DNA from: Herpetosiphonaceae bacterium
GTDB taxonomy: Bacteria; Chloroflexota; Chloroflexia; Chloroflexales; Kallotenuaceae
Assembly (NCBI GenBank): GCA_036374795.1
Contig: DASUTC010000316.1
Coordinates: forward strand, 1-50,994
DNA length: 50,994 nt
Direction of reading: 5' to 3'
Shown: in pieces, positions 1 through 50,994 of the stretch
Layout: each line of letters opens with the position of its first letter
Numbering within the stretch: position 1 is the stretch's first letter
Translations under genes and position numbers: made by a program
The notes under the pieces: model-generated
What the model saw: the letters and a program-made list of their open reading frames with translations, nothing else
What the model was told of the DNA's origin: nothing
The model's database searches: none

Positions 1-331
1 TCTCGAAGATCGTGTTATTGGTAGGATAGCCCGCCGCAATCTTCTTGCGGATCTCAATGTCGAGATCGTCAGCAGTATCTTTCGCCTCCCACACGCCGCG
101 CCGGATCTTGAACTGATCTTTGATCTCGCCGTCCACGCGGATCGTGCGCCTGTTGGGCAGGCGAATCGGCTGCTCGCCGAGCACGGTGAAATTATACTGC
201 CGACCAATATCTTCCAGCAGCGCATGGAATGCGGCGCGGGTTGCGCCTTCGTTGGAAACGCTCTGGTGATCGTACGAACGCAGCTTATCGTAGTAGCTGG
301 CAAGCGGGCGGGAAAGCTTCGACGCAGGCAC
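1..331 (-). CDS. N-terminal part of a type ISP-like restriction-modification enzyme (partial)
   Basis: Reading leftwards from a GTG at 331 gives about 110 codons open to the window edge. The protein begins MPASKLSRPLASYYDKLRSY and contains QSVSNEGATRAAFHALLED, LGEQPIRLPNRRTIRVDGEI, then KIRRGVWEAKDTADDLD and KIAAGYPTNNTIFE. I recognise this as the conserved N-terminal region of large single-chain type ISP restriction/N6-adenine methyltransferase proteins, which carry nuclease, helicase, methylase and specificity parts. The WEAKD stretch fits the (D/E)xK site of the N-terminal PD-(D/E)xK nuclease (inference). An AAAGGGA sequence lies just upstream of the GTG and supports this start. The frame stays open further upstream, to a stop near 470, but without an ATG or a similar leader. 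Only the beginning of the gene is in the window, so intactness cannot be judged. Confidence 0.65.
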   Translation of the reverse strand, partial: MPASKLSRPLASYYDKLRSYDHQSVSNEGATRAAFHALLEDIGRQYNFTVLGEQPIRLPNRRTIRVDGEIKDQFKIRRGVWEAKDTADDLDIEIRKKIAAGYPTNNTIFE

Positions 332-507
332 GACGATCCCTTTGCAACGTTGGATGTGATTGGCGGTGCTGTGCCGGACGATTGCATTAGGGGGTGAAGA
401 GAATTGTAAAGAGATGCACTTCGATCGTTTATGGCCCGATAGACTCTCTATGAGCAAACCATAGGGTCATAGCGCTATAGGCTTCACATCGGGGGCGTTG
501 TTTGCCG

Positions 508-529
508 GGTGCCATTTGGGAATGGCACC
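508..529. repeat. GGTGCCA hairpin element
   Basis: Perfect 9-bp inverted repeat, GGTGCCATT and AATGGCACC, around a 4-base loop. The same GGTGCCA...TGGCACC theme appears within 2040-2090 and near 28925, 29085 and 35541-35575, so it looks like a dispersed element rather than a gene-specific terminator. It lies upstream of the leftward restriction gene. Confidence 0.6.
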
Positions 530-569
530 ACCGATCGGAGAGAGATTGATCAGTGTCGCGCCGGGTGCG

Positions 570-737
570 CAGCCGTGTACATACGATTCACACACATGTA
601 CGAAGGATTCACATGCCTGTGCGAAGGATTCACATGCCTGTGCGAAGCATAATCATGTGTGTGTATGATATGGGCAGCCGTGCGCATAGCATCATCAGCC
701 GTGCGCATGACATGCGCAGCCGTGTGCCCGCATGGTA
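570..737. repeat. 21-bp tandem repeat array, eight degenerate copies
   Basis: Eight consecutive 21-bp units start at 570, 591, 612, 633, 654, 675, 696 and 717. Units 3 and 4 share the 15-mer CATGCCTGTGCGAAG, and unit 2 ends like unit 3 in CGAAGGATTCA. Units 1, 6, 7 and 8 share CAGCCGTG near the start. The period never slips across 168 bp although the units have diverged. In one plus-strand frame, from a GTG at 553 to a stop at 738, the array encodes 7-residue repeats such as MPVRRIH and SRAHSII. There is no good ribosome-binding site and no known family. A spacing of two helical turns also suits a protein-binding array (iteron-like). There are no spacers, so it is not a CRISPR. Confidence 0.8.
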
Positions 738-789
738 GAACGGCGGATGTTCGATCGATTGGGGTGGTGGGGCGTGATGATGGTGTATG

Positions 790-912
790 CAGGCCCTCAC
801 CCCCCGGCCCCCTCTCCCATCGCCTAACGGCATAGGAGAGGGGGAGTGACGCGGGGCAACACAGCCCCTCTCCTATGGCAATGGGAGAGGGGTGCTGAGC
901 GGAGCGAGGGCC
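790..912. repeat. Dispersed CCCTCTCC hairpin element, copy 1
   Basis: This copy begins with GGCCCTCACCCC and ends with GCGAGGGCC. It contains perfect 13-base inverted arms CATAGGAGAGGGG (831-843) and CCCCTCTCCTATG (865-877), flanked by further CCCTCTCCCAT/ATGGGAGAGGGG sequences. Related copies lie near 1917-2105, 8328-8390 and 45572-45662. It does not overlap a recognisable gene. Confidence 0.7.
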
Positions 913-1017
913 TTCCCAAAAATTCGCTTATTTTCCGCCTGCGATTCAGCCGCATCCCGGCAGGGAATCTCGCTGCCGAGGCCGCCGAATGTGCCTTGTT
1001 TTGCGGATCTTTGACGC

Positions 1018-1047
1018 TAGACAAACAAGCGTTCGACGGTATATAAT
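1018..1047 (+). promoter_or_regulatory. Predicted sigma70-type promoter for radC
   Basis: TAGACA (1018-1023) and TATAAT (1042-1047) are separated by 18 bp. Transcription from here would give a leader of roughly 195 nt before the radC start at 1249. The -10 box is a perfect consensus in otherwise GC-rich DNA, which makes it stand out. Confidence 0.5.
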
Positions 1048-1248
1048 CGCGCATAATCGAATAAGCAGTTCGCCCCCGGTGCGTTTCCCCACCAGGGACG
1101 AACCTCAGACCAGGAAAGGCCGAACTTTCATGGCCGTACTGACGATTGTACCATGCGCGGCTTGTTTCCCCGCGCCCGCAGACCATCCCGCCCGCCTCGC
1201 CTGCTGTGCTTTGTTTCCTGTGCTGCGTTCTCGCTCCGAGGTGCTGTG

Positions 1249-1905
1249 ATGCCGCGCCGCAAACGCTCCGACGCCGAGCTGCTGCGCGAGGCGCTCGTGC
1301 CCTACATCAACATCCACCAGCTTCGGCACCTCGTCGCCTGCCAGAGCCGGGCGCTCGAAGCCGCGCTGCGCACCGATCACCCGCCCGCCGACGTGCGCGC
1401 CATGCTCAACGTGCTGTCCGCGCTGCTGCACCCCGCGCCCGCCGAGCAGATCGCCACGCCCGATGATGTCGCCGCGCTGCTGCTGGTGGAGATGGGGCTG
1501 CTGGCGCAGGAGCAGATTCGCGTGATCTGCCTGAACACCAAAGGCCAGATCCAGACGATCCACGCCGTCTATCAGAGCACGGTCAACGCGATCGTCACCC
1601 GCCCGATCGAGCTCCTGCGCGAGGCGTTTCGCCACAACAGCGCCTCGGTGATCCTGGCGCACAACCACCCTTCGGGCGATCCCGAACCCTCGGAGGAGGA
1701 TCTCATCTTCACCGAGCAGATGATCCTCGTGGGCGACATGCTGGGCATCCAGGTGCTCGATCATCTGATCATCGGGCGCGGCACGTGGGTCAGCCTGCGC
1801 CAGCAGAGCCTCGTCTTCAAACAGGCCATACCGGCGGGCAAAACGGCGAAGGTCATGCTCGACTGGACATGGTACCCGGTGGGCCAGGCTCCGCGCGACA
1901 AGTGA
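1249..1905 (+). CDS. radC: RadC-family JAB/MPN+ domain protein
   Basis: This 218-residue protein ends in a RadC (UPF0758) JAB domain. The JAMM signature is HNHPSGDPEPSEED at 138-151, with H138, H140, S148 and D151 as the expected zinc and catalytic positions and E88 as the likely upstream glutamate. The region from about 70, VICLNTKGQ through VTRPIELLREA to LGIQVLDHLIIG, follows the family pattern. The N-terminal 65 residues are helical but are not an obvious helix-hairpin-helix. The start at 1249 is preceded by CGAGGTG; an in-frame start at 1153 would add an arginine-rich tail without family similarity. Historical links of RadC to DNA repair are weak and its biochemical role is unsettled. 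Here it stands alone between repeats, with no mobile element beside it. Confidence 0.85.
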   Translation: MPRRKRSDAELLREALVPYINIHQLRHLVACQSRALEAALRTDHPPADVRAMLNVLSALLHPAPAEQIATPDDVAALLLVEMGLLAQEQIRVICLNTKGQIQTIHAVYQSTVNAIVTRPIELLREAFRHNSASVILAHNHPSGDPEPSEEDLIFTEQMILVGDMLGIQVLDHLIIGRGTWVSLRQQSLVFKQAIPAGKTAKVMLDWTWYPVGQAPRDK

Positions 1906-1916
1906 GGCGGGGAGCA

Positions 1917-2105
1917 GAGGCCCTCACCCCGCTTCGCTGCGCTCAGCCCCCGCGCTCAGGCGGGCCTCCGCCTTCGCGATGCAGGAGCGGGGTTGTGTTG
2001 TTCCGCGTCACTCCCCCGCTCCTGCCGCAGTGGGAGAGGGCGGGTGCCAGGCCGGGTGCCCTCCGGGCATGGCACCCCGGCGCGGGGAGAGGGCCTCCGG
2101 CCCAT
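1917..2105. repeat. Dispersed CCCTCTCC-type element, copy 2 (long form)
   Basis: It begins GGCCCTCACCCC like copy 1. It contains the GCGGGCCTCCGC segment also seen near 45627 and ends with GGGGAGAGGGCC. A GGTGCCAGGC...GGCATGGCACCCCGG hairpin unit is embedded, so it looks like a composite of two repeat types. Confidence 0.6.
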
Positions 2106-2127
2106 ATGCGGAAGGTGTTTACGACTC

Positions 2128-2156
2128 TTGACAGAACACGCACCGTCATACAAAAT
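2128..2156 (+). promoter_or_regulatory. Possible promoter upstream of the dioxygenase-NRPS unit
   Basis: A perfect TTGACA (2128-2133) is followed after 17 bp by CAAAAT (2151-2156), a weak -10. It faces the dioxygenase gene from about 680 bp away. A closer promoter may exist that I did not recognise. Confidence 0.35.
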
Positions 2157-2454
2157 GTAAACATACGGTAACAGATCATGCGGTACCGGGTTCGAGGGAT
2201 GACACCCACTGATACGAAGCTCGTCATACCGTAGGTTGTCATCCTGTGGAATCAAGAGCAGCGTCAGCCGTGCGGGCGTTGCTCAAGCCGGACACTGCCG
2301 AGAAGCAGCTTCATCGGCCATCTTTACCACAGATTCGCGTGGATTCTCGCGCCGGAGATCGCTCAAGGTCCCGACGAATCCTAACATAACCAGATCTTGC
2401 CACTGTCTCCTTCTTCAGAGAGATCGCGGAAATCTGCCTATCGGCCACCATACC

Positions 2455-2546
2455 ATCGGTCCATCCTGGAAGGTGCAAGCCCACCTCTCAGCCGCACACT
2501 ATCGGTCCATCGTGGAAAGTGCAAGCCCGCCTATCAGCCGACACTG
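2455..2546. repeat. 46-bp tandem duplication in the leader
   Basis: Two adjacent 46-bp units (2455-2500 and 2501-2546) both begin ATCGGTCCATC and carry TGGAA, GTGCAAGCCC and TCAGCCG at identical offsets, with only a few substitutions. The duplication lies about 290 bp before the dioxygenase start. Confidence 0.75.
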
Positions 2547-2832
2547 CCCATGCTGAACGCATGCGCTACCAGCCCCGTGAGGTTCCCGAAGCACATCAAC
2601 TCCCACTATTCGCGAGCGCCGAGCTGTCCGCATCCGTACGTCAGCATGAGGTTATATCCAGATACATCCCGTCGAACAGCATTGAGATAGGTAGCGGCGA
2701 TGTGTCACACCGGGCTGCGGCAGCGCCCTGTCGCCAGCGGGCACGAGCATCGGCGTCCCACATGTTGCAATCACGCTCTCGTCTCCACATACAGGTGTCA
2801 CGTTCGGTCTATTTTTTAAGGAGGTCACTGTA

Positions 2833-3660
2833 ATGTACATCACGCGCGAACACATCCAGTTCTACCAGGACAATGGCTATCTCTTTTTGCCTGAGTTCTA
2901 CTCAGGCGCGGAAGTCGCGGCGATGGAGGCGGAGCTGCCGGTGCTGTATGCCGAAGAGTCTCCCCGGCGGGTGCTGGAGCAGGACGGCTCCGCGGTGCGC
3001 TCCGTGTACGGCTCGCACAGCACCAGCGCGGTCTTCGATCGGCTGGCGCGCGACCCGCGCATCTTGGAGCCGACGATGGAGATCCTCGGCGGCGATGTGT
3101 ATATTCACCAGTTCAAGATCAACGTCAAAGCGGCCTTTGGCGGCGAGATGTGGGAGTGGCACCGCGATTACGATACCTGGCATCATGAGGATGGCATGCC
3201 CGGCGTGCAAGCGCTCAACGTCGTCGTGTTTCTGGATGAGGTCAACGAGTTCAACGGCCCGCTGCTGCTGATCCCAGGCTCGCACAAAGATGCCGATGTC
3301 GAGGATTTTATACGCGACGAGGCGGAGCTGCTCGAAGCGGGCGCGCCCGCCTGGATGGCGAACCTCACCACCAAGATCAAGCACTCGCTCGACAAAGCCA
3401 CCGTCGCCAAGCTGGCATCGCGGCACGGCATCGTCGCACCCAAGGGGCCGCGCGGCTCGGTGCTGTTCTTCGACTCGAACATCGCGCACGGATCGTCGCA
3501 GAACATGTCGCCGTTCGACCGCACGATCGTGATCGTGTCGTACAACAGCGTGGCAAACGCGCTGCTGCCGGTTGAGCGTCCGCGCCCGGACTTCCTGGCA
3601 AGCCGTGATTTTCGCCCGCTTGTGCCGCTCGTCGATGCGCTGCCGATGGCACAGCGCTAA
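2833..3660 (+). CDS. Phytanoyl-CoA dioxygenase-family Fe(II)/2-oxoglutarate oxygenase
   Basis: This 275-residue protein is of the PhyH/EctD type. The iron triad is H110 and D112 in WEWHRDYDTW, plus H219 in IAHGSSQNMSPFDR; R230 is placed to bind 2-oxoglutarate. The blocks IHQFKIN (91-97), NEFNGPLLLIPGSH (138-151) and GSVLFFDSN are typical of the ectoine-hydroxylase-like branch, which hydroxylates free or carrier-bound amino acids; some relatives halogenate. Because the proximal acidic residue (D112) is present, hydroxylation is more likely than halogenation. An AAGGAGG 8 bases upstream of the ATG fixes the start. The NRPS gene begins 67 bp downstream on the same strand, so co-transcription is likely. 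I infer that it tailors the amino acid or peptide made by that NRPS. The substrate is unknown. Confidence 0.85.
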   Translation: MYITREHIQFYQDNGYLFLPEFYSGAEVAAMEAELPVLYAEESPRRVLEQDGSAVRSVYGSHSTSAVFDRLARDPRILEPTMEILGGDVYIHQFKINVKAAFGGEMWEWHRDYDTWHHEDGMPGVQALNVVVFLDEVNEFNGPLLLIPGSHKDADVEDFIRDEAELLEAGAPAWMANLTTKIKHSLDKATVAKLASRHGIVAPKGPRGSVLFFDSNIAHGSSQNMSPFDRTIVIVSYNSVANALLPVERPRPDFLASRDFRPLVPLVDALPMAQR

Positions 3661-3727
3661 ATCGCCTCACGGACGATCTGCACCCGGCTGACGCCGGTTC
3701 TACCAGAAGCCACAGGGAGCTTTTTTG

Positions 3728-6700
3728 ATGAGCCCGGAACACGTCGAAGACATCTATAAACTCTCACCGATCCAGCAGGGGCTATTATTCCACAGCCTGT
3801 ACGAGCCTGAGTCGGGCGCGTACTTCGAGCAGTTCAACTGGCTACTCTCCGGCACGCTCGATCCGGCGGTCTTCCAGCGCGCGTGGCAGTACGTCGTCGA
3901 TCGGCACGCGATCCTGCGCACGGCCTTCTTCTGGGAAGATCTGGACGAGCCGTTGCAGGTGGTCCAGCGTCAGGCCGCGCTGCCCTTCGCGTATCACGAC
4001 TGGCGCGGGATGCCGGAGGCCGAGCAGGCAGCGCGCCTGGCAGCCTATCTGCAAGCCGAGCGCAGCCGGGGCTTTGCTCTGGAGCAGGCACCCTTGATGC
4101 GCGTGGCGGTGATGCAGCTCACGGACGATCGCTATCGCTGCGTGGGCTGCTACCATCATCTGCTGCTGGATGGCTGGTCGATCCCGCTGTTGGAGCAGGA
4201 GGTCGCCACCTGCTACGCGGCGTTTGCTCGCCATCAGCAGCCCCGCTTGAAGCGGCGGCGGCCCTACCGCGACTATATCACCTGGCTGCGGCAGCAAGAC
4301 CTGGCGCAGGCCGAGCAGTACTGGCGCAGAACGCTGGCAGGCTTTACCGCGCCGACGCCGCTCCAGGTCGATCGTGCGACGGAGCAGCCTGAGGGCTACG
4401 ACCAGCAGACGCTCCATCTATCGTCGGCAACCACCCAGGCGCTGCAAGAGCTGGTGCGGCAGGAGCATCTCACGCTCAGCACGCTCGTCGCAGGCGCGTG
4501 GTCGCTGGTGCTGAGCCGGTACAGCCGCGAGCAGGATCTCGTCTTCGGCGTGACCGTCTCCGGTCGTCCCGCGGATCTGCCCGGCGTCGAGTCAATGATC
4601 GGCCTGTTCATCAACACGCTGCCGCTGCGGGTGCGGCTCGCTCCTGAGCTGCCGCTGCTCGAATGGCTCAGGTCGATCCAGGCGCAGCAGTTCGAGCTGC
4701 AACAGTACGAGTACAGCCCCCTGGCGCAGGTCCAGAAATGGAGCGCTGTTCCTGGGGGCACGTCGCTCTTCGACAGCATCTTCGTCTTCGAGAACTTTCC
4801 GCTGACCAGCGCCTTTGCCGAGGAGTCGGGCCATGCGCTGACGCTGCGCGAGACGCAGATGATCGAGCCGACGAGCTACCCGCTGACGATCAAGGCGCAG
4901 CCGGGAGCGCAGCTTGAGCTACGCATCGGCTACGCCCGCCATCGCTTCGATCCCGCGACGATCGACCGGATGCTTGGGCATCTCGCGACGCTGCTGGAGC
5001 AGATCGCCCACCAGCCCGCGCAGCGTCTCATGGATGTCCACCTGCTGACCGAGGCCGAGCGGCGGCAGATTCTCGTCGGCTGGAACCAGACTCAGGCCGC
5101 GCCCGCGATCGAGCCAACGTCGATCCATGGGATCTTCGAGGCGCAGGCGCGGCGCATCCCCGGCGCGCTGGCGCTGATCTTCGAGGATGCGCGCCTGACG
5201 TACGACGAGCTGAACCGGCAGGCGAATCGGCTGGCGTGGCATCTGCTGGGGCTGGGGCTGCGGCCCGAAAGCCGCGTCGGGATCTGCATGGAGCGCTGCG
5301 TCGAGCAGCTTATCGCCGTGCTGGGCGTGCTCAAAGCGGGCGGTACCTACGTGCCTCTCGATCCCAACTATCCCCAGGAGCGGCTCGCGTTCATGATCGC
5401 CAACGCTGAGGTTGGCGTGCTGCTGACGCAGCAGCGCTGGCTCGACACGCTGCCGGAGCAGCCGACCCTGCGGCTGTGTCTCGATCGGGACGGGGCACAG
5501 ATCGCCGCCGCTCCGTCGAGCGACCCTGACTTGGCGACGCATCCCGATCAGATCGCGTACATCACCTACACATCGGGCTCGACCGGCACGCCCAAAGGCA
5601 TCGGGATGACCCACCGGGCGCTGCTCAATCTGCTCGACTGGCAGCTACGGCACACCGATCTCCAGCCCGGCGCGCGGACGCTTCAGTTCGCCTCGCTGAG
5701 CTTCGACGTATCGTTTCAGGATCTTTTCAGCACATGGGCGCTCAGCGGCACTGTCGTCGGCATCTCCGAGGATGTGCGCCGCGATGTCGTCGGCCTGAGC
5801 CAGGTGCTCTGCGCGCAGGCGATTGAGCGGCTGTTCATTCCGGCGGTCGCGCTTCAGCAGGTCGCCGAGGGCTTTCGCTCGGTCGATGCAGCCGCCTGCC
5901 GTCTGCGCCATGTGATCGCGGGCTCCGAGCAGTTGCAGCTCACGCCCGCGCTCGTCGAGATGTTCGAGCGGCTGCCGGAGTGTGCCCTGCACAACGAGTA
6001 CGGCCCCTCGGAGACGCATGTGGTGACAGCCTACGATCTGCCCCGCGCGACCGCCGATTGGCCGAAGCGCCCGCCGATCGGCAGGCCGATCGCCAACACG
6101 CAGGTTTATCTGGTCGATCCGCAGATGCACCCGGTGCCGATCGGCGTGCCCGGCGAGGTCTATCTTGGCGGCGCGCAGCTTGCGCGCGGCTACATCGGAC
6201 GGCCCGACCTGACCGCCGAGCGATTCGTGCCCGATCCGTTCGGCGCGACTCCGGGCGGGCGGCTCTACCGCACGGGCGATCTGGCGCGCTACCTGCCCGA
6301 CGGCAACATCGAGTTCCTGGGCCGCGCCGACCATCAGGTCAAGATTCGCGGCTTCCGCGTCGAGCCGGGCGAAGTCGAGGTGGTCCTGGGCCGCAATCCC
6401 GCGATCCGCGAGTGTGTGGTCGTCGCGCGCGCCGATACGACGGGCCATCATCGGCTGGTGGCATATGTCGTCCCCATGGAAACACCCGGCCCGACCACCA
6501 GCGATCTGCGGCTGTTTCTGAAGCAGCGCCTGCCCGACTACATGGTACCGTCGGTCTTTGTCAAGCTGGACGCGCTGCCGCTGAACACCAACGGCAAGGT
6601 CGATCGCAAAGCGCTGCCAGCGCCCGACAGCGCGCGGCCTGAGCTGCGCGATACGTATGTCGCGCCGCGAACCGAGCTTGAGCGGAAGCTGGCCGAGATC

Positions 6701-8296
6701 TGGATGCAGGCGATCGGCGTGCAGCAGGTGGGCGTACACGACAACTTTTTTGAGCTGGGCGGCGACTCGATCATCACGCTTCAGGTCGTCTCACGAGCGG
6801 CGCAGGCCGGGATTCACCTGACGGTGAAGCAGGTCTTCGACCATGCCACGATCGCCGAGCTTGCGACCGTCGCCGGTACCACATCTGGCGTCGCGGCGTC
6901 ACAGGCGCTTGTCACCGGCCCGGTGCCGCTCACGCCCATCCAGCACTGGTTCTTCCACAAGGTTCGCGCCGATGTTCATCACTGGAACATGGACGTGCTG
7001 CTCGAAACACAGCCGGACGTCGACCCGGATCTGCTCGACCGGATCATCCAGCATCTCGTCGTGCATCACGACGCGCTGCGCATGCGCTACTTCTACGAAG
7101 ACGGCAGGTGGCAGCAGGTCAGCGCCGAGCCGGGCGCGCCGGTGCCGTTCTCGGTGATCGATCTGTCGGATGCAGCGCCCGCCGAGCAGCTTGCGGCGGT
7201 CGAGCAGGCCGCGACGCGGCTGCAATTCAGCATGAATCTGGCAGAGCCACCGCTGTTTCGCGCCGTCTTCTTCAACTTCGGCGCGGATCGGCCCGGACGG
7301 CTCTACATGGTCATGCATCATCTGATCGTCGATGCCTTCTCCTGGCGCGTGCTGCTGGAAGATATGCAGACCGCCTATCGCCAGCTCAGCGCGGGACAGC
7401 CGATCGCGCTGCCGCCCAAGACGACCTCGTATCAGCGCTGGGCCGAGCGACTCAGCGAGCACGCGCAATCCGAGACGCTCAGGCAGGAGCTCGCGCACTG
7501 GCTTTCGATCGGCGATGTGCCCTTCACGCCTCTGCCGCGCGACGTTCCCGACGGCGAGAATTCGACCGCCTCTACCCGCCTGCTCCAGATGATCTTGAGC
7601 GTCGAGGAGACGCAAGCGCTGCTTCAGGACGTACCCAAGGCGTACCAGTCGCGGATCAACGATGTGCTGATGGCCGCGCTGAGCTACGCGATCAAGACCT
7701 GGACCGGCTCGCCGCATGTGCTGATCGACCTGGAAGGCCACGGACGCGAGGATCTTTTCGACGACGTGGATATGACTCGCACCGTCGGCTGGTGCCCGTC
7801 GATCTCGCCGGTGCTGCTCGATCTGCGCGCGGCTGCAACGCCGCTCGACGCCCTGCCGCTGGTGCGGGATCAGATGCGGCAGATTCCCCGGCGCGGCGTG
7901 GGCTACGGCATGCTGCGCTATATGTCGGAGGATGCCGCGATCAGAGAGCGGCTGCAAGCGCTGCCACAGGCCGAGGTCATGCTCAACTACTTCGGCCAGT
8001 TCGATCAGGTCGTGGCGAACTCCGCGATCTTTCGCCATATGGCCCAGGAGCCGACCGGGCCGCTGCTCAGCCCGAACGGCAACCGATTTACCGTGCTCTT
8101 CATCCATGGGCAGGTGGTGCAGGGACGGCTGATGATGGTCTTCCACTACAGCCAAAACGTGCATCGCCGTGAGACGATCCAGAAGGTCGTCAGCGATTTT
8201 ACCAGCGCGCTGCGCGTCTTTGCCACGGCAGGGCGAAGCTTTGTCGCTGGCGGTGCCGTGGAGAGCGAGGCGGTCGCGTCGCTGCCGGAGGTGTGA
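3728..8296 (+). CDS. Single-module non-ribosomal peptide synthetase, C-A-T-E
   Basis: This 1522-residue protein carries one complete module. The condensation domain (about 1-440) starts EDIYKLSPIQQGLLFHSLYE and has HHLLLDG at 143-149. The adenylation domain (about 465-965) has YTSGSTGTPKG at 614-624, NEYGPSETH from 756 and NGKVDRKAL with K957. The carrier domain has FFELGGDSI, with phosphopantetheine Ser1014. The C-terminal epimerization domain (about 1055-1500) has HHLIVD at 1197-1202, EGHGRE from 1336, RTVGWCPSISP, PRRGVGYG and VMLNYFGQFD. There is no thioesterase or reductase. The LSPIQQGLLFHS form of motif C1 resembles condensation domains that accept a D-configured donor. By-eye alignment to GrsA gives a specificity code of about D-V-Q-F-V-A-E-V-V-K, which I cannot assign. 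The ATG at 3728 has AGGGAGC about 8 bases upstream. The carrier's GGDSI form matches an adjacent epimerase. Confidence 0.93.
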   Translation: MSPEHVEDIYKLSPIQQGLLFHSLYEPESGAYFEQFNWLLSGTLDPAVFQRAWQYVVDRHAILRTAFFWEDLDEPLQVVQRQAALPFAYHDWRGMPEAEQAARLAAYLQAERSRGFALEQAPLMRVAVMQLTDDRYRCVGCYHHLLLDGWSIPLLEQEVATCYAAFARHQQPRLKRRRPYRDYITWLRQQDLAQAEQYWRRTLAGFTAPTPLQVDRATEQPEGYDQQTLHLSSATTQALQELVRQEHLTLSTLVAGAWSLVLSRYSREQDLVFGVTVSGRPADLPGVESMIGLFINTLPLRVRLAPELPLLEWLRSIQAQQFELQQYEYSPLAQVQKWSAVPGGTSLFDSIFVFENFPLTSAFAEESGHALTLRETQMIEPTSYPLTIKAQPGAQLELRIGYARHRFDPATIDRMLGHLATLLEQIAHQPAQRLMDVHLLTEAERRQILVGWNQTQAAPAIEPTSIHGIFEAQARRIPGALALIFEDARLTYDELNRQANRLAWHLLGLGLRPESRVGICMERCVEQLIAVLGVLKAGGTYVPLDPNYPQERLAFMIANAEVGVLLTQQRWLDTLPEQPTLRLCLDRDGAQIAAAPSSDPDLATHPDQIAYITYTSGSTGTPKGIGMTHRALLNLLDWQLRHTDLQPGARTLQFASLSFDVSFQDLFSTWALSGTVVGISEDVRRDVVGLSQVLCAQAIERLFIPAVALQQVAEGFRSVDAAACRLRHVIAGSEQLQLTPALVEMFERLPECALHNEYGPSETHVVTAYDLPRATADWPKRPPIGRPIANTQVYLVDPQMHPVPIGVPGEVYLGGAQLARGYIGRPDLTAERFVPDPFGATPGGRLYRTGDLARYLPDGNIEFLGRADHQVKIRGFRVEPGEVEVVLGRNPAIRECVVVARADTTGHHRLVAYVVPMETPGPTTSDLRLFLKQRLPDYMVPSVFVKLDALPLNTNGKVDRKALPAPDSARPELRDTYVAPRTELERKLAEIWMQAIGVQQVGVHDNFFELGGDSIITLQVVSRAAQAGIHLTVKQVFDHATIAELATVAGTTSGVAASQALVTGPVPLTPIQHWFFHKVRADVHHWNMDVLLETQPDVDPDLLDRIIQHLVVHHDALRMRYFYEDGRWQQVSAEPGAPVPFSVIDLSDAAPAEQLAAVEQAATRLQFSMNLAEPPLFRAVFFNFGADRPGRLYMVMHHLIVDAFSWRVLLEDMQTAYRQLSAGQPIALPPKTTSYQRWAERLSEHAQSETLRQELAHWLSIGDVPFTPLPRDVPDGENSTASTRLLQMILSVEETQALLQDVPKAYQSRINDVLMAALSYAIKTWTGSPHVLIDLEGHGREDLFDDVDMTRTVGWCPSISPVLLDLRAAATPLDALPLVRDQMRQIPRRGVGYGMLRYMSEDAAIRERLQALPQAEVMLNYFGQFDQVVANSAIFRHMAQEPTGPLLSPNGNRFTVLFIHGQVVQGRLMMVFHYSQNVHRRETIQKVVSDFTSALRVFATAGRSFVAGGAVESEAVASLPEV

Positions 8297-8355
8297 TCGA
8301 ATCTGTAGGTGAGATTGGCCGTCACCCTAATCGCCGCCCAAAGGGCACCCGACCA

Positions 8356-8387
8356 CCCCTCTCCCATTGCGATAGGAGAGGGGTTTT
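8356..8387 (+). terminator. Terminator-like hairpin after the NRPS (dispersed element copy 3)
   Basis: Perfect 9-bp arms CCCCTCTCC and GGAGAGGGG are followed by TTTT, 60 bp after the NRPS stop. The surrounding 8328-8390 sequence shares ATCGCCGCCCAAAGGGCACCC with the copy near 45580, so a repeated element appears to serve as the terminator here. Confidence 0.65.
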
Positions 8388-8410
8388 GCGGTAACGGCCT
8401 GCCAACCGGA

Positions 8411-8440
8411 TTGCCCCGCATGGACGCCTGGTGCTATCAT
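8411..8440 (+). promoter_or_regulatory. Possible promoter of hemL
   Basis: TTGCCC (8411-8416) and TATCAT (8435-8440) are separated by 18 bp, about 55 bp before the hemL start. Confidence 0.4.
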
Positions 8441-8494
8441 GCGTGCCTGTGCCCATCGCACAGTGGTACCAGATAGTCATGCGAGGGGAGATCA

Positions 8495-9781
<1,287 letters not shown>

Positions 9782-9811
9782 ACCGCATCCAGTATTCGAG
9801 AGGGCAAATAG

Positions 9812-9840
9812 GTCGGGGCGACCATGAACGTCGCCCCGAC
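9812..9840. terminator. Hairpin terminator downstream of hemL
   Basis: Perfect 11-base arms GTCGGGGCGAC and GTCGCCCCGAC surround a short loop, 30 bp after the hemL stop and before the convergent small gene at 9915. It resembles the GTAGGGACGA hairpin at 22964 and the one at 21211, so it may belong to a repeat family. There is no U-run, so it may act as a bidirectional or Rho-assisted end. Confidence 0.5.
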
Positions 9841-9914
9841 ACGACAAGCACGCCCCGCGTCACGATTTGCCGATCATGATCACGTTGCTACGCCTCGCCT
9901 CGCGCCGCCCGGAT

Positions 9915-10349
9915 CTAGCCCTTGCCCGGCTGCCGACTCACGCCGACCTCACGGCTCAACTGGCGCGTATCGTAGTACCCTCGGAACATGGTGATCTTGC
10001 CGCGCTCGTCGAAGACCAGCAGGCTTACGCCGTCGTACTCCATCGGTTGTCCATCATTGCCCGTGCCTTTGGTCGTCCAGAACAGCCCGGCGGCCTCGGC
10101 GTTGGCCGTCACCTGATAGAACTCGGAGTGCGCCTCGCCAAACGTGCGGCGATACTCGGTCCAGAACTGCCGCGCGCCGTCCTGCCCGATCCGCTCTTCT
10201 CCGGCCAGCTTCAGCGCCGCGTTGGTCAGGCGCGCGTCGTCGCCGAACAGCGTCACCAGCCGATCGACCTGCTGGACATCGCCCTGCTCCAGCGCGTGCA
10301 GCGCATCGATAAACTCCTGGGCCAACTGCTCGATCTGTTGCCGCTCCAT
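9915..10349 (-). CDS. SnoaL-like / NTF2-fold protein
   Basis: This 144-residue protein has the cone-fold pattern of SnoaL/DUF4440 proteins. Helical MERQQIEQLAQEFIDALHAL is followed by VDRLVTLFGDDARLTNA, then GARQFWTEYRRTFGEAHSEF, and β-strands ending VFDERGKITMFRGYYDTRQL. The family includes polyketide cyclases, ketosteroid isomerases and many proteins without known activity, so no substrate can be named. GAGGAG lies 8 bases upstream of the ATG. It is the last of three small leftward genes (11029-10832, 10794-10471, 10349-9915) that may share a transcript. Confidence 0.8.
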   Translation of the reverse strand: MERQQIEQLAQEFIDALHALEQGDVQQVDRLVTLFGDDARLTNAALKLAGEERIGQDGARQFWTEYRRTFGEAHSEFYQVTANAEAAGLFWTTKGTGNDGQPMEYDGVSLLVFDERGKITMFRGYYDTRQLSREVGVSRQPGKG

Positions 10350-10470
10350 ACATCGCTCCTCTGCGTACGTCGCGAGAACGTGAGCAAGCGTTGTGCCGGG
10401 AGTGGGATCGCGCGCCGCCAGGCCGGGGGTGTGGGGGAGTCCCCCAAAAATTCCCCTTCCTGAACACGCG

Positions 10471-10794
10471 CTACAGCCCTTCTTCGGTTGGGATAAACTG
10501 CCCGTCGCGCAGATAGCCGATCAGGCTCAGATTCGCCAGCGTAAAGCGCCTGGGCTGCGTCTCGTCGCCGCCGCGCTGCGCCAGCGCCCCCGACGCATCG
10601 ACATCGAAGCGGATCACCTGCTCATCCGAGGCGACAGCGCGCGCCTTGAATCGATCCGAGCCGAAGGGCGTCGCGTGGCACTCGACCAACTGCCAGCCGC
10701 CCGTTGTCTGCTGGGCTTGCAGAATCAGATAGGACGCTCCCGCCAGCGCATCCGGCAGAATGTACAGGCCACCTTGTTCAAGTCTCACGCTCAT
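10471..10794 (-). CDS. Small protein of unknown function
   Basis: The product has 107 residues and is soluble by composition, with alternating β-like segments (GGLYILPDALAGASYLILQA, then GWQLVECHATPFGSDRFKA). The C-terminus is LIGYLRDGQFIPTEEGL. I do not recognise a family. I chose the ATG at 10794 because GGAG lies 7 bases upstream; an in-frame ATG four codons earlier has no such site. It sits 37 bp after another small gene on the same strand, so the two are likely co-transcribed. Confidence 0.6.
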   Translation of the reverse strand: MSVRLEQGGLYILPDALAGASYLILQAQQTTGGWQLVECHATPFGSDRFKARAVASDEQVIRFDVDASGALAQRGGDETQPRRFTLANLSLIGYLRDGQFIPTEEGL

Positions 10795-10831
10795 CGTATG
10801 CTCCATCGATCATATGCCATGCACGCCCGTC

Positions 10832-11029
10832 TCACCGGATGCCCTCCATCGTGTTCAAGCGATCCTGCCAGTCGGTCGGGCTGACGATGCCGAATTGCTC
10901 GTTGGTGCGCGGATTCCGCACCAGCACCTGCCAGGCGTGCTCGTACTGCTGCACCTCACACGTCACTTCGGGATGCTCGCGCTCGATCTGCTCCTTGAGG
11001 CGATTCGCCTCGTCGTATGTCATGACCAT
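10832..11029 (-). CDS. Small protein of unknown function (65 aa)
   Basis: The product begins MVMTYDEANRLKEQIEREHP and continues VTCEVQQYEHAWQVLVRNP to its end at MEGIR. This is an amphipathic helix followed by a β-hairpin-like stretch. AGGAGG stands 8 bases upstream of the ATG at 11029, the best ribosome-binding site of the small genes here. No catalytic motif is seen. It is the first of three small leftward genes. Function is unknown. Confidence 0.65.
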   Translation of the reverse strand: MVMTYDEANRLKEQIEREHPEVTCEVQQYEHAWQVLVRNPRTNEQFGIVSPTDWQDRLNTMEGIR

Positions 11030-11144
11030 CGCACATTCCCTCCTGCTAACAGACGCTAGCACGCGCGCGGTTTGCCTGCCATCGTCTGCTCCTTCTCCTC
11101 ACGTGCTCCCTCAGATGTTCAGCACCATGCGTGCCGCAAGGCCC

Positions 11145-11222
11145 GTATGCTGAGAGTCGTGCCATAGCAAACGGGAGGCCGCCAGCGCTACTGCCTTCGG
11201 CTTATGGCACGCGCATTGCTTA
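11145..11222 (+). promoter_or_regulatory. Structured leader upstream of the esterase gene
   Basis: CGTGCCATA (about 11159) pairs with TATGGCACG (about 11204), enclosing a GC-rich internal region. It is followed at once by GCGCATTGCTTAATGCGC, a perfect small hairpin. The esterase Shine-Dalgarno lies about 20 bases further on. It could be a regulatory leader or simply a terminator. It matches no riboswitch class I know. Confidence 0.35.
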
Positions 11223-11252
11223 ATGCGCGCCCGGCATTCAAGGAGCTTTACG

Positions 11253-12392
11253 ATGTCACGTGCAGGTCAACGTATCCTGCTGATGAATACATCAGGTCAT
11301 AAGTGTTTTCTGGAAGGGCAGCAGATCCAGCCGGGCGAGTTTATCGAGATGGTGCTCGCAGCCGATTTCGCGTCCGGCTGCGACCGGCAGGTTGCAGCGC
11401 GCGGGCCGTGGGGCAGATGCGGCTGGACTTCGGAGGAGATCAAGCAGGTCGCGCGTGAGATTCGCCACCGGCACACCCGGCGCGTCATCTGGCGGCGCGA
11501 GGGCACCAAGCCCACCTGGCGCGACTACCAGGATTATACCGACGCGCCATACCATACCGTCACGGGCACGCTCAAGGTGCTGCCGGAGGTCTGGAGCCCG
11601 CAGCTTGGCAACCAGCGCGATATTCTGGTCTATCTGCCGCCATCGTACGAACGGGGTGATCGGGCCTATCCGGTGCTGTACATGCACGACGGGCAGAATC
11701 TCTTCGACGACGCGACCAGCTTTAGCTGTGAGTGGGCCGTCGACGAGACGCTCGAAGCGGCCAGCGCGAGCGGCCTTGAGACGATTGTGGTTGGCATTCC
11801 CAACATGCAAGAGCGGCGCTGCGACGAGTACAGCCCCTTCGTCGATCGGCTGAGCGGCGGCGGGCAGGGCGCGGCCTATCTCGAATTCATTGTCCACACC
11901 CTGAAGCCGCTGATCGACGACACCTTCCGCACGGTGCGCGACCGGGAGCACACCGGCATCTTCGGCTCGTCGATGGGCGGCCTGATCAGCCTCTACGGCT
12001 TCTTCGCTCAGAGCGCGACCTTTGGCTTCGCGGGCGTGATGAGTCCCGCGCTGTGGTTCGCCGACCGCGCGCTCTTCGCGGCGGTGAGGCAGGCGGCGTT
12101 CGTGCCGGGCAGGCTGTATCTGGACGTGGGCACGCGCGAGGGCAGGGAGACGGTCGCGAACGCGCGGCGGATGTGCGCGCTGCTGCGGCGGAAGGGCTAC
12201 CGGCCCGGCCAGGAGTTGCAGTATGTCGAGGAGCACAACGCGGGCCACTGCGAAACGGCGTGGGGCGGCAGGCTGCGCGGCGCGCTCCACTTCTTGCTGC
12301 ATGGAGCGACGCCCAGGCCAGTGGTACAGCCGGAGCTATCGGCTGCGACGATGCCAGCGCTGCAAGAGATCGCGCTCGGAGCCAGGGCGTAA
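11253..12392 (+). CDS. Esterase of the enterochelin-esterase / esterase D type
   Basis: This 379-residue α/β-hydrolase has a 90-residue N-terminal extension of unknown fold. The hydrolase part begins near YHTVTGTLKVLPEVWSPQLG and has RDILVYLPPSYERG, then VLYMHDGQNLFDD (142-153). The nucleophile is Ser240 in GSSMGG; D/H candidates follow, including H in EHNAGHCETAW near the end. Fes-like esterases cleave siderophore lactones, and other members hydrolyse acyl esters of sugars. Nothing here shows a siderophore role. There is no signal peptide, so it is cytoplasmic. AAGGAGC stands 6 bases before the ATG at 11253, which I prefer to the in-frame start at 11223. The gene has no operon partner. Confidence 0.85.
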   Translation: MSRAGQRILLMNTSGHKCFLEGQQIQPGEFIEMVLAADFASGCDRQVAARGPWGRCGWTSEEIKQVAREIRHRHTRRVIWRREGTKPTWRDYQDYTDAPYHTVTGTLKVLPEVWSPQLGNQRDILVYLPPSYERGDRAYPVLYMHDGQNLFDDATSFSCEWAVDETLEAASASGLETIVVGIPNMQERRCDEYSPFVDRLSGGGQGAAYLEFIVHTLKPLIDDTFRTVRDREHTGIFGSSMGGLISLYGFFAQSATFGFAGVMSPALWFADRALFAAVRQAAFVPGRLYLDVGTREGRETVANARRMCALLRRKGYRPGQELQYVEEHNAGHCETAWGGRLRGALHFLLHGATPRPVVQPELSAATMPALQEIALGARA

Positions 12393-12522
12393 GCGCTCAG
12401 CGCGATCCATCCCGTAGGCTGGAGCACCGTGGCTCGAACCGTAGGGGCATGGCGATGCCGTGTCATGGCGCAACCCGGCGGGTCGTCCCCACGAAGGCAC
12501 CCCGAATCACGCCCCGGCAGGA

Positions 12523-13245
12523 TCAATCGGCGAGCCGCTCCCGGCCAGGCAGCCCGGTATCTTTCACCTGCTCGTAGGCCGCCAGCGTACCGATGTCGAT
12601 CACCGCGCCGTCGAGCAGTTGCGCGTAGATCGGCAGGCCCGCCGCGAGCAGCAGCGGAAAAAGGTCGTGGCCCCAGTCGGACGGTCGATCGGCGGGGACG
12701 TGCTGAAGCGCCTCCGGCTCGACGATATACACCCCGGCGTTGGAGGTCATCTGCGCGTCGGACCACTCCGCCGGTTTCTCGACGAAGCGCACCACGCGCC
12801 CCGACGAGTCGCAGGCGATCATGCCCTGTGAGGGCGGATCGTCGGTGTGCTTGAGGCCGATCGTCACCAGCGCGCGCCGCGACTGGTGGTAATCGAGCAG
12901 CGCCCGCAGGTTGACATCCAGCAGCAGATCGCCATAAACCACCACAAACGGCTCGTCGAAGAGCGCGGCGAGCTTTTTGACCGCGCCCGCCGTGCCGAGC
13001 AGCTCCGGCTCGAACGAGTAGATCAGATTCATGCCAAGCTGTGATCCGTCGCCAAGCTGATCCTGAATCACCTCAGGCAGATAGTGCAGGTTGAGCGCAA
13101 CATCGGTAATGTCGTAGCGCTTGAGCCAGCGCAGCGTATGCGCCAGCAGCGGCTCGCCGCGAATCGGCAGCAGCGGCTTGGGGATCGAGTCGGTCAGCGG
13201 TTGCAACCGGGTTCCGGCACCTGCCGCAAGCACCATTGCTTTCAT
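12523..13245 (-). CDS. Sugar-1-phosphate nucleotidyltransferase
   Basis: This 240-residue protein has the nucleotidyltransferase signature MVLAAGAGTRLQPLTDSIPK near its N-terminus. It continues with LLPIRGEPLLAHTLRWL, the metal-binding FVVVYGDLLLDV, and FVEKPAEW. It lacks the C-terminal left-handed helix of longer enzymes, so it resembles short mannose-1-phosphate guanylyltransferase or MurNAc-1-phosphate uridylyltransferase-type proteins. The exact sugar and nucleotide cannot be read from the sequence. The ATG at 13245 follows GAGGTG. It lies directly downstream of the tRNA on the same strand. Confidence 0.88.
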   Translation of the reverse strand: MKAMVLAAGAGTRLQPLTDSIPKPLLPIRGEPLLAHTLRWLKRYDITDVALNLHYLPEVIQDQLGDGSQLGMNLIYSFEPELLGTAGAVKKLAALFDEPFVVVYGDLLLDVNLRALLDYHQSRRALVTIGLKHTDDPPSQGMIACDSSGRVVRFVEKPAEWSDAQMTSNAGVYIVEPEALQHVPADRPSDWGHDLFPLLLAAGLPIYAQLLDGAVIDIGTLAAYEQVKDTGLPGRERLAD

Positions 13246-13314
13246 CAGCACCTCGTGTGTGTTAGACTACTGGCGAATCTGACGTAGCTCGCGCCAAAGC
13301 AGCGCTCGAAACAA

Positions 13315-13342
13315 CGATACGCCAGAAATATCTGGCGTATCG
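13315..13342 (-). terminator. Terminator of the tRNA gene
   Basis: A perfect 12-bp inverted repeat (CGATACGCCAGA and TCTGGCGTATCG) around AATA is followed on the minus strand by TTGTTT, immediately after the tRNA. Confidence 0.8.
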
Positions 13343-13350
13343 TCAGCAAG

Positions 13351-13425
13351 TGGTGGGCCGCCCAGGATTCGAACCCGGAACCCATCGGGTATGAGCCGAG
13401 TGCTCTACCGTTGAGCTAGCGGCCC
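13351..13425 (-). tRNA. tRNA with CAT anticodon (Met elongator, or Ile2)
   Basis: The minus strand folds into a full cloverleaf of 75 nt including an encoded CCA. The acceptor arms are GGGCCGC and GCGGCCC, discriminator A, D-stem GCTC/GAGC, T-stem CCGGG/CCTGG with loop TTCGAAT. The anticodon loop is CTCATAC. The first anticodon-stem pair (27-43) is a C·U mismatch. The paired G1-C72 and the lack of three G-C pairs in the anticodon stem argue against initiator tRNA. Elongator Met is most likely, but a lysidine-modified Ile2 tRNA cannot be excluded from sequence alone. Confidence 0.93.
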
Positions 13426-13492
13426 TCGGTGCAAGCAATCCTACCATAAAGCGCTACGTCTCGCAACCAATCAACAACATTTCGAGAGCATT

Positions 13493-15109
13493 ATGCAGCA
13501 TAAAATCGCACTGGTCGGCCTCAGCGGCAGCGGCAAAACCACGGTAGGCCGTCTGCTGGCAGAGTCCTTAGGTTGGCGCTATATCGACACCGATCATCTG
13601 GTCGAAGCGCGGGCGCAGCAGCCCATCGCGCAGATCATCGCGCAGACGGGCGAGGCAGCCTTCCGGCATCTTGAGTCGCAGGCGCTAATGGAGGCGCTTA
13701 AGCAGCAGCACGTGGTGATCGCGACCGGCGGCGGCATCGTCGAAGATCCGGCGAATCGCGAGCGGCTGCGGAATACCACCTTCACCGTCTGGCTGCACGC
13801 GCCCACGGCAACGCTTGTCTCGCGGCTCGACGGCACCACCGATCGGCCACTGCTGGCCGATGGCCCTGCGACGCGGCTGGCGCAGATGGCGGAGCGTCGC
13901 GCGCCGCTCTACGCCGCGATTGCGGACTGGACGATCGTTACCGTCGGGCTAACGCCCGCGCAGGTGGTGGACGAGATTCTGCATGGCCGCAGCCTGAGAA
14001 GCGCGGCAGAGCAGAGCGACGGCCTTCAGGTGACGACGCCGGGCGGCACGTATAGCGTGCGAGCGGGTCATCATCTCCTCGCCGAGCTGCCCGGCTGGCT
14101 CGAACGTCTGGGGCTGCGCGGGCGGGTCTGGCTCGTCAGCGATACGACCGTTTTTCCGCTGCATGGTGGGCGCGTGTGCGAGCTGCTGCGCAGCCGCAAT
14201 CATGTGGTCGGGGTGCATGCGATTCCGGCGGGCGAGCAGTATAAAACGCTCGATACCGTGCGTCAGGTGTACGACTGGCTGCTGGCGCAGAGCGTCGAGC
14301 GCGGCGATGTGCTGCTGGCGCTGGGCGGCGGCGTGGTCGGGGATCTGGCCGGTTTTGTCGCCGCGACGGTGCTGCGCGGCATTGCGGTGGTGCAACTGCC
14401 GACGACGGTGCTGGCGATGGTCGACAGCGCGATCGGCGGCAAAACCGGCGTCGATCACGCGGTGGGCAAGAACCTGATCGGCGCGTTCCACCAGCCGCGT
14501 CTGGTGCTGGCCGATACGAGCGTGCTGCCGACGCTGCCGACCGCCGAGCGCGCGGCGGGCTGGGCCGAGGCGATCAAGCATGGCATCATCGGCGATCCGC
14601 AGCTCTTTTCACAACTCAAGCAGCACGCCCAGGCCGTGCTCGACCTGGAGGAGCCGATCACGGGCGCGCTGATCCAGCGTGCGGCGGCGCATAAAGTGCG
14701 CGTCGTCAGCGGCGACGAGCGCGAGCACGGCGGTCGGATCACGCTCAACTACGGCCATACGATCGGCCACGCGGTCGAGGCGGAGAGCGGCTACACGCTG
14801 CGGCACGGCGAGGCCATCGCGGTCGGCATGATGGCCGCCGGGACGATCGCCGCGCGGCTCGGAATCTTCGATCCGGCGGCGCTCGACGAGCAGCGTATCG
14901 TGCTGGAGGCGTTCGGCCTGCCCACACGCCTGCCAACGACGATCGATCCAGGATGTGTGCTCCAGCGGCTCGGCAGCGACAAGAAGGTGCGATCTAGCCG
15001 CGTGCGCTGGGTGCTGCCCACCAGGATCGGCGCGACAGTTGTACGCGACGACGTGCCGATCGAGCTGGTCGCCGAGGTGCTCGACGGCCTGCGCGAGACG
15101 ACGGATTGA
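13493..15109 (+). CDS. aroKB: Bifunctional shikimate kinase / 3-dehydroquinate synthase
   Basis: This 538-residue protein joins two shikimate-pathway enzymes that catalyse non-consecutive steps. Residues 1 to about 165 are shikimate kinase: P-loop GLSGSGKTT (9-17), the shikimate-binding DTDHLVE, and ATGGGIVED. From about 178 it is 3-dehydroquinate synthase, which converts DAHP to dehydroquinate with NAD and a divalent metal. It has LALGGGVVGDLAGFVAAT, QLPTTVLAMVDSAIGGKTG and VGKNLIGAFHQP. Metal ligands are likely E in WAEAIKHG, H in NYGHTIGHA, and H in LRHGEAIAVG. Each half is near full length and keeps its key residues, so both should be active. The ATG is the first in frame, with weak Shine-Dalgarno support. 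No other aro gene is near. Confidence 0.96.
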   Translation: MQHKIALVGLSGSGKTTVGRLLAESLGWRYIDTDHLVEARAQQPIAQIIAQTGEAAFRHLESQALMEALKQQHVVIATGGGIVEDPANRERLRNTTFTVWLHAPTATLVSRLDGTTDRPLLADGPATRLAQMAERRAPLYAAIADWTIVTVGLTPAQVVDEILHGRSLRSAAEQSDGLQVTTPGGTYSVRAGHHLLAELPGWLERLGLRGRVWLVSDTTVFPLHGGRVCELLRSRNHVVGVHAIPAGEQYKTLDTVRQVYDWLLAQSVERGDVLLALGGGVVGDLAGFVAATVLRGIAVVQLPTTVLAMVDSAIGGKTGVDHAVGKNLIGAFHQPRLVLADTSVLPTLPTAERAAGWAEAIKHGIIGDPQLFSQLKQHAQAVLDLEEPITGALIQRAAAHKVRVVSGDEREHGGRITLNYGHTIGHAVEAESGYTLRHGEAIAVGMMAAGTIAARLGIFDPAALDEQRIVLEAFGLPTRLPTTIDPGCVLQRLGSDKKVRSSRVRWVLPTRIGATVVRDDVPIELVAEVLDGLRETTD

Positions 15110-15235
15110 AGGGTCATCCAAAAATAGAGTTCGGCGGTGCTTGCCTGGCCCCGCTCCATGCTCGTGTAACACAGGAGACGAGATCCACGTATCAGAGAAA
15201 TATTCTGTGTGGTTCGTCAAGGAGATGGGCAAGCT

Positions 15236-15904
15236 ATGGCACAGTTCGACGTCCTTGAACAAGAAGGCGTGCGGATGGTGAAAGCGACGTTGCAGAATGA
15301 AACTATCCGCAGTGAAGCCGGAGCCTTGTCCTACATGCGCGGCGATCTCGTCATGGAGTCGCGCGGTCCGGGGGCATCTGGCTTGTTTAAGGCTATGGCA
15401 ACGGGCGAGTCGATCTTTCGACCGACCTACACCGGCACTGGCGAAGTCTATCTGGAGCCATCTTTCGCCAATTTTCATGCGTTCGACCTGCAAGGCAAGG
15501 ATTGGATTCTTGAGCGCGGGGCATACTGGGCCTCCGATGGCGATGTCGACGTCGATGTGCATCGGGACAGTGCCCTCACCAGCTTGCTCAGCGGGCAAGG
15601 ATTGGTCAATTTTCAGACCAAGGTTCGGGGTCGTGGGCAAGTCGTGGTCATCGCGCAGGGCGATGTGCAGGAACTTCGCCTGATCAACGATAAGCTGGTT
15701 GTGGATGGCACCTTCGTTATTGCCCGCACCGGCAACCTGAAATACCGGATCGAGCGTGCCGCGAAATCCCTGTTCGGCTCGATGTCATCAGGGGAAGGTT
15801 TAGTGAGTACCTTTGAGGGCACCGGCACGGTCCTCATCGCGCCGATCCCGTACTGGCGTTATCGCCTGATGACAGGCATGACGATGGCACCAGGCGCGAG
15901 ATAA
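15236..15904 (+). CDS. AIM24-family protein
   Basis: This 222-residue, mostly β-strand protein is of the AIM24/TIGR00266 type. Marks are LSYMRGDLVMES, FRPTYTGTGEVYLEP, WILERGAYWASDGDVDVDV and FQTKVRGRGQVVVIAQGDV, and the glycine-rich C-terminus STFEGTGTVLIAP. Its bacterial role is unknown; the yeast relative is mitochondrial. It has no signal peptide or membrane segment. The ATG at 15236 follows AAGGAG about 12 bases upstream. An in-frame earlier start at 15209 would add nine residues before MAQFDV, which I consider unlikely. Confidence 0.85.
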   Translation: MAQFDVLEQEGVRMVKATLQNETIRSEAGALSYMRGDLVMESRGPGASGLFKAMATGESIFRPTYTGTGEVYLEPSFANFHAFDLQGKDWILERGAYWASDGDVDVDVHRDSALTSLLSGQGLVNFQTKVRGRGQVVVIAQGDVQELRLINDKLVVDGTFVIARTGNLKYRIERAAKSLFGSMSSGEGLVSTFEGTGTVLIAPIPYWRYRLMTGMTMAPGAR

Positions 15905-15927
15905 ACATGTCTGGAGGATTATGATCG

Positions 15928-15952
15928 CAGGGCACGTCATCGACGTGCCCTG
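15928..15952. terminator. Bidirectional terminator hairpin
   Basis: Perfect 11-base arms CAGGGCACGTC and GACGTGCCCTG with a three-base loop lie between the convergent ends of the AIM24 gene (15904) and ruvX (15990). Confidence 0.65.
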
Positions 15953-15989
15953 AGCGTCTTGTCAACGGCCCTACGAGCCATCGCATGAT

Positions 15990-16466
15990 CTAGTCATCCC
16001 AATGCGGCAGATCGCCCTCATCCAGGGGCCGCGCGGGCCGCTGCATCTGTAGCTCCTGCAAGTAATCCTGCAAAATCAGCGTCGCCGCAATCTCGTCGAC
16101 CTCACCCCGGCGGCGCTTCTTGCGCTTGCCGCCGCGCTCGTCGATGATCCGCTGCGCCTCGACGCTGGTAAAGCGCTCGTCACGCATCACCAGCGGCACC
16201 GTCACGACGGCCTTGAGCTTCTCCACAAAATCGGCCACGCGCTGCGCCTGCGGCCCGTGCTCGCCGCGCAGCGTCAGCGGCAGCCCGACGACCACCAGCA
16301 CCGCTTCCTCGTCGTGGACGATGCGCTGAATCTCCGCCAGCGCGCGCTCGCGCGGGTCGGCCTGCACCACGCCCACAGGCCGCACCACGATGCCGCTCGG
16401 ATCGCAGGCCGCGACGCCGATCCGTTTCTCGCCCACATCCAGGGCAATGATCCGTCCGCCGACCAT
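15990..16466 (-). CDS. ruvX: Putative pre-16S rRNA nuclease / Holliday junction resolvase-like protein (YqgF/RuvX)
   Basis: This 158-residue protein has an RNase H-like fold. It starts MVGGRIIALDVGEKRIGVAA with the first catalytic Asp, continues with VVVGLPLTLRGEHGPQA, DERFTSVEAQRIIDE, and the last acidic motif DEIAATLILQDYL. In E. coli YqgF matures 16S rRNA 5' ends; the resolvase name is older. The C-terminal tail is basic then acidic (KRKKRRRGEVDE, LDEGDLPHWDD). Its ATG at 16466 overlaps the stop of the upstream gene by one base (TGATG), so translation is probably coupled. Confidence 0.93.
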   Translation of the reverse strand: MVGGRIIALDVGEKRIGVAACDPSGIVVRPVGVVQADPRERALAEIQRIVHDEEAVLVVVGLPLTLRGEHGPQAQRVADFVEKLKAVVTVPLVMRDERFTSVEAQRIIDERGGKRKKRRRGEVDEIAATLILQDYLQELQMQRPARPLDEGDLPHWDD

Positions 16467-18649
16467 CACTGACTCGCACCGGAGGCCGTCGTGTCGACCG
16501 TCACCGTCACATTGTCGGGCACCGTCTGCCAGTCCTGGGGCAGGCCAAAGGCCCTGATCTGGCCCTCTTCTTCGAGCTGCCGCAGATACGTCTCGGCCTC
16601 ATCGCGGGCCTTGCCCCGGATCGCCTGGGCGATCTCCTCGCGGAGGGACTCCGGCAACTCCTGGTAGCCGCCGCGCGGCACCGCGACCGCCTCCACGATC
16701 AAGCCTTGATCGCCGCGCCGCCAGCCGTTGATCGAAATCTCGGCGCTCCCCAGATCGGGCCGCTGCTGGCGGATCAGGTTGAGGATCGCCCGTCGCAGCT
16801 CTGCGTCGATCGGCCTGTCGCTCGGATTTGCCAGCGCCTCGAAGGTCCTGAAGACTTGCAGCGTGAACGCGCCGTCCTGCGTCACCTGGCCGATCGGCGG
16901 GAAGACCGAGGAGTATTCCTCAGGCGGCAGCGACCTCAGTAGCTCCTGGGTCGGCGTGATCTGTCCGGCGGAGATCGAGAGATTGGGCCGCTCCTGCACC
17001 TGCGCCTGTAGCCCGGTGACGCCTCTGGCGTACAGATCGGTCAGCGCCTGAGGCAGCAGCGGGCTTACATCGTCGGGCGAGACAATCGTCACCTCTTCGT
17101 CGGAGCCGCCGGTAAACGGCGCAGGCTGAGAGACGGTGAACTGCCTGCTGGTATAGCCCGGTATCGCGACGATCGTGCCCGGCGGAATATTGCCCTGCGA
17201 TCCGGGCAGCCGCGCCGTGAGCGTCCCATCGGCAAAGCCATAGACCAGCGCCTCGCCGGTATCGCGGCTGCCCGGCACCGTCACATTGTTGTCGAAGACG
17301 AACTCTTGCCCGCCCGCCGCGACGATCGTGCCCGCCGGGATTGTCACCGGCTGCGAGGTCTGGTTACGGAGCGTGACGCCGCCTTTAGCAAAGCCGATCG
17401 GCGTTACCGCTCTCCCGGCAGCCGTTCCCTGCACCGTCACCGTGACGGGCACCGTCAGGACCACGCCCTGCACGTTGATCGAGGCCGGGTCATTGATCGG
17501 CTCGCCGACGAGCGGCACGAGCTGATCGGTAAACGTGACCGCCTCGGTGCTGCTCAGCGGCGGCTCGACCGTGATCGTCGGCGGCGTGCCCAGGCCAAGG
17601 CTGTTCCAGAATCCGCCGAAGTTCAGCGATCCCTGCGAGCTGAGCACGATCAGCACCAGACCAGTGATCAGCAGCAGCGCCAGCAGCGGCCCTAGCAGCA
17701 AGGTGCGCGACTGTCGTCGCCGCGCGGCAACTTCTTCGGCAGTGCGCTCTGGACGCGCCATGCGGAAGCCTTCGTCATCTGGCGGGGCAGCCTCGTCGGC
17801 GACGCGCCGGCTGCGCTGCGGCAGCACGCCAAGCAGCGCTCCCAGCAGCGAAGGACGCGGAGCGCGCTCGCGCACAACATCATCCGCGCTGGCCCGCCGT
17901 GGACGGCGGCGCGGCGGCAGCGGCGGTAGATCTTCTTCCTCCGGCGCGCGCGACATGGCGGTATCGAGTTCGCCGAAGGCGGCCTGCCACTCGGCGTCGT
18001 TCTGCGCGGGGCTGGGCACGCCGATGTCGCCCGGCACATCGTACAAGAGCGCGCCCTGCTCGGAGCGCTGGACGCGCGGCGCTTCCGCGTCTGCCGCATG
18101 GTCGATCGCCTCAAGCTGTGAGAGAAAATCAGCATCCGAGGCTGCCAGCGGCGTTGACGGAGCGGCCTGTCGTGTCGGCTGCGCCGTGCCGGAGGCTGGC
18201 TGCGTCGGCGGGCGCGGCGTGAGCGGCGGTGTTGGCGGCTGGATCGCAGGACGCTGGGCGGTCGGGCGGCGAGGCGTATCGCCCGGACGCGGCGCGGCCA
18301 CCGTGCCGCCGACGCTGACGACGTCCAGCTTGGCAAAGCGCGCCGCGTCGGTCGTCTTCTCGTCCGCCGTGAAGAGCGTCACGCGCACGCCCGATGCCTT
18401 CGCCGCCTCGCGGAGCATCTCGTTTCCGGCGATGCTTTGGAGCGCGCGCGTGCCATCCGGCACCAGCAGCTCCACCCGCGCCGCGCCCGCGCCGCGCACG
18501 AGGTTACAAATCTCCTCGATGCTGCTCTGTGGCGGAATCGGGATCAGCAGCGGCTCTTCCTCGCGGCCAACCTGGCTCAGCGGCAGTGACGGCTCAATCC
18601 GCGCGCTGGGGCGGCGTCCACCGCGATCGTTCGACGGTTTATTGCTCAC
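16466..18649 (-). CDS. Baseplate J-like, proline-rich single-pass membrane protein
   Basis: This 727-residue protein has three parts. Residues 1-115 form a small α/β-like domain (IEEICNLVRGAGAARVELLV, ASGVRVTLFTADE). Residues 116-315 are proline- and arginine-rich linker (such as RPAIQPPTPPLTPRPPTQP). One membrane helix spans 316-338 (LLLGPLLALLLITGLVLIVL). The outer region, 340-727, contains the baseplate J/gp47-like β-rich domain, with TLRNQTSQPVTIPAGTIV, GQEFVFDNNVTVPG and SQGNIPPGTIVAIPG. This domain is known from phage tails, but the protein itself is of the kind found in chromosomes of Chloroflexota; nothing else here is phage-like. The inner part is predicted cytoplasmic. The GTG at 18649 follows GAGGA. 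It overlaps ruvX by one base. Function is unknown. Confidence 0.8.
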   Translation of the reverse strand: MSNKPSNDRGGRRPSARIEPSLPLSQVGREEEPLLIPIPPQSSIEEICNLVRGAGAARVELLVPDGTRALQSIAGNEMLREAAKASGVRVTLFTADEKTTDAARFAKLDVVSVGGTVAAPRPGDTPRRPTAQRPAIQPPTPPLTPRPPTQPASGTAQPTRQAAPSTPLAASDADFLSQLEAIDHAADAEAPRVQRSEQGALLYDVPGDIGVPSPAQNDAEWQAAFGELDTAMSRAPEEEDLPPLPPRRRPRRASADDVVRERAPRPSLLGALLGVLPQRSRRVADEAAPPDDEGFRMARPERTAEEVAARRRQSRTLLLGPLLALLLITGLVLIVLSSQGSLNFGGFWNSLGLGTPPTITVEPPLSSTEAVTFTDQLVPLVGEPINDPASINVQGVVLTVPVTVTVQGTAAGRAVTPIGFAKGGVTLRNQTSQPVTIPAGTIVAAGGQEFVFDNNVTVPGSRDTGEALVYGFADGTLTARLPGSQGNIPPGTIVAIPGYTSRQFTVSQPAPFTGGSDEEVTIVSPDDVSPLLPQALTDLYARGVTGLQAQVQERPNLSISAGQITPTQELLRSLPPEEYSSVFPPIGQVTQDGAFTLQVFRTFEALANPSDRPIDAELRRAILNLIRQQRPDLGSAEISINGWRRGDQGLIVEAVAVPRGGYQELPESLREEIAQAIRGKARDEAETYLRQLEEEGQIRAFGLPQDWQTVPDNVTVTVDTTASGASQ

Positions 18650-18953
18650 GGCGTTCCTCGCTGTGCGAAGCTAAACGGAGGAAAAATATACATATGAGCG
18701 CTGGGACATCCATGCTGATCGCCTCTCGTGTCAGGCTAGGGGTCATCTCGGCTACCTTTTGTCGGTGGTTGTATGATAGCGTAACCTCGGTATTTAGCAA
18801 ATCAATCATCGATCGTTTCACGCTATAGGTAAGCTCGCCCGATGCTTCTTGTACCAGAGCATATATTATCCCTGCCTGGCAGCTCGCAGGCAAACGCCCT
18901 CTATCCATCGCATACCAGGATAGAGGGCGCTGCCGATCGGCTATGGGCAGCGA
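18650..18953. other. Intergenic region
   Basis: Between the start of the baseplate-J-like gene and the end of the small membrane protein gene. It holds the hairpin at 18896-18928. A short rightward frame from 18692 with a GGAGGA upstream (45 codons, no recognisable family) is probably chance. Confidence 0.4.
18896..18928 (-). terminator. Terminator hairpin of the small membrane protein gene
   Basis: Perfect 11-base arms GCCCTCTATCC and GGATAGAGGGC lie 26 bp beyond the stop of the leftward gene ending at 18954. Confidence 0.65.
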
Positions 18954-19364
18954 CTAGACCAATGGATTGTACTTGAACTGGCCGATCATAAAGGTGACGA
19001 GCACCAGCAGCAGCACGCCCAGCAGAATACCGCCATAGCGCCGCGCCTCGCTGTCGGGAGCGCGCCGCGCCCGCGCGGCCATCGCCGAGACGACGCCAAC
19101 CGCTGCGATACCGAAAATATAATGCAGCCACAGACCGCCGATATAAGCTCCATTGCCCATGATGAGGCCCAGAATGATCAGCAAGATACCCAGCGTTGCC
19201 TGAATCGATGCGCTGATCAGATCGGCGCGCAGCACCAGCGCCGATCCCTGCGCCGTGGTGCGGGCGGTGACAAAGAGCATCACGGCGGCGACAAGCGTCA
19301 GCAGCAGCGTCAGGCCACCAAAGATGTTGTGAATCGTTACGATCACGCTGTAAAGTCCATCCAT
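18954..19364 (-). CDS. Small four-helix integral membrane protein
   Basis: This 136-residue protein has four predicted membrane helices: about 8-32 (VTIHNIFGGLTLLLTLVAAV), 47-69, 77-96 and 112-130. H12 and H81 lie within or at the ends of helices 1 and 3, a pattern also seen in small haem-binding or DUF2269-like proteins, but I cannot assign a family. The start MDGLYS at 19364 is preceded by AAAGGA about 12 bases upstream; an ATG five codons earlier has the purine run directly against it. It stands alone, with a terminator at 18896-18928. Confidence 0.7.
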   Translation of the reverse strand: MDGLYSVIVTIHNIFGGLTLLLTLVAAVMLFVTARTTAQGSALVLRADLISASIQATLGILLIILGLIMGNGAYIGGLWLHYIFGIAAVGVVSAMAARARRAPDSEARRYGGILLGVLLLVLVTFMIGQFKYNPLV

Positions 19365-19666
19365 GCGTTGTCTCATCCTTTCATAAAGGTTGTTGTGGTT
19401 CTCCGTCAGGCGCTCGCTCCCAAAGCGAGGGATCAGGGGTCGGGGAGCATGGGAACAAGGAACAGGGTTTAAGCCTTTGTTCCTTTGTGCTCTCATTCCC
19501 CGGCCTGCCGACGTGCCAGCACGTAAAAGGCGCACGTGCCGTGCGTCTCTGCTATCATTGTAGCATGAGGCACCACGGACGGCGCAGCCCTGCCACAGGA
19601 ACATAGCGGCAACCGTGTTGCGCAGCGCTATGCTGTCGGCATGGCGGGTGTGGGAGGAAGGTATTG
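19365..19666. other. Divergent intergenic region with a GTTC-type repeat
   Basis: Separates the leftward small membrane protein gene from the rightward CNNM gene. Around 19449-19492 are inverted sequences (GGGAACAAGGAACAGGG against CCTTTGTTCCTTTGTG) of the family also seen at 28837, 35475, 41442 and 45684. A TATCAT near 19552 could be a -10 for the CNNM gene. No gene is seen. Confidence 0.5.
19449..19492. repeat. GTTCCTTGTTC-type dispersed repeat, copy 1
   Basis: GGGAACAAGGAACAGGG and CCTTTGTTCCTTTGTG face each other across TTTAAG, giving an imperfect AT-richer hairpin inside GC-rich DNA. The same words recur in five other intergenic sites of the window. Confidence 0.6.
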
Positions 19667-21148
19667 ATGGATATCGTGTGGCTGGAGTTCGGGCTGATCG
19701 TACTGCTGATGATCGCCAATGGCTTTTTTGCCGCCTCTGAGATCGCCGTGGTTTCTGCGCGGCGCGGGCGGCTCCAGCAGCGCGCGGAGGAGGGCAGCAC
19801 GGGCGCGCAGACGGCGCTCGATCTGGCGCACGAGCCGAACCGCTTTCTGGCGACGGTGCAGGTTGGCATCACGCTGATCGGAACGTTCGCGGCGGCATTC
19901 GGCGGCGATGTCCTATCCGATCCGCTGTCTGAGGCGCTTGAACCTTTCGCCGGAGCGTACGCTCATCCGATCGCGCTGACGCTGGTGGTGCTGCTGCTGA
20001 CCTATCTCTCGCTGATCCTGGGCGAGCTGGTGCCGAAGCGCATCGCGCTCCAGCAGGCCGAGCACATCGCCACGGCGGTCGCGCCGACGATGCGCCTGAT
20101 CTCACGAATCGCCGCGCCGGTGGTCTGGTTTCTCACGATCTCCACCGAGGCTGTGCTGCGGCTGCTTGGCCGTCACCAGCAGGAGGCCGAGCACGTTACC
20201 GAAGAAGATGTCCTGTCGCTGGTCCGCGAGGGCACAGAAGGCGGTACGCTGGAGGCGGCAGAGCGCGATCTGATCGAGCGCGTCTTTGATTTTACCGACG
20301 CGACCGCCCGCTCGATCATGACGCCGCGCACGGAGATCTTCGCCGTGCCCTATGAGCTGCCGTTCGATCAGATCGTCGCGCGGGTGATCGAGTCGGAGTA
20401 CTCGCGCATTCCGGTCTACCGTGGCACGCCCGACACAATCGAGGGGGTGCTCTACGCCAAGGATATCCTGCGCGCCACGCAGGGCCATGCCGATCCGCCA
20501 CCGCAGCTTGCCGAGCTGATCCGCCCGCCCGTCTTTGTGCTGGAGCACCAGCGCATCTCGGCGGTGCTTCAGCAGTTCAAGCAGACGCGCCATCACCTGG
20601 CGCTGGTGATCGACGAGTACGGGCAGATCGAGGGCTTGATCACCTTGGAAGATGTGCTGGAAGAGCTGATGGGCGATATTGCCGACGAGTACGACGAGGC
20701 CGATACGATGGTTGTGCGCCGCGCCGACGGCTCCTTCCTGGTCGATGGGCTGCTCTCGTACGCCGACGCCGAGCACCGCCTGGGGCTGCCGCCGCGCGAG
20801 GACCTGGCAGAGCTGCCGCCCTTCGACACCATTGCGGGGCTGCTGCTGTCGCTCTTCGAGCATATTCCGACGACCGGCGAGACGGTGACGCTCGGCGATT
20901 GGTACTTCGAGGTCGTGGATATGGACGGCGTGCGGATCGATAAGGTGCTGATCCGCAGCCAGGGGCCGCAGGTCGAGCGCGAGCAGAACGAGGCTGCGCT
21001 GGCGCTCCGCGCGGTGCTCCCAGGGCCCACCCCGCCGCACTCCGCCGCACACCCCGACGATCCAGGCGCGTCCGATGCCCGTACGCAGCCGCCAGAATCG
21101 CCTCGCAGCGCTGACGGAAATGATACGGGACAGGATCGTCGCATGTGA
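19667..21148 (+). CDS. CNNM/CorC-family membrane protein (hemolysin family, UPF0053)
   Basis: This 493-residue protein follows the family order. An N-terminal DUF21/CNNM membrane domain (about 1-190) contains ANGFFAASEIAVVSARRGRL, VGITLIGTFAAAFGG and the conserved LGELVPKRIALQ. Two CBS domains follow (about 205-335; IMTPRTEIFAVPYELPFDQI and RHHLALVIDEYGQIEGLITL). The CorC/HlyC domain is C-terminal (about 345-435; FLVDGLLSYADAEHRLG). A disordered tail rich in P, S and D ends the protein. Relatives transport Mg2+ or Co2+, or help resist excess metal; the name hemolysin is historical. GGAGGAAGG lies upstream of the ATG at 19667. Monocistronic. Confidence 0.92.
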   Translation: MDIVWLEFGLIVLLMIANGFFAASEIAVVSARRGRLQQRAEEGSTGAQTALDLAHEPNRFLATVQVGITLIGTFAAAFGGDVLSDPLSEALEPFAGAYAHPIALTLVVLLLTYLSLILGELVPKRIALQQAEHIATAVAPTMRLISRIAAPVVWFLTISTEAVLRLLGRHQQEAEHVTEEDVLSLVREGTEGGTLEAAERDLIERVFDFTDATARSIMTPRTEIFAVPYELPFDQIVARVIESEYSRIPVYRGTPDTIEGVLYAKDILRATQGHADPPPQLAELIRPPVFVLEHQRISAVLQQFKQTRHHLALVIDEYGQIEGLITLEDVLEELMGDIADEYDEADTMVVRRADGSFLVDGLLSYADAEHRLGLPPREDLAELPPFDTIAGLLLSLFEHIPTTGETVTLGDWYFEVVDMDGVRIDKVLIRSQGPQVEREQNEAALALRAVLPGPTPPHSAAHPDDPGASDARTQPPESPRSADGNDTGQDRRM

Positions 21149-21210
21149 TCATCTCCTTTGGTCGGAGCGGATTGATGGTGTTTGGAGAATGGTTGCAGAT
21201 ACGTGCGTAA

Positions 21211-21229
21211 GGGCGTATCGTATACGCCC
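21211..21229. terminator. Hairpin between convergent genes
   Basis: GGGCGTAT and ATACGCCC pair around CGT, flanked by near-complementary TAA and CTA. It lies between the CNNM gene and the leftward glycoside hydrolase. It looks like a short GTAGGGGCG-type repeat unit and may end transcription from both sides. Confidence 0.5.
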
Positions 21230-21280
21230 CTACACATCGCCTCCACTCCTACGCTCACATCCCGACGATCAGCCTCAGCG

Positions 21281-22663
21281 CTATTCCTTCTGCGACAGCG
21301 GCAGATAGGTCTGGTACTCGCGCAGGCCATTGAACGCCATGTCTTTGTACGTCGCAAACGAGAGCTTGACCCGGTCGATCGCGCCGCTATTGTCGTACTC
21401 AGTCGTGGTTCCGGGCTTCAGCCGCACCACGCCCCAGTTTTCGGGGCCAACTGCCGCTTGATTGGACGGAACGGCAAAATCCTCGTACTTGAACCAGAAG
21501 ACATTCTCGACAAAGGCGCGGTCACGCCACAGGAACCAGTAGATCGTGCGCATGAACTGGGCCTGACGCTGCTCGTTATCGCCCTCCGGATCGACGGTGA
21601 TCGGCGCGCCACGATCGCCTACCTCAGTAATCCAGAACTTGTTGGCGGTATCGCCGTTCTGCACCATAATCGCGCGCATCGCGTCCATCCGCGTGGGAAC
21701 ACGGAACAGATCCAGCGAGCCGGTCGGCTCTGGCACCAGGCCGCTGCGCATCTCCATCGGATACGGGTGATAACCCACGCCGTCCAGCGGATAGCTGCCG
21801 TAGGTGTTGCGATTACCCTGGAACGCCGAGGTCTTGTACAGCGCATCGAGGTACTGGCGATCGTTCATGCCGCCGGTCCCGCAATCATCGCAGCGGTCGG
21901 GGTGCAGGCCGCCGAGGATGATTTTGACATCGTTGCGCCACGGGCCAAGGGAGCCGTCAGGACCGCCAAGCTGCTTGAAGACGCGGTGGAACTTCGTGAG
22001 CAGCGTCGCCACCGACACCGGACTCATCCCTTTACCGCCGCCGTTGAGGTAGCGATTTTCTTCGTTGAGCACCTCGTACGCGGCGATGCCCGCGCCGGTG
22101 GTTTTGTTATACGGAAAGGCCTTAGCGACCTGGAAGGCGTTGTCGAGCCAGATGTGCATGTACGGATTAACGTAGCGGTAGGCTGGCCCCGCGTCGATGG
22201 TCAGCGGATCTTCGATCCGCTCCGGCGGGATATACTCCCCAGAAGGATACTCGTCGCCCGGAAAGCGGATCGGACTACCTTCGGGGCGTTGCCGCACCAG
22301 TGGCGTTGCCAGCAGTGCCAAGACTTTGATGCCGTGGCGCGGCGCGACCTCGTTGATAAAGTAGCGATACTTCTCCACGTCGACGCGCCCGGCGTTCGGG
22401 CCGGAATCTGCGGCGAAGATTTCGATCCGCGCCCATTTGACACCGGCCTCGGCCAGCTTCAGGCCCATCGCGTCGTAGAACGCGCGGTTAACATCGTTCG
22501 GATAGTTTGGATTGGTGTTCCACTCGTAGTGCGGATCGCGAACGACCATGCCCATCATGTTGCCGAGCGGCTGAGCAGGCGGATCTTCAGCGCGCACCGC
22601 AGGCGAGGACGCGAGCGACGTGAGCAGAACGATCAGCAGCAAACAAACCAGAAGGCGGCGCAT
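21281..22663 (-). CDS. Secreted glycoside hydrolase, GH-A clan TIM barrel
   Basis: This 460-residue protein has a signal peptide (MRRLLVCLLLIVLLTSLASS, cleavage near AVRA-ED). The mature part reads as a TIM-barrel hydrolase. The acid/base is probably E201 in the strand-4 motif YEVLNEENRY, and the nucleophile E347 in KFWITEVGDRG. Other barrel features are KWARIEIFAAD, GIKVLALLATP, GVGYHPYPMEM and WFLWRDRAFVENVFWFKYED. This architecture fits families such as GH5, GH39 or related; I cannot choose one or name the sugar. AAAGGA precedes the ATG. It is followed by a hairpin at 21211-21229. Extracellular polysaccharide degradation is likely, as for the GH3 enzyme at 36619. Confidence 0.8.
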   Translation of the reverse strand: MRRLLVCLLLIVLLTSLASSPAVRAEDPPAQPLGNMMGMVVRDPHYEWNTNPNYPNDVNRAFYDAMGLKLAEAGVKWARIEIFAADSGPNAGRVDVEKYRYFINEVAPRHGIKVLALLATPLVRQRPEGSPIRFPGDEYPSGEYIPPERIEDPLTIDAGPAYRYVNPYMHIWLDNAFQVAKAFPYNKTTGAGIAAYEVLNEENRYLNGGGKGMSPVSVATLLTKFHRVFKQLGGPDGSLGPWRNDVKIILGGLHPDRCDDCGTGGMNDRQYLDALYKTSAFQGNRNTYGSYPLDGVGYHPYPMEMRSGLVPEPTGSLDLFRVPTRMDAMRAIMVQNGDTANKFWITEVGDRGAPITVDPEGDNEQRQAQFMRTIYWFLWRDRAFVENVFWFKYEDFAVPSNQAAVGPENWGVVRLKPGTTTEYDNSGAIDRVKLSFATYKDMAFNGLREYQTYLPLSQKE

Positions 22664-23020
22664 CGTGTATTCCTTTCAGTGCAGAATCATCGTATCAGCG
22701 CGGATCAGAAAGACAAGCACGCCGAGATGACGCCTTGCTTATAAACGATGTCAGAGACGGGTGAATGTTGGCGCAGGTAAGAATCGTTTCCTGATCGACG
22801 CTGATCGTTTCCACCGTGTGTATAAATGGCGAGCGAGGCTAGAACATCAATGAAAGCGCTAACCCGAAGAGAGTGTACCATTTTATGCACGGGGTGGAGT
22901 GCCGAAGGTGACAAAATCTTTACAGGAGATGAAGGAATCAAACCAGATGCGATAGAAACTACTGTAGGGACGATCCGGCATGTCGTCCCTACGAATACCG
23001 AAGATCATTAAAAAAAGACG
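22664..23020. other. Intergenic region
   Basis: No gene is seen. It is more AT-rich than its surroundings (about 22700-22960) and carries a hairpin near its right end (22964-22992). It contains the upstream region of the leftward glycoside hydrolase and the 3' side of the oxidoreductase gene. Confidence 0.5.
22964..22992 (-). terminator. Terminator-like hairpin of the oxidoreductase gene
   Basis: Perfect 10-base arms GTAGGGACGA and TCGTCCCTAC, 29 bp past the leftward stop at 23021. It belongs to the same repeat type as 9812-9840 and 21211-21229. Confidence 0.5.
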
Positions 23021-24049
23021 CTACGGCCTCAGCACGATCTTACCGAACTGCTCGCCGCTTTCGAGCGCCCGCTGCGCCTCGCGCATCTGCGACAAGGGCA
23101 GGACACGATCCACAACCGGCTGAAGCCGCCGCTCCCAGAAGACCAGCCGCATCACGGTGTTGAACTCGCGGCTGTTCGCCATGGTCGAGCCGATGATCGC
23201 GTACTGCTTCCAGAAAAGCTGGCGTAGATCGATCTGCACCTGCGGCCCACTCGTCGCGCCATAGACCACCACACGCCCGCCTTTAACCACCGAGCGCAGC
23301 GCGCGCTCCCAGGTTGCCGCGCCGACATTTTCGAGCACCACGTCGACGCCGCGCTTACTGGTGCGCTTCCAAAGCTCCTTAGAAAAATCGGCGTTGGTAT
23401 CCAGCACCTCATCCGCGCCGAGCTTGAGCGCCTGCTGGCGCTTCGTCTCGTCGCGCGACGCGGCATACACGTACGCGCCCGCGAGCTTCGCGATCTGGAT
23501 CGCCGCCGTCGCGACGCCGCCGCCCGCGCCCAGGATCAGGATCGATTGCCCCGCACGTAGCTGGCCCTGGCTGATCAATGCACGCCAGGCGGTCATATAG
23601 ACCAGCGGCGCGGCGGCGGCCTGCTCGAAGGGATAATCGTCGGGGATGCGGAACAGGTTGGCGCTGGGCACGACGATATACTCAGCCGCGCCGCCCCGCA
23701 GATGCTCGCCGATGATCCGGTAGCGCCCGCACAGGCTCTCCTCGCCCATGATGCAAAACTCGCACGTGCCGCATGAGAGCGAGGGATTGATCACCACATG
23801 CTCGCCTTCGCGCCAGCCCTCCACCGCCACGCCGAGCGCCTCGATCTCACCAGCGATGTCCGAGCTGCCGATGTGCGGAAACTCCAGGTTGATGCCGGGA
23901 ATGCCCTCACGCACAAAGAGATCGAGATGATTGAGCGCGCACGCGCGCACGCGCACCAGCACCTCGTGTGGGCCGGGCGCTGGCGTCGGCACGTCGGCGT
24001 ATTCCAGGTTTTCGATCGGGCCATGCTCACGGAAGATCGCAGCTTTCAT
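23021..24049 (-). CDS. Zinc-binding medium-chain dehydrogenase / quinone oxidoreductase
   Basis: This 342-residue protein of the MDR superfamily starts MKAAIFREHGPIENLEYADV. The GroES-like part has ACALNHLDLFVREGIPG and the structural zinc cysteines in SLSCGTCEFCIMGEESLCG. The Rossmann part binds NADP(H) through ILILGAGGGVATAAIQIAKL. The catalytic zinc-site cysteine of classical alcohol dehydrogenases is replaced (ACALNHLD), as in many such quinone-oxidoreductase-like enzymes. The substrate is unknown. The start at 24049 follows GGAGC. The methyltransferase gene ends 17 bp upstream of it on the same strand, so the two are likely co-transcribed. Confidence 0.9.
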   Translation of the reverse strand: MKAAIFREHGPIENLEYADVPTPAPGPHEVLVRVRACALNHLDLFVREGIPGINLEFPHIGSSDIAGEIEALGVAVEGWREGEHVVINPSLSCGTCEFCIMGEESLCGRYRIIGEHLRGGAAEYIVVPSANLFRIPDDYPFEQAAAAPLVYMTAWRALISQGQLRAGQSILILGAGGGVATAAIQIAKLAGAYVYAASRDETKRQQALKLGADEVLDTNADFSKELWKRTSKRGVDVVLENVGAATWERALRSVVKGGRVVVYGATSGPQVQIDLRQLFWKQYAIIGSTMANSREFNTVMRLVFWERRLQPVVDRVLPLSQMREAQRALESGEQFGKIVLRP

Positions 24050-24065
24050 AATCGTAGCTCCATCG

Positions 24066-24695
24066 TTATAGCGAGTCGGTTGGTCGGCGTGCCACCAGGC
24101 CAGCCAGCGCACGCGGCCTGCCATCCTCTTCGGTCACACCCTCGCGGTATTCGAGCACGTCGAGCGCCGGAAAGAGCCGGGGCAGCTCGCCGGGCTGCAA
24201 CAGCCGATCGTCGGTGCGCGGCCCGCCCTCGTAGCTGCGCTGCTCGATCGTAAAGGTTTCGTAGATCAGCACGCCGCCCGGCTTGAGGCTTGTCGCCAGC
24301 CTGGGACACAGCGCGCGCTCCAGAAAGCGAAAGACGCAGACCAGATCGAAGTGCGCGGGCGGCAGCGGATAGTCCTCAAGATTGGCCGCCAGCAGATCGA
24401 CCGTCAGCGCGCGCATGCGGGCCTCGGCGCGGGCAAGGTGGAGCGCGACCGGAGAAATATCGACGCCGAGCGCCCGCCAGCCGTACTGCGCCAGCAGCAG
24501 CGTATGACGGCCAGCGCCACACGCGACATCGAGCGCGTAGCCGGGAGTCAGGCGCGTCAGCCAGCGCTCAAGCAGCGCCGACGGCCAGCGCGGATAGAAC
24601 GAATCGCGGTAGCGAGTATCCCAGAACTGCCGGTGCGGATGCGGCGCGAAGCGGGAGTCTGGCGTATCCTGCTCGTGTCGATTCAACGTGCTCAT
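24066..24695 (-). CDS. Class I SAM-dependent methyltransferase (TehB-like)
   Basis: This 209-residue protein has the class I fold. It opens with FWDTRYRDSFYPRWPSALLE, motif I is ALDVACGAGRHTLLLAQYGW, followed by ALGVDISPVALHLARAEAR, FDLVCVFRFLERALCP and LKPGGVLIYETF. The opening and the FVERALCP-like stretch resemble TehB/tellurite-type and small-molecule methyltransferases. No substrate is evident. I chose the ATG at 24695; upstream in-frame sequence has no similarity to the family. It lies 17 bp before the oxidoreductase gene, suggesting a shared pathway or detoxification role. Confidence 0.85.
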   Translation of the reverse strand: MSTLNRHEQDTPDSRFAPHPHRQFWDTRYRDSFYPRWPSALLERWLTRLTPGYALDVACGAGRHTLLLAQYGWRALGVDISPVALHLARAEARMRALTVDLLAANLEDYPLPPAHFDLVCVFRFLERALCPRLATSLKPGGVLIYETFTIEQRSYEGGPRTDDRLLQPGELPRLFPALDVLEYREGVTEEDGRPRALAGLVARRPTDSL

Positions 24696-24769
24696 GGCGG
24701 CTATTGTATGCGATCCGCGCCATTTCCAGCCAATCATGCGACTCTGCGGAGCGCCGCCGCGATGAAACA

Positions 24770-24799
24770 CCCCAGGCCCTGCCACTTCATGACCTGGGG
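24770..24799 (-). terminator. Hairpin after the TAP-like hydrolase gene
   Basis: CCCCAGG and CCTGGGG, 7-base arms, sit 27 to 56 bp beyond the leftward stop at 24826. The stem is modest and the loop long. Confidence 0.4.
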
Positions 24800-24825
24800 C
24801 GCTTCCCATCGATCGTCGCCGACGC

Positions 24826-26463
24826 CTACCTGACGTGCATCGGAAGCGTGCGCGAGAGCTTGTTGACCGCGCGGGTCAACTTCTTGCCGGTCGCTGCGGG
24901 CGGCGTGACGAACGGCAGCGGCGCTTCGCGCGCAACGCACGAGGTATCGGGGCGCTCGCCCGGCGAGGTCATAAACGCCGCAATCGCGCCCGTCAGGCAC
25001 GGGCTGCCGATGCTCGGCACATGCCCGCCGCGCGGATAGAAGACGATAAAGCTGTTCGGCAGCGTCGAGGCCGTCGTTTCGGCGTACTCCGGCGACGTGA
25101 TCGGATCGTTGATACCGCTGATGATCATGATCGGACGATCGCTGGTGATAGCGCGATTCAGTGCCGGATCGGGATCGTTCAGGCCGATACCTTCGCACAC
25201 ATCCAGCATGCCTTCGTTGAAGAAGACCTGGAACGCCAGGGCGCTCGCGCGGCGGTAGCGATGGCGCGCGGATACGAAATCGCCGCGTGACGCGAACGGC
25301 GCGTCCTCGTTGCACTGCACAGCCATGAGCATACCCAGCGCCTGCGCGCCGCCGGGCTGCTCCTCTTGCGCGGTCAGCAGCGCGCCCAGGATAATGCCAA
25401 GCGGAATGTAGTTGCCTTTGGAAGTCTCGCCGATGAGCAGCGGCATAATCGGGATCGCCCCGGTAGAGTAGAAGAGCTGGAACACGATCGTCGAGAACGT
25501 CACACCGCTGACCGGCAGATAGGTCACGATCTGCTGCGTATTCGGATCGATAATCGGCACCTGCGCGGCGCTCGCGTTCAGGCGATCGTAGAGCTGGTCG
25601 AATGTTTGCAGCAGGTTGGGATAGGCCCTGTTGCAGGCGGCATCTGCGGCGCACTCGTCAGCGAGCACGTTCAGCGTGCGGTTGTACGAGCCGAAGACCT
25701 CGTAGTGGAAGTTGGCCTGCGGCGGGTAGGTCGAGTCGAGCACGACGCTGCGCAGCGTCTCCTGGCGGAACTGGAGCATCGAGAGCGCCAGCCGCGTGCC
25801 GTAGGAGCCGCCGAGCACATTCCACGGCCCGTAGCCAAGCGCCAGCCGCAGATCCTCGAAGTCCGCCGCGTTCTCAGCCGAGTTGTAGGCCGAAAGATCG
25901 TTGCCGGCGGCGCGCAGCTCCTGGCCGCAACTGACTAGCTGATCGACCTGAAACTGAATGAAGTCAGGCAGATGTGCCCGCTTGAGCTTCGTCGGGAGCG
26001 CCTGCCTGCCGATCTGCTGCAGGCCAAGATCGCAGCTGAGATGCGGCTGCGAGAAGCCGGTGCCGCGCTGATCCATCAGGATCAGGTCGCGCTGCGCCAG
26101 GATGGGGGCGTACAGCTCCGCCAGAATCGGGGCAAGCACCACGGTTGCGCCGCCGGGACCGCCCTGGAGAAAGAGGAAGGGATCGGGCGCTTTGTTGGGA
26201 TTGGGCGAGCGCACGATCGCCACCGCCAGCCGAATGGTCTTGCCGGTAAACTGGCTACGCGACTCGGGCACGGTCAGGTAGCCGCAATCGACCTGTACGC
26301 CTGGGATGGCTGGAATTGGACAGGGTTCGGGCACAAACGGAACAACTGCCCGGGTGGTCGGCGCTGCCGGGAACAGCACCACGAGCAGAACGCCGATCAT
26401 CAGCAGCGTACCGAGGCGCGAAAGGTGTGGGCGAGATCTTACTGGCGAGATTAGATGCCGCAT
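24826..26463 (-). CDS. Secreted α/β-hydrolase, TAP-like (S33-type peptidase)
   Basis: This 545-residue protein has a signal or anchor helix at 17-35 (LGTLLMIGVLLVVLFPAAP). The α/β-hydrolase domain follows: oxyanion region FLQGGPGG (98-105), DQRGTGFS, and nucleophile Ser220 in LGGSYGTRLALS. The C-terminal TAP-like part has PIMIISGINDPITSPEY with the acidic residue and RGGHVPSIGSPC with the catalytic His. Related enzymes are tripeptidyl or prolyl aminopeptidases and lipases of actinomycetes and Chloroflexota; most likely it trims peptides outside the membrane. GGAGG stands 5 bases before the ATG at 26463; the open frame runs further upstream without family similarity. Confidence 0.9.
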   Translation of the reverse strand: MRHLISPVRSRPHLSRLGTLLMIGVLLVVLFPAAPTTRAVVPFVPEPCPIPAIPGVQVDCGYLTVPESRSQFTGKTIRLAVAIVRSPNPNKAPDPFLFLQGGPGGATVVLAPILAELYAPILAQRDLILMDQRGTGFSQPHLSCDLGLQQIGRQALPTKLKRAHLPDFIQFQVDQLVSCGQELRAAGNDLSAYNSAENAADFEDLRLALGYGPWNVLGGSYGTRLALSMLQFRQETLRSVVLDSTYPPQANFHYEVFGSYNRTLNVLADECAADAACNRAYPNLLQTFDQLYDRLNASAAQVPIIDPNTQQIVTYLPVSGVTFSTIVFQLFYSTGAIPIMPLLIGETSKGNYIPLGIILGALLTAQEEQPGGAQALGMLMAVQCNEDAPFASRGDFVSARHRYRRASALAFQVFFNEGMLDVCEGIGLNDPDPALNRAITSDRPIMIISGINDPITSPEYAETTASTLPNSFIVFYPRGGHVPSIGSPCLTGAIAAFMTSPGERPDTSCVAREAPLPFVTPPAATGKKLTRAVNKLSRTLPMHVR

Positions 26464-26987
26464 ACGATCCTCCCGTGTGGTTGGCTCCGGGCACACATCT
26501 ACTGGAGCCTCATGGCTGTACCGTCGTGTGCCGCGACGGTGGGCCTTGGGGATTGGGCGGTCAAAGCAGCATGCGCAGCAAGATTGGTGATGGAAGCATC
26601 TGCCCTGATATGCAGGACGCGGGGTGTTTGTCGCGACCATTCTAGTACAGAATACGCCCGTCAATCAACCCAGATCGGTATTAATTCGGCCACGTACGGT
26701 AGCGATAGTGATCCCGCTCGATTTTTTGAATCACCCAATGCCCTGCCTGCACAGGCACGTGTCGCGTGCGCCGATGTTGCAGGACACGTGTGGCACCTAT
26801 GCGGCATAGCGGCTCAAGCTGGCCTCAGGTCTGACCGATGGAGGATCGGGCGGGGAGAACATTCAAGCGCCGCTGTGGCGCTTGAACAGGATCGACTCGG
26901 TTGGCTCAGCAGAGGCTACAAGACAGGCAGTGACGATCGTCTCGCCGCCTGCTGGGGTATGCGTCATCGCGTGGACAAGACCGCAGG
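26464..26987. other. Intergenic region between hydrolase and response regulator genes
   Basis: 524 bp without a supported gene. It holds the 26862-26886 hairpin and the upstream region of the leftward hydrolase gene. Short open frames exist on both strands but lack ribosome-binding sites and family similarity. Confidence 0.5.
26862..26886 (-). terminator. Hairpin downstream of the response regulator gene
   Basis: Perfect 10-base arms TTCAAGCGCC and GGCGCTTGAA around a short loop, about 100 bp past the leftward stop at 26988. Confidence 0.45.
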
Positions 26988-27680
26988 CTATGCGCTAGCT
27001 TCACCCTCGGCGAACTTATAGCCCATGCCATACACCGTCAAAATATAGGTAGGACGCGCCGGATCAGGCTCGATTTTTTTGCGCACGTTCATGACATGCA
27101 CATCCACCGTCCGCTCAAGCCCCTCGTAGTCGAAGCCAAACACCCGCTCCAACAGCTCTGTCCGCGAGAACGCTCGGCCAGGCTCCTTGGCTAACGTTTC
27201 GAGCAGCTTAAACTCTTTGGGCGTGAGATGCTGGGGAACGCCGCGCACCCGAACCTCATGGCTCGCCACGTCCAGCACCAGATCGCCGAAGCGCATCTCT
27301 TGCAGATCCTGCTCGTCGTTGGACCGTCGCAGCACCGCTCGCACTCTGGCGACGACCTCGCGGGGGCTGAATGGCTTGGTGATATAGTCATCAGCGCCCA
27401 GCTCAAGGCCCAGCAGCTTATCCGATTCCGTCGTTTTGGCCGTGAGCATGATGATCGGGATTTTCGATTGCGTGCGCAGCATGCGACACACCTCCAGCCC
27501 CTCGACCATCGGCAGCATCACGTCCAGCACCACGAGATCGAGATGCTTTTGCCGCACCAGATCCAGCGCCTGTTTGCCATCGTACGCTACCAGCACGCCG
27601 TAGCCTGCCTGTTCTAAGTAGAGCCTGATTAAATCTACTGTTTTCGGGTCATCATCTACGACTAAGATCTCTTGTCCCAT
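26988..27680 (-). CDS. OmpR/PhoB-family response regulator (orphan)
   Basis: This 230-residue DNA-binding regulator has a receiver domain (1-118): acidic pocket DDD (9-11), phospho-acceptor D53 in LVVLDVMLP, T80 and K102 in ITKPF. The winged-helix output domain (about 130-226) has LTPKEFKLLETLAKEPGR, the recognition helix ERTVDVHVMNVRKKIEPD and YILTVYGMGYKF. No histidine kinase is adjacent; the nearest kinase is at 33488-35314. The start at 27680 follows AAAGGAG. A strong promoter (27710-27737) lies just upstream, giving a leader of about 20 nt. Confidence 0.95.
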   Translation of the reverse strand: MGQEILVVDDDPKTVDLIRLYLEQAGYGVLVAYDGKQALDLVRQKHLDLVVLDVMLPMVEGLEVCRMLRTQSKIPIIMLTAKTTESDKLLGLELGADDYITKPFSPREVVARVRAVLRRSNDEQDLQEMRFGDLVLDVASHEVRVRGVPQHLTPKEFKLLETLAKEPGRAFSRTELLERVFGFDYEGLERTVDVHVMNVRKKIEPDPARPTYILTVYGMGYKFAEGEASA

Positions 27681-27709
27681 CGCTATGTGTGCTCCTTTAT
27701 GCACGTAAA

Positions 27710-27737
27710 AGTATACCAAACCCCATCCAAAGCTCAA
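27710..27737 (-). promoter_or_regulatory. Predicted promoter of the response regulator gene
   Basis: On the minus strand, TTGAGC and TATACT are separated by 16 bp, with the -10 box about 30 bp before the ATG at 27680. Confidence 0.55.
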
Positions 27738-27903
27738 TGACAGGGCTGCACCTCCGGTCCTCTATCATCGCGGTTGGCAGACCGGGGCCTGCCTGGGTAC
27801 CATCGCAGGCCAGCGACCGGCAGGCGCGGCGTCGGGGAATCGCCGCAGCCGCGTCGAGAGCATGGCAGCCCGAAGCGCTGCAAGCAATTCGGCTCGGCAA
27901 TCG

Positions 27904-28821
27904 TCACCCGGCAGGCTTGGAATTGCGCGCATGCACCAGGGATGCGGCGGCCAGATCCCACAGGGCATGTCCTACGCTCTTGAAGATGATCGGGCCTGCG
28001 GGCGGGCGCGGCTGCGTGAGCGCCTGCTCCAGGGGCGTGACCTGGCTCCAATCGACATGAGCCTGGATCAGATCGCCAGCCTCGGCCTGCGCGCCTTCGA
28101 GCGTGTCGACATATACGCGCGCCTGCTGCACCAGCGCCGGGGGCAGCTCGGCCATACTCGGCACATAGGCTCCGACCGCGCAGATCAGCGCATCGGGCCG
28201 GACCTGGGCAGGCAGCACCGGGCGGGCGCTGGTAGTAGCGGTGACGATCAGCGTGGCCTCCTTCAGCGCAACCAGCGGATCGGTCACGGCGTGCGCGCTC
28301 AACCCACGCTGCTGCGCAGCGTCGGCAAGACGCTCGGCATGGGCAAAGGTCCGCGACGCGATGGAGATCTGCCGCACGCCCAGGCCCTCGGCGAAGGCTT
28401 CGAGATGTGCCCGGCCCTGCGTTCCCGCGCCGACGATCAGCAGCGGCCCGTCGGGACGCGGTGCCAGGGTCTGCGCCGCCAGCAGCGAGAGCGCGGCGGT
28501 GCGGCGAGCCGTCACGATCTCACCCGGCAACATGTAGAGCCTTCGTCCGGTAGCCGCCTCCAGCACCAGAATATCCGCCTGCACGCTCGGCAACTGCCGC
28601 GCTGCGTTGTGCGGATGGACCGTGACCAGCTTGGTGATCGCGAGAGTCGCGGTTGCAGCTGGCATCAGCAGCAGCGTTCCATCGGCGGCCAGCGGCACAG
28701 CCATGCGCGGCGGCGCAGTGATCGGCTGGGTCTGCCGGGCGAGCAAGATCTCGCGGATTGCGTGAGCCAGCGCAGGATACGGCAGCAGCGCTTGTGTCTC
28801 CGCCTCGTCGAGCGTATGCAT
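27904..28821 (-). CDS. Ornithine cyclodeaminase / Δ1-pyrroline-2-carboxylate reductase family protein
   Basis: This 305-residue protein is of the OCD/μ-crystallin family. Its N-terminal substrate domain has PPRMAVPLAADGTLLLMPA and KLVTVHPHNAARQLPSVQAD. The Rossmann domain binds NAD(P) through LLIVGAGTQGRAHLEAFAE and has TATTSARPVLPA and ICAVGAYVPSM. The family includes ornithine cyclodeaminase, ketimine reductases and alanine dehydrogenases, and most uncharacterised members reduce cyclic imino acids; I cannot choose. GAGAGG lies upstream of the ATG at 28821. A dispersed GTTC-type repeat begins 16 bp upstream of the start. Confidence 0.87.
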   Translation of the reverse strand: MHTLDEAETQALLPYPALAHAIREILLARQTQPITAPPRMAVPLAADGTLLLMPAATATLAITKLVTVHPHNAARQLPSVQADILVLEAATGRRLYMLPGEIVTARRTAALSLLAAQTLAPRPDGPLLIVGAGTQGRAHLEAFAEGLGVRQISIASRTFAHAERLADAAQQRGLSAHAVTDPLVALKEATLIVTATTSARPVLPAQVRPDALICAVGAYVPSMAELPPALVQQARVYVDTLEGAQAEAGDLIQAHVDWSQVTPLEQALTQPRPPAGPIIFKSVGHALWDLAAASLVHARNSKPAG

Positions 28822-28836
28822 GATTGCCTCTCTGCT

Positions 28837-28921
28837 CAAAGTTCCAAGTTCCAAGTTCCAAGCTCTCCGTTGTTTTTTGTTTGTTCTTTGTTCTCTTGAT
28901 CCTGGCTCGCTTGTTGCTTGG
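28837..28921. repeat. GTTCCAAGTTC-type dispersed repeat, copy 2
   Basis: CAAAGTTCCAAGTTCCAAGT (a 9-bp tandem word) is followed by GTTGTTTTTTGTTTGTTC, TTTGTTCTCTTG and GCTTGTTGCTTGG. It shares these words with the repeats near 35475, 41442 and 45526-45766. It lies immediately upstream of the cyclodeaminase-family gene. Confidence 0.65.
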
Positions 28922-29098
28922 CCCGGTCTGGCACCCGCATGTATGATTTACGCCACATCGGCACCGATCCTGGTTCCTGGCATCGTGTCCTCTCCCGCGC
29001 TGCTGGAATGCGACTCCCTAGCGCATGCACGGACACGATGTGCGGACGCTCCGGGGGTATGATGATGGTAAACCATACACCCGCATGGCACCCGGTTC

Positions 29099-29623
29099 TT
29101 AGCTCGTGGTCCTTGGTTCTTGCGTCCCCCGCTCAGCGGGCTGTTCGCGATACTGGCGCATCTGCTCCTCGATGCCTTCGCGCAGCGCCATGAGCTTCTG
29201 GGCGTAGTCGTGCAGAACGCGATCGGCATCCGATTGGGGCTGCCAGGCTGGCACGGCTACCGGCTTGCCGTCCTGGTCCACGGCGACAAAAATAATGATG
29301 CAGTGCGTCGTTTTACGCATCTCGCGATCGGTGGGCGCTCCCGCGCTCACGTCCACCGCAATGTGCATGCTGGTGGTGCCGGTGTAGATCAGCCTGGCAT
29401 GGACCTCAACCAGATCGCCGATGTGGATCGGCTGGTAAAAGCGAATGCCGCCGACGTAGACCGTGACGCAGTAGCGCCCGCTCCAGCCGACGGCGCAGGT
29501 ATAGCCCGCGTGGTCGATCCACTTCATCACGGTGCCGCCATGAACTTTGCCGCCAAAGTTGACCTCGGTCGGCTCGGCCAGAAAGCGCAGCGTGATGTCG
29601 CGGTGAGGATGAGCAGCTTCCAT
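29099..29623 (-). CDS. Acyl-CoA thioesterase, hot-dog fold
   Basis: This 174-residue hot-dog protein has the family core FLAEPTEVNFGGKVHGGTVM, KWIDHAGYTCAVGWSGRYCV, GGIRFYQPIHIGDLVEVHAR and THCIIIFVAVDQDGKP. These enzymes hydrolyse fatty acyl-CoA to free acid and CoA in the cytosol. The helical C-terminus is normal up to about 160. The last residues, RGTQEPRTTS, are encoded by sequence that looks like a dispersed GTTCTTGG repeat, so the natural end may have been replaced. The ATG at 29623 has only a weak purine stretch (GAAGAAG) upstream. Position and substrate length preference cannot be read. Confidence 0.9.
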   Translation of the reverse strand: MEAAHPHRDITLRFLAEPTEVNFGGKVHGGTVMKWIDHAGYTCAVGWSGRYCVTVYVGGIRFYQPIHIGDLVEVHARLIYTGTTSMHIAVDVSAGAPTDREMRKTTHCIIIFVAVDQDGKPVAVPAWQPQSDADRVLHDYAQKLMALREGIEEQMRQYREQPAERGTQEPRTTS

Positions 29624-29675
29624 ACTTCTTCGTCCTGCTAATCGGTAACAGGATGATTGTACACGAAGCCGAGCG

Positions 29676-30848
29676 CTAGCCGCTGCCAAGAGCAATGGAT
29701 TTCAACCGCGTCCGCTCGGTCGCTTCCAGCCGCTCGATCATCAGCGCCCACATCCTAGCTGCGATGCCATCCCAGGTGGCCTGCTCAAGCAGCGGCTCTG
29801 CGCGCTGCTGTCGCTCCTGGCGCTCGGCGGGCGACGCGGCCAGCAGCCGCTCGATCGCGGCGATCCAGGCGTCGACGCCATCGGCCACCGTGACGATCCC
29901 CTGGTAGGTAGCGACGACATCGGGCACCGAGGTGCTGATCACATCCTTGCCACCGGCCAGGTATTCGAGGGTCTTGGTTGGGCTGATAAACCGAGTGGCC
30001 TCGTTGAGCGCAAACGGCATCGTCGCCAGATCAAAGCTTTTCAGGTAGCGGGGCAGGTCGGCGTAGGCTTGCTGGCCCAGGTAGTGCAGATTCGGCGCGA
30101 CCGGCAGCTCAGCCGGGTCGACTTTCGCCGTGGGGCCGATCAACAGCCAGTGCCACATCGGTCGTCGCTCGGCGATGCTTGCGATCAGCGACCAGTCGAT
30201 GCGCTCGTCGAGCACGCCGAAGTAGCCGAGGCGGGGCTGCGGTATGGCGGACAGCGCGGGCACGTCAGCCGTAGCCTGCTCCTGGGCCGCGCGGTAATGC
30301 TGCACATCGACGCCGCTGGGGAAGCAGTGAACATGCGCATGACACGTCTTGCGCGCCTCGTACATCGAGCGTCCGCCGGTGAAAACGAGATCGACCAGAC
30401 TCAGCAGCCGCGATTCGTGCAGCCGCATCTCAGGCGTACCGCCCTTGAAGCTGGCGAGATCGTCCATACAGTCGTAGACGGCAAGCTTAATCGAGGGCTG
30501 CGCAGCGGCGACCAGATAGTCGGCCAGCGGCGAGAAGACCCACAGGATCGTGTTTGGCCCGGCCAGATCGAGCACGGCTGGCAGCAACGCAACCCACAGC
30601 TCTTGATAGCTGTGGCCGGGCGTGTCGATCAGCGCCATCGGAAAGATCGGCTGGAGCACCCGCACACCGGCTGCGCCCGGCTGCGCCCGTAGCTGCGGAT
30701 GCTCGTACCCGGACATAATCTCCGGCGGATCGACATAGATCACGCGGCAATACTGCGCAAAGCGCGTCGTCAACTGCTGGGGCCGCTGCCACACATGGTC
30801 CCACTTCAGGTGTGACAGGCAGAGCAGCGTCAATGGTTGGTCGGACAT
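29676..30848 (-). CDS. Glycosyltransferase (GT-B fold)
   Basis: This 390-residue protein begins MSDQPLTLLCLSHLKWDHVW and has QRPQQLTTRFAQYCRVIYVD, typical of glycosyltransferase family proteins that open with a statement of a search for the right partner, followed by LAVYDCMDDLASF, FTGGRSMYEARK, CFPSGVDVQHY, LGYFGVLDERIDWSLI and a GT1-like C-terminal half with SPTKTLEYLAGGKDVIST. The E in that last motif is the usual nucleotide-sugar contact. It is soluble. It may build surface or exported polysaccharide; the sugar is unknown. The ATG at 30848 has only a weak AAAGAGA upstream. The gene for the DHODH-like fusion lies 112 bp upstream on the same strand. Confidence 0.85.
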   Translation of the reverse strand: MSDQPLTLLCLSHLKWDHVWQRPQQLTTRFAQYCRVIYVDPPEIMSGYEHPQLRAQPGAAGVRVLQPIFPMALIDTPGHSYQELWVALLPAVLDLAGPNTILWVFSPLADYLVAAAQPSIKLAVYDCMDDLASFKGGTPEMRLHESRLLSLVDLVFTGGRSMYEARKTCHAHVHCFPSGVDVQHYRAAQEQATADVPALSAIPQPRLGYFGVLDERIDWSLIASIAERRPMWHWLLIGPTAKVDPAELPVAPNLHYLGQQAYADLPRYLKSFDLATMPFALNEATRFISPTKTLEYLAGGKDVISTSVPDVVATYQGIVTVADGVDAWIAAIERLLAASPAERQERQQRAEPLLEQATWDGIAARMWALMIERLEATERTRLKSIALGSG

Positions 30849-30960
30849 AGGATGTCTCTTTCTTGTGTTACGGCGCGAGGGCAGCCAGATCGAGCCGATC
30901 AGCATGCGCGCAAATGCGGGACTAGCCATAAGCAATTTGCTTGCCGTCAACGACCATGCT

Positions 30961-32955
30961 TCATCGATGATCAGGAACAGGACATACGCCGTCACGCAGG
31001 TGGTCGCAGCTCCGAGCCGCACGATTTCCCGCGAGATAGGGGTAGAGCAGCGCAAGGCCCAGCAGATAGACGCCGAGCGCCGCCAGCGCCGGGCTGACAT
31101 GCCAGAGATCGGTGTAGCCAACGGTGAGATGAACACCGAGCGCGCCGATAAATCCGGGCAGGCCAGCCAGGCAAAGCGTCCACCAGACCCAGCAGGCACC
31201 GCGCCGGATGCCCCACAGCGCCGTGAGCAGCACGGCCAGACCATTGGAGACGAGCGCGCCGCCAAAGCCCGCCCGGTCATGCGCGACGAGCGCCACCAGA
31301 CGCGGGTTGATTGCGTGCAGCTCAGCCCGCGTTGTCTGGAGGAAGGCAAGATCTTCGGGCACGAAGACGCTCGTCACGCCGATCACCGCGATTGCGCTCC
31401 CGGCCAGCACTAGGCCGATCCCCAGACCGACGAACAGCAACTGGCCCCAGAGCGCGGAGCGCCAGGTGACATCGTTGGCGAGATCCGGCTGCGGGATTAT
31501 GGGAGTAGCGCTGGCAGGCTGGCGCATACCAAGCAGAAAGAGCGGTAGCAGCAGCAGGCTAACGAACGCATGGAGCGGATCGAAGTAGCCAAAGCCCAGA
31601 AAAAGGAAGAAGCTGGCGAAGCCGACCGATGCCGACGCCCTGACCGCGCGCTGCGCCCAATGGACGCCGTAGCGCAGCGCGTGAAGCGCCAGCTGGGCGT
31701 AGAGCACGCCGATCGAGATCATCGTTCCGGCCAACGTGATGCGATCGTGGGCCATGAAGGGCAGCAGGCGCGGGTTGAGCGCGGCCAGCTCTCGCCGCGA
31801 TAGTTGGACAAACGCCTCGTCATAGGGCAGCACCACGCGCGTCGCCGCGATCAGCCAGGCCAGGCCGCCGCCGAAGATCATGCCATAGCCCAGAAGCAGA
31901 ATCGCCAGCCACGGCCTCCATCCCCAACGGCGAACGGGCTGACGTTCCGGCTGATTGGCTTTCTCACGCGCCAGGAGCGCCTCGTTGATCCGCTTGGGCA
32001 GCCCAGGCCCGGCGTAGATCAGGCCGCTACAAAGCTGCACCAGCGATGCGCCAGCCGCCAGCAGCGCCAGCGCATCGCCCGGCTCATGCACGCCGCCTGA
32101 GCCAATAATCGTGATGCGCTCGCCCCAGCGCGCATGGATCTGCCGCACAAGCTCAAGGCTGGCCCGCGCTGCCGGTCTGCCGATCAGCCGCGTGTGGCGC
32201 GAGTCGCGCACACCGCCGCCGATCACCAATCCGCTGATGCCGAGCGGGATCGCCGTATCCAGCAGGTGATCGACGCGCGCGACATGTACGTCGGGCCTCA
32301 GGCAGAGCAGCACCGCCTGGGCTGGAGCGATCGTGCGCGCCGCCTGTGCTATCAGGCGCAGATACAACGCCCACTCCCCGGCGGTCCAGCCAGCGTCGCA
32401 TCCTCCGGCACAGTCGAGGGTAAAAAAGCTGGTGTATGGAGCGAGATCCCGCATCATGGCCGATTGTTCGCGCGCTGCCGACTCAGGATCGGCTGCGGGC
32501 CGGTGCGCGAGGCGCACACCGAGCGGCACGGGAAGCGGGGTAATCCTGGCAAGCTGCGCGGTCAGCGCCCGTACTCCATCGTTGACCGGCAGATCGGGAT
32601 AGCGTAGCGCCTGATGCGCTACGTCGCGCACGATCGGAGCCGTCGCGGCAACCGGCGCTAGCGTAACCGGCCCGACCTCGACAAAGCCCACACCGAAGCG
32701 CGCCAGGGCATGACTTGCCATCGCCTGCGGGTCGAGTCCCGCGCCAATGCCGACAGGACTGGCGAAGGTGAGGCACCACGCGCGGCGCTTCAGCGCATCC
32801 GCCGAGCGCATATGCCCGGCCAACTCGATGATCCACGGCCCGATCGATCGTGATGCCAGCCAGCCGATCGCGCCCAGCGTGAGATCGCGCGCGCGCTCCG
32901 GCGGCAGCCGAAAGAGCGCTGGACGAAAGAGCGGCAGATAGGACCAATCGGGCAT
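30961..32955 (-). CDS. DHODH-like barrel fused to a duplicated membrane domain
   Basis: This 664-residue protein has two parts. Residues 1-330 resemble quinone-type dihydroorotate dehydrogenase: an N-terminal helix pair (MPDWSYLPLFRPALFRLPPE), FASPVGIGAGLDPQAM (64-79), GFVEVGPVTLAP and the FMN-phosphate region ITIIGSGGVHEPGDALALLA with GASLVQLCSGLIYAGPGL. Key catalytic positions look lost: the usual FDK is GLDPQ, the NVSSPNT loop reads DCAGGCDAGW (181-190), and the KIAPD lysine is replaced in LLCLRPDV. Residues 345-645 hold about eight membrane helices as two repeats. Each repeat carries a short loop with (V/F)VxP-D-AF, R-EL-A-NPRL and AHDR (373-405 and 530-561). The ATG at 32955 follows GAGGTG, and TATACT is present at 33006-33011 on the minus strand. 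I do not recognise the membrane domain. Confidence 0.8.
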   Translation of the reverse strand: MPDWSYLPLFRPALFRLPPERARDLTLGAIGWLASRSIGPWIIELAGHMRSADALKRRAWCLTFASPVGIGAGLDPQAMASHALARFGVGFVEVGPVTLAPVAATAPIVRDVAHQALRYPDLPVNDGVRALTAQLARITPLPVPLGVRLAHRPAADPESAAREQSAMMRDLAPYTSFFTLDCAGGCDAGWTAGEWALYLRLIAQAARTIAPAQAVLLCLRPDVHVARVDHLLDTAIPLGISGLVIGGGVRDSRHTRLIGRPAARASLELVRQIHARWGERITIIGSGGVHEPGDALALLAAGASLVQLCSGLIYAGPGLPKRINEALLAREKANQPERQPVRRWGWRPWLAILLLGYGMIFGGGLAWLIAATRVVLPYDEAFVQLSRRELAALNPRLLPFMAHDRITLAGTMISIGVLYAQLALHALRYGVHWAQRAVRASASVGFASFFLFLGFGYFDPLHAFVSLLLLPLFLLGMRQPASATPIIPQPDLANDVTWRSALWGQLLFVGLGIGLVLAGSAIAVIGVTSVFVPEDLAFLQTTRAELHAINPRLVALVAHDRAGFGGALVSNGLAVLLTALWGIRRGACWVWWTLCLAGLPGFIGALGVHLTVGYTDLWHVSPALAALGVYLLGLALLYPYLAGNRAARSCDHLRDGVCPVPDHR

Positions 32956-33487
32956 GTGGATCACCTCATTCTTGGATGCGTCGATGACAGGTGGCCTTAT
33001 CTATCAGTATAGAACTCGTGTGAATCGGGCAGCGGCCTTAGGGCGCAGCAGGAAATGCGTATGCTCGACCGAGCCGCAGATGCGCTCTCGACCGGATAGT
33101 CCGGCGGATTGTGGTGGAGTATGCTGGGATTCCACCTCCCCAAGCGAAGGAGCATCCCGGTGATCGACGCGGTGATGTCGTCCACGCGCCTGCGCGAACG
33201 ATCGGCCTACCTCTGCATGATAGCCCGGCAGTGCTGCTGATCGTGAGCAGCGCCGCCTGTGCCGCATTCTTGCGGCAGCCCGAAACACGGCCCCGCCTCG
33301 GCCATATCGACGATCTGCGGGTAGGAGAGGTCGTGATGCGCGATCTCCTACTGCCCATCGGCGCGCCACGGCACGCAAAGGCTAAGCTTCAGGCGACGGC
33401 CATCAACATACCGCTCTACCTCGTCCGCCTCGCGCCGAGATCGCGGCCTGAGCGCCTGCTTTCAGACCTCCGCTCAGGCGCGACGAC
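32956..33487. other. Intergenic region without a supported gene
   Basis: 532 bp. The left end is the promoter region of the leftward fusion gene. A rightward open frame, 33111-33521, runs into the 3' end of the kinase gene; it has no ribosome-binding site and resembles no family I know. Its middle (PLHDSPAVLLIVSSAACAAF) is protein-like, so a decayed gene is possible. Confidence 0.4.
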
Positions 33488-35314
33488 CTATCTATCCCAG
33501 GTGAGATCGTCGCCGTCGTAGGGCATGTGCGGCAATCGCAGCACGACGGTCGTGCCGACGCCCTCGGTGCTTTCGAGCGTAACCGTCCCGCCGTGCTGCG
33601 TCACGATCCACTCGACGGTCGCCAGGCCGATGCCGGTGCCCCTGATGCTGCCGACGTTCCCGGCGCGGTAGAAGCGCTGGAAAATACGCGGCAGATCGGC
33701 GGCGGGAATGCCGATGCCCTGATCCTGCACGCGGATCGTGGCCCATGTGCCGGATGTGTCGCTCTCGGCTGCTACCGTGATATGGATCTCGCCGCCAGCC
33801 GGACTATATTTGATCGCGTTGGTCAGCAGATTGATCAAGGCTCGCTCCACGCGCACGACATCGTAGAGGCCGATCAGCTCCGGCAGCTCGGACTGGACGT
33901 GCAGGCGATGGCGGCGCGCGCTCTCCTGCTGCTCATCCGCCGCGCGCCGCACCAGCCGCACCAGATCGGTCGGCTCGTGAGGGAGCGCGAGCTTCTGGCC
34001 CGCCTGAAGATGTGTCACCTCTACCAGCTCGTCGAGCAGATAGACCATCCGCTGGATCGCGCTATCGATCTTGGTGAACATATCGCCGAGCGTCTCTTTG
34101 TCCGGCATCGTCGAAGCCTGAACGCGCCGCTGGAGCAGATGGGTAAAGCCCTTGACCACGCCGAGCGGCGTTCTAAAGTCATGCGAAACCATCGCCAGCA
34201 TCTCGTCGCGGGCCTGGATCGCCTGCCGCGCCACCTGATACAGCCGGGCGTTGTCCACGGCCAGCGCCGCACGCTGCGCAAGATCCTGCGCGACGATCAG
34301 GTCATAGCCCGCGTAGGGGTAGTCAGCATGGGTTGAGATCAGGGTAATCACGCCGACGGTATGCTCGCGCGCGACCATCGGGATGACCCAGCCGGATTGG
34401 AGGTTGAGCGCGTGGGCGACGCGCAGGTACTCGCTGTGCTGCGTCGCGCCCGTCGATCGATCGTCGGCCGCTGCTGGGATCAGCCGCGCCTGTCCTGTGC
34501 GGGTGGCCTCGGCCAGCGGGCGGGGCATGTCGTGCAAGGACGAGTACTGAAGCAGCTCGGCGATCAGCGCCTCTGTCGGCGCGTCCAGAGCGGTCGCCGC
34601 CACCCGGCGACGGCTGCCGTCCTCCTCGATAATATCGATCACACAGCCATCGGCCAGCAGCGGCACCGCCAGCCGCGCGACGCTCTGCAAGCTCGTCTCG
34701 GCGTCGAACGAGTCGACCAGCACGCGGCTGACCTGCGCCAGGAAGTGCTGAATCTCCGCCTGATGCTGCGCTTCCCGCGTCGCGCTCCGCAGCTCGATCT
34801 CGGCGACGACCGACGCCGCCAGCTCGTTCAAGATCTCGACCTCGTCTGTGGTCCAGTCGCGCGGCTGCGAGTCGATCACACAGAAGGAGCCGAGCGCCTG
34901 GCCGTCGGCTGTCACCAGCGGAATGCCCGCGTAGGCCACAACATTCAGGTCGGGGATCGCAAGATTGGTGCTGACCAGCGGATGCATGCGCGCATCGCCG
35001 ATCACCAGCGGCTCCGCCGTGGCGATCGTGTGCTGGCAGAACGAGTGCGATAAGGGTGTTTCGCGCCGTGAGGCCCACGGCTCCGGCAGGCCGATGCAGC
35101 TTTTGAAAAACTGGCGATTCTCATCGACGAGCGAGACGAGCGCTGTGGGCGCGTCGAGTATCCTTGTCGCCAGGCGCGTCAGGCGATCGAAGGCAGCCTC
35201 GGCAGGGCTGTCCAGCAGCGCTGTCCGGCGGAGGGCGGCCAGTCTGGCCGCGTTGCGGACGATGTCCTGTGCGGTGGTGTCGATGGGGGGAGGTAGCTCT
35301 GGTAGTTCATCCAT
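33488..35314 (-). CDS. Soluble GAF-GAF hybrid sensor histidine kinase
   Basis: This 608-residue protein has no membrane segment. GAF domain 1 spans about 35-172 (APTALVSLVDENRQFFKSC, the redox/light-type GAF start seen in many kinases; LPLSHSFCQHT-like stretch at 88-97). GAF domain 2 spans about 195-355. The HisKA helix has the phospho-acceptor H378 in MVSHDFRTPLGVVKG. The ATPase domain is about 470-595, with NLLTNAIKYSPAGG (N box), QDQGIGIPAADLP (G1) and GTGIGLATVEWIV (G2). It should phosphorylate a partner regulator, but none is adjacent. Signal is unknown; both GAFs lack an obvious chromophore cysteine context I could verify. The start at 35314 is the first ATG of the frame. Confidence 0.93.
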   Translation of the reverse strand: MDELPELPPPIDTTAQDIVRNAARLAALRRTALLDSPAEAAFDRLTRLATRILDAPTALVSLVDENRQFFKSCIGLPEPWASRRETPLSHSFCQHTIATAEPLVIGDARMHPLVSTNLAIPDLNVVAYAGIPLVTADGQALGSFCVIDSQPRDWTTDEVEILNELAASVVAEIELRSATREAQHQAEIQHFLAQVSRVLVDSFDAETSLQSVARLAVPLLADGCVIDIIEEDGSRRRVAATALDAPTEALIAELLQYSSLHDMPRPLAEATRTGQARLIPAAADDRSTGATQHSEYLRVAHALNLQSGWVIPMVAREHTVGVITLISTHADYPYAGYDLIVAQDLAQRAALAVDNARLYQVARQAIQARDEMLAMVSHDFRTPLGVVKGFTHLLQRRVQASTMPDKETLGDMFTKIDSAIQRMVYLLDELVEVTHLQAGQKLALPHEPTDLVRLVRRAADEQQESARRHRLHVQSELPELIGLYDVVRVERALINLLTNAIKYSPAGGEIHITVAAESDTSGTWATIRVQDQGIGIPAADLPRIFQRFYRAGNVGSIRGTGIGLATVEWIVTQHGGTVTLESTEGVGTTVVLRLPHMPYDGDDLTWDR

Positions 35315-35689
35315 CCCGATGTTCTCACGGCAGAAAGCAGGTCGGCGACCTCACGTTGGGGGAGCAGCGGGCAACATGCGGCGGATGCACCCGTTAAGAT
35401 GGTATACAATGGCATCGCATTGCATTGTAGCACATCACGGCTCACGGTGATCGTCAGGGATTCGAGTTCCACGTTTTGAGTTCTTGGCTCTTGTCCTTGT
35501 TCGCTTGTTCGCTGGTCCCTTTGTTCTTGGTGCGCCGGGTGCCAGACCCAAAGGGTACCCCGGCATGGCACTCGGTTCTTGGTGCTTCGTTCATGGTACA
35601 ATCCCAGCCTATCGCAGGTCCGGCACCGCCACGACCTGCCGGGGCCACACCATGCTTCCGTGGTATTGCATGATTTGGACACGCCGCAT
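35315..35689. other. Divergent intergenic region with a dispersed repeat
   Basis: Lies between the leftward kinase gene and the rightward DUF2071 gene. It contains the repeat at 35475-35590 and TATA-like words near 35400 (GGTATACAATGG) that could serve the kinase promoter. No gene is seen. Confidence 0.5.
35475..35590. repeat. GTTC-type plus GGTGCCA composite repeat, copy 3
   Basis: GAGTTCTTGGCTCTTGTCC is followed by TTGTTCGCTTGTTCGCTGG, then GGGTGCCAGACCC, GGGTACCCCGGCATGGCAC and TCGGTTCTTGGTGCTTCG. The last block resembles the sequence around 29085-29125. Two repeat types appear joined here. Confidence 0.65.
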
Positions 35690-36490
35690 ATGAACACCAA
35701 CGACCAGCTTCGCTTCACGCCTGACCTGCTGGCACGCCCCACGCACGGGCCGCTGGATGTTGTCACCAGGCTCAGACACTTTGCGATCCTGACCTACACC
35801 GTCGAGCCGCAGGCGCTAGCGCGACAGCTTCATCCGCGCTTCGAGCCTGATTGCATCCGGCTCGCCGATGGACGCGAGCGGGCGCTCGTCTCGGTTGTGC
35901 CGTTTCAGGACGAGGATTTTCATTTTGTTGGCCTGCCGCTCCTGCGCTTCTGCTTCGGGCAGACCAACTACCGCGCCTACGTTCGGGATCGTCTGACGGG
36001 CGAGCGCGCTGTCTGGTTTTTCGGCACGGCGCTCGATTCGGCGAGCGTGCTGATCCCGCGCTACCTGTGGAAGCTTCCCTGGCACCGGGGCCGCATCCGC
36101 TTCGACTGTCGCTTCGATGCCAGCAGGGGCGCGTACGCCGCGTACCGCATGCAGACCGAGAGCGCCTGGGCACCGGCGGATCTTGAGGTTGAAGATACGG
36201 GAGAGCGCATCACCACGCTGGACGGCTTCGACGACCTGGAGCGCGGTATGGTCCTGCTGACGCATCCACTGCGTGGATTTTTTTACCGGCGCGACGGCGC
36301 GCTCGGCAGCTACTCGATCTGGCACGATCGGCTGGCTCCAACCCGTGGCAGATGCAGGCATGCCCGCTTTCCGCTGCTGGATCGCCTGGGTCTGGTCAGC
36401 CTCGCCGACCAGGTGTATCCGCACAGTGTCTTGCTTCAGCAGGAAACCGAGTTTAGCATCTACCTGCCGCCCAGGAAAGTGCGCCTGTAA
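35690..36490 (+). CDS. DUF2071 / YqjF-like protein
   Basis: This 266-residue protein is of the DUF2071 type, distantly like acetoacetate decarboxylase in fold. Marks are ILTYTVEPQALARQLHPRFE, VSVVPFQDEDFHFVGLP, FGQTNYRAYVRDRLTGERAV and WFFGTALDSASVLIPRYLWK. The reaction is unknown. No signal peptide is present. The ATG at 35690 lacks a good Shine-Dalgarno sequence; an earlier in-frame ATG at 35579 would lie inside the repeat. The gene is single. Confidence 0.85.
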   Translation: MNTNDQLRFTPDLLARPTHGPLDVVTRLRHFAILTYTVEPQALARQLHPRFEPDCIRLADGRERALVSVVPFQDEDFHFVGLPLLRFCFGQTNYRAYVRDRLTGERAVWFFGTALDSASVLIPRYLWKLPWHRGRIRFDCRFDASRGAYAAYRMQTESAWAPADLEVEDTGERITTLDGFDDLERGMVLLTHPLRGFFYRRDGALGSYSIWHDRLAPTRGRCRHARFPLLDRLGLVSLADQVYPHSVLLQQETEFSIYLPPRKVRL

Positions 36491-36530
36491 CCTGAGCCAG
36501 CCGCGCTACTGGCTGATTGTTAAGATGAAA

Positions 36531-36560
36531 TTGACCAATCCGACGATCGTTGTATATCAT
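36531..36560 (+). promoter_or_regulatory. Predicted promoter of the GH3 gene
   Basis: TTGACC (36531-36536) and TATCAT (36555-36560) are separated by 18 bp, 58 bp before the ATG. Confidence 0.5.
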
Positions 36561-36618
36561 CGCTTCGACGTGCCAGCGCGCCGCACAGGTGGCGCGCGTC
36601 AAGCCAAAGGAGGCGCCG

Positions 36619-38487
36619 ATGTCCCCGAAACAGGATCGTCAACGAAGCGGCCCTACCCCCCGCCGAAAGACCATGCTCAGCCTCGCCGCGCTGCTGCTCA
36701 CGATGGGCATGCTCCTGCAACCACGTCTGCCAGCAGTGACAGCCCAGAGCGTCACGCCGATCTACAAAGATCCGAGCGCGCCGATCCCCGATCGGGTGGC
36801 CGATCTGCTGACGCGCATGACGCTCGACGAAAAGATCGGCCAGATGACGCAGGTCGATCGCGGCTCGCTGGCGACCGAGGCGGATATTGCGACGTACTAC
36901 CTTGGCTCGATCCTCAGCGGCGGCGGCTCAGCGCCCACGCCCAACACGCCCACCGCCTGGGCCGACATGTACGATCGCTACCAGGGCATCGCGCTCTCGA
37001 CCCGGCTGGGCATTCCGATCATCTACGGCATCGACGCGGTCCACGGGCATAACAACGTCTATGGCGCGACGATCTTCCCGCACAATATCGGCCTGGGCGC
37101 AACCCGCAATCCCGCGCTGATCCAGCAGATCGGGCGGGCGACCGCCGAGGAGGTGGCGGGCACCGGCATCGACTGGACCTTCGCGCCGTGTCTGTGTGTG
37201 GCGCGCAACGAGCGCTGGGGCCGCACCTACGAGAGCTATGGCGAAGATCCTGAGATCGCCAGCGCCATGACGACGATCGTAACGGGGCTTCAGGGGACTA
37301 GCCTGAGCGGCCCGGCGTCGATCCTCGCGACCGCCAAGCATTGGGTTGGCGATGGCGGCACGACCGGCGGCGATGATCAGGGCAATACCCAGATCAGCGA
37401 AGCCGAGCTACGTCGCCTGCATGTTGTGCCCTACGTCGACGCGATCCAGAAGGGCGTCGGCTCGGTGATGATCTCCTACAGCAGTTGGAACGGGCAAAAG
37501 CTGCACGGCCACCGGTACCTGATCACCGACGTGCTCAAGGGCGAGCTTGGCTTCAGCGGCTTTGTCGTCTCCGACTGGGCCGGGATCGATCAGTTGCCGG
37601 GCGACTATCCCAGCGATGTGCGGACCGCGATCAACGCCGGGATCGATATGGTGATGGTGCCGCACAACTATACGCTCTTCACCAGCACGCTGCGCAACGA
37701 GATCAACGCCGGCAGCATTCCGCAGGCGCGCATCGACGACGCGGTTCGCCGGATTCTGACCAAGAAATTCGAGCTTGGCCTCTTCGAGCGGCCCTACACC
37801 GACCGCGCCTACACCGCGACGATCGGCTCGGCGGCTCACCGCGCCATCGCCCGCGACGCCGTCCGGCAATCACTGGTGCTTTTGAAGAACACCAACAATA
37901 TTTTGCCGCTTGCCAAGAACGCCCGGATCTTCGTCGCGGGCAAGAACGCCGACGACATCGGCAACCAGAGCGGCGGCTGGACGATCTCCTGGCAGGGCAG
38001 CAGCGGCGCGATCACGCCCGGCACCACGATCCTGCAAGGCATCCGCAATACGGTCGCGCCCGGCACGACTGTCACCTACAGCAAGAGCGGGCGCGGCGCG
38101 GCGGGCCATGATGTCGCGGTTGTGGTGATCGGCGAGAAGCCCTACGCCGAGGGCCAGGGCGATAAGCCGTCGTATCTGGGCCTCGACCAGGAAGACAAGA
38201 ATACGCTCACGACGGTCAAGCGCACAGGCGTGCCGATGGTCGTTGTGCTCGTCTCCGGCAGGCCGATGATCGTCACCAATGAGCTGCCCGACTGGCGCGG
38301 TCTGATCGCCGCGTGGCTGCCCGGCACCGAGGGTCAGGGCGTTGCCGATGTGCTCTTTGGCGATTACAAGCCCACGGGCAAGCTGCCGCACTCCTGGCCT
38401 CGCGCCGAAACGCAGATCCCGATCAACACCGGCGACACGCCCTACGATCCGCTCTTCCCGTACGGCTTTGGGCTGACCTATCCGTAG
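36619..38487 (+). CDS. Secreted GH3 β-glucosidase
   Basis: This 622-residue enzyme has a signal peptide (RRKTMLSLAALLLTMGMLLQ) following an arginine-rich start. The GH3 N-terminal domain has KIGQMTQVDRG, GIPIIYGIDAVHGHNN, ERWGRTYESYGEDPEIAS and AKHWVGDGGT. The nucleophile is D319 in FVVSDWAGID. The second domain follows from about residue 405, with QSLVLLKNTNNILPL and FVAGKNADDIGNQSGGW, and ends PLFPYGFGLTYP. It should remove terminal β-D-glucose (or related) from oligosaccharides outside the cell; together with the enzyme at 21281 it points to polysaccharide use. AAAGGAGG is 5 bases upstream of the ATG at 36619. A strong hairpin (38514-38542) ends the unit. Confidence 0.95.
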   Translation: MSPKQDRQRSGPTPRRKTMLSLAALLLTMGMLLQPRLPAVTAQSVTPIYKDPSAPIPDRVADLLTRMTLDEKIGQMTQVDRGSLATEADIATYYLGSILSGGGSAPTPNTPTAWADMYDRYQGIALSTRLGIPIIYGIDAVHGHNNVYGATIFPHNIGLGATRNPALIQQIGRATAEEVAGTGIDWTFAPCLCVARNERWGRTYESYGEDPEIASAMTTIVTGLQGTSLSGPASILATAKHWVGDGGTTGGDDQGNTQISEAELRRLHVVPYVDAIQKGVGSVMISYSSWNGQKLHGHRYLITDVLKGELGFSGFVVSDWAGIDQLPGDYPSDVRTAINAGIDMVMVPHNYTLFTSTLRNEINAGSIPQARIDDAVRRILTKKFELGLFERPYTDRAYTATIGSAAHRAIARDAVRQSLVLLKNTNNILPLAKNARIFVAGKNADDIGNQSGGWTISWQGSSGAITPGTTILQGIRNTVAPGTTVTYSKSGRGAAGHDVAVVVIGEKPYAEGQGDKPSYLGLDQEDKNTLTTVKRTGVPMVVVLVSGRPMIVTNELPDWRGLIAAWLPGTEGQGVADVLFGDYKPTGKLPHSWPRAETQIPINTGDTPYDPLFPYGFGLTYP

Positions 38488-38513
38488 CGCCTTCTACACA
38501 CTGCGATCACACA

Positions 38514-38542
38514 AACAGGACGGGAGCGCTTCCCGTCCTGTT
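38514..38542. terminator. Bidirectional terminator hairpin
   Basis: Perfect 12-bp arms AACAGGACGGGA and TCCCGTCCTGTT around a five-base loop, between the convergent GH3 and lipoprotein genes. Confidence 0.75.
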
Positions 38543-38576
38543 GATTCAGAGGCCATCAATAACTTTAGGATGCTCC

Positions 38577-39833
38577 CTACTTCAGGACGATCTCGACTTC
38601 CGAAGGATGATCGCTCATGATGACCGGATAGGTCCCTTGGCTGCTGAAGATCGTCCGATCGTCGGCACGAATCTCGGCCTGGATTACATACTCGCCGCTT
38701 GGGCTGATGGTTGCGGGATCGCACTCGATCGTGAAGGGAATCGGCGCGAGACCAATCGGCGCGATCGTCTGCTCCGCAACCAGGATCGGCTCTCCATCTC
38801 CGAGGAGGTACCGTAGATCATAAAGCTGCACCGCAAGCATGGCGTCGGGCGGGAGTTTCGGGTCGCCGGGATAGGTGACAACGCCCGTCACCGCCGGGAT
38901 CGTCTCAGGCCGCTCAAGCGTAACCTCAACACTAGCGGGAGCGCCCTGTGTGATCACCGGATGCAGCTCGGTGGTAAAGAAGAGCAGCCTGCCGCCCGCG
39001 CGGATCTCGGCATAGAGCGTGTAGGTTTCGTCCGCCCGTACCGCCGCCGGGTCATATTCGACCAAGAAGGGAATCGGCTCTGCTGGAACCGGGCGCAGCT
39101 CAAAACGACTCAGCTCCACCTCTCGATCCAGATTTGCTACTTGAGCCGCGCCGATCAGCCGCATCGTGAGAGCGGCATCGGGCGGGAGCGGGCTGTCGCC
39201 GGGATAGGTGAGCGTGCCTGTCACCGTGCCAATCGCATCGGGAGCCTTCAGCGCCATCTCGACCGTGCTGGGAGCGCCCTGCGTGATCACGTCGTGAGTC
39301 TCGCTGCGCCATGCCAGCCTGCCGGGAGCATGCATCAGCGCTCGAATGGTATAGATTCCGTCCGGGCCGATCGTCGCGGGATCGTACGCGAGCTCAAAGC
39401 CGACCGGAGAAGGCGGAATGGAGGTGATCGCTTGCTCCTCGATGACACGCTCGTGTCCAAAATCTGAGATAACCGTCGAGAACCGAATCGTGAGGGTCGC
39501 GCCGGGCGGAAGTTTTCGGTCCATCGGATAGGTCATTGAGCCGCTGACCTTGCCGCTGGCTCTGACCTGCGATGCGGGCGTTGGCTGTGGTGCCGCCGTC
39601 GTCGTAGCGGTATGGCCGGGCGGCGCAACTGTTGGCACACGTGTAGCACCTGGCGCTGCTGTTGGTGTGTCGACGCTGGCTGGAGTAGACACGATGGTTG
39701 AGGTGGCGGTCGATGAGCGAGTAGGTGTTTGAGTAGCGGGGAGCCGTGCCACGGTCGAGGCCGCGCCTGGTGGACTTTCACAGCCGACCAGAGCGCCCGC
39801 CAGGATGAGCATACACAAGAAGCGATGGTTCAT
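38577..39833 (-). CDS. Lipoprotein with three YbaY/YscW-like repeats
   Basis: This 418-residue protein has a lipoprotein signal with lipobox LVGC and lipidated C18. A Thr/Pro/Ala-rich linker follows (about 20-88). Three repeats of about 105 residues begin near 92, 198 and 304. Each starts VxGxxTYPxDxxLPPxAxL, has a middle P-x-P-(F/V)-x-(L/V)-x-Y/C-DPA block, and ends with PVITQGAPxxVE-like sequence. This repeat is the YbaY/YscW (type III chaperone-like) fold. Its job is unknown; in other bacteria it sits as a single outer-membrane or periplasmic lipoprotein. GGAGGAG lies 5 bases before the ATG at 39833. The linker suggests display at the cell surface. Confidence 0.85.
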   Translation of the reverse strand: MNHRFLCMLILAGALVGCESPPGAASTVARLPATQTPTRSSTATSTIVSTPASVDTPTAAPGATRVPTVAPPGHTATTTAAPQPTPASQVRASGKVSGSMTYPMDRKLPPGATLTIRFSTVISDFGHERVIEEQAITSIPPSPVGFELAYDPATIGPDGIYTIRALMHAPGRLAWRSETHDVITQGAPSTVEMALKAPDAIGTVTGTLTYPGDSPLPPDAALTMRLIGAAQVANLDREVELSRFELRPVPAEPIPFLVEYDPAAVRADETYTLYAEIRAGGRLLFFTTELHPVITQGAPASVEVTLERPETIPAVTGVVTYPGDPKLPPDAMLAVQLYDLRYLLGDGEPILVAEQTIAPIGLAPIPFTIECDPATISPSGEYVIQAEIRADDRTIFSSQGTYPVIMSDHPSEVEIVLK

Positions 39834-40053
39834 GATCTCCTCCTGAGCTGGTGGAAGACTACCAGCGATCGTATCAATGGGCCGGGCAGCCCTCAATGCA
39901 TTGGGTGTGATGGAACTGTAGCAGATAGCGAGAAGAAGCGTGATAGAACCGTGACACAAAACGTGCATGCAGAGCGTCGCAAGCTCAGCGCATGCCATCC
40001 TCAGCCGCGCTCCGGGGCAAGATAGCCGTCGAGCATGGCCGCGAACGCCTCGA

Positions 40054-40230
40054 ATGAACAGCTCGGCGTTCCAGCCGCAGGATCGCGCCACCTCAATGTT
40101 ATCCGGCCCATCGGCCAACAGCAACACCTCATTGCCGCTCGCGATCGGCGCGGCGCTGCTGGGCGTCGGCATGGCGCTTGTGGTCAGCCGCGCGCTGGCC
40201 GTATCGTCGCCAGGAGGCAGCGATGCGTAG
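40054..40230 (+). CDS. Possible small membrane protein overlapping the next gene
   Basis: A 58-codon frame has one hydrophobic helix, SLPLAIGAALLGVGMALVVS, after a polar N-terminus. Its stop overlaps the start of the gene at 40223 by 8 bases, as in coupled operons. No ribosome-binding site is seen at the ATG (40054) or at an internal ATG (40099). No family is recognised. Confidence 0.4.
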   Translation: MNSSAFQPQDRATSMLSGPSANSNTSLPLAIGAALLGVGMALVVSRALAVSSPGGSDA

Positions 40231-40759
40231 CTTTCACTTCTGGATCATTTGCGGTACACTACTTGGCGTGGTGCTGGTAGGCCGTGCCTCGGCCCACGAG
40301 GAGCAGCCGCTGCGGACGATCGACGTGCGCAGCGGGCAATATCCGCTAACCATCAACTATTACAACGCGCCGCGCGGCGGTGAGGCGCTCGTGTTCAGCA
40401 TTGCGCCGCAGGAAACAGCAGCCGACGCGATCAGCTATCAGGTCACGGCAGTGCCGGGAGCAACCGTCGACGCGGTGCCGGTCAGGGCTACCCTGGAGCC
40501 CGATCCCGACCGTCCCAGCGGCGTGAGCGGCAGGGTCGACCTGCCCGTAACCGGACAGTGGCTGCTGAGCGTTCAAGTTAATGGGCCGTAAGGCTCAAGC
40601 TATGAGGATGTGCCGGTGCTGGCAGGACCGCCGCCGACGATGCCGCTGTGGCTCGGCTGGCTGATCGGCCTGGTGCCCGTCTGGGCAATTCTGGGATATA
40701 TCGGCTGGCGGGCCTGGGCCAGCGCCCGCGTGCGGCGTCATATTCCGGCAACACGATAA
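40223..40759 (+). pseudogene. Membrane-anchored β-sandwich-like protein with an in-frame stop
   Basis: The frame runs from ATG 40223 (GGAGG upstream) through a signal peptide (FHFWIICGTLLGVVLVGRAS) and a β-rich domain to ...SVQVNGP, where TAA occurs at 40589-40591. The same frame then continues sensibly as GSSYEDVPVLAGPPPTMPLW and LGWLIGLVPVWAILGYIGW, a classic linker plus membrane anchor, to a second stop at 40757-40759. A C-to-T change of a Gln codon (CAA to TAA) would explain it. If stopped, the product is a secreted 122-residue protein without anchor. Intact it would be about 178 residues. The domain is loosely like YtkA/FixH proteins, which I cannot confirm. The TetR gene begins 15 bp downstream, probably co-transcribed. 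Confidence 0.7.
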
Positions 40760-40774
40760 GCCAAAGGAGGTACC

Positions 40775-41437
40775 GTGGAAGAGCAACGCGACGAGACTGT
40801 ATTTCCCGATATTCTTGCCGCTCTCGATCTGCCACGAGTGCCTCAGCAGACTCGCAGCCGCCAAAAACGCGACGCGCTTCTGGCGGCTGCCGCGCGCCTG
40901 TTCGAGGAGCGCGGCTACGATGCGACCACTGCGGACGACATCGCCGACGCCGCCGGCGTGAGCATTGGCACCTTCTACAGCTACTTCCGCAATAAGCGCC
41001 AGGTCTTTCTGACGCTGTATGCCGCGTCGGTCGAGGATTTTCTGGCGCTGCGCATCACCGAGATCGACTTCTCGACGCATCCGCTTCAGGCGATTCGCGA
41101 AACCGTCCGCCGCGCACTTCAGCGCGATCAGCTCTTCTACGGCCTGCGCCGGGCCTGGTCCGAGCTGCTGCCGCGCGATCCTGAGATCGCCGGATATAAC
41201 GAGCAGATGAATCGGCTGGTCTGCCAGCAGATGATCGTCGCGGCGCACAAGATCGTCGCGCAGGGATTGACCTGGCCCGATCTGGACATCGAGCCGACCT
41301 GCTGGGCGATCACGCTTTTGCTCGATCAGGTCTGGCATACGCTGCCGGGGCCGAAAGAGGCGTCGGAGGCGGAGATCGACCGGCAGCAGGAGGCGCTGGT
41401 GCAGGTGATCTACCACGCGCTGTTTCGCACGCCCTAG
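40775..41437 (+). CDS. TetR-family transcriptional regulator
   Basis: This 220-residue regulator has an N-terminal helix-turn-helix (about 32-78): RDALLAAAARLFEERGYDAT, TADDIADAAGVSIGTFYSYF and RNKRQVFLTLYAA. The C-terminal ligand/dimer domain is variable, with RRAWSELLPRDPEIAGYNEQ. It has a GTG start with AAAGGAGG six bases upstream. It follows the anchored-protein gene by 15 bp and may control that small operon. A GTTC-type repeat begins directly after the stop. Confidence 0.93.
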   Translation: MEEQRDETVFPDILAALDLPRVPQQTRSRQKRDALLAAAARLFEERGYDATTADDIADAAGVSIGTFYSYFRNKRQVFLTLYAASVEDFLALRITEIDFSTHPLQAIRETVRRALQRDQLFYGLRRAWSELLPRDPEIAGYNEQMNRLVCQQMIVAAHKIVAQGLTWPDLDIEPTCWAITLLLDQVWHTLPGPKEASEAEIDRQQEALVQVIYHALFRTP

Positions 41438-41441
41438 AACT

Positions 41442-41516
41442 GAACAAAAGAACAAAAGAACAAAGGCTTGATTTCCTTGTTCCCTTGTTCGCTTGTTGCC
41501 TTATTCCCTGCTCCCC
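41442..41516. repeat. GTTC-type dispersed repeat, copy 4
   Basis: GAACAAAAGAACAAAAGAAC (10-bp tandem word) is followed by CCTTGTTCCCTTGTTCGCTT and GTTGCC. The two halves are roughly inverted, giving a hairpin. It lies between the TetR and SDR genes. Confidence 0.65.
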
Positions 41517-41593
41517 GCCCTCTTTTGATGACTCTTGTCACCGGACGCGCAACGCAATTTAGGGTACGATGTAGTTAATCGCTACAACACCTT

Positions 41594-42520
41594 ATGATTG
41601 GAATGCTACCGATGACAACATCGACCATGATGCAGGGCAAGCTGGTAATGGTGACAGGCGCGACCGACGGAATCGGGAAGGAAACGGCGCGAGCGCTGGC
41701 TCAGATGGGCGCACAGGTGATCGTCGTGGGGCGCAATCCCGCCAAGATTGAGGCGACGATCGATGAGATCCAGGCGCAGAGCGGCAACCGGCAGATCGAC
41801 GGCCTCCGGGCCGATTTCGCCGCGCTGGACGAGGTGCGCGCGCTGGCGGCGGCGTTCATGCAGCGCTACGATCGCCTGGACGTGCTGGTCAATAACGCGG
41901 GCGGGTTCTTCAACACCTACAAGGAAACCGCCGACGGCTTCGAGCAGAGCTTTGGCATCAATCATCTGGCACCGTTTCTGCTGACACATCTGCTGCTCGA
42001 TGCGCTCAAGACCGGCGCGCATCGCAGCGGATCGGCCCGGATCGTCAACGTCTCGTCGGCGGCGCACATGCTGGGCAAGATGAACTTCGACGATCTTCAG
42101 GGCCGCAAGCGCTTCAGCGGCATGCGCGCCTACGCTCAGTCGAAGCTTGCCAATCTGCTGTTTACCTACGAGCTGGCGCGTCGGATGCGCGGTCGCGGCA
42201 TCACATCCAACGCGCTGCATCCGGGCGCTGTCGCCTCCAACTTCGCGCGCAATCAGCCGGGGTGGGGAGCGGCATTCTTCAAGCTGGCGCTGCGCTTCGG
42301 TCTAACGCCCGTCCAGGGTGCGCAGACCTCGATCTACCTGGCCTCGTCGCCCAAGATGGAGGGCATCACCGGCAACTACTACGTCAAATGCAAGGCCGTG
42401 CGCTCGTCGCCCGCCTCGTACGACACCGCTGCCGCCGCGCGGCTGTGGCAGATCAGCGAAGATCTGGCGGGCGTCGAATCGTCCAGCACCGCCACGGCCA
42501 CCAGCGCAGCGCATGTGTAG
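41594..42520 (+). CDS. Short-chain dehydrogenase/reductase (retinol-dehydrogenase-like)
   Basis: This protein of up to 308 residues has the SDR marks: cofactor-binding VTGATDGIGKETARAL, VVGRN, NNAG in DVLVNNAGGFFN, SS in IVNVSSAAHM and catalytic YAQSK (Y-x3-K). The GRNPAKI arginine after β2 suggests NADP preference. The long C-terminal part (about 250-308), GNYYVKCKAVRSSPASYDTA, matches the retinol dehydrogenase 11-14-like branch, which acts on many hydrophobic carbonyls. Three ATGs compete as the start (41594, 41603, 41612); MTTSTM at 41612 is equally possible and none has a strong Shine-Dalgarno. Confidence 0.9.
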   Translation: MIGMLPMTTSTMMQGKLVMVTGATDGIGKETARALAQMGAQVIVVGRNPAKIEATIDEIQAQSGNRQIDGLRADFAALDEVRALAAAFMQRYDRLDVLVNNAGGFFNTYKETADGFEQSFGINHLAPFLLTHLLLDALKTGAHRSGSARIVNVSSAAHMLGKMNFDDLQGRKRFSGMRAYAQSKLANLLFTYELARRMRGRGITSNALHPGAVASNFARNQPGWGAAFFKLALRFGLTPVQGAQTSIYLASSPKMEGITGNYYVKCKAVRSSPASYDTAAAARLWQISEDLAGVESSSTATATSAAHV

Positions 42521-42572
42521 GGCGCGAATGTTTCCCAGGCATGCGCCTTGATCGGCACCAGGAGTGCATAGC

Positions 42573-43409
42573 ATGACCCAGCAACGATCATTACTCGCAA
42601 TCTTCGCCCACCCCGACGACGAAGCCTTTGGCTCGGGCGGCACGCTGGCCTATTACGCCCGCCAGGGCGCCCGCGTGACGCTGGTCTGTGCCACGCGCGG
42701 CGAGGTCGGCGAGATCTCCGATCCGGCGCTTGCCAACCCCGAAACGCTCGGCGCGGTGCGTGAGATGGAGCTGCGCAGCGCGGCTCTGGCGCTTGGCATC
42801 GACGACGTGCGCTTTCTGGATCATCGCGACTCGGGCATGGCCGGGACGGCTGACAACAACGATCCGCGCGCCTTTGTCAACGTGCCCGCCGAAACCGTCG
42901 TCGAGCAGGTGGTCCAGATTATGCGGCAGGTCCAGCCGCAGGTGGTGATCACCTTCGATCCGCGCGGCGGCTACGGACATCCCGATCATATCGCGATCCA
43001 CCAGCATACCGTCGCGGCGTTTCATATCGCCGCAGATACCGCGCGCTACCCTGGACCGGCGTGGCAGCCCGCGCGGCTGTTTTACACCGTGATTCCACGC
43101 GGGGCGTTTCGCGTCATGCGCCAGCAGCTTGCGGCGGCTGGGATCGACACCAGCCAGTTCGATCGCTTCGAGGAGAGCGGCATGGGCTGGCCCGACGATC
43201 AGATCCACGCGGTGCTCGACGTGTCGGAGACAGTGGCGGCGAAGTGGGACGCGCTGCACGCGCATCGGACGCAGTTCGGCCCTGAGAATTTCTTTCGACA
43301 GATGCCGGAGCAGATCGTGCAGCAGCTTCTCAGCCTTGAGCATTTCGCGCTGGCCTGGCCGCCGCCCTCGGACGATCTCACGCTGCCGGATCTGTTCGCC
43401 GGTCTGTGA
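42573..43409 (+). CDS. PIG-L family deacetylase
   Basis: This 278-residue zinc hydrolase has the first metal motif AHPDDEAFGSGGTLAYYA, then CATRGEVGEI, RFLDHRDSGMAG and a third metal ligand in GYGHPDHIAIHQHT. Family members remove acetyl groups from GlcNAc-type sugars, for example in mycothiol or bacillithiol synthesis or on lipid precursors. The exact substrate is unknown; no thiol pathway partner is present nearby. AGGAG precedes the ATG at 42573. The 3' end has a terminator hairpin at 43433. Confidence 0.93.
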   Translation: MTQQRSLLAIFAHPDDEAFGSGGTLAYYARQGARVTLVCATRGEVGEISDPALANPETLGAVREMELRSAALALGIDDVRFLDHRDSGMAGTADNNDPRAFVNVPAETVVEQVVQIMRQVQPQVVITFDPRGGYGHPDHIAIHQHTVAAFHIAADTARYPGPAWQPARLFYTVIPRGAFRVMRQQLAAAGIDTSQFDRFEESGMGWPDDQIHAVLDVSETVAAKWDALHAHRTQFGPENFFRQMPEQIVQQLLSLEHFALAWPPPSDDLTLPDLFAGL

Positions 43410-43912
43410 GGACGGCGATCGACGATCGATCGGGGCACGCTCTGGCGTGCCCTTTGTGCTGTTGGCGTGATCGATGCCCATGAGTCCGGTGTCTTGGTTG
43501 TGGTGGCCTGCCCTCCGATAAAGTTTCGTGCCGCAATCGCCAAGGTGCCTGATGTAGCACCAGATGAAGAAGATCATCTGTAACAAGCAATGTTTTGCGC
43601 TACCATAGCAAAAGCGTAAAATATTGCATCCGACAAACTACTCCCTATCGATAGTCATCCGCCCGCAAACCGCCTCATCAGCTCGTACATTCATCGTTCG
43701 GCCTGTTTATCGAGCAGCGCCCGCTCGACCTTCGATCTTCTTCAGCACGCCCCTCAGCAATCACCCTGCGTCGATCCTTCGTTTGAGCCATTTTGCGGAA
43801 GCAGCGGTACGTTAAAAGGCTGATGCGCAGCGCTGCCTACAGGAGCACCATACATCTCGTCGATTCAGCACCAGCGCCGACTGGACAGTACGGGCTGTTT
43901 ACAGAGGATACC
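43410..43912. other. Intergenic region
   Basis: 503 bp with the terminator at 43433-43455 and no supported gene. A relatively AT-rich stretch (about 43580-43640) could hold the promoter of the methyltransferase gene. The open frame running into that gene from 43793 lacks a ribosome-binding site and family similarity in its first 40 codons. Confidence 0.5.
43433..43455 (+). terminator. Terminator of the PIG-L gene
   Basis: GGGCACGC and GCGTGCCC, 8-bp arms with a four-base loop, then TTT, 24 bp past the stop. Confidence 0.65.
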
Positions 43913-44728
43913 ATGCAAGATATTCATCAGGGATTCCGCACCGTCGACCAGACCACCGATGTCGATTTTCTCTTCCGCTTCCTGGATGTCGCGGACGCCA
44001 CCGAGTCCGTCCGTGGGTACCGTCAGCGGATGCTCGACCTGACTCCGACCGCGCCTGGGCAGCGCATCCTCGATGTTGGCTGCGGGATTGGGACCGTCGC
44101 GATGCAGCTCGCGGAGGCCGTCGGCTCGTCCGGCCAGGTCGTCGGCGTCGACAAAAACGAGGTCTTCATTCGCGAGGCGCAGCGCCGGGCGGTAGAGCGC
44201 AGCCTGCCGGTCGCGTTTCAGGTCGGCGATGCGGCGCGGCTGGAGCTTCCCGATCAGAGCTTTGATGTCGTCCGCACCGAGCGAACGCTGATGTATCTGG
44301 ACCAGCCAGAGCGTGCGCTGGACGAGATGATGCGCGTGCTGCGGCCAGGCGGCCAGATCGTCATCTTCGAGTTCGACTATGACGGAACGATGATCGACGC
44401 GCCGAATCGGGAGCTGACGCGCCGGATCGTGCGGATCATCAGCGACTCCGTGGCAAGCAGCTCGATCGGGCGGCAGGCGCAGCGCCTCTTCAAGGAGCGC
44501 GGCTTGCAGGAGGTCACGGTCATTCCGCAACTGCTGACTTCCAACTTTGCCGGCTACAAGATGGTCTTCGGCGGCACGCTGGAGCAGGCGGTGCAGACCG
44601 GCCAGCTCGACGCGGCGGAGCTTGCCGACTGGTGGAGCTCGCTGGAGCAGGCCGAGCAGGCCGGGCATTTCTTCGTCGGCCTGCTTGGCTTCGTCGTGTA
44701 TGGGCACAAGCCGGACACCACCGTCTAA
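43913..44728 (+). CDS. Class I SAM-dependent methyltransferase (UbiE/COQ5-like)
   Basis: This 271-residue protein has motif I RILDVGCGIGTVAMQLAEAV, then VVGVDKNEVFIREAQRRAVE, VGDAARLELPDQSFDVVRTE and MMRVLRPGGQIVIFEFDYDG. This is the menaquinone/ubiquinone-methylase-like branch, but many members act on other small molecules, and the N-terminal HQGFRTVDQTTDVDFLFRFL has its own character. AGAGGA lies 4 bases before the ATG at 43913. The next gene, on the other strand, encodes another methyltransferase. Confidence 0.87.
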   Translation: MQDIHQGFRTVDQTTDVDFLFRFLDVADATESVRGYRQRMLDLTPTAPGQRILDVGCGIGTVAMQLAEAVGSSGQVVGVDKNEVFIREAQRRAVERSLPVAFQVGDAARLELPDQSFDVVRTERTLMYLDQPERALDEMMRVLRPGGQIVIFEFDYDGTMIDAPNRELTRRIVRIISDSVASSSIGRQAQRLFKERGLQEVTVIPQLLTSNFAGYKMVFGGTLEQAVQTGQLDAAELADWWSSLEQAEQAGHFFVGLLGFVVYGHKPDTTV

Positions 44729-44761
44729 CCCTGTGCGAGAGCGTCAGGTCGCGCCAAACAC

Positions 44762-45523
44762 TCAGGAGAGCTGGCCGTAGTAGACTAGCGTATCGTACTC
44801 GAACGCGACCTGGCGATTGACCTGATGCGCCTCGAAGATCACGCGCAGCTCGGCCAGCATCGGCTGGTAGCTGGGATGATCGGCGTCGGGTGTGTAGGAG
44901 GACGAGAGCAGCCGCCCCTGCACGCCCGCGAAGTCGAAGACCTGCGTGTTCTCGAAGCGCGCCTGCTGGAAGCGACCTGCGGCGAAGAACGCGGCGAGCA
45001 CATCGTGATCGATCCGCTTGTGATCGACCGTCGTATAATCGGTGCCATACGTCAACAGCAGGCGCTCGTACGACTGAAGAAACGGCGTGCTGTCGGTCCG
45101 ACGATCGTTCCAGATCAGCACGATCCAGCCGTCGGGCCGCAGCATGCGCTGGCACTCGGCGCGGAAGCGGTCGCGATCGAACCAGTGGAACGCCTGGCCC
45201 GCCGCGACAAAGTCCACGCTGCGATCGGCGAGCGTCGTTGCCTCGGCGGTGGCAGCTACGCTGGTGAAGCGCGGATAGCCCTGGAGCAGACGCTCGCCCG
45301 CCGCGCGCATCTCGGCATTGGGCTCGACGCCAAAGACGCGATTGCCGTGCTTCAGAAATAGCTCGGCCAGAATGCCGGTGCCGGAGCCAATATCCGCGAC
45401 GATCGAGCTGCTGGTCAGGCGACACTCCGCCTTGAGCAGGTCGATCACCGCCTCAGGATACGTCGGACGATATTTGATGTAGTCCTCCACCCGGCTGGAG
45501 AAACGCTTGGTCGAGTCGCTCAT
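44762..45523 (-). CDS. Class I SAM-dependent methyltransferase
   Basis: This 253-residue protein starts MSDSTKRFSSRVEDYIKYRP, an N-terminus common in this branch (RFS-RVE-Y-YRPxYP). It has ADIGSGTGILAELFLKHGNR, FGVEPNAEMRAAGERLL and the mark AGQAFHWFD. No substrate is evident. The ATG at 45523 has no visible Shine-Dalgarno sequence: a dispersed GTTCCAAGTTC-type repeat begins 3 bases before it. In the same frame the repeat could encode a short peptide (like FELETLNLELET), so translation may rely on another route. Confidence 0.87.
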   Translation of the reverse strand: MSDSTKRFSSRVEDYIKYRPTYPEAVIDLLKAECRLTSSSIVADIGSGTGILAELFLKHGNRVFGVEPNAEMRAAGERLLQGYPRFTSVAATAEATTLADRSVDFVAAGQAFHWFDRDRFRAECQRMLRPDGWIVLIWNDRRTDSTPFLQSYERLLLTYGTDYTTVDHKRIDHDVLAAFFAAGRFQQARFENTQVFDFAGVQGRLLSSSYTPDADHPSYQPMLAELRVIFEAHQVNRQVAFEYDTLVYYGQLS

Positions 45524-45525
45524 CG

Positions 45526-45565
45526 TTTCGAGTTCCAAGTTCAAAGTTTCAAGTTCAAAGGTTCG
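45526..45565. repeat. GTTCCAAGTTC-type dispersed repeat, copy 5
   Basis: TTCGAGTTCCAAGTTCAAAG then TTTCAAGTTCAAAGGTTCG, directly upstream of the methyltransferase ATG. Very close to the words at 28837-28862. Confidence 0.65.
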
Positions 45566-45571
45566 CGTTGT

Positions 45572-45662
45572 GGCCCTCATCCAATCGCCGCCCAAAGGGC
45601 ACCCGGCCACCCGTGCCCCACGCTGAGGCGGGCCTCCGCGTTCGCGGCCTGCGGCAGAGGAG
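45572..45662. repeat. Dispersed CCCTC-type element, copy 4
   Basis: GGCCCTCATCCAATCGCCGCC begins it (the ATCGCCGCCCAAAGGGCACCC part is shared with 8330-8352), and the CGGGCCTCCGCGTTCGCGG part is shared with 1962-1977. It ends near GAGTGGGGA. Confidence 0.6.
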
Positions 45663-45683
45663 TGGGGAAGAATCTCGACCCAT

Positions 45684-45766
45684 TTCTTGGTTCCTCCCCT
45701 TTGTTCTTTGTTTGTCTCTCCCCTTGTTCCGTTGTTCTCTTGTTCCCTTGTTCCGTTGTTTGAGTT
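45684..45766. repeat. GTTC-type dispersed repeat, copy 6
   Basis: T/G/C-rich words TTGGTTCCTCCCC, TTGTTCTTTGTTTG, CCCTTGTTCCGTTGTTC and CCCTTGTTCCGTTGTT. Same family as 41442-41516. Confidence 0.6.
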
Positions 45767-45838
45767 TATGATTAACAGAGGAATCGTGTCAAGGATCGTC
45801 GGGCAGGCTATTGCTCGAAGCAGAGGAGGCGAACGGCT

Positions 45839-47230
45839 ATGCCATCAGCGCAACACTACGACGCGATCGTGATCGGGGCTGGACAGGCGGGCGGGCCGCT
45901 CTCGACCGCGCTGGCGCGTTCAGGCAGGAAGACCGCGCTGATCGAGCGCGAGCATGTGGGCGGCACCTGCATCAACGAGGGCTGCACGCCAACCAAGACG
46001 ATGGTCGCGAGCGCGCGCGTGGCCTACCTGGCCCGTCGCGCCGCCGACTATGGCGTCCAGACCGGCCCGGTGGCAATCGATCTGAGGAGGGTCAGGCAGC
46101 GCAAGCGCGACATCGTCGAAAGCTTCCGATCGGGCAGCCAGCGCCGCATCGAGAGCACCGACGGCGTGGATCTGCTGGCGGGCGAGGCCAGCTTCACCGC
46201 TCCCAAAGCGATCACGGTGCGGCTGGCGGATGGCGAGGAGCGCGCGCTGACCGCCGATCTGGTGTTTATCAACACCGGCGCGCGTCCGGCGCAGCCATCG
46301 CTGCCGGGGCTGGAGCAGGTGCCGACGCTCGACTCGACATCGATCATGGAGCTGGACGCGGTGCCCGATCATCTGCTGGTGCTGGGCGGCGGCTACATCG
46401 GCCTGGAGTTCGGCCAGATGTTCCGGCGCTTCGGCAGCCGCGTCACGATCGTGCAGCGCGGGCCGAAGCTGCTCGCGCGCGAAGACGACGACGTGGCCGA
46501 GGCGGTCGCCGACATTCTGCGCGAAGACGGCATTGAGGTATTCCTCGACACCGAGGCCCTGCGCGTGGAGCAGGCCGACGAACAGATTCGGCTGATGGTC
46601 CGCACGCCCGACGGCGAGCGCGCGCTGGCAGGATCGCACTTGCTGGTCGCCACGGGCCGCACGCCGAACACGGAGCGGCTCAACCTGCAAGCGGCGGGCA
46701 TTGCCGCCGACCAGCACGGCCTGATCCAGGTCGATGAGCGGCTGGAGACGAACGTGCCGGGGATCTACGCGCTGGGCGATGTCAAAGGTGGCCCGGCCTT
46801 CACACACATCTCATACGACGACTTCCGCATCATTCGCACCAACCTGATCGAGGGCGGCAAGGCCACGACCAACGGGCGATACGTGCCCTACACCGTCTTC
46901 ATCGATCCTCAACTGGGCCGCGTTGGGCTGAGTGAAGACGAGGCCCGCAAGCAGGGCCGCACGATCCGCGTCGCCAAAATGCCGATGAGCCACGTCGCCC
47001 GCGCGCTTGAGGTCGACGAGACTCGCGGCTTTATGAAGGCGATCGTCGACGCCGAAACCGATCAGATCCTTGGCGTTACGATCCTGGGCGTCGATGGCGG
47101 CGAGGTGATGGCTCAGGCGCAGATCGCGATGATGGGCCGACTTCCGTACACCATGCTGCGCGACGCCATCTTTGCTCATCCAACCCTGGCCGAGTCGCTC
47201 AACAATTTGTTTATGTCAATGGACGAGTAG
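45839..47230 (+). CDS. Mercuric-reductase-like / dihydrolipoamide-dehydrogenase-family flavoprotein
   Basis: This 463-residue FAD/NAD(P)-binding disulfide oxidoreductase has the FAD site [17 protein letters not shown], the redox-active cysteines C44 and C49 in [13 protein letters not shown], the second nucleotide site [15 protein letters not shown], and the FAD-contacting [11 protein letters not shown]. The C-terminal interface carries the catalytic [14 protein letters not shown] (H-x-T-x-x-E). It resembles mercuric reductase more than lipoamide dehydrogenase, but lacks the N-terminal metal-binding (HMA) domain and the C-terminal cysteine pair that mercuric reductase uses to bind Hg. It may therefore reduce another disulfide or electrophile. 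The ATG at 45839 has GAGGAGG about 9 bases upstream. Confidence 0.9.
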
Positions 47231-47255
47231 GCCGCTTGTCGATTGATTGACACCG

Positions 47256-47283
47256 TCCGGGGCGTATTGCGACACGCCCCGGA
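47256..47283 (+). terminator. Terminator-like hairpin after the flavoprotein gene
   Basis: Perfect 10-base arms TCCGGGGCGT and ACGCCCCGGA around an 8-base loop, 25 bp past the stop; no U-run. It resembles the 9812 and 21211 hairpins. Confidence 0.55.
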
Positions 47284-47373
47284 GCACGCCGCCCCGCCGA
47301 TCGCGCAGGGAATAACAAATGCTGTACTACCATCGCAATCATTCGAGCGCAGGCGCATAGATGGAGGACATGT

Positions 47374-48276
47374 GTGGAACTAGCGATGATCGGTTTGGGC
47401 AAGATGGGCGGAAATATGACCGAGCGGTTGCTGCGGGGTGGGCATCGCGTGGTCGCCTACGATCGCAACCCTGAGGCGGTGCAGGCGGCGGTCGCCGCCG
47501 GAGCAGTTGGCGTGGCCTCGCTTGAGGAGCTGGTGCGACAGCTCGGCAGCCCGCGCGTGATCTGGATGATGGTTCCGGCGGGCGCTCCCGTGGACGCGAC
47601 GATCGCGGCGCTGCAACCGCTGCTGCAACCGGGCGACATCCTGATCGACGGCGGCAACTCGCTGTACAAAGAAACCCAGGCCCGCGCGGCGCAGCTTGAG
47701 CAGCACGGCATCGCCTACATCGACGCGGGAACGAGCGGCGGTATCTGGGGTCTGCGCGAGGGCTACTGCCTGATGGTCGGCGGCCCCCGCGCAGCCGTCG
47801 CGCACGTCGAGCCAATCATGCGCACGCTCGCGCCTGAGGGCGGCTACGCACACGTCGGGCCGAGCGGCGCTGGGCATTTCACCAAGATGGTCCACAACGG
47901 CATCGAGTACGGCCTGATGCAGGCCTACGCCGAAGGCTTCGAGATCTTACAGGCAAAAAGCGAGCTGGGCCTTGATCTGCACCAGATCGCGGCGCTGTGG
48001 AACCACGGCAGCGTGATTCGCTCCTGGCTGCTGGAGCTGGCCGAGCGGATGTTTGCCGACGAGCCCGACCTCGCCTCGATCAAAGGCTGGGTCGCGGATT
48101 CGGGCGAGGGGCGCTGGACGGTCCAGGCGGCGATCGAGCAGGCGGTGCCCGCGCCGGTGATCACCCTGGCGCTGATGCAGCGCTTCGCGTCACGGCAGGA
48201 CGAGTCGTTCGCGGCGAAGGTCGTCGCGGGGCTGCGCCACCAGTTTGGCGGACACGACGTTAAGCGCGAGACGTAG
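47374..48276 (+). CDS. gnd: 6-phosphogluconate dehydrogenase, decarboxylating (short form)
   Basis: This 300-residue protein is of the short, YqeC/GntZ-like type, likely NAD-dependent, that converts 6-phosphogluconate to ribulose 5-phosphate. It has the cofactor site MIGLGKMGGNMTERLL, VIWMMVPAG, DILIDGGNSLYKET, DAGTSGGIWG and the catalytic lysine in GHFTKMVHNGIEYG. GTG start at 47374 with GGAGGA about 7 bases upstream. The long C-terminal extension of classical forms is absent, as expected for this branch. No other pentose phosphate gene is near. It ends convergently with the receiver gene. Confidence 0.95.
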   Translation: MELAMIGLGKMGGNMTERLLRGGHRVVAYDRNPEAVQAAVAAGAVGVASLEELVRQLGSPRVIWMMVPAGAPVDATIAALQPLLQPGDILIDGGNSLYKETQARAAQLEQHGIAYIDAGTSGGIWGLREGYCLMVGGPRAAVAHVEPIMRTLAPEGGYAHVGPSGAGHFTKMVHNGIEYGLMQAYAEGFEILQAKSELGLDLHQIAALWNHGSVIRSWLLELAERMFADEPDLASIKGWVADSGEGRWTVQAAIEQAVPAPVITLALMQRFASRQDESFAAKVVAGLRHQFGGHDVKRET

Positions 48277-48417
48277 CGGCGACGAGACGCACATGCAGCG
48301 CGGCGCTGTCGCACATCAGCGTTGAGGCGAGCAGCGATGCGCTGGCCCAATTAGGAAGCGAGTGGCTCCAGTCGCGGGAGAGACGACCGGCAGCGGTTCG
48401 CTTCGGGCGGCAAGATC

Positions 48418-48846
48418 CTACTCCTGATCGTCGAGGGGCGGCGCAGGAACCAGCCGATCGGGGTGCGTTCCATGCTGGGTGAGCAGATGATCGACCAGCT
48501 TCAGCAGCGTTTCGAGATCGAACGGCTTGGTCAGCACATGCACATCCAGCATCGCAAACGCCGATTGCAGCACATCGACGTGCCGGAGCGCGGCGCTACA
48601 GATCACGATCGGGATCGTCGCCGTGACGGGTTGCAGCCGCAGCGCTTGCAGCGCGTCCCAGCCGATCAGATGGCCGTCGAAGAGCAGATCGAGAACGATC
48701 AGATCAGGGGCAATGCGGGCAATCGTGAGTGGGTCGAACCGAGGGGTAGACTGAAGAATAACCTCGTAGCCTTCGTCTTGAAAAAGCGCCTGATATAACG
48801 CCAGGAGCGGAGGACTATCCTCGATCACAAGAATTCGCGCCGTCAT
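48418..48846 (-). CDS. Stand-alone response regulator receiver protein
   Basis: This 142-residue CheY-like protein has the acidic pair ED (9-10), the phospho-acceptor Asp in LIVLDLLFDG (about position 53), a threonine-like CSA at the switch position and the lysine in VLTKPFD. There is no output domain, only a short tail ending PPLDDQE. Such proteins relay signals or act on motility and development in multicellular bacteria. No kinase is adjacent; the soluble kinase at 33488-35314 is a possible but unproved partner. Confidence 0.9.
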   Translation of the reverse strand: MTARILVIEDSPPLLALYQALFQDEGYEVILQSTPRFDPLTIARIAPDLIVLDLLFDGHLIGWDALQALRLQPVTATIPIVICSAALRHVDVLQSAFAMLDVHVLTKPFDLETLLKLVDHLLTQHGTHPDRLVPAPPLDDQE

Positions 48847-49008
48847 ACCTATCTTCCTTGTACATCGCCCGCCTGGAGCGCAGCCGGAAGGTACATCGTC
48901 GAGCCAACGAGGCCGACTGGCACGCTGTGGCTCGCCACGCTCGACGCTACCACGTTCTTACCAGTTCCATCGTGCGCGCGCGTGTGTCAGCAATTATACC
49001 GGTAAGCG

Positions 49009-49020
49009 CTGTTATAACAG
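49009..49020. promoter_or_regulatory. Perfect 12-bp palindrome, possible operator
   Basis: CTGTTATAACAG, preceded by an ATTATACC word. It lies between two divergent genes and is AT-rich against a GC-rich background. Confidence 0.3.
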
Positions 49021-49147
49021 GCTACCACACACACTTCAATCAGACATTGATGCGATCGGTATCGAAGTACCATGTGTGGCCTAGACCTCGCACGTGAGCC
49101 TGGTTCTCTTTTACAGCGGGGCTATAGAAACAATAACGAGTCCTCAT

Positions 49148-49176
49148 TTGCGCCCAGCCGCTGCATCTGGTATAAT
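49148..49176 (+). promoter_or_regulatory. Predicted promoter of the zinc-ribbon/helicase unit
   Basis: TTGCGC (49148-49153) and a perfect TATAAT (49171-49176) are separated by 17 bp. The predicted leader before the ATG at 49307 is about 120 nt. Confidence 0.55.
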
Positions 49177-49306
49177 GCGCGAGTTGTTGAAATGGTTTGG
49201 CTCCTCACGTTGCCTCGGATCGATCGTATCTGTGATCCTTCTCCCGCGCTCGTTGACTCCAATCCCTGAGACAATTTGAGTATCTTTAGTTTTGGAGTAG
49301 CAAGCA

Positions 49307-49678
49307 ATGAGCTTTGCAGACAAGACGTTGACCTGCCGCGACTGTGGCATGGGATTCACCTTTACGACCGGCGAGCAGGAGTTTTACGCGCAGAAGGGCT
49401 TCGACAACGAGCCAACCCGGTGCGCAAACTGCCGCCAGACGCACAAGCAGAGCCGCAACGGCGGTGGCGGCTACAACAGCCGTGACAGCTATGGCGGTGG
49501 CTACAGCAGCCGCGACAGCTATGGTGGTGGCCGCGAGCAGCGCGAGATGCACACGACAACGTGCTCATCCTGCGGACGCGACGCGCAAGTGCCGTTCGTG
49601 CCGCGCGGCGACAAGCCCGTGTACTGCTCGGATTGTTTCCAGAGCCAGCGCTCGAATCAGCGGAACGACCGCTGGTAA
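49307..49678 (+). CDS. Glycine-rich double zinc-ribbon protein
   Basis: This 123-residue protein has an N-terminal zinc ribbon with C10/C13 (TCRDCG) and C39/C42 (CANC), a glycine/arginine/tyrosine-rich linker (GGGGYNSRDSYGGGYSSRD; an 11-residue unit repeated, about 52-76), and a C-terminal zinc ribbon with C86/C89 (CSSCGRDAQVPF) and C107/C110 (VYCSDCF). The linker resembles RGG/RSY-type RNA-binding disordered regions. The protein is small and should be soluble; it probably binds RNA or associates with ribosomes, which is inference. A palindromic hairpin and a DEAD-box helicase gene follow. Confidence 0.75.
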   Translation: MSFADKTLTCRDCGMGFTFTTGEQEFYAQKGFDNEPTRCANCRQTHKQSRNGGGGYNSRDSYGGGYSSRDSYGGGREQREMHTTTCSSCGRDAQVPFVPRGDKPVYCSDCFQSQRSNQRNDRW

Positions 49679-49702
49679 ATTAATAATCTGCTTCCGGCGA
49701 AT

Positions 49703-49734
49703 AGCAAAGCTTGCCGAATTCGGCAAGCTTTGCT
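49703..49734 (+). terminator. Perfect 32-bp palindrome between zinc-ribbon and helicase genes
   Basis: The two 16-base arms AGCAAAGCTTGCCGAA and TTCGGCAAGCTTTGCT match without a gap. It can form a strong RNA hairpin 25 bp after the zinc-ribbon stop, and there is no U-run, so it may be a partial terminator, an mRNA stabiliser or a DNA site. Confidence 0.6.
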
Positions 49735-49806
49735 GTCTGTATCGCACCAGCCGCGCCGGACGCTTCGATATGCTCAAGACTATCGGCTGGGGCGCATAAG
49801 GAAGAT

Positions 49807-50994
49807 ATGACCTTTTCAGATTTTACACTCCATCCACGCCTCCAGCACGCTATTCAGAGCGCAGGCTTTGTCACGCCTACGCCGATCCAGGCGCGCGCTA
49901 TTCCCGTCGGCCTTGCCGGTCGGGACCTGATCGGCACGGCGCAGACGGGCACCGGCAAGACTGCCGCGTTTGTGCTGCCGATCTTGCAGCGCCTGCTGGA
50001 CGATCCGCGCAAGCTGGGCCGGACCCGCGCGCTGATTGTGACGCCAACCCGCGAGCTGGCGGAGCAGATCTATACCACGATCCGCCTCTTCAGCCAGGGC
50101 ACCAAGATCCGGTCGGCCACGGTCTACGGCGGCGTCGGCATGAATCCCCAGGATCGGGCGCTGCGTACGGGCGTTGAGATCATCGTCGCCTGTCCCGGTC
50201 GCCTGCTCGATCATATCGATCGTGGGGCGGCAGCGTTGCAGGGCGTCGAGATGCTGGTGCTGGATGAGGCAGACCGGCTGCTGGACATGGGCTTTCTGCC
50301 TGCCGTCAGGCGGATCTTGAGCCACCTGCCGCGCGAGCGCCAGACGATGCTCTTCTCGGCGACGTTCGCGCCTGAGCTGAACCAGCTCACGGCCCAGGCA
50401 TTGCGCAATCCCGCGCGCGTGGACGCGGGGATTAACACGCCGACCAAAACGGTGGCGCATGCCCTGTATCCTGTGCCGCAGCATCTAAAGACTGTGCTGC
50501 TGCTGCACCTGCTGCGCGAAACCGACACGAACTCGGTGCTGATCTTCACTCGCACCAAGCATCGCGCCAATCGGCTGGCCGAGCAGATTCAGCGGGCGGG
50601 CTACGCCACAGCGGTGCTCCACTCGAACAAGTCGCAGAACCAGCGGCAGTTCGCGCTCGATAGCTTCCGCAGCGGCAAGGCGCAGATTCTCGTCGCTACC
50701 GACATCGCGGCGCGCGGCCTCGACATCGCCACGATCTCGCACGTGATCAACTACGACATGCCCGATACGGCTGACACCTACATCCACCGCATCGGTCGCA
50801 CGGGCCGCGCCGAGCGCGAGGGCGACGCGCTCACGCTGATGACCAGCGAAGACGCCGTGACCTGCCGCGAGATCGAGCGCGCGCTCAAAGCGCCGATCGA
50901 GCGACGCACGCTGCCGGACTTTGACTACAGCGTGCCCGCGCCGGTGCTCGACCAGAGCGCGGCGCGGTCGCCGCGCCAGCAGCCGCAGCGGAGC
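49807..50994 (+). CDS. DEAD-box RNA helicase (RhlE-like), 3' end outside the window
   Basis: At least 396 codons without a stop. It has the Q motif (MTFSDFTLHPRLQHAIQSAG then TPTPIQARAIPV), motif I AQTGTGKT, PTRELAEQI, motif II DEADR, SAT, LIFTRTKHRANRLAEQ, ATDIAARGLDIA and motif VI HRIGRTGRAERE. It unwinds short RNA duplexes or rearranges RNA-protein complexes using ATP. After the helicase core the sequence continues basic and proline-rich (DQSAARSPRQQPQRS), so a disordered C-terminal tail runs beyond the window. The ATG at 49807 follows AAGGAAG. The zinc-ribbon gene lies 128 bp upstream on the same strand. Confidence 0.96.
   Translation, partial: MTFSDFTLHPRLQHAIQSAGFVTPTPIQARAIPVGLAGRDLIGTAQTGTGKTAAFVLPILQRLLDDPRKLGRTRALIVTPTRELAEQIYTTIRLFSQGTKIRSATVYGGVGMNPQDRALRTGVEIIVACPGRLLDHIDRGAAALQGVEMLVLDEADRLLDMGFLPAVRRILSHLPRERQTMLFSATFAPELNQLTAQALRNPARVDAGINTPTKTVAHALYPVPQHLKTVLLLHLLRETDTNSVLIFTRTKHRANRLAEQIQRAGYATAVLHSNKSQNQRQFALDSFRSGKAQILVATDIAARGLDIATISHVINYDMPDTADTYIHRIGRTGRAEREGDALTLMTSEDAVTCREIERALKAPIERRTLPDFDYSVPAPVLDQSAARSPRQQPQRS

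Follow-up and report, generated by a model that had tools for sequence, protein, structure and literature searches.

Dihydroorotate dehydrogenase (DHODH) has been studied intensively, both as an enzyme and as a drug target, and the locus described here raises the question of what a DHODH-like barrel is doing at the front of a large membrane protein. The window analysed, a stretch of 50,994 nucleotides from a Herpetosiphonaceae bacterium, contains a minus-strand gene with its ATG at 32955 and its stop codon at 30961-30963; GAGGTG is found at 32962-32967, six bases upstream of the ATG. A sequence-only reading had described the product as one 664-residue protein, in which a DHODH-like barrel precedes about eight membrane helices built from two copies of one unit, and had proposed that the barrel either donates electrons to the membrane part or binds a ligand for it. 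Coordinates of the features discussed are collected in Table 1.

Table 1. Features of the fusion gene in the window, and desaturase-type genes beside the barrel-free form at other loci
Feature	Residues	Position	Strand	Basis or remark
Whole coding sequence, 664 aa, MPDW start	1-664	30961..32955	minus	ORF reading
Class-2 DHODH-type N-terminal helix pair	1-50	32806..32955	minus	NCBIfam alignments, model helices
Degenerate DHODH barrel (pseudoenzyme)	51-331	31963..32805	minus	DHO_dh match, Foldseek, active-site loss
Membrane unit 1, four helices	348-478	31522..31914	minus	AlphaFold2 helices, profile match to unit 2
PYDEAF...NPRL...AHDR, unit 1 outer loop plus first part of helix 2	377-405	31741..31827	minus	
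GYFDPLH, outer end of unit 1 helices 3/4	456-462	31570..31590	minus	H462 invariant
Membrane unit 2, four helices	496-645	31021..31470	minus	AlphaFold2 helices, profile match to unit 1
PEDLAF...NPRL...AHDR, matching element of unit 2	533-561	31273..31359	minus	
VHLTVGYTDLWH, outer end of unit 2 helices 7/8	608-619	31099..31134	minus	
FA_desaturase-type genes beside barrel-free form		L051 7053-7922; L053 8968-9762; L054 7045-7890; L150 6963-7775		

The fusion is a real protein of an unnamed family and not an assembly artefact. The same arrangement was recovered in 52 distinct full-length proteins, aligned from Chloroflexota, Bacillota, Planctomycetota and Verrucomicrobiota, nearly all of which begin with MPDW (VPDW in two). 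An AlphaFold2 model of the full protein, run on 13 aligned sequences, reached a pLDDT of 86.5 and shows the barrel followed by eight long helices, in agreement with the helix count proposed earlier. An assembly or reading-frame error joining two genes was considered, as some copies are frameshifted or cut (L037, G653, G700 and L009), and was ruled out: the junction is identical in the 52 full-length proteins, which come from many genomes and include long single contigs, and the chance of such an error is negligible. That the barrel plus duplicated membrane module and a dead active site occur together in this protein we regard as nearly certain.

A search for a sigma-70-like promoter close to the gene was negative, a result of little weight in this organism. 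Its neighbours in the window are a glycosyltransferase group 1 gene (29676-30872, minus strand) and a GAF-histidine kinase gene (33488-35314, minus strand), neither of which consistently recurs beside the fusion in distant genomes. An all-against-all comparison of neighbours at 41 Bacillota loci and others gave no operon partner for the fused gene beyond close relatives, and no conserved neighbour was found across distant Bacillota.

Pfam DHO_dh (PF01180) is the sole model to match the fusion protein above its cut-off, aligning with residues 55-328 (E 8.1e-19, 68.3 bits against a cut-off of 27). Foldseek likewise places the barrel with class-2 DHODH (E 3e-17, target-normalised TM mostly 0.8-0.88), and the barrel assignment of the sequence-only reading therefore stands. 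The helix pair and barrel are shared with the quinone-linked class-2 enzyme PyrD (PF01180; TIGR01036/PRK05286; PDB 8ofw, 1f76, 6b8s), at 20-28% identity. NCBIfam class-2 DHODH models begin to align at residue 6-8 of the fusion and reach residue 335, while the AlphaFold2 model has N-terminal helices at residues 3-14 and 19-35. Within this segment W4, Y6, R23 and G47 occur in 52 of 52 fusions, and H48 in 50. In true class-2 enzymes the N-terminal helix pair serves in membrane docking and as the quinone tunnel. Because this pair is retained and strongly conserved, the C-terminal membrane domain is an addition to it and does not replace it.

Unlike PyrD, the fusion carries a C-terminal membrane domain of 300 residues, lacks the catalytic Ser/Lys/Asn set and falls below the NCBIfam cut-offs, with a best class-2 DHODH score of 169.9 bits against 267. 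The roles of the catalytic and flavin-contact residues of DHODH are well established. The Lys of AGxDK is found in 0/52 fusions; in NxSSPNT the first Asn is found in 0/52, the Ser base in 3/52 and the second Asn in 0/52; the Lys of xKxAPD is kept in 1/52, and the three TNT residues in 1/52, 0/52 and 4/52. The same eight residues are present in 25-27 of 27 genuine class-2 enzymes taken from the host's own taxonomic order, a set that includes the pyrD of the host genome. That pyrD is intact (G000:C185, 291 bits), and a separate, stronger DHO_dh match exists in all 17 fusion genomes checked, although two are fragmentary. By its residue losses the fusion barrel is a pseudoenzyme derived from class-2 DHODH, and together with the separate DHO_dh genes these losses contradict the proposal that the barrel donates electrons. 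An active quinone-linked dehydrogenase, its barrel passing electrons to the membrane part, would account for the retained class-2 fold and N-terminal helices, but with the catalytic base, the active-site Lys and the isoalloxazine contacts gone, and the score so far below the nearest class-2 model, we consider it highly improbable. Automatic annotation may nevertheless misread such a barrel as a quinone DHODH.

Judged from substitution ratios, the fusion protein is under purifying selection, which is strongest on the N-terminal helices and the membrane part. Between close pairs the barrel core had a median dN/dS of 0.24 and the barrel end one of 0.11; residues 1-50 stood at 0.04 and the membrane part at 0.065, on 8-12 usable, non-independent pairs per region with some synonymous distances near saturation. 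The mean frequency of the most common residue is 0.67 in the membrane part versus 0.48 in the barrel. At a dN/dS of about 0.24 the barrel core is not free to decay, which would fit a ligand sensor, in which a new small molecule occupying the old flavin/orotate pocket gates the membrane module. The glycines at the phosphate-binding end are also mostly kept (third Gly of GxGG in 50/52, Gly of LSG in 45/52), and since some of them persist the barrel may bind FMN or another phosphate ligand. New residues recur in the pocket as well, with D/E at the position of the TNTT Asn in 39/52 and His at that of the QxYT Tyr in 36/52. However, this recurrence may reflect ancestry because most of the 52 fusions are from Bacillota, and the Verrucomicrobial members, at 571-592 aa in total, lack much of the middle of the barrel and yet keep the N-terminal helices and the membrane part. 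A repurposed sensor is thus conceivable, but we hold it to be somewhat unlikely.

The membrane half consists of two copies of one unit that share a loop motif, as the sequence-only reading had recognised; each unit has four helices, and its repeat motif spans 29 residues. Profiles of unit 1 and unit 2 align over 113 columns with an E of 7.5e-27, and the pairwise score between the units in the window protein lies 28 standard deviations above shuffles; on these comparisons the duplication is not due to chance. Across the fusions P377, Y378, D379, H403, D404 and R405 are invariant in unit 1, and D535, H559, D560 and R561 in the matching element of unit 2, where H609, Y614 and H619 are invariant further along. 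The His, Asp and Arg residues H403, H462, H559, H609, H619, D379, D404, D535, D560, R405 and R561 are each found in 52/52 fusions, a residue set about two thirds of which is from Bacillota. Mean net loop charge over the 52 fusions is positive in loops 2, 4 and 6 and at the C-terminus and negative in loops 1, 3, 5 and 7. From this bias and the positive-inside rule we infer that the barrel lies in the cytoplasm and that the His/Asp motifs are at the predicted outer face of the membrane.

Apart from one incidental subthreshold match, residues 340-664 have no Pfam or NCBIfam model that describes them at E<=1, and neither database holds a family with the architecture of the fusion. Relatives of the membrane unit gave no Pfam match above cut-off and no NCBIfam model either. 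A literature search, covering open-licence papers, found no description of a pseudo-DHODH/membrane fusion. The fusion marks an unnamed membrane family, and its invariant histidines constitute a testable prediction.

Structural comparison offers a second line of interpretation, in which the module, instead of binding a cofactor, would serve as scaffold or assembly factor for some larger complex in the membrane. In VIA-align, the membrane half matches best to chain O in the Ycf2-FtsHi complex of Chlamydomonas (PDB 8xqw), a plastid import-motor subunit, with which it shares the overall helix arrangement across both units (245 residues, Z 16.9, against 6.8 for the runner-up), although arrangement alone can bring helical bundles to a Z of about 13. 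The same pair gave a Foldseek E of 0.022, a TM of 0.41 and 13% identity, and a Foldseek search of the membrane half gave no match below 0.001. Against the sequences of solved structures the membrane half produced chance matches only, with no sequence or profile match to chain O. Those titles and abstracts that a search retrieved on the 8xqw complex do not contain the name of this chain. DUF4345/DoxX-like small membrane proteins, among them the assembly factor TMEM35A/NACHO, share with the membrane unit a four-helix size and weak hints from profiles and fold. TMEM35A has a Z of 5.5 to the membrane half, a value that commonplace arrangements of helices also reach. The best DUF4345 match (E 0.13, 12.7 bits versus a 26.5 cut-off) is on a distant single-unit relative, and the window fusion protein itself does not match this Pfam model. 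Clusters of invariant His, Asp and Arg are not obviously needed by a scaffold, and we rate such a role as rather unlikely. The match to chain O does not suggest redox chemistry and counts against the cofactor reading given below.

The interpretation we favour, tentatively and with somewhat less than even confidence, assigns a cofactor or redox role to the membrane module and a docking or regulating role to the barrel. The duplicated four-helix module would be the working part of the fusion, its outward His/Asp clusters binding a metal, heme or quinol head-group, and would carry out redox chemistry on a membrane-soluble substrate such as a quinone or lipid. The dead barrel and its conserved quinone-tunnel helices would dock against the inner leaflet and regulate or stabilise the module. 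Consistent with a working membrane module, constraint is strongest on the N-terminal helices and membrane part and weaker in the barrel core. A more specific version, a new and widespread class of membrane redox or metal proteins with an outward His/Asp site whose pseudo-DHODH reads the quinone pool through the quinone-tunnel helices, is speculative and on balance improbable. Taken together, the evidence does not firmly separate the cofactor, ligand-sensor and scaffold readings.

Relatives of the membrane unit encoded without a barrel also bear on the cofactor reading. As the earlier reading had anticipated, a genome survey recovered the unit on its own, both duplicated and single. The duplicated barrel-free protein (L051, L053, L054, L055, L057, L010, L061 and L150) has both units and the PxD, HDR and GY-D-H motifs of the fusion, but it lacks the barrel and falls in a separate clade (100/100). 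In four Planctomycetota/Verrucomicrobiota loci its gene is adjoined by an FA_desaturase-type gene, the FA_desaturase match ranging from 1.1e-27 to 3e-23 in the three of these loci that were scanned; other barrel-free loci have no adjoining gene of this type. The desaturase neighbours speak for the redox reading, but the link concerns the unfused form only, and this limit, its absence at other loci and the lack of a conserved neighbour for the fused gene weigh on the other side. Single-unit proteins of four helices, in open frames of about 150-260 aa, are found in Chloroflexota and Actinomycetota (L063, L064, L072, L211-L216). They have one unit, no HDR triplet and no barrel. Counterparts of H559, H609 and H619 recur in these single-unit relatives, which favours the cofactor reading of the membrane module. 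Among the single-unit proteins of L211-L216 and L218-L220 (Actinomycetota, Chloroflexota), the histidines matching unit 2 are seen as conserved SHLQ/SHLH, H and GHLG.

The fusion protein spans at least four bacterial phyla and is rare outside the Paenibacillaceae samples. Its relatives are found in Roseiflexaceae, two more Chloroflexota lineages, Paenibacillaceae, other Bacilli, Planctomycetota and Verrucomicrobiota. Matches to the membrane profile occur in 76 of 104 Paenibacillaceae genomes, nearly all in open frames of fusion length. The other samples gave matches in 26/349 genomes of Bacilli, 22/346 of Actinomycetota, 14/301 of Chloroflexota, 5/294 of Planctomycetota and 4/241 of Verrucomicrobiota, many of those in Chloroflexota and Actinomycetota being weak or single-unit. 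In the tree of the membrane domain the fused form makes one clade apart from a small set of unfused proteins (100/100), and in the barrel tree, which has long branches, all fused barrels lie on one side of a branch from the true class-2 enzymes (100/100). Given these two splits, a single fusion event is the simplest history. A pseudo-DHODH in most Paenibacillaceae and in several phyla suggests reuse of the fold for a different task, in which the chemistry was lost while the helices on the quinone side stayed, and Paenibacillus offers cultivable hosts that carry the fusion.

Damaged copies of the fusion, either frameshifted or truncated, were seen in Paenibacillus sp. P25 (L037 6982-8924), where the defect is in the barrel, and in two further Paenibacillaceae (G653:C1 and G700:C109). 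A Chloroflexota copy from the same genus (L009) ends after about residue 440. In a genome of the same family, a class-2 DHODH match (G005:C3:950477-951490) lies within a 675-residue open frame.
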